A DNA stretch of 5,392 nucleotides from positions 1 through 5,392 of the forward strand of contig JALGWK010000317.1 in assembly GCA_025774205.1 (NCBI GenBank), written 5' to 3'. The position numbers were made by a program, and so were the translations under genes. The notes under the pieces were generated by a model that had not been told where the DNA came from, searched no databases, and was given only the letters and a program-made list of their open reading frames with translations. Shown piece after piece: positions 1-5,392 of the stretch; position 1 is the first letter of the stretch, and each line of letters begins with the position of its first letter. The DNA comes from a bacterium (lineage in GTDB: Bacteria > Blakebacterota > Blakebacteria > Blakebacterales > Blakebacteraceae).

Positions 1-110
1 CCGATGCCGTGCTCGAGGAGCGTCGTGAGAATATGGTCTCCGGGCGACGATCACTCATGGCCCGTGAAGCCGCCAGCATCGCTGCCTGGAGGGCGCGCGG
101 GCAGGTATAG
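1..110 (+). CDS. C-terminal end of an unidentified protein (5' end outside window)
   Basis: An open frame enters the window in frame 3 and stops at the TAG at 108-110, giving 35 residues that end in AAWRARGQV. The peptide is rich in Ala, Arg and Glu, looks helical, and has no membrane segment or motif I recognise. It is favoured as a real gene end because its amino-acid make-up is plausible and because it faces the minus-strand operon convergently, with a GC-rich inverted repeat in between. The start and most of the protein lie outside the window, so no function is proposed. Confidence 0.5.
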   Translation, partial: DAVLEERRENMVSGRRSLMAREAASIAAWRARGQV

Positions 111-124
111 ACCCGCCGATCGAT

Positions 125-154
125 CACCCCCCCGCTGATGTTGTGCCGGGGGTG
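125..154. terminator. Inverted repeat between convergent genes, possible terminator
   Basis: CACCCCC (125-131) and GGGGGTG (148-154) form a 7-bp GC stem with a 16-nt loop. It lies in the 77-bp gap between the ends of two convergent genes, where a bidirectional terminator would fit. No T-rich run follows on either strand, which argues against a standard archaeal terminator. The call rests on position and stem only. Confidence 0.25.
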
Positions 155-187
155 TTGAGCGCACTCTTTCGATCACGCGCCGTCACG

Positions 188-848
188 CTACTGGAATGGA
201 TTCCAGCCTCTCTCCCAGATGGTTACGGCAAGGTTGTACCCGCCGTGGAGAACGATTGCGGCGATCAGGTACCCCAGGGCCCTGTTGAACAGGGGTCTGG
301 AGAGATCGTGCCGTGATTCCCGCCAGATCGTCACGAGGCCGAGGGAAGCGATCATGGAGGCCGAAACGTGCAGGAGGCTGCCGAAGTTCCAGGATCCTGA
401 GGTAGAGAAGGTTCTCGATGGCGGCGAATATGAGAGCGCTCACCGCGGCCGCCACGATGATCTGATATCCGTGCTTGACCAGATAAGGTCTCGTCTCCAC
501 GACCATGGCGATCACCGCGATCTTGAGGACCTCTTCGGCGGTCGGCCCCCAGATGAAAGGGCCGAGCGGTCCGGCGCCATACAGAAAGGCGCCGAGGATG
601 GCCAGCGGACCGCCGATTAATCCCGCGCCGAGGGTGATCCCCCACGACTGCGGGAGCGTCGTGGATCCGATCCTCTCCGCGTAACGCCTGGAGTACGGGG
701 TCTGATCACCCCGATGGAGATGGGCCAGATGCGGTTCCTCCCAGACCGAGTGCTCGCTCCTCTCCCGTTCCGAACTCTCCGGGACAGACCGTGAGAGAGC
801 CGGCTCGCGGGACAGGTCGTCACCGGACCTGGTTCTTCGTCGGGACAT
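188..848 (-). pseudogene. PrsW-family intramembrane metalloprotease, frameshifted
   Basis: This is a multi-pass membrane protein of the PrsW/CPBP-like glutamic-type protease family, which cuts membrane-associated substrates; the substrate here is unknown. Counting from the ATG at 848-846, residues 1-60 form a charged, probably cytoplasmic tail. Hydrophobic segments follow, with the family motifs EEVLK (E105, E106, K109) and ENLLYL (E145, N146). After L153 (about position 390) the frame is broken. One base further on (AAC at 388-386) the family sequence resumes as NFGSLLHVSAS, with a conserved His, and runs through LHGGYN (about 201-205) to a TAG at 190-188. With one base skipped the product is 219 residues and has all four family motifs. 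Unrepaired, the first frame runs on to a stop at 185-183 with a polar, non-family tail. The start at 848 is preferred over a GTG at 857 because GGGGGTGAT sits 4 nt upstream of it. It is the third gene of the operon, 30 bp after the anchored YbjQ gene. Family assignment is strong; whether the lesion is genomic or an assembly error is open. Confidence 0.8.
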
Positions 849-861
849 CGATATCACCCCC
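849..861 (-). promoter_or_regulatory. Shine-Dalgarno site that decides the PrsW start
   Basis: On the minus strand, GGGGGTGAT (861-853) lies 4 nt before the ATG at 848. It matches the archaeal consensus GGAGGTGATC closely. The alternative GTG at 857 lies inside this site, so it is unlikely to be the true start. Confidence 0.65.
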
Positions 862-878
862 GCCGGGATGGTGCCGGA

Positions 879-1373
879 TCAGACAGCCCGGCTGACTTTA
901 TAGGCGGTACCATAGACGAATACCTCAGCCATGACCTTGCCCCGGGATACCGGGCCGCCGCCGACCGTCGAAGTCTCTTGCCGGAAACACCAGATGACAT
1001 TGCAGTTCTTGCGTTCGGCCTGCTCCATCATCCTCAGGGTCGCCTCTCTTCGCGCACGGTTCATGATCCGCTCATACGTACCGACCTGTCCCCCGACGAG
1101 CTTTTTCAAGCCGCCCAGGAAACGCTTGAACTGGTCGGATGCGATCACTACCTGTCCGCCGACGAAGACGCCTTCATCTGCTGTCCAGCCGGCCGGAAGT
1201 GTCCGGAGATCAGAGATCGTCAGATCCATCTTCTCGAAGTGCGCTTCCCGTTCCGTCAGGTCCTTCAGATGAGCAATTTCCGTGGCTCTTCCGACGAAGT
1301 ACCCGAGCAGAATGAGTCCGACACCGAAAACCAGGAAGTTTATGATGCCGAGGGCTTCCAGGAAATCACTCAT
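879..1373 (-). CDS. Membrane-anchored YbjQ/UPF0145-domain protein
   Basis: The product has 164 residues. Residues 8-28 form one hydrophobic segment (starting LGIINFLVFGVGLILLG), followed by a charged linker of about 20 residues (EIAHLKDLTEREAHFEKMD). From about residue 55 to the end it carries a YbjQ/UPF0145 domain (Pfam PF01906, named putative heavy-metal-binding). Typical features are FLGGLKKLVGGQVGTYERIMNRAR, given here as FLGGLKKLVGGQ plus TYERIMNRAR, then the helix REATLRMMEQAE and the closing strand VFVYGTAYKV. Members with known structure are soluble pentamers with no proven function; the N-terminal anchor would place this one at the membrane. It overlaps the preceding YbjQ gene by 4 bp (ATGA at 1373-1370), indicating translational coupling. 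It differs from its neighbour in having Cys in the NCNVIWCF strand where the neighbour reads NAVLNVRF. The frame is intact. Confidence 0.85.
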   Translation of the reverse strand: MSDFLEALGIINFLVFGVGLILLGYFVGRATEIAHLKDLTEREAHFEKMDLTISDLRTLPAGWTADEGVFVGGQVVIASDQFKRFLGGLKKLVGGQVGTYERIMNRARREATLRMMEQAERKNCNVIWCFRQETSTVGGGPVSRGKVMAEVFVYGTAYKVSRAV

Positions 1374-1690
1374 GATTCCACCACCACCACGGCAGTTCCA
1401 TAGGCATAGAGTTCGGCTGCCCCGGCGGTTATCGCGCTGGTAGTGAACCTGACATTGAGGACCGCGTTGGCTCCGAGTTCTTCCGCCTGGTTGAGCATCC
1501 GCTGCATCGCTTCGCGGCGGGCCTCGGTGAGCAGTTCGGTATAGGCCGTCAACTCACCCCCGACGATGTTCTTTAAGCCGGCCATGAAGTCCCGACCGGC
1601 GTGCTTCGCCCGGATGGTGTTGCCCTGGACGAGCCCGAGTATCTTGACAATCTCTTTACCAGGCACAGATTCCGTATTGATGACGAGCAT
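1370..1690 (-). CDS. YbjQ/UPF0145 family protein (soluble)
   Basis: The product has 106 residues, the usual size for a single-domain UPF0145/YbjQ protein (PF01906). It shows the family order: an N-terminal strand (VINTESVPGKEI), a G-x-V-x-G-like turn (GLVQGNTIRA), the signature FMAGLKNIVGGE followed by YTELLTEARREAM, a long helix, then GANAVLNVRF and the final strand YAYGTAVVVVES. There is no signal peptide or membrane segment, so it should be cytoplasmic. The family forms pentamers; the proposed metal binding is not established. The start is firmly supported by AAGGAGTGATC four nt upstream of the ATG. It is the first gene of the operon and a tandem paralogue of the next gene, which adds a membrane anchor, so the two may form mixed rings at the membrane (inference). 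Confidence 0.88.
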   Translation of the reverse strand: MLVINTESVPGKEIVKILGLVQGNTIRAKHAGRDFMAGLKNIVGGELTAYTELLTEARREAMQRMLNQAEELGANAVLNVRFTTSAITAGAAELYAYGTAVVVVES

Positions 1691-1694
1691 GTGA

Positions 1695-1705
1695 GATCAC
1701 TCCTT
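1695..1705 (-). promoter_or_regulatory. Strong archaeal Shine-Dalgarno site for the first YbjQ gene
   Basis: AAGGAGTGATC on the minus strand lies 4 nt before the ATG at 1690. It lacks only one G relative to AGGAGGTGATC, the complement of the archaeal 16S rRNA 3' end. It is the best ribosome binding site in the window. Confidence 0.7.
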
Positions 1706-1842
1706 AAGAAGTTGCATCCGATCAACTGATGAGTCCAACCATATCACACTCTCCATCATATCTTCCCGGGGCTGTTCTCTTCACCTCAATACTACAGGTT
1801 TGCCAGCGCGGCCTGACGCCGGGCTCTCCGTGTACCTGATCC

Positions 1843-1870
1843 GGACCGGAGCAGGGACCGGATTTATCAC
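1843..1870 (+). promoter_or_regulatory. Putative promoter with paired GGACCGGA direct repeats
   Basis: Two exact GGACCGGA repeats start 12 bp apart at 1843 and 1855, directly against a TATA-like GATTTATCAC (1861-1870). A TATA element here would put the transcript start near 1890 and leave a leader of about 70 nt before the ATG at 1960. Repeats touching a TATA box are a common layout for an archaeal activator or repressor site. No regulator is encoded nearby, so the function is inferred from position only. Confidence 0.3.
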
Positions 1871-1959
1871 CTGTTGGTCAAATGGAGGATTCTGTTCATT
1901 GGTAGAAGAGAGAAAGTACCGCTTTCTGATCGCAGTCGCTTCACGTCGAAAGGGATGCA

Positions 1960-2586
1960 ATGGCCGCCGGGAAACGCTTCCAGCCACGTGTGTTCACCTC
2001 GCTCTCACTGGTCACTACCGGTCTCGTGCTCGCCTGCACCGGGACCATCTGTTACCTGAAGCCGCCCTCCCGCATCGCCGAGTGGATCGGCTGGCGGTTT
2101 CTCGGCCTGGAGAAGGGTACCTGGGAAGCTCTCCACACCATCTTCGCCCTGCTCTTCGTGATGGCCGCGTTGACCCACATCATCTACAACCGCAAGGCCC
2201 TCTGGAAACATATGAGAGTGCGCCTGGAGAAGGGCCGGGAGCACTGGCGGGAACTGACCGTCGCCCTCGGTCTGACCGCGGCCTTCATCCTCGTCACCGT
2301 GCTGAACGTCTTCCCGGCCAGTCAAATCATCACCCTCAGTGACCAGTTGAGTGAAGGGTGGGGGAGGGACGGGAAAACCCCGCCAATCGCCCGGATCGAG
2401 AAATTCTCCCTCGACACCTACTGTCACCTGATGGAGATCGACCTCCAGGGGGCAATGCGGGAACTCAAGGCGGCGGGTCTCACCGGTGTCTCAGCCGACA
2501 CCCCGGTGCGTGAAATCGCCCGGACCAACGAGATCGCTCCCATCGAGATCGGCCGCCTGCTGGAGAGGTGGGCAGTTCCGGAGTAG
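1960..2586 (+). CDS. DUF4405-type membrane protein, possible b-type cytochrome
   Basis: The 208-residue product is intact. Residues 12-32, 54-76 and 99-117 are hydrophobic and likely span the membrane. The second segment carries H59 and H73 in the pattern LHTIFALLF...LTHIIYN, which resembles the paired histidines of DUF4405 (PF14358) and related cytochrome b-like proteins. These could bind haem, but that is unproven here. After a polar linker, residues 143-203 form a helical domain (IARIEKFSLDTYCHLMEIDL, then the repeat-like TPVREIARTNEIAPIEIGRLL). This tail has the look of the small 'xxLAxxNGIxPxEIxxxL' modules attached to redox membrane proteins, suggesting that it docks a partner or a second haem protein. 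An in-frame TGA at 1927-1929 rules out starts further upstream, and AGGGAT at 1951-1956 is a weak ribosome binding site. The end overlaps an 18-bp tandem repeat that also repeats the stop codon. Confidence 0.75.
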   Translation: MAAGKRFQPRVFTSLSLVTTGLVLACTGTICYLKPPSRIAEWIGWRFLGLEKGTWEALHTIFALLFVMAALTHIIYNRKALWKHMRVRLEKGREHWRELTVALGLTAAFILVTVLNVFPASQIITLSDQLSEGWGRDGKTPPIARIEKFSLDTYCHLMEIDLQGAMRELKAAGLTGVSADTPVREIARTNEIAPIEIGRLLERWAVPE

Positions 2587-2625
2587 CATGCAGTTCCGGA
2601 GTAGCAAGAGGTTCCGGAGTAAGTG
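2572..2625 (+). repeat. 18-bp tandem repeat, three copies, spanning a stop codon
   Basis: Copies lie at 2572-2589, 2590-2607 and 2608-2625. The first two differ at one base (GCAGTTCCGGAGTAGCA plus T or A). The third keeps the 11-bp core GTTCCGGAGTA but diverges at both ends (12/18 identity to the second copy). The period is six codons, so each copy presents the same in-frame end, VPE followed by a stop: TAG, TAG, then TAA. Only the first stop (2584-2586) is expected to be used by the DUF4405 gene. Replication slippage is the simplest origin. Confidence 0.85.
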
Positions 2626-2654
2626 ATCCCCCGGGTTTCCTGAGCAAAGGATCA
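2624..2654. terminator. Weak inverted repeat between convergent gene ends
   Basis: TGATCC (2624-2629) and GGATCA (2649-2654) could form a 6-bp stem with a 19-nt loop that contains CCCGGG. It lies between the ends of the DUF4405 gene and the sulfotransferase and overlaps the latter's stop codon (2654-2652). There is no adjacent T-rich run, so a terminator role is only possible. Confidence 0.2.
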
Positions 2655-2876
2655 GTCAGATTTGCGGAGGAACGGGTAGAGCCGGTTGCGCAGGGGGGCG
2701 ATAACCGCCTTCACGTACCGGCCCCGTTTCCTCACCCTGAGATCCCTGCGACTGAAGTGCTCCGGCCAGTGACTCTCATTCAGATCAGGTTCGACTCCCT
2801 CCAGCTCACCAAGCCACGATTCATCCTCCTCGTAACCGAATCGGATGAGATCTTCGGATATCGATCCATGGACCTG

Positions 2877-2903
2877 CACCTGTCCCGCGACGCGGGGCAG
2901 GTG
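2877..2903. repeat. 27-bp near-perfect palindrome inside the sulfotransferase gene
   Basis: CACCTGTCCCGCG (2877-2889) and CGCGGGGCAGGTG (2891-2903) are reverse complements except for one T/G pair, which could wobble in RNA. One base (A2890) separates the arms, so a tight hairpin or cruciform is possible. The left edge of the 49-bp duplication (2886) falls within the left arm, which makes this structure a likely cause of the duplication. Confidence 0.8.
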
Positions 2904-2983
2904 ACTGCGCCAGTTGCCGATACTGCCGGCGCTGCGCGACGCGGGGCAGGTGACTGCGCCAGTTGCCGATACTGCCGGCGCTG
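2886..2983. repeat. Perfect 49-bp tandem duplication
   Basis: Positions 2886-2934 and 2935-2983 are identical over all 49 bases, and the match ends exactly at both edges. Because 49 is not a multiple of three, the second copy shifts the reading frame of the sulfotransferase gene. The absence of any difference between copies points to a very recent event or to an assembly artefact. Confidence 0.95.
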
Positions 2984-3520
2984 ATCGCCCGGACGCCGCG
3001 CAGGGCTTTGACTGAATCTTCAGACGGTCTGGCAATGTTGTGATACTGGCTGAATTCCGTCCGCTTCTCCAGGAATGGCATCCGTTCCATCAGGAGTTCC
3101 TGGATTACGTCAGGTTCACGGACCAGGTCTTCATAGCGCAGCGTGATGAAACGCGGATGATCCCGCAGCCTCTCTCCGTAGTCGATGTATTTCTTCCAGT
3201 ACCTCAGGCTCGACCAGTACCGCTCGGGATCTTTCCGGTGCCTGCTGACGACCATATCCCGCGGATCGCGGATCATGTAGATGACGTGAAGGGAGGGCAT
3301 GGTCCGCAGGATCGGACCGGCCACCAGGATGTCGCGGGGCCGCTTGGTGAGAAAGATATCGGCCCGGCGAGAGGGCGGGCTGAAGATGCTGGTCTCATGT
3401 TCGGTGTGCAGATCGATCTCGAAGCAGGCGATCATGATCTCGGCAATGAGTGTCGTGCCCGATCGTGGACCGCACCCGACCACATGTATTCGTTTCATGC
3501 CCATGGAGGTCCTGCTGCCC

Positions 3521-4577
3521 TCACCGATCGAGGTGATCGAGCAGGTCGTTCCGGTAGGGGAAGAGCGCCGGGGTGCCGCCGCTGTGCAGGAAGAGAACGC
3601 TGCTGCCTTCCGGGAAGACACCCTTCCCCAGCAGGTCGAGGAGCCCTGACATGGCCTTTCCGGTGTAGACCGGGTCGAGCAGGATGCCCTCGGTGGTCGC
3701 GACCAGATCGATCGCGTCGGCCACCTCGCGGGTCAAGATGCCGTATCCCTCCTGGAGGTAATCGGGCAGGACGATCACGTCTCCTTCTTCTACCCGCGTC
3801 CCGGTCTCCAGGAGGTCGAAGGTGGCGTCTGATATCTCGCGGACATATCGCGACATCGTCTCTTCATCTTCGGAGACACTGACTCCGATGATCTTCGTCT
3901 TCGGAGAGAGGAGTTTCGCTCCGACCAGGAGCCCGGCCTGGGTGGATCCGGAGCCGGTGGCGTGGACGATCGCGTCGGGCAGATCACCTGTCGCGGAGGT
4001 CTGCCTGAAGATCTCCATGAACGCCTCGACGTAGCCGAGCGCGCCCAGTGGTTCGGTCATCGATCCCTCGACCCTCGAGCCGCCGATGGAGGCGACGTAC
4101 GGTGTTCCACCACTCTCAAGGACTTCCTCCTCGAGGCGGCCGATGGTATCGGCCACAGCCGCGAGCTCCATCATCTTCGTATCGGCGGTCGCGTCCACGA
4201 ACTCCACCCGGGCGTTGAAGAGCGAATCGAGCAGGAGATTGCCGTCCGGCTCGATCGATACTCCTTCTTTCCTGAAGAGGACCAGGATCGACTGCAGGCC
4301 AAGTCTGGCGGTCGCGGCCGCCGTCTGCCGGCACCAGTTCGATTGCACTCCGGCCCAGGTGATGATGGTGTCGGCACCCTTCTCGAGCGCGTCGGCCATG
4401 ATGAACTCGAGTTTACGGGCCTTGTTGCCTCCGAACGCCAGGCCGGTGCCGTCGTCGCGCTTGATCATCAGGTCGATGCCGTCGAATCCGGCCGACAGCC
4501 TCTCCATCCGGGAGGTGAGCCAGGGGGACCAGGGGGAAGGCCCCGATCTTCTCTTTCAGATGCTGCAGGTTATCCAT
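3521..4577 (-). CDS. PLP-dependent enzyme of the D-cysteine desulfhydrase/ACC deaminase family, N-terminal frameshift
   Basis: The long frame (4507-3521, 328 residues) carries the family hallmarks. Counting from the ATG at 4507, KRDD (16-19) and GGNKARKLEF (26-35) contain the PLP lysine K29. Next come QSNWCRQTAAA (55-65), the phosphate-binding ATGSGSTQAGL (183-192), LDPVYTGKA near the active-site tyrosine, and SGGTPALFPY near the C-terminus. The true start is probably the ATG at 4577, behind GGAGGAGAG: it encodes MDNLQHLKEKIGAFPLVPLA plus HLP, the expected family N-terminus, but in another frame. The two join with a one-base shift at 4508-4512, about where a family 'PT' would follow LAHLP, so a few bases may be missing. 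The family includes D-cysteine desulfhydrase (pyruvate, H2S, ammonia), ACC deaminase and L-cysteate sulfo-lyase. Trp replaces the usual His after QSN, so I do not name a substrate. If the frameshift is real, only an internal start at 4507 would give near-full-length enzyme, and that ATG has no ribosome binding site. It is first in an operon with the sulfotransferase. Confidence 0.82.
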
Positions 4578-4582
4578 TCCCT

Positions 4583-4591
4583 CTCTCCTCC
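4583..4591 (-). promoter_or_regulatory. Shine-Dalgarno site that decides the PLP-enzyme start
   Basis: GGAGGAGAG on the minus strand (4591-4583) lies 5 nt before the ATG at 4577; counted from the end of its GGAGG core the spacing is 9 nt. No comparable site precedes the downstream ATG at 4507, which is the reason for placing the true start at 4577 and treating the join at 4508-4512 as a frameshift. Confidence 0.65.
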
Positions 4592-4621
4592 GATCAGACC
4601 TGCCAGAGCCTCACGTTCCAT

Positions 4622-4632
4622 GTCTGCCAGAC
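4622..4632. promoter_or_regulatory. 11-bp palindrome, possible operator half of a pair
   Basis: GTCTGCCAGAC is a perfect inverted repeat with 5-bp arms and one central base. Its centre lies 31 bp, about three helical turns, from the centre of the larger palindrome at 4650-4666, and both share CAGA/TCTG half-sites. On its own it could be chance. Confidence 0.3.
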
Positions 4633-4649
4633 TCCATCGAGACTACCAG

Positions 4650-4666
4650 ACAGATATACTATCTGT
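4650..4666. promoter_or_regulatory. 17-bp palindrome over a TATA-like element, putative operator
   Basis: ACAGATATACTATCTGT has perfect 7-bp arms (ACAGATA and TATCTGT) around TAC. It contains the most AT-rich stretch of the spacer, GATATACTAT, which reads as a TATA-like box on both strands. A dimeric repressor bound here would block TATA-binding protein for one or both divergent genes. A metal-responsive regulator of the DtxR or Fur type would suit the metal transporter gene next to it. That link is inference; the sequence does not match a consensus I know for certain. Confidence 0.45.
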
Positions 4667-4751
4667 GAATCGGGGCTTCTGAAAGTCTGACGTATTGCGG
4701 AAGAGGTTCGAAAGACGTAAGGTCAGGGCATCAGATATCGGAACGTCGAAC

Positions 4752-4758
4752 GGAGCAG
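4752..4758 (+). promoter_or_regulatory. Ribosome binding site for the metal-binding protein
   Basis: GGAGCAG ends 8 nt before the ATG at 4767. It supports this start over a TTG at 4695, as does the signal sequence that begins immediately after the ATG. Confidence 0.45.
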
Positions 4759-4766
4759 TTGCCGGG

Positions 4767-5392
4767 ATGAAAGTGAGCTGGTTCAGAGCGCCGGGTGCCA
4801 TCGTGCTGGCAGGCATGGTGATCGGATCACTGGTGGACTGCGGAGGCGGGCGAGAGACCTCGGAGGAAGCGCTCATCATCGCGGTGAGTGTCCAGCCGCA
4901 GGCCTGGCTCGTGGAGCAGGTGGCGGGTGACCAGGTGGAAGTGATCACCCTTCTCTCCCCGATGCCCAGATCACCCGGGTGATGAGAGCCAGGCTCTATT
5001 TCCGGACCGGTGTCCCCTTCGAGAACGGCCGCTGGTTCGAAACCTTCGAGATAACTGCCGGCCCCGAGGTCGTCGATCTGCGGGACGGTATCACGCTCCA
5101 CCAGATGGCGCATGATCATAGCCATGAAGGTGAAGGTGGAGGAGAAGGGGCAGGGGAACACGTTGATGAACCTGCCGGGGAGGCGGGATCGGGTACTGAT
5201 CCTCATATATGGGTGTCACCCGAACTCCTCAAGACACAGGCGCACACCATCGCCGATGCCCTCTCCGGGGCGGATCCCGGGAATCGGGATGAATACCACC
5301 GCCGTCTCGAGGAACTGGTCACCGAGCTGGAGGCACTCCAGACCTGGATCCACGGCCGCCTCGACGAGTACCGGGATCGGGCATTCTACGTC
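4767..5392 (+). pseudogene. Zn/Mn-type ABC transporter substrate-binding protein (ZnuA/TroA family), internal deletion and frameshift, 3' end outside window
   Basis: Cluster A-I (TroA/ZnuA-like, PF01297) proteins capture Zn or Mn outside the cell for an ABC importer. From the ATG at 4767, residues 8-24 form a hydrophobic signal segment, with a possible lipid-modified Cys at 25 (SLVDC; Asp before the Cys is unusual). The mature start follows the family: IAVSVQPQAWLVEQVAGDQ and VEVITLLSP (about 37-65). At 4959-4961 the frame breaks and would stop at 4980-4982. The family resumes in another frame at GAT 4961 with DAQITRVMRARLYFRTGVPF and continues to the window end: VVDLRDGI, a His/Glu/Gly-rich loop (HDHSHEGEGGGEGAGEH, 5110-5160), TDPHIWVSPELL with the conserved DPH ligand, and a coiled linker helix. 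The block usually found between (P-G-x-x-P-x-x-Y/F-x-P-T, which carries the first metal-ligand His in many members) is absent. So about 10 codons plus a net one-base shift seem lost. Permease and ATPase genes probably follow beyond the window. Confidence 0.82.
4970..4983. repeat. 14-bp perfect palindrome next to the metal-binding protein lesion
   Basis: ATCACCCGGGTGAT is a perfect 14-bp palindrome. An extra copy of GATCACCC lies at 4943-4950, matching 4969-4976, so the frameshift point at about 4960 is flanked by direct repeats and enclosed by an inverted repeat (ATCACCC at 4944-4950 with GGGTGAT at 4977-4983). Confidence 0.7.

Follow-up and report, generated by a model that had tools for sequence, protein, structure and literature searches.

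Does an exact tandem duplication that breaks the frame of a gene mark a switch by which a bacterium turns that gene off and on, a recent mutation, or an error of assembly? The question is raised by a sulfotransferase gene in a stretch of 5,392 nucleotides (hereafter, the window) that makes up the entire contig C116 of a draft genome (527 contigs, 3.09 Mb; 85.85% complete, 4.84% contaminated). The original prediction described two identical, adjacent 49-bp copies of non-triplet length that switch the sulfotransferase frame off, and two repeat-finding programs agree on these copies. They abut and are 100% identical (49/49), and a side-by-side match of this extent is not chance. Since 49 does not divide by three (49 mod 3 = 1), the sulfotransferase frame is offset past the repeat and is broken in the sequence as given. 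The four features concerned are as follows.

2886–2934, no strand assigned: first copy of the exact 49-bp tandem duplication (two repeat-finding programs)
2935–2983, no strand assigned: second copy of the exact 49-bp tandem duplication (two programs; the unit does not extend on either side)
2935–3504, minus strand: N-terminal part of the sulfotransferase, PF13469, with GPRSGTT and RDPRD motifs (profile match, motifs)
2652–2934, minus strand: C-terminal remainder of the sulfotransferase, read in the frame that results from the duplication, as far as the stop (frame, codon-position G+C; homology weak)

Coding is coherent on both sides of the repeat. On the minus strand, the frame opens at an ATG at 3504 and the frame that follows the repeat reaches a stop at 2652, a distance of 853 nt; with one copy removed, 853 − 49 = 804 nt, i.e., 268 codons including the stop, and this arithmetic bears out the claim that loss of either copy restores an exact 268-codon gene. 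The N-terminal part matches Sulfotransfer_3 (PF13469) at 46.6 bits vs a cut-off of 27 and contains the PAPS-binding motifs expected of the family (GCGPRSGTT and RDPRD), and its homologues share 26–33% identity. The restored gene had also been credited with a family-typical C-terminus, which is plausible but draws little from homology. Specifically, G+C by codon position in the C-terminal piece is 0.67/0.40/0.68 in the shifted frame—the pattern of a coding frame—vs 0.69/0.66/0.39, which is not coding-like, when the frame is read on through both copies; the piece has no match in Pfam or NCBIfam, and it aligns weakly with a single homologue (45% over 20 residues, E 0.019 among 68 ORFs).

Comparison with relatives placed the sulfotransferase as an extra of this lineage. 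Three genomes closer than domain level were compared (one of the same genus, G001, and two of the same family), and no counterpart of the gene was found in any of them. In G001 a different gene occupies its place, and the desulfhydrase-like gene and znuA adjoin as they do in the window. A protein scan of the genome-contig collection returned no relative, an exact scan of that collection returned no match to the 49-mer, and plasmids and PDB sequences gave no match.

Duplications of this kind recur across the assembly. In 548 kb of this genome (contigs taken in stretches, those shorter than ~3 kb read as N), and with shorter exact repeats (13–15 bp) and low-complexity arrays (L057, L058) set aside, nine clean, exact two-copy tandem duplications have non-triplet lengths (17, 22, 22, 25, 28, 47, 49, 53, and 104 bp), and 8/9 lie inside genes. 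A 47-bp copy (C360) splits topoisomerase I, of which only one was detected, itself spread across two contigs. Copies of 22 bp split both a pyruvate phosphate dikinase (C10; named from its own sequence and PF02896, and about 95% identical to its counterpart in G001) and a DUF1846 protein (C26). A K+ channel/TrkA_N protein and a TonB receptor are split by copies of 104 (C24) and 28 bp, respectively. Losses occur as well, e.g., 43 bp from an ABC permease and about 100 nt, with a change of frame, from a valyl-tRNA synthetase (C340; named from its own sequence). RNA polymerase beta is intact, and the damage is therefore scattered. All of the non-triplet duplications are in contigs longer than their list neighbours, though most of the bases are found in such contigs, which makes this little informative.

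The same-genus genome, which alone served as the rate control (367 kb), has two clean exact duplications, both of 38-bp period (L082, G001:C170, 8281–8357; L145, G001:C18, 3965–4040), and a 38-bp copy splits the only S-adenosylmethionine synthetase N-domain detected there. The excess in our genome over G001 is not significant (p = 0.12), and a higher duplication rate is thus only suggestive; the identity of the affected genes says more. Duplications of this type recur regardless of gene function and reach only-detected copies of housekeeping genes, the housekeeping instances being topoisomerase I, pyruvate phosphate dikinase and DUF1846 here and S-adenosylmethionine synthetase in the same-genus genome. 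Near a contig end, in L059 (G000:C200, 3108–3304), a direct repeat of 93 bp is exact but has 11 bp of unmatched sequence between its copies (offset 104 bp), and it resembles two contigs joined across a poor end. The period of the exact duplication in L034 is likewise 104.

The junction of a duplication offers a second line of evidence. Duplications that arise by slippage or short-repeat recombination leave homology past the repeated unit. At the 49-bp duplication the flanking bases are mismatched on both sides (2885, C, vs 2934, G; 2984, A, vs 2886, C), junction homology is 0 bp, and the junction is without the homology that slippage or recombination would predict. More broadly, junction homology is 0–1 bp in 11 non-triplet duplications vs 1–12 bp in five in-frame repeats of this genome, the latter being as slippage predicts (Mann–Whitney p = 5.6e-4; the groups were chosen after the data were seen, so that this contrast is supporting and not a formal test). 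Experimentally verified spontaneous duplications in Salmonella have junction homology of at least 11 bp, and in that work real duplications were told apart from chimeric reads by the length of this homology (PMC3411829). Exact copies with no junction homology beyond chance, as found here, are what an artefact should leave.

The window itself carries further breaks, two of which can be sized by alignment with G001.

4509–4510, minus strand: 14 bp missing here against the same-genus genome, in a D-cysteine desulfhydrase/ACC deaminase-like gene (3521–4576)
4958–4959, plus strand: 31 bp missing here against the same-genus genome, in a ZnuA-like gene (about 4768–5392)

Both deletions break the frame within otherwise well-conserved sequence. 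A PrsW-family gene on the minus strand changes frame near 380–400, and another frame, running down to about 198, seems to hold its true C-terminus; neither G001 nor G002 has a homologue by which this change could be sized. With the sulfotransferase included, unrelated indels break 4 of about 7 genes in 5.4 kb.

Taken as a whole, these patterns make an assembly error the most likely source of the duplication, because the same type of break cuts housekeeping genes across the assembly. From sequence evidence, then, the 49-bp duplication is very probably an artefact: the sequence as given does contain it, but the organism most likely lacks it and has an intact sulfotransferase gene. Two partial contigs with a 49-bp overlap would have been set end to end with the overlap unmerged, so that the shared 49 bp appear twice and shift the sulfotransferase frame; wrong joins in the opposite direction would account for the short deletions that break frames both in this contig and in other parts of the genome. 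Runs of N in the genome show that scaffolding was used, and we infer that scaffolding or gap closing was the step responsible. Duplicated overlaps at scaffold joins, among other local errors, have been described for IDBA-UD and CLC assemblies (PMC7111523). As here, sequence common to two contig ends was doubled at the join in those metagenome-assembled genomes, gene sequences were made incorrect, and further local errors occurred within one assembly; unlike here, Ns stood between the duplicated flanks, whereas our copies abut directly. A literature search on tandem duplication in metagenome-assembled genomes found no paper. Several observations count against an artefact, i.e., in the described error Ns usually separate the copies but here they are absent, overlap lengths vary such that no single k-mer size fits them all, the rate excess over the same-genus genome falls short of significance, and RNA polymerase beta has escaped a damage that is scattered. 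The position of the repeat matches no obvious contig end. That such lesions recur in housekeeping genes, and that their junctions lack homology, nonetheless leave assembly error, which the original prediction had listed as an alternative, as its best-supported reading.

It is unlikely that the sulfotransferase was inactivated by a tandem duplication that arose recently in the sampled strain itself, with no regulatory role and perhaps to decay or revert later. Exact copies would make such an event very young, and loss of a lineage-specific extra, absent from the same-genus genome, could be tolerated; against this stand the lesions of the same type in housekeeping genes of one assembly, a junction with 0 bp of homology vs the 11 bp or more of the verified Salmonella duplications (PMC3411829), and the three further genes of this 5.4-kb contig that are broken by unrelated indels. 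Less probable still is the on/off switch, in which gain and loss of a 49-bp copy would turn the sulfotransferase off and on in a subpopulation. An exact repeat of non-triplet length with coherent coding on both sides speaks for it, and spontaneous, reversible duplications inside capsule genes are documented. Loss of a sulfotransferase might be conditionally useful; lesions of the same type also strike housekeeping genes. In the pneumococcal genes cap3A, cap8E, and tts, as cited in later papers, phase variation occurs by sequence duplication, where, as in our gene, a short exact tandem copy breaks the frame and loss of one copy could reverse the break (Waite 2001, 2003, cited in PMC4243769, PMC4022640). 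By those same secondary accounts, however, switching there was observed in culture, whereas nothing in our sequence points to two states and housekeeping genes are also affected. Like duplications sit in genes that have no reason to switch and could not sensibly be off, no short repeat at the junction could have seeded the event, and no close orthologue was found that might show a conserved repeat. The switch is therefore not supported. Least credible of all is that an unusual mutational process has truly given the organism many fresh, exact duplications that break frames, together with short deletions, in housekeeping genes too; the sulfotransferase copy would then be one reversible instance.

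The main value of the locus is thus one of caution: this draft genome contains exact duplications that break frames, and short deletions, so often that claims of a pseudogene or a switch from a single contig are unsafe. Housekeeping-gene recurrence, period modulo 3, and junction homology together make a quick screen that parts joins from slippage repeats. Were the duplication real and switching, it would be one more case of a known type of phase variation.

Two other features of the window deserve mention. An imperfect 18-bp tandem repeat (2574–2621; 2.7 copies, 90%) spans the stop codon of a DUF4405 gene and places a TAG or TAA in each unit. Two YbjQ-family (PF01906) genes lie side by side at 879–1690, the first with an N-terminal extension that resembles a membrane helix.
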